Shown: one piece after another, positions 1 through 39,492 of the stretch | Layout of the letters: the number at the start of each line of letters is the position of its first letter | Position numbering within the stretch: the stretch's first letter is position 1 | Source: Spirogloea muscicola | Taxonomy: Eukaryota > Streptophyta > Zygnematophyceae > Spirogloeales > Spirogloeaceae | Assembly: GCA_009602725.1 (NCBI GenBank) | Contig: WELB01000007.1 | Span: 1,409,425 to 1,448,916, forward strand | Reading direction: 5' to 3' | Length of the DNA: 39,492 bases | Notes under the pieces: generated by a model | The model's input: the letters and a program-made list of their open reading frames with translations, nothing else | What the model was told of the DNA's origin: nothing | Databases searched by the model: none | Made by a program: the position numbers and the translations under genes

Positions 1-3752
<3,752 letters not shown>

Positions 3753-3800
3753 TCTACGGGGAAAATTTACACGTCTTCCTAGCTGCTCAATGTCGAAGCC

Positions 3801-3805
3801 TGTAA
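3801..3805 (+). terminator. Possible TGTAA polyadenylation signal of NOP56
   Basis: TGTAA is the usual poly(A) signal in chlorophyte algae. This copy lies 48 bases after the NOP56 stop codon, at the short end of the usual distance. A 5-base motif is weak evidence without transcript ends. Confidence 0.3.
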
Positions 3806-4482
3806 ATGTGCAGTGGCCCTGCAGACGGTTCTGCATGCATCAGCTTCAATGTATGATAATTGGTGCTCTGCTCCCGGATGTGAAACTACAAGGCTACCTA
3901 GGTAGCTGCTACAAGAAGTTCCAGAAGCTGCAAGCTTGGTGCTTGCTCAGGCAGCAGTGCACAGTGAGGGAAGGGGACTTTTGCTCCTGTCGAGGCAGAA
4001 GCCATGCAGGCACCTTGAGGAGAATGTGGCTTGTGTATGGGTTGTACAGGTCGCTGCGAGAAAGGAAGACTGCTCGGCTGGGAGATGGATCAGCCTTTTT
4101 CGTCAATTCTTTTCGGGCTGGCTGTTCACAGCTCTTCCCCCTTTGGGAAGCCACTTTGTTTCTTCCTATTTGAGGCGTCACAGTGCACCGAAGTGCTGGT
4201 GCAGAGGACTCATGGAGAAGACGGGGTTATAGCTTGGAAGCTTGAGCAGTCCGTGGTCAGCCCGAAAAGCCCCGCTTGGCAGGAGGGCGCCTGGGACGTT
4301 TGAGCCGCAGAGGAGCTGGAGAGCAGAGTGGCAGGAGGAGAGGCAGCTTGCAAGCGCCCAGGCAGCAGCTCCAGCTTCTGTCGGACAGCAGAAGGCCGGC
4401 AGCCTCAGATTCCAAACACCACACCCACTGCTTCCTCGGCTACACTCCCGTCTCCCATGGTGTGGCAACCAGTGGCACGGCG

Positions 4483-4510
4483 TGGGTCACATGCCGTGCC
4501 ATGTGACCCA
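4483..4510. repeat. Perfect 11-bp inverted repeat with 6-nt spacer
   Basis: TGGGTCACATG at 4483-4493 and its exact reverse complement CATGTGACCCA at 4500-4510 flank CCGTGC. Each arm contains the E-box-like core CACATG/CATGTG. A second pair, GGCACGG at 4475-4481 and CCGTGCC at 4494-4500, overlaps it and could form a competing hairpin. It lies about 180 bp upstream of the first candidate start of the monooxygenase gene. Confidence 0.75.
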
Positions 4511-4570
4511 TGCATGGAATGGAAGTTACTGAGCAGGCACCCCCTTAGTGGTGGTCTCTACATTTCCCGG

Positions 4571-4620
4571 CGCCTTAAGACCTCGTTAGACTTCCTTAGA
4601 CCTCGTTAGACCTCGTTCAA
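4571..4620 (+). repeat. 10-bp tandem repeat, about five units (CCTCGTTAGA)
   Basis: Units of ten bases follow one another: two exact copies of CCTCGTTAGA (4581-4590, 4601-4610) and diverged copies before, between and after them. It sits 65-115 bp upstream of the first ATG considered for the monooxygenase gene, so it is in the promoter or 5' leader. Confidence 0.8.
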
Positions 4621-4685
4621 TCCTTTGTGGGCTGGCTCATCACAGCCCTCGCCGGCTTTGAAAGAGCTGCGTCTTTCGTCTCATC

Positions 4686-7359
4686 ATGCTTTCTCAGTGG
4701 GAGAGACGGCGCGCGGTGCGCATGAAATTGAAAGGGAGGCCAATTCTAGTGGGAGAAAGACTATGCCCAGTGGGCCGCAGGTCTGGTGCGGAAACGAAGT
4801 GGCTGGCACCCCGGTGCGCGGCCGCGAACTGCGACTCCCAGCTCCAGCGTCCATGGCTGCGCTTCCCGGCGGCGGCGGCGGCCGCGCAGGCGTCGCGGCG
4901 GCGGCGTCGCGCGGCTCCGCCGAGCTGCCGAGGTGCCGAGCCCGAGCGCGTCGCGGGCCTCCAGTGCCGCTCGAAGGCCCAGGAGGCCCACGGCCGCACC
5001 GCCGAGCGCCACGCTTGCGGAGCCTGGGCCACGCTAGCGAGAGTCCTGCCTCGCGGCAAAGCCGTGACTGCTGGCTCCCGCCGTCTCGTCGGCGCGCAGG
5101 CTCAGCGCCCAGCAGGGCAGCGCCCGACTGCCGGCCTCGCCAGGTGCTGGTAGGCTGCCGGGGCGGTGGTCGCGGGCGCTCCTTGAGGCCTCGCGGAGTG
5201 CCCCGCGCAGCGGCTTGGATGCCGCGCGGCGGCGGCGGCGGCGGCCACCGCCCTGCAGGCCTGCAAAGTCGGCAACTGTGCGGGCTTCTGCTACTACTCC
5301 CGAGGTTGTCATCGTCGGGGCGGGTATCGCGGGCCTCTCGACAGCCCTTGCGCTTACCAGGTCAGGTTCCCTACTGTCGACCGCGGCGCCCTGTGTGCTG
5401 TCATTACTATTCGCTGCGGCAGTACGATGGCAGACCTGCAAGCCGTCCCGCTTCCACCCTTGCGATTCTAAATGAAGTTGTTGTGTCAGGTATAGCACTC
5501 AGGCTTTGAATTTCAGAATGTTGGGGCTTCAGTCGGCCCGGTTGACGCTGCCCGCCACGCCGTGGAGCCAGGGTTGGCATCCCCGTCGTAGTGCTGGAGA
5601 GGTCACCCGGCCTGCGGGAGGGCGGCGCAGCACTGAGCCTGTGGGGCAATGCCTGGCGCGCTCTGGACGTCCTGGGTGTAGGCGAGAGCCTCAGAAGCCA
5701 ATACACAACCCTGACCAGGTGAGGGGCCGGCCAAAGGAAGGCGGACGACCAGCCAATGCATGGGCCGCATGGTGCACTTGGGAGCCAGCCTTGCCGCTGC
5801 AGTTTTCGGAGGGCAACATCACAACTTATACTCTCCTGCCCCTCAGGGTGGAGCTGTGTAGCAGCGACGGACGTCTTCTGAAGGCATTTGATTTTGACGA
5901 ATGCGATGGCGGGTGTGTGCTCATTGCATTCTTTCCCAGCAGCTCAGCTGCATATGGCTGCGGGGTTTGAGGAGCATGCAGCTGGCCCTTGTAACAAGTG
6001 GAGCTGGTCGTGCTGGACATCAGACCTCAAGTTGGCGCATTGTCTTGCACTTGGCACTGCAGACCCCACGAGGTCAGAGGAGTGCATCGCGTGGCTCTCT
6101 TGCAGGCTTTGGCCAAGGACCTTCCGCCCAATACCATCCGCTTCAGCTCCCGTGTGAGCAGCATTGCCGGGTCTTCACGAGACCACATCTACAAGGTCGG
6201 GCTAGAGGACGGCGATGAGTACAACGCAAAGGTCAACCTAGATTCTACCTCTGCAAGGCTGTGCTGCTTGCCTTGAGGCGGATTGCAACATGCCGACATG
6301 CAAGTTCAGGAGCTGGCATCATTTGGACTCCTTTCTGGTCCTACATAGTGGTACGTGCTTGCTAACTCATTAGATTGTCCTACAGGTCATCGTTGGATGC
6401 GATGGGGCGAACTCAAAAGTGGCCAAGTATTTGGGACTGAAGGATGTGAATTATGCTGGTTACTCTGCCTATCGGGGGGTCAGCCACATGCCAGCAGGTC
6501 ACTCCCTGGGGGGCACGGTATGCCAGGCGCTCGGCCGAGGAGTCCGTGCCGGCATGTATCCTCTGAATGCGCAGGAAGTCTACTGGTTCACCGTCTTTAA
6601 TTCGCCTCCAGGTGAGGAGAGTGACATGCTCAGTGCTGAGGTCGATTCATTTTCAAGGGAAATAAGACCGCTTACCGTTGCGTGCTGGGTGCCACTGGTA
6701 AGAGTGTGTGACTTGTTGTTGCAGGTGTGCGAGATGAGACTCCTGCAGCGATGAAAAAGGCGGCACTGGACTCAATTTTGGGGTGGCCCCAGGAGATTGT
6801 AGACCCCATGCGCTGCACATCTGAGGAGCAGATTACTCGGTCCGACATCACGGATCGGTGGCTTCTGCCGCTGCCGGGCGTGAGGTGGGGCAGGGGGGGG
6901 GTTACGCTTGCAGGGGATGCCGCACACCCCATGACACCAAACCTCGGCCAAGGCGCCTGCACTGCCCTTGAGGATTCAGTTGTCTTGGCCAGAGAGCTGG
7001 CTGACACCCCCTTGGTTAGCGTGCCGGTGAAGCAAGCCGCTGGTGAGATGGTGGCTGCTGGTGGCTCGTCAAATTCGTGGGAGACAGGTGGTCAAGCCAG
7101 TGGCAAGAGGCAGCCAACGGAAGCTCATGATAAGGTGCATGTGGGTACGACAGTCGATGCGGCCCTGGAGAGGTATGAAAAGGAACGGCTAAGACGGTGC
7201 GCCATCCTGACAGTGAGGGCCAATGCCATGGGCCGCCTCTTACAGCTGCCATACGCGCCGGTTTGCCACATACGAGACAATCTGGCCATTCCCCGAGTGT
7301 TCCCCGTTGCCCACTTTCTGGACCACACCTTGTACGACTGCGGCGAGTTGCCCGCCTGA
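4686..7359 (+). CDS. FAD-dependent monooxygenase, CTF2A/zeaxanthin-epoxidase-like, probably plastid-targeted
   Basis: Class A flavoprotein monooxygenase of the plant CTF2A/CTF2B group; substrate unknown. Well-supported exons are 5259-5360, 5572-5718, 5847-5912, 6063-6231, 6386-6611 and 6725-7359, all phase-compatible. Family motifs appear in order: the FAD-binding Rossmann stretch VVIVGAGIAGLSTALAL, the glycine-rich GGAALSLWGNAW, the DG motif VIVGCDGANSKVAKYLG, and the GD motif LAGDAAHPMTPNLGQGACTALED. The segment just before the Rossmann fold (SATVRASA) resembles a chloroplast transit cleavage region. The core frame has no ATG, since a stop lies at 5065-5067. A phase-compatible 5' exon with ATG at 4686 or 4722, ending at 5143 (CAG|GTGCTG), would supply the start, but this is inference. 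About 45 glycine/serine-rich residues (7014-7150) interrupt the usual spacing between the GD motif and the C-terminal helix. Function is certain at family level only; the N-terminus is uncertain. Confidence 0.85.
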
Positions 7360-8187
7360 TGCAGGTCTTGGTTGTGGAAGGTGGAAGCTTGCCCGTGCTG
7401 TTTGGGACGAGCAGGAGTCAGATGCAGTGAGCAATGTGCAACGCTGCAACTCTGAGGGCCACTGCTGGATGGTATGTTGGGTGTTGAAGGAGTATTACTC
7501 CGAGTGGACCTAGAAGTACACGCCGCTGGTCCTGCGTGATGATGCATGGATAGGCTATTCCAGGTGGTGGCGGTGGCCGTGGAAGGCTCAGCCGAGGACT
7601 GTGGACGAGGTGTTGGGCTGAATGTTGCAGACAAGAAGTAGCTCGACCAAATGGGGTGAGGGCTGGGAGTAGCCAGCCCACAAAAGAATAAATAACGTGC
7701 AAAGGAGCCGGATCTAAGCAAAGGGGACAATGCGGCTGCTGGTGGCGACGGAAAGGACGAGAATACCAACAACGGGTTGCAAGTAGTGGCGCTTGTATTG
7801 ATTGATGGAGGGCGGCCCGAGTGGCCAGAGGGCCAGAGGGAGTCCAGCAACCCAGTGCAGGGGCGGGCCAAGGCCGCCGCCCAGCAGCGGGAAGCGGCGG
7901 GGAAGCGGCGGCACTGAGCCGAACGGCGGAGGGGCGGCGCCGTTCCGTCGGCGTCCTCGTCGGGCCCCGGGCGAGGGAGGACCCCCGCCCCGTTCGGGCC
8001 GCAACCTTCGCCGCTGCGCAGGCAAGGCTGCTCGGGGGGCACTGCCCGCCGCCGCCGCCGCCGCCGCCGNGCTGATTCAATCAGCAGCCCGCAGTCTTTT
8101 CTCCCTCTTCCCCCCTCCCCGCCCGCCGCCCATCGCGTGACCGGCCCAGTCGCCTCCCCACCCCGTCATCGCCACACCACCTTCTGA
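7360..8187. other. Intergenic: monooxygenase 3' flank and TPR gene upstream region
   Basis: No supported gene. AATAAA occurs near 7688, about 330 bases after the monooxygenase stop. GC content rises steeply from about 7840. A GCC-triplet run ends in a single N at 8070, an assembly joint. Long alanine- and arginine-rich open frames on both strands here are products of GC-rich DNA. Confidence 0.6.
8046..8070. repeat. GCC triplet repeat ending in a single N (scaffold joint)
   Basis: Seven to eight GCC units run directly into the only N of this region. The next base starts unrelated sequence. The true repeat length, and whether sequence is missing, cannot be told. Confidence 0.8.
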
Positions 8188-8242
8188 GCTGTTCGCCACC
8201 ACGTGCGCCGCCGCCACTTGGCATCATCCTTCCAACGTCAGC

Positions 8243-8274
<32 letters not shown>

Positions 8275-9616
8275 AGCGCGCTGGCGGTGGGGCGCGCGAG
8301 CGCGCTCAAGGAGCGGGGCAACGTGGCGCTGGCGCGCGGCGACACGGCCAAGGCGATCGAGTACTACACGCGGGCGCTGGAGCTGGTGCCGCGGAGCCAC
8401 ATTTTGTACAGCAACCGCAGCGCGGCCTACTTCAAGCTGGGCCAGTTCCAGGAGGCGGTGCTGGACGCGGAGTGGACGATCGAGATCGCGCCGTACTACG
8501 AGAAGGGCTACAGCCGCCTCGGCGCCGCGCTCTACGCGCTCGGCCGCTACCAGGAGAGCGCGCGCGCGTACCGCCGCGGCGCCGACCTGCAGCCCGGCAA
8601 CGAGGTGTGCGAGCAGGGGTGGCGCGACGCCGACCGCATGTTCCGCGGCCTCCAGAACCGCCTCAACCCCAACTCCCTCGCCTCCGCTGCCTCCATCCTC
8701 ACCACCGACTCCAGCTCCGCCAGAAAGCCTGGTAAGCGCCTCCACGGCCTCCCTCTCGGTTGTGGGTGGCCACTTGGCCTGCTGGCATTGCAGCGCGATG
8801 CGGCCGAAAGGAGCATTTTTGCGCTCTAACTTGTGTCACAGAGTCAATTGGCACTCAATTGGTGCCCCGCATACAATGCTTGTTGTCAGTCACAGGGGTG
8901 TCAGCGGCCTTGCACTTCAAATGCGAGACTACCTGCATAGGCTGGCGCTGTCAGTTCTCCGAGTCTAGGGGTTCTGTGGCCGGTTGTGGGGCTCGCCAGC
9001 TGGCTGCAATCTTCACCAACACTAGTTGCACAGGTGTCGTCAGGTTTTCCAAGCCTCTGGTGCCACCAGTCTTTCCCACAAAATGCATCACCGTTCATCC
9101 TTGCATAATGCTTGGGCTGATAGTGCTGCTTTGTCAGACTGGAGCTTGAGCAAGGAGGGGGTCTCCTCATTGAGCACAAAGTCGCACCTGGATTATTCCT
9201 TCCTAGTCGCTAGTCAAGAACCTACATTCTTGGTGGCAAATTGACTCCTGTCACTCAAGGGGCTGGACTTGCTGGGGCTGCTTACTCTGATCTGACCTTG
9301 AAGAGAAGTGCATCCAGCAGTTGAGTTGTCAAATGGACTTCCTTCCGGGCACAGGTCGGCCTACAAGGGCATTGCAGAAGCTACTATGACTTGCGGTAGC
9401 CTGCCAAATTACTCACATTGAGAGGCTCTATTCTGTTCTGCAGGCTCAGGCCCGGCAGCAGGGCCCTCAGTCGTCTCCACAGCTGAGAAGCCCGAGAAGC
9501 CCGAGAAGCATGACAAGGTGCGGAGCATGATAAAAGCCATCAGCTTCCAGTTTCCCCCCAGCAAGAACCAGGCGGAGAGCACGAAGCCGTACTTCACACT
9601 TCCGGCTAGCTCCTAG
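8188..9616 (+). CDS. TPR co-chaperone protein, HOP/STI1 TPR1-like (start codon not visible)
   Basis: Two exons, to 8731 and 9444-9616, joined in phase 1. From 8203 they encode about 233 residues. The core is three TPR repeats: LKERGNVALARGDTAKAIEY, ILYSNRSAAYFKLGQFQEAV and EKGYSRLGAALYALGRYQES. The five residues of the two-carboxylate clamp that grips the EEVD tail of Hsp70/Hsp90 are present: K and N of LKERGN, N of YSNRSAAY, and K and R of EKGYSR. An Hsp70/Hsp90-tail-binding role is therefore likely. The C-terminal 57 residues carry a KPEKPEKHDK linker and a conserved-looking MIKAISFQFPPSKNQ. The frame opens at 8188 after a TGA and has no ATG before 8638, which is inside the TPR. The start must lie in an unseen upstream exon, be lost at the N at 8070, or be non-AUG. 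A CGG run encodes polyglycine just before the TPR. Confidence 0.82.
8247..8271 (+). repeat. CGG triplet repeat encoding polyglycine
   Basis: Eight CGG units lie in the first visible exon of the TPR gene and encode a run of eight glycines immediately before the TPR domain. Similar triplet runs lie in or beside the first exons of other genes in the window. Confidence 0.85.
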
Positions 9617-11068
9617 GATTACAGAGGTATGTGCTGCAGAGCTATTGAAAGAGTCAATGCTGCCATGCATGCAGACATGCTATCTATGCGGTGCACAGTA
9701 CAACTACAAGGAAGCAGTGATTCCTGCATGTTTCCTGAGCATTGGCCTTCAGTGCTCAGTGTCTTACTGTTAATGTTAAGCAATCCTTATTCAGCTCAGC
9801 CAGCGTGACCTTGCCGCAGCGGGAGGTCGCAAATGGTTGCGATAACTTACGATAAATGGGTTGTCAAGAGATTGTCGAGCTTATCCTAATGATGGTGGAG
9901 GTGGAGGTGCAGGTGGCATTGCAGGTACAGGTGCAGTTGCTTTGTCAAATCTACCCATGCTGTGCCATACAGGAACATGTCACCGGCATGTCACAGAGCT
10001 TTGCCAAGGTGCTGAAAGCATTTCGCTTATCCTCCTTGAGTGAGTGGATCAGAGCAGTGACAAGGTGACGAGCCCCACATTCAATAACTGCGTGCAAGCA
10101 GACTGCACAATAAGAGCTTCTGCCTGAAGATGCTGGAGGTTGGGAGCCAAGACTCCATTATGCTGCTGAACTGTGGTATTACAGGCCGGTATGCCTGCAT
10201 AGGAAATTGCATGGCCCTCAAACGCGGTGCTTACAAACAATTGGCAGAGGAAGGTTCAATTGCAAGTTTTGGTTATCACCGCACGGTTAGGTAGGAAGTC
10301 ACATGACTCAAGAACCTCATTGGCAGGCCCTCAAGTGCCTGAAGACTCTAGATCTGGTTGCAAATATATGTGCTATGTAAGTAGACTACAACCACCAGAC
10401 CAGCAGAGTGCTTGTACGCACACTGTTTGGGAGCAGGCCTAAGGCTGTAATGGCACCTGTCCAAGCTATTACATTCATTACCAGCCCTAACAACTCAAAG
10501 AGAGGCAGCATTCAAGCCACCAAGAAGATACCTGCTACCTCCATCGTAGGAGCATGCATTAGAGCTAAGATCGGGCATCTTAGTAGATGTGGTGCAGCTG
10601 CAGCTGCTGATACCAAGCAGGAATCACATTCCCTAAGTTGCAGTGTTAATCTTGGTGTGCGCTGGCTGCAGCATTTGTGCTCTCGACCAGCTACTTCATC
10701 TTGTTCATGCTCTCTTACTGTTGAGAAGAGCAACAACAAACGAATGTGTCGGCCATCATGGACAACATTCTTAAATGAAAATAGTGTATTCAGAGCACTA
10801 TGCAAGTGGCCAATGACAGTGCAGGCCAATGAGCCCACGCCACTGGTACTTGAAGAATGTGGCAACACATGAGCCCTCGTGTTGCCACGACATGAATGGC
10901 GAAGTTGCACATATCATATATAACCTCTGCGAAGCATCAGCAGATGAGGCAAAATGCCTTGGGCAGCAAAAGCGGGAGTGAATGCAGCCACTGTTCTCAG
11001 TGGCTGATTAGCCTGTCTCAAACAAATGCTGACCAATCCAGTACAAATGAGAGCAAAGTCATGCAGCA
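9617..11068. other. Intergenic: convergent 3' flanks of the TPR and FAD4-like genes
   Basis: About 1.45 kb between two convergent genes. A 154-codon plus frame at 10408-10872 and a 132-codon minus frame overlap it, but neither shows a domain, conserved motif or splice partner, and they shadow each other. A short G-rich repeat is at 9893-9936. I see no RNA gene. Confidence 0.55.
9893..9936 (+). repeat. Short imperfect G-rich repeat (GGAGGTGGAGGTGCAGGTG)
   Basis: Imperfect 6-bp units of the type GGTGGA/GGTGCA/GGTACA repeat for about 45 bases in non-coding DNA. Guanine doublets are evenly spaced, which could allow a two-layer quadruplex. No function is evident. Confidence 0.6.
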
Positions 11069-12826
<1,758 letters not shown>

Positions 12827-12829
<3 letters not shown>

Positions 12830-15419
12830 GGCGGGGCGGCAGTGCTGTACCACTACCCCTGCCCCGACGGCGCCTTCGCCGCGCTCGCCGCCCACCTCTA
12901 CTACGCCGCCGCCGCCGCCGCCGCCGCCGCCGCTGCGCCGCCGGTCCGCTTCGTGCCCAACACCGTCTACTCGCCCGTGAGGTGCAGCCCTCTCGGCTGC
13001 GGCGCCGCCGTGCTCCGGCCATGCCTCCACGCCCGCCGCGGCGGCATTGAGGCGGCGGCAGCTTGCTGCTGCAGGGTGGACGACCTCGGGGACGTGGGGA
13101 GCCTGGAGGTGGTCTACCTGCTCGACTTCGCCGGGCCGCCTGGCTTTGCGCACGACCTCGCCGCCAACGCCCGCAGGTGAGCCGCCACCCACCTGCCGTG
13201 TACGCGCGCTCTTCCAACGGGCTGCTGTGTTACCGACACTGCGTGCAATCTGGGGCGGCAGTGATACCTCTGTCTTCTGCTGGCCACGCCAAGCTTCCGC
13301 TTGACTGAATTTTCTCCAGTGGGTTGCGTGTGGTTACACGCTCTTGAGAGCGCCGTCGTTGACTCGAGTGCCGCAGCCGCATGCTGCAGTGTGGTCGTGC
13401 TGGACCACCACAAGACATCGGCAGCGAGCCTCTTGGAACCAGGCGCGTGCCCGTCCAACCTGAGCCCCGTCTTCGACTTCGACCGGAGCGGAGCTACCAT
13501 TGCCTTGGACTACTTCACAAAGCGGCTGCTTGCTGAAGGTGCGCGTGCTGGCCATGCTTCCACCTCAGTCGCTGGAGTGGGGCTAGTAGAAGCAGCCCGA
13601 CATGGGCGGCCCTTGTTGCGCATAGGCCACTCTGATTTCGTGCCTGAAGTACAGGAGTTTGTTGATTTGCGAGCACGGTGGTTGGCCATAGCTTGGTGAG
13701 ATTTTGGGGTGGTTTGCCTGGATTATTGCTATCACTAGGAAGCATTTTGTCTGTGGCTGTTCACAGCTGCTCCCTTCTGACTTGTATTAGCACTGAGTGG
13801 TATAGAAGTAGCGCCTTCTGGCTGCAGACGCCCGCCCCTGCCTCAGTGGCACTTCCTTCCTGCCTTCCACTGGGGCCGCACCTGTCCTGCAAAAGGGCAC
13901 ATGCTCAAAACACTGATGCCTTAAGGACTCCACCGAGTTGCATTGAGATGAGTAGCTGGATTGTATTTAATGTTGCTGATTGCCTCCCCACTTCACACGA
14001 TGGTTTGCAGGACTGGGGACTGACTTGGTTGCTGAGAAGGATATAGAGCGCCTGCGACGCCTCTTTGCTTACATTGAGGATGCGGACCTCTGGTTGTGGC
14101 ATCTCACTGATAGCAAGGCATTCAGCAGCGGCCTCAATGATCTGCAGCTTGAGTTTGACGCCAACAAGAATCCCGAAATTTTTAACCAGGTCGAGCAGCC
14201 TGCCAACATGCTACATTGCGCACAACATGCTGTGCTAGCAAGTACCCTCTTGCTAGTAGAGACGGTCTGTGATGAGAGGCTGCAAGCACACTGCTGACAT
14301 GCATACCTCCACGCTCTTCCACTTGTGCCTTCCAACTTTCAGCAGTGTCTCTCCTTTTTTGCGTAAGAGACACTGCACGCCAACTGAGATCATGCAAGTT
14401 GTGGCCTCGCAGCTGTCGGTTGTCGTACTCATGCACAAGTCCTACTGCATGGTTGCAGCTGCAAGCCTTGGTGCCGGAAGATGTCATAGTCATGGGTAAG
14501 AAGATCATGCTGCCGAGGCGAAAGCAGATTGATGGAGCTCTTGGAGCTTCTTTTATCATCAACCTTGGTCAGGGGAGATTTGGGAGTTGCCTCGTGAATA
14601 TCTCTTCCGGTCATACCCAAATCCCTCCGTGCGTAAAAAGAGTAGTGCAGTAAGATTCCTACTTATGTCAGCTGGCACTGTCGGCCTGCAGATGTGCACT
14701 GCCTCTTCTCGTCACTTTGGGCCAAAGCTGCCTTCACGTGCATTGTCGCCCGCTGACACTTCGGGCAACAGGCTGTGAGGGTTGATGATGCGCTGTCCCG
14801 CTTGAGGAGCGATATTGGTCATGAGCTGGCGGAGAGGAGCAGAAAGGTCGGCCTCAGGTCTGTTGAGGACTTTGACTAATTCATTAAAGCCTCAGAGCAG
14901 GCATTGATGGTCGCGATAGCAGTCCCTGCCCTACTTTTCTTCGATGTATGGCTCAGGTTTTTCAGCAACGGCCGCTTACCCTTCTCATAGAAGAAGAAAA
15001 GCCGCTTACATTTCTTATATACATCCTGCAGGGGCATTGGGACCGTAGTGTACTTGGTGCCAGATTTGCAGGATTCATCGATGTTGAAGGTCAGCTTGCG
15101 AAGCCTGGATGAGATAGAGGAGGACACTACGCCCATCTCTGAGGTATATAATTAGAGCCTTGATCATCGTTTAGCAAGTAGCATTTCATCCTGCATGATT
15201 TGTGACGGCTTGCTCAAACGACCGCCATGCTCCATGCAAACTGCTTGTCATGTCTTTGTTAGTATCTTGGGCTACATGCTGGTTCTACATCAGAGTAGCT
15301 CAATGCCCGAGGCATGCTGCCCACTGCAGGCATATGGAGGTGGAGGCCATCGGGCTGCAAGTTCCTTCATGATTGCTGCAGATGAGTTTGCCTGTTGGAT
15401 GCGAGACCTGCCAATGTAA
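12827..15419 (+). CDS. DHH/DHHA1-family phosphoesterase (NrnA-like), 5' end missing
   Basis: Eight phase-compatible exons: 12827-12981, 13075-13176, 13390-13538, 14011-14189, 14459-14593, 14772-14857, 15032-15143 and 15330-15419. They encode 335 residues. The N-terminal DHH domain starts with LYHYPCPDGAFAALAAHLYY, like the first metal-binding motif of nanoRNase/pAp phosphatases, and contains the defining VVVLDHHKTS. Further on are DADLW and, in the C-terminal DHHA1 domain, the diagnostic GGGGHRAASSF. By family it should hydrolyse short oligonucleotides or pAp-like phosphoesters using divalent metal; the actual substrate is not known. A polyalanine run coded by GCC repeats (about 12906-12933) follows the first motif. 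The first intron (12982-13074, 93 bases) is a multiple of three with no stop in frame, so retention would insert 31 residues without truncation. The start codon is lost in the gap. The last exons converge on the BEACH gene. Confidence 0.88.
12905..12933 (+). repeat. GCC triplet repeat encoding polyalanine
   Basis: About nine GCC units code for a run of alanines inside the DHH domain, between the first metal-binding motif and the next strand. Its position in a loop suggests a tolerated length polymorphism. Confidence 0.85.
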
Positions 15420-15994
15420 GCTGAAAGGGCACCGAGCTTACTAGACTGTATTCAACAGCAATCACGATGTTCTAAACAGGTATACAGGAAGGACGAACGA
15501 TATTGGACCAATATTTATTATCACACCAAACGACACATGCTGCTGTTATGCACAGCATTAGTGCTCATGTAACATGCTCAGTGCATACTTTCTGACATGT
15601 CCACACTAGCATAAGCAAGTGGGGAAGTCCAAGACATCTAGTGACCGCTACTGAGATTGATGCGTAAGATGGCTGGTGAAGGTAATCACTGTTGAAGCGT
15701 GGGGTTGAAGCGATATCACTCATCAAGATTTACAAAATCAGGTCTGAAGCACCAGGCAAGCAGACAAACAGCGAAGAATATGGATGGGTTGCAAAGGAAT
15801 GACTATGTGAATATGGTGCGTATGGTCGCTAAGCACGTGCTAATGGATCCATTGAATGAGCGAGAGAGCACTGGCACAAGCTGGTGTTGCCTTTGCTCGC
15901 AACCAGGTCATCGAGCAGGTCACTGGCCATTAATGTAGATGGTTGTCAAGGATCTAAGTAAAACGCGAAGGGACTGCTACAGTTCCTTGGCGTT
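15420..15994. other. Intergenic between the convergent DHH and BEACH genes
   Basis: 575 bases between the stop codons of two genes transcribed toward each other. It holds both 3' untranslated regions and possible poly(A) signals (TGTAA near 15568 on plus; its complement near 15731 for the minus gene). No gene is visible. Confidence 0.6.
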
Positions 15995-33903
<17,909 letters not shown>

Positions 33904-34461
33904 GGCAGGTCAGGCAGCCGCCACCGCTGGTCTTGCTCGTCCACCACAGGAAGCAGGATGGGGCACGCCGACTGCAGCCTGCAGGAGGACCTCGCTTCCC
34001 GAGCAGCTGCTGCTCCAACATCCGGTGATTCCCCGGCCCCGGCAGCCGGCCGCGTTGGGAGACGGAGCCGGCACCAGCTGTGCACTCTTGGCGGTCCCGA
34101 AGCGGCGGCGGCGCCGGCGGCGCCGGCGGTGGTGGCAGGGCCGGCCGTTGCTGGATGACTAGTGTCAATGAGGAAATGGAGGCTTGGGGAAGGGACAAGT
34201 ACTCCCGCACGGCCCTCCATCCTCCGACAGTCCGCTGATCTGAAGTCCCTTAATATAGCCCCGAGTGGATAGTTGCCTGAAGCGAGGCGCAACCGCCGGC
34301 TCCTGGGTGGCCATGTTGGGATCCGCGCCCAGGACAGATAGCCAGGAGGACCGGTGGTTCCGCAGACTCTTTACACGACCTCCGGTCTGCAGGCGGAGCT
34401 CTGGTCCCCCTCCACAGGACCCCTTCCCCAGGCCAGGCGCCGGCGCCGCCTCCCGGCCGCC
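33904..34461. promoter_or_regulatory. Bidirectional promoter region between BEACH and GLTP genes
   Basis: The two ATGs stand head to head, 558 bases apart. The region is GC-rich, with GGC/GCC runs at about 34100-34135 and a TATA-like TAATATAG at 34251 on the GLTP side. Open frames on both strands here are low-complexity and lack conserved motifs. That one region serves both genes is inferred from orientation. Confidence 0.6.
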
Positions 34462-35983
34462 ATGGCCGCCCCGGGCGGCCGTGGCGGGCCGTCCATCTTC
34501 GCGCCGGCGCTGGACGCCATCCCCCGCTCGCGCTCCGCCGACGGCCAGCTCCTCACCGACCCCTTCCTCAAGCTCTGCCGCCTCGTCCTGCCAGTCATCG
34601 GTCCGTCCGGCGCCCCGTCCAGGGCCCCTCCAGGGCCCCTCCGTGTCTCCGTGTCTCAGCGGCCAAGTCCGGCCGTGTACTACTCGAACGGTCCGAATTG
34701 CGTGCATCCGGCGAGGAAAGCTCCAGCTCTCCACCTTACCACATCGGCGTGTGTTGCCTTGTGCCCAGACAAATTCGGCTCCGCGCTTGTCATGGTCAAG
34801 GGCGACATTGGCGGGAACATCGAGGTTTGTGCTCCCGCGACCACTAATTCGATTCAAAGTGTCACTCAAGTAGCAGATTATCTTACAGCTGATTCTCAAG
34901 AAGCTACATTGGCTCCATTGGCCCTTAGGCTGGGTGCGGCACCTTGCTGTTGCCTGAGTCGGCAATCTTATGTAGTGCAGCGGCTCGAGAAGGCCTATGC
35001 GTCGAAGCCGCCGTCGTACGAGCTGCTCTACGACATCGTCAAGGCAGAGGTCGCCCAAGGCACAGCCCGCGGATCATCCAGCAATAGCAATGGATTGCTC
35101 TGGTTGACTAGGTGAAGCTGCTTGATGCTGGAGCTTGGCTAGCTTGCGCCTCTTCCTCAGGACCAGAGTCCTACGTTTATGCAGACATGCTGGGCCATGT
35201 TTCGAGGTGGCCTGCCTCAGAAGACTCTCTTGATCTTGAGAGGCCTGTTGCTCAGTCAGACGTCCCAGAGGCTTGACAATTAGATTCCTTGGACCAGAGC
35301 GATGGACTTCTTGGTTGCTCTTCTACGTGAGCTGAGAGCACACCAAGAGTGGTCAATGGCACAAGTAGCACGGGAAGCGTATGCAGAGAGACTTAAGCAG
35401 TATCACGGATGGATAGCACAAGCAGCATTTACTGTAAGCCACAACGAGACTACCAAGTGCACTACCTGTTGAGCTGCCAGCTGTTGTACGTCCTTTCAAG
35501 CCGAAGCTTATGCAACCAAGAACTGCTTGCTTTTCTTGTACTCTGTTGACCTGAACCTGTGTTCTCACTTTGCCGGGCAGTATCTTCATAACTTGTCCAG
35601 CTCCATTGATGTAGGTGGCATTGCAACTGATACCAAGCAGGGAGACATTCATGGACAAACTTGGAGGTGGACCCCTTGAAAAGGACATGGACGAATTTGT
35701 CAAAGACTTTTCGCCTTTGCTGCTTGACAACCATGAATTCCTGGTACGAGGCAAATTGGTGGATCGCAAGCACTGTGCTAATTCACCAGGTCACTAGCTT
35801 TGACTAGTACACTAAACAGCAGAATATATTCGAAGTTGCAAGGCGCTGCGATGCTTAGCAGCTGAGCATCCTGGATGCTCACCTTTAAGTGGTGCTCTAG
35901 CTCTCCAACTTAGGGTGGTGCTGATGAGGACACTCCCGCCTTTGCAGAGAAGCGTGGACTTGGATGACATGAAAGCAGCCTGA
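34462..35983 (+). CDS. Glycolipid transfer protein (GLTP fold)
   Basis: Cytosolic lipid carrier that moves glycosphingolipids or ceramide-type lipids between membranes. Six phase-compatible exons: 34462-34600, 34769-34824, 34981-35111, 35298-35433, 35615-35743 and 35948-35983. They give 208 residues, the normal length for the family. The start ATG has a good context (GCCATGG) and is followed by MAAPGGRGG. Headgroup-recognition residues are present: D59 and N63 in VKGDIGGNIE, R66 where human GLTP has K55, W106 in GLLWLTRAM, and H145 in QYHGWIAQAAF. Exon 5 carries LIPSRETFMDKLGG, and the last exon is only 36 bases (SVDLDDMKAA). Ceramide-1-phosphate transfer (CPTP/ACD11 type) is the alternative; the D-N-W-H set fits either, so the cargo is not settled. 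Confidence 0.95.
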
Positions 35984-37078
35984 TTGTCCCCCTTGCATTA
36001 CTTGAACACTCCAGAAATCAGTACTTGACTGCCATGAGACAAGGAGCACTTCTTCACACATGTCGATAGGTGCTGTCACTTTTGGGTTTGTACAGACACA
36101 GCAGCACTTTCATTGGAATTAGGAAGCCTAGGTCGCTCCACTCACATTTGTCAAGTAACATGAAAAGAGGGTCTTGGTGAGTTGTGGTATGATGACCCTG
36201 CAACTTGATGCTGCTATGCTAGGAACTTCTTGCTTGCCCTCAGTGGTCTCTGGATGTGCGACTTGGGCACAAGAGACAGATGCACGAGAACCTCACCTTT
36301 GTTAAATATGGAAATATGGTGAATCAGTGGGTCGGTAGAATCACCCAATATGCCTATTCTGCTAGGCCGATGAGAGTCTCCCTAGATAAGGGAGGCCCCG
36401 GCAGATTGCACAATTGGCCCGAACAATCTAGTGGCTCTGTGTGCGGCGAGGCGGCGCTGTGTGCGCGGCGGCTGTGTGTGCGGTGAGGCGACGCTGTGTG
36501 TGCGGCGGCTCTGTGTGAGGCCAGGTGGTACTGTGTGTGCAACAGCTGTGTGTGTGCGGCCAGGTGAAGCTGAGTAATCGGCGGCTGTGTGTAATCAGGC
36601 ACCTCTTTTGTGTTACTGTAATCTCTTTGTGATCATGTCTGCGTCTGCGTCCGCATTTGCGTCAAGACGAGAGCAGGCAGAGCAAAAGTGTTTTCAACCT
36701 TAGGGCAAAATGATACTGTGCACTAGACTGTCTTGCCAGAGTTGATGTCCATGTTGTTCGCAGCTTGCATACTTGGACACCCTTATACAGCTCTCTGCAC
36801 ACCACCATTTTCTTCCCTTACACTACATACTTGAGCACCTCATGACCTGATCTCAGGAACCCCTTGAAGCCTGCAAAATCATTTGCTGGAACATAATGGG
36901 CAGCCTCAGAAGCTAGTCTCACTTGAGACACGCCTCATGTCACAGATGGGATTACTGAGTACCTCCAAAAATCTCTAGGTGTATTTCAAGCTAGGGTAGG
37001 GTAAGGTAATAAGCAGGGGACAAGAAAGTGCATGCTGTCCTAGTGCCACCAATCTGAATCAGCTAATGTCAAGCAATT
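35984..37078. other. Intergenic between the convergent GLTP and TMEM65-like genes
   Basis: About 1.1 kb with no supported gene. It contains a GTGTGTGCGG minisatellite at 36430-36595 and possible TGTAA poly(A) motifs for each strand (36617 plus; about 36820 minus). The open frames at 36256-36602 are read through the repeat. Confidence 0.6.
36430..36595 (+). repeat. Degenerate minisatellite of CTGTGTGTGCGGCGG units
   Basis: About eight to nine irregular units of 16-25 bases share GCTGTGTGTGCGGC and a GGCCAGGTG or GGCGAGGCG spacer. The array decays toward its right end (GTGTGTAATCAGG). Alternating purine-pyrimidine GT/GC stretches favour Z-DNA. Confidence 0.8.
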
Positions 37079-39492
37079 CTATTGCTGCCTCTGGCGACTG
37101 AAAAATATCCGTCGGAGGCCCATAGCTACTGAGACTGTGGCGAGGAGATACAGACCCCCCAAGCGTTCGCTACTAGTCATGACCCGTTGCCTTGGTTGTG
37201 AGAAGGCTTCGCTGACTGATGCAAATACAGTGCTAGTTGGGCTGCTACGATGCCGATCTAGTTGACCATGGATTGCCCTGTCACCTTCCCGTGTACACAC
37301 TGGCCCAGCCTTTTCTCCAATGGTATCTAAAGCTGATGCAATAGTGACAACAGGTTCACCAGAGCCTCCAGATTTGATGAATAGGATTGGAACTAGTCCG
37401 AGGAGGCAGCCTATAGTGACTCCAATAGATGCACCAGTTGTTTCTGCCCACCATGCCTCCTTCATTTGCATCTGAATGCATCCCCTCCCAAAGCACAGCT
37501 GTATCAGCTCAATCAATATATCCAACACTGGCTCCCCTCTAACACATGTAGGGTCTGTAAGTGACAGCTGCTGAGTTTGACTGTCACCGAGTTGCACCAG
37601 TCATTTAGATTGGGAATGGCCAGAGAATGGGATGTGACAGTAGATTGTATAGTCTGTGATTTACCTGCACAGGTGACACCCTTGACGAAGGCATGAAATT
37701 GCTGGAGACGCCTTCAATGTACTCTCGGAATGCAGTGCCAACAAGGTCAGCTAACGCGTTCCCCAGCCCTGCAGACTGACGAGCGCGGACACAACGAGTA
37801 GTCAATTTGGACAGTGACTGTGAGGCACTGGCGTAAGCAGGCCCCAAAGCAAGACTTGTACTCTTGCTGAGCTTTCTGTTGGTTCCTCACTGTAAGAGAC
37901 GGTTAATTGTAATCTCTGGGGACCAAGGACCCTAGTATATCATCCTCACCAGCAAAGTAGGCAGGTTCAAAGTAGCACCAATGGAGTTCTGGATGGCGTC
38001 CCCAGCAATGATCATGATGGCATTGTCTGCAGGCCCAGGAGAATGCCACATGCATGCCATTTGGGTGATCCTCAGGCAATCAAAGCGTCAGTCTTGAAAG
38101 CCACTGCACCATCTGTGCAGATCCCAATCTGGAAGCACACGAACACGCTAGAGCGGACCAATATCCAGAGTTGCACATATCACAGGCTGATACAGCAGAA
38201 GTGCCAGTCCATGCACCTCCACAGAGCCTGTACTCAGGAGTAAACAATACATAGGCAGCTGTCTGCGTGACTGCTGGGGTAAACAGATTGTAAGTAAGGC
38301 AGTGGAGCTCGGACTGACCTGTGAATCCAAAGCCGATCATCCCTGAGTAAGGATTACAACAGAAGGACATGTGAGTCACTACAAATGTGCAGACAATCAA
38401 AGAGGCTGTGCTGGAGTTCCAAGCCACCAAATCTCTTCCAGCATTTGGCAGGTGCTCCGGGGCTGGTATGAGTAAAACAATACGTGCAGTAATTACATGT
38501 AGTACAAGGAGGAGCCAGTTGCTTGGTCATATTCGCTGTCAAGGTGCAGCTGTTAATCCATACAGAAGATCCAGCTGTTCATCCAAACAGCTGTTGCAAG
38601 ACCTGACTTGCATGAGTGACTGACCTATGGCTGCCCTCAACGTGAGGTGTAACAGCTGCTTCTCTGTGAGCGGCTTCTCCGAGGCGCCATACTTGATGGC
38701 CTGAGCCTCCACATAGCTGGAGAACTCCCTCTGGTCCAGCACCCCATCCTTGTTGGTATCGGCCTCCATGAAATGCAAGTCAGCATTGTCAGAAGCTGCA
38801 CAGACAAAGAGGATCGTGAGGTGCCGTATGAGCCTGGGCTGCCAGGCACGTGTCCTACACTGAGCGAGCTTGTTCTCAAGTAGTCACCTCAGAAGCATCT
38901 TAATCATGTGGGTCTCTCCGAGCATACAAGCCTAGCACAGGGATGGTGCTCCAAGGAGGCATAAGACGGGCTTCCATTTGCCTCACAGGTGAACCAAAAG
39001 TCGGACAGCCTCGAGACTGGTAGCATACCGCTTGAGTACAGTGCTGCTAGGATCGCTGCTCTGCCTTGCTGGTCAATTCTGGAGATGAGGCCTGTAGCGA
39101 CATCCGCGGCAACGATGGCATCGCTCTGCTGAGCACAGGGGGAACGGGGAATCTGTTCTGTCACGAGATTCCCCCCCAGTGGGAGCAAGCGCACATATAA
39201 AGCGAGCCCAGACCGCAAGCTTCAGCAACCGTTGGAAGAATTGTGTAGCTAACAAGGCGGGACAGAATGGGCTGCCGCTTCGAGCCATGGTAAGAGGGGC
39301 CATGGTAGGAGTGGCCAGCAGCGGCGGCTGCGAAGGTGGGTTGGTGGACGGCTGCCCAGCATTGGTGCGCAGCTCAGTGGGAGCTCACCGCCAGAGTCTG
39401 GACCAGCCGGTCGACCAGCTGCTGGTTGTCCAGCGCCGCGACCCCGCCGCCAGGGCCGCCGCCGCGGCCCAGCGCCGCAGCGTCGCCGCCCG
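37079..39492 (-). CDS. TMEM65-family membrane protein with an EF-hand (5' partial)
   Basis: Seven phase-compatible exons: to 39389 from the window edge, 39125-39029, 38795-38625, 38342-38319 (24-base micro-exon), 38026-37950, 37775-37665 and 37471-37079, at least 324 residues. The C-terminal half is the TMEM65 domain: MIGFGFTDNAIMIIAGDAIQ, LSAGLGNALADLVGTAF and TTGASIGVTIGCLLGLVPIL. Mammalian TMEM65 is a mitochondrial inner-membrane protein linked to sodium-calcium exchange. Just before the first membrane segment is a canonical 12-residue EF-hand loop, DTNKDGVLDQRE (D-x-N-x-D-x-V-x-D-x-x-E), flanked by helices DNADLHFMEA and FSSYVEAQAIKYG. An N-terminal glycine-rich stretch leads to DNQQLVDRLVQTLA. 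A basic C-terminal tail includes a further hydrophobic segment (LYLLATVSVAMGL). The start lies beyond the window. Organelle targeting is inferred from the family. Confidence 0.88.

Follow-up and report, generated by a model that had tools for sequence, protein, structure and literature searches.

TMEM65 was first regarded as a protein of the inner mitochondrial membrane, with three putative helices, its N-terminus in the matrix and its C-terminus in the intermembrane space, and its co-precipitation fits a homodimer (PMC13254257, Nat Commun 2026). According to the same paper, Na+-dependent Ca2+ efflux is lost in TMEM65 knockouts, and a reconstituted exchange is cited there, so that the connection with mitochondrial Ca2+ is now stronger than the "linked" used in a preliminary description of the locus presented here. 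TMEM65-mediated mitochondrial Na+/Ca2+ exchange has been reported only recently, and the literature still disagrees on whether TMEM65 acts as the exchanger itself or as a partner of NCLX: others have proposed that it serves NCLX, as partner or regulator, and is not the exchanger, which counts against the reading preferred below.

Many non-metazoan TMEM65 orthologs carry an EF-hand (OrthoDB v11, as described in PMC13254257). The suggestion that such fusions may lie unannotated in databases is thus contradicted by this source: the pairing is already in print, and the algal gene described here is a good example of it, not a discovery. No paper on an EF-hand regulating TMEM65 transport appeared among the matches listed, most subscription papers lying outside the search. 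Does matrix Ca2+ regulate TMEM65, and how? A natural TMEM65 bearing a hand offers a direct route to ask this, with versus without the hand.

An EF-hand ahead of a TMEM65 core in one gene

In the window (the whole stretch of 39,492 nucleotides of Spirogloea muscicola DNA that was analysed), one multi-exon gene runs on the minus strand, from about 39490 down to 37079 (Table 1). Its six introns are all of the GT-AG type, and its exons join in phase to encode first the EF-hand and then a near full-length TMEM65 domain (PF10507). The EF-hand exon (38795-38625) and the junction at 38342 lie on the minus strand exactly where they had been placed, and the earlier claim of an EF-hand preceding the TMEM65 core in one phase-consistent gene is well supported by three conserved copies. 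The extent initially given, 37665-38795, corresponds to the middle of the gene: the junctions that it named stand, while the last TMEM65 exon (to the stop at 37079) and two exons upstream of the EF-hand exon (E1 and E2) had been missed. At its 5' end the gene extends past the window, and the acceptor of E2 has a three-base ambiguity (AG CAG). The readable protein comprises 305 amino acids (DNQQ to stop); its EF loop occupies residues 60-71, and residue 109 is the first of the FGF in its TMEM65 core. Among the other open frames of the window, six of the seven scanned gave matches, including neurobeachin-type, lipid-desaturase, TPR, FAD-binding and glycolipid-transfer proteins.

Table 1. Exons and EF-hand loop of the algal TMEM65 gene (positions in the window)
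Feature	Position	Strand	Sequence and observations
E1, 3' part only	39389-39490	(-)	GGDAAALG...DNQQLVDRLVQTLA; open frame; GTGAG donor in 3/3 copies (39430-39389 compared)
E2, before the EF-hand	39029-39128	(-)	QSDAIVAADVATGLISRIDQQGRAAILAALYSS(A); 93-97% identity between copies, indel-free
E3, EF-hand exon	38625-38795	(-)	dN/dS 0-0.13 between copies
EF-hand loop, canonical, 12 residues	38725-38760	(-)	DTNKDGVLDQRE; sole PROSITE-type match, six frames
E4, 24 bases, start of TM1	38319-38342	(-)	GMIGFGFT; both splice sites in 3/3 copies
E5, remainder of TM1 and next loop	37950-38026	(-)	DNAIMIIAGDAIQNSIGATLNLPTLL; exon join and genome matches
E6, TM2 region	37665-37775	(-)	SAGLGNALADLVGTAFREYIEGVSSNFMPSSRVSPVQ; copy comparison and genome matches
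E7, TM3 and C-terminal tail, stop TAG	37079-37471	(-)	TM3 = GASIGVTIGCLLGLVPILFI

The joined exons match PF10507 with 98 bits (cut-off 25) over profile positions 2-108 of 109, and E7 alone already gives 27.3 bits; the joined protein also matches PIG-F with 14.1 bits, below the cut-off of that family. A simple hydropathy scan (cut-off 1.2) places hydrophobic segments at residues 102-120, 136-154 and 189-207, as expected for a three-helix core, the second being borderline at 1.20-1.24. A search of NCBIfam gave no match, and no solved relative of TMEM65 was found by sequence, the 12 matches at E <=10 (best 0.28) being mostly EF-hand proteins. The C-terminal tail of 96 residues (window 37369-37079) is under weaker selection and evolves faster (dN/dS 0.32-0.38), and contains a fourth hydrophobic segment, possibly membrane-embedded, at residues 281-299.

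A canonical but solitary EF-hand loop

A canonical EF loop has 12 residues, with ligands at positions 1, 3, 5, 9 and 12, a glycine at 6 and a hydrophobic residue at 8. The perfect loop announced in the preliminary description, DTNKDGVLDQRE, has all of these features, in all three copies of the gene, and DTNKDGVLDQRE-F is the only match of the window, in six frames, to the PROSITE EF-hand pattern. In 60 random windows generated with an order-1 Markov model, this pattern occurred on average 0.017 times per window, which rules out a loop arising by chance. A DNA pattern for the EF loop matched loci of the own genome only (8 of 19, and 0 of the other 11).

Judged by its predicted loop, the hand is thus canonical, yet single. 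EF-hands mostly work in pairs, and a lone recognisable hand counts against a sensing role of the kind preferred here. No second EF loop was found in the readable 305 amino acids, by Pfam or by the loop pattern; the absent N-terminus could hold one. A degenerate second hand was considered in E2, where D23 lies 37 residues before D60, the usual spacing between paired hands, and was rejected: positions 3, 6, 8 and 12 of the putative loop do not have the residues expected there. Two further results weigh on the same side. The EF-hand models of Pfam score only 12-17.5 bits on the joined protein (queried as 303 amino acids, without the Met-Gln of the final 305-residue model), all below their curated cut-offs (EF-hand_1, 17.5 versus 25.4 bits; EF-hand_5, 17.2 versus 25.9). 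The structure predicted for E3 only, computed with no alignment, is poor (mean pLDDT 61.6), with the exit helix present and the entering helix absent. The hand lies about 30-36 residues ahead of the first membrane helix, and a short linker of about eight residues, GASEKPLT, joins its exit helix to the stretch preceding TM1.

Three copies held under purifying selection

A search of the genome (153 Mb, 471 contigs) returned TMEM65 at three loci, on contigs C7 (the window), C11 and C26, along with two extra matches taken as noise (E 0.45 and 0.86). The EF exon was found at the same three loci, beside TMEM65 in 3/3, and nowhere else at E <=1; the match counts for TMEM65 and for the EF exon are lower bounds. 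Frame, the six intron positions, splice sites and EF-loop ligands are kept in all three copies. In a three-way alignment (where the limits of E6 and E7 are 1-6 bases off the final ones), E2 to E7 are 89-100% identical and no pair shows an indel, in contrast with introns, which are 78-94% identical with gaps in every one. This contrast does not extend to E1, which is 80-88% identical with a single 3-base gap, or to intron 1, at 89-94%.

These observations bear on a reading in which the EF-hand exon and the TMEM65 exons belong to separate genes, joined in appearance only. The gene model is drawn from genomic sequence, and E4, with its 24 bases, is short, both of which would suit such a reading. 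It is nevertheless extremely improbable, and we reject it on the ground that 3/3 copies preserve frame and splice sites: phase and GT-AG borders are maintained at all six introns, and E2 to E7 are free of indels. The report of an EF-hand/TMEM65 pairing in many non-metazoan orthologs (PMC13254257) likewise speaks against two genes.

Across the whole readable protein, dN/dS between the three copies is 0.13-0.18 (Nei-Gojobori), and falls to 0.05-0.07 in the TMEM65 core by the same method. The EF exon shows 0-2 nonsynonymous changes per 132 sites versus 4-5 synonymous changes per 36 (dN 0-0.015, dS 0.12-0.15), and the sole difference within the loop is an Arg to Lys change at position 11 in the C11 copy, which is not a ligand. 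Because E2 to E7 are indel-free, dN/dS of the EF exon is low and the ligands are unchanged, the hand seems to be held in frame with the core by selection.

Downstream of the gene the three loci are also alike, with blastn pieces of 80-90% identity spanning window 34554-37000. TMEM65 and its downstream sequence are collinear at C7, C11 and C26, with a dS of 0.19-0.26 in the gene, which points to triplication of the segment, or to ancient or hybrid polyploidy.

Bacterial and phage relatives lack the hand

In prokaryotes and phages, the TMEM65 core either stands alone or is embedded in longer phage proteins. A tblastn search of phage records returned a single one, Vibrio phage 2.275.O (MG592671.1, L009:2510-2794), whose protein AUS02913.1 is a minimal TMEM65 core of 94 amino acids, already annotated with PF10507. 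Alignment-based scans gave two bacterial loci, here with the phage protein added to the alignment, and five viral loci, and one more came from scanning with the phage protein itself; the bacterial scan with the algal core alone, the scan of plasmids for TMEM65 and the search for a eukaryote-like TM1 by an exact DNA pattern returned no match. No viral relative of the whole algal protein was found with two peptide patterns, a weak test covering the N-terminal part only. TMEM65 looks rare in bacteria, with one genome of 369 sampled in one class and one of 298 sampled in one phylum, in each case the centre genome itself.

Fifteen columns are invariant between the algal core and seven of the nine relatives (the partial L010 and L017 excluded), and the algal core therefore looks intact. 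They include D113, N114, N144 and D148 (algal numbering), which we regard, from this conservation, as candidate ion-contact residues. A structure predicted for the bacterial core (L012 with five relatives) has three long helices (mean pLDDT 71.7, pTM 0.46), and a Foldseek search with it against PDB gave 18 matches at E <=10, the best at 3.4. Of five proteins scanned against PHROGs, one matched weakly (E 0.0054). In one IMG/VR contig (L013) the TMEM65 domain lies inside a frame of 1597 amino acids (3-4796) that also matches ART-PolyVal, and three other viral contigs (L014, L015 and L016) carry it in proteins of 282-338 amino acids, which places a cation-exchanger-like membrane core in phages.

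None of the nine open frames for TMEM65 from bacteria and phages, of which L010 and L017 are partial, has an EF loop by the PROSITE pattern or a looser one, while 3/3 of the algal copies used as a positive control were detected, and Pfam detected no EF-hand in the six proteins scanned of these nine. This absence (9/9 by pattern, 6/9 by Pfam) would suit the main rival explanation, in which constitutive binding of Ca2+ (or Mg2+) would make the hand a part that serves folding or holds the dimer together, sensing nothing. The hand standing alone, no partner being recognised in what can be read of the protein, points the same way, as does animal TMEM65, which is not known to have a hand, an absence implied by PMC13254257. 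The kept ligands and the purifying selection suit a sensor equally well, however, and do not discriminate between the two; we consider a purely structural hand possible and clearly less likely than a regulatory one.

A putative Ca2+-responsive exporter

Taken together, the locus is on balance best explained, with modest confidence, as an apparently intact nuclear gene for a TMEM65-family Ca2+ exchanger of an organelle inner membrane, whose export would be raised by Ca2+ through a matrix EF-hand. The interpretation first put forward is partly supported: tying the algal protein to mitochondrial Ca2+ on the basis of its family appears reasonable, and its idea of self-regulation is a fair hypothesis. 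Inner mitochondrial membrane, matrix N-terminus, homodimer and Na+/Ca2+ exchange are taken from the animal literature; we infer, for the alga, location, Ca2+ binding, ion coupling, direction and size of regulation, and pairing of hands across the dimer.

With the topology borrowed from the animal protein, the EF-hand would face the matrix and bind Ca2+ as matrix Ca2+ rises. The signal could then be passed through the GASEKPLT linker and the pre-TM1 stretch to TM1, which bears the conserved Asp-Asn pair and might shift, so that Ca2+ export would go up when matrix Ca2+ is high; the single hand could pair with its twin in a homodimer. In a broader and rather unlikely version, non-animal TMEM65 would be a self-gated exporter of matrix Ca2+, EF-hands pairing across the homodimer to open the exchanger, and animals would have lost the hand and come to rely on other proteins for regulation.

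The organelle itself could be another one. The protein might sit in the plastid envelope or thylakoid and regulate stromal Ca2+: the genome is that of a photosynthetic organism, the chlorophyll-binding family giving 68 exon-wise matches (among 14 controls only a cyanobacterium matches), and the targeting peptide lies outside the readable sequence. Animal TMEM65 is described as mitochondrial (PMC13254257), and no plastid pointer was noticed in the readable sequence on inspection; a plastid location appears quite improbable. The preferred reading is a mitochondrial, possibly plastid, TMEM65-type Ca2+ exchanger with a putative regulatory hand shortly before TM1. Since the Na_Ca_ex family has 24 exon-wise matches in the genome, other cation exchangers are present, which also counts against this explanation. 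For the MCU family the search gave no match in the genome, and none in the controls either, and an exact pattern of its signature was not found in the genome; neither search lends support to mitochondrial Ca2+ entry in this alga, a further point against the explanation.

Comparison with known systems

The algal core has FGFxDN and AGxGNxxxD in common with its bacterial and phage counterparts (L011, L012, AUS02913.1, L013-L016), within the invariant columns; these differ in being without an EF-loop and in consisting of 94-111 amino acids alone or forming part of longer phage proteins. Animal TMEM65 has the same PF10507 domain, near full length, and three hydrophobic core segments, a likeness drawn through the Pfam profile. 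The C-terminal tail is probably longer in the algal protein than in animal TMEM65. LETM1, a Ca2+ handling protein of the inner mitochondrial membrane with a single EF-hand, resembles the algal protein in this description. Animal TMEM65, unlike the algal protein, is not known to have an EF-hand, an absence that PMC13254257 implies. The non-metazoan EF-hand TMEM65 orthologs, as described in PMC13254257, likewise unite an EF-hand and TMEM65 in one protein.
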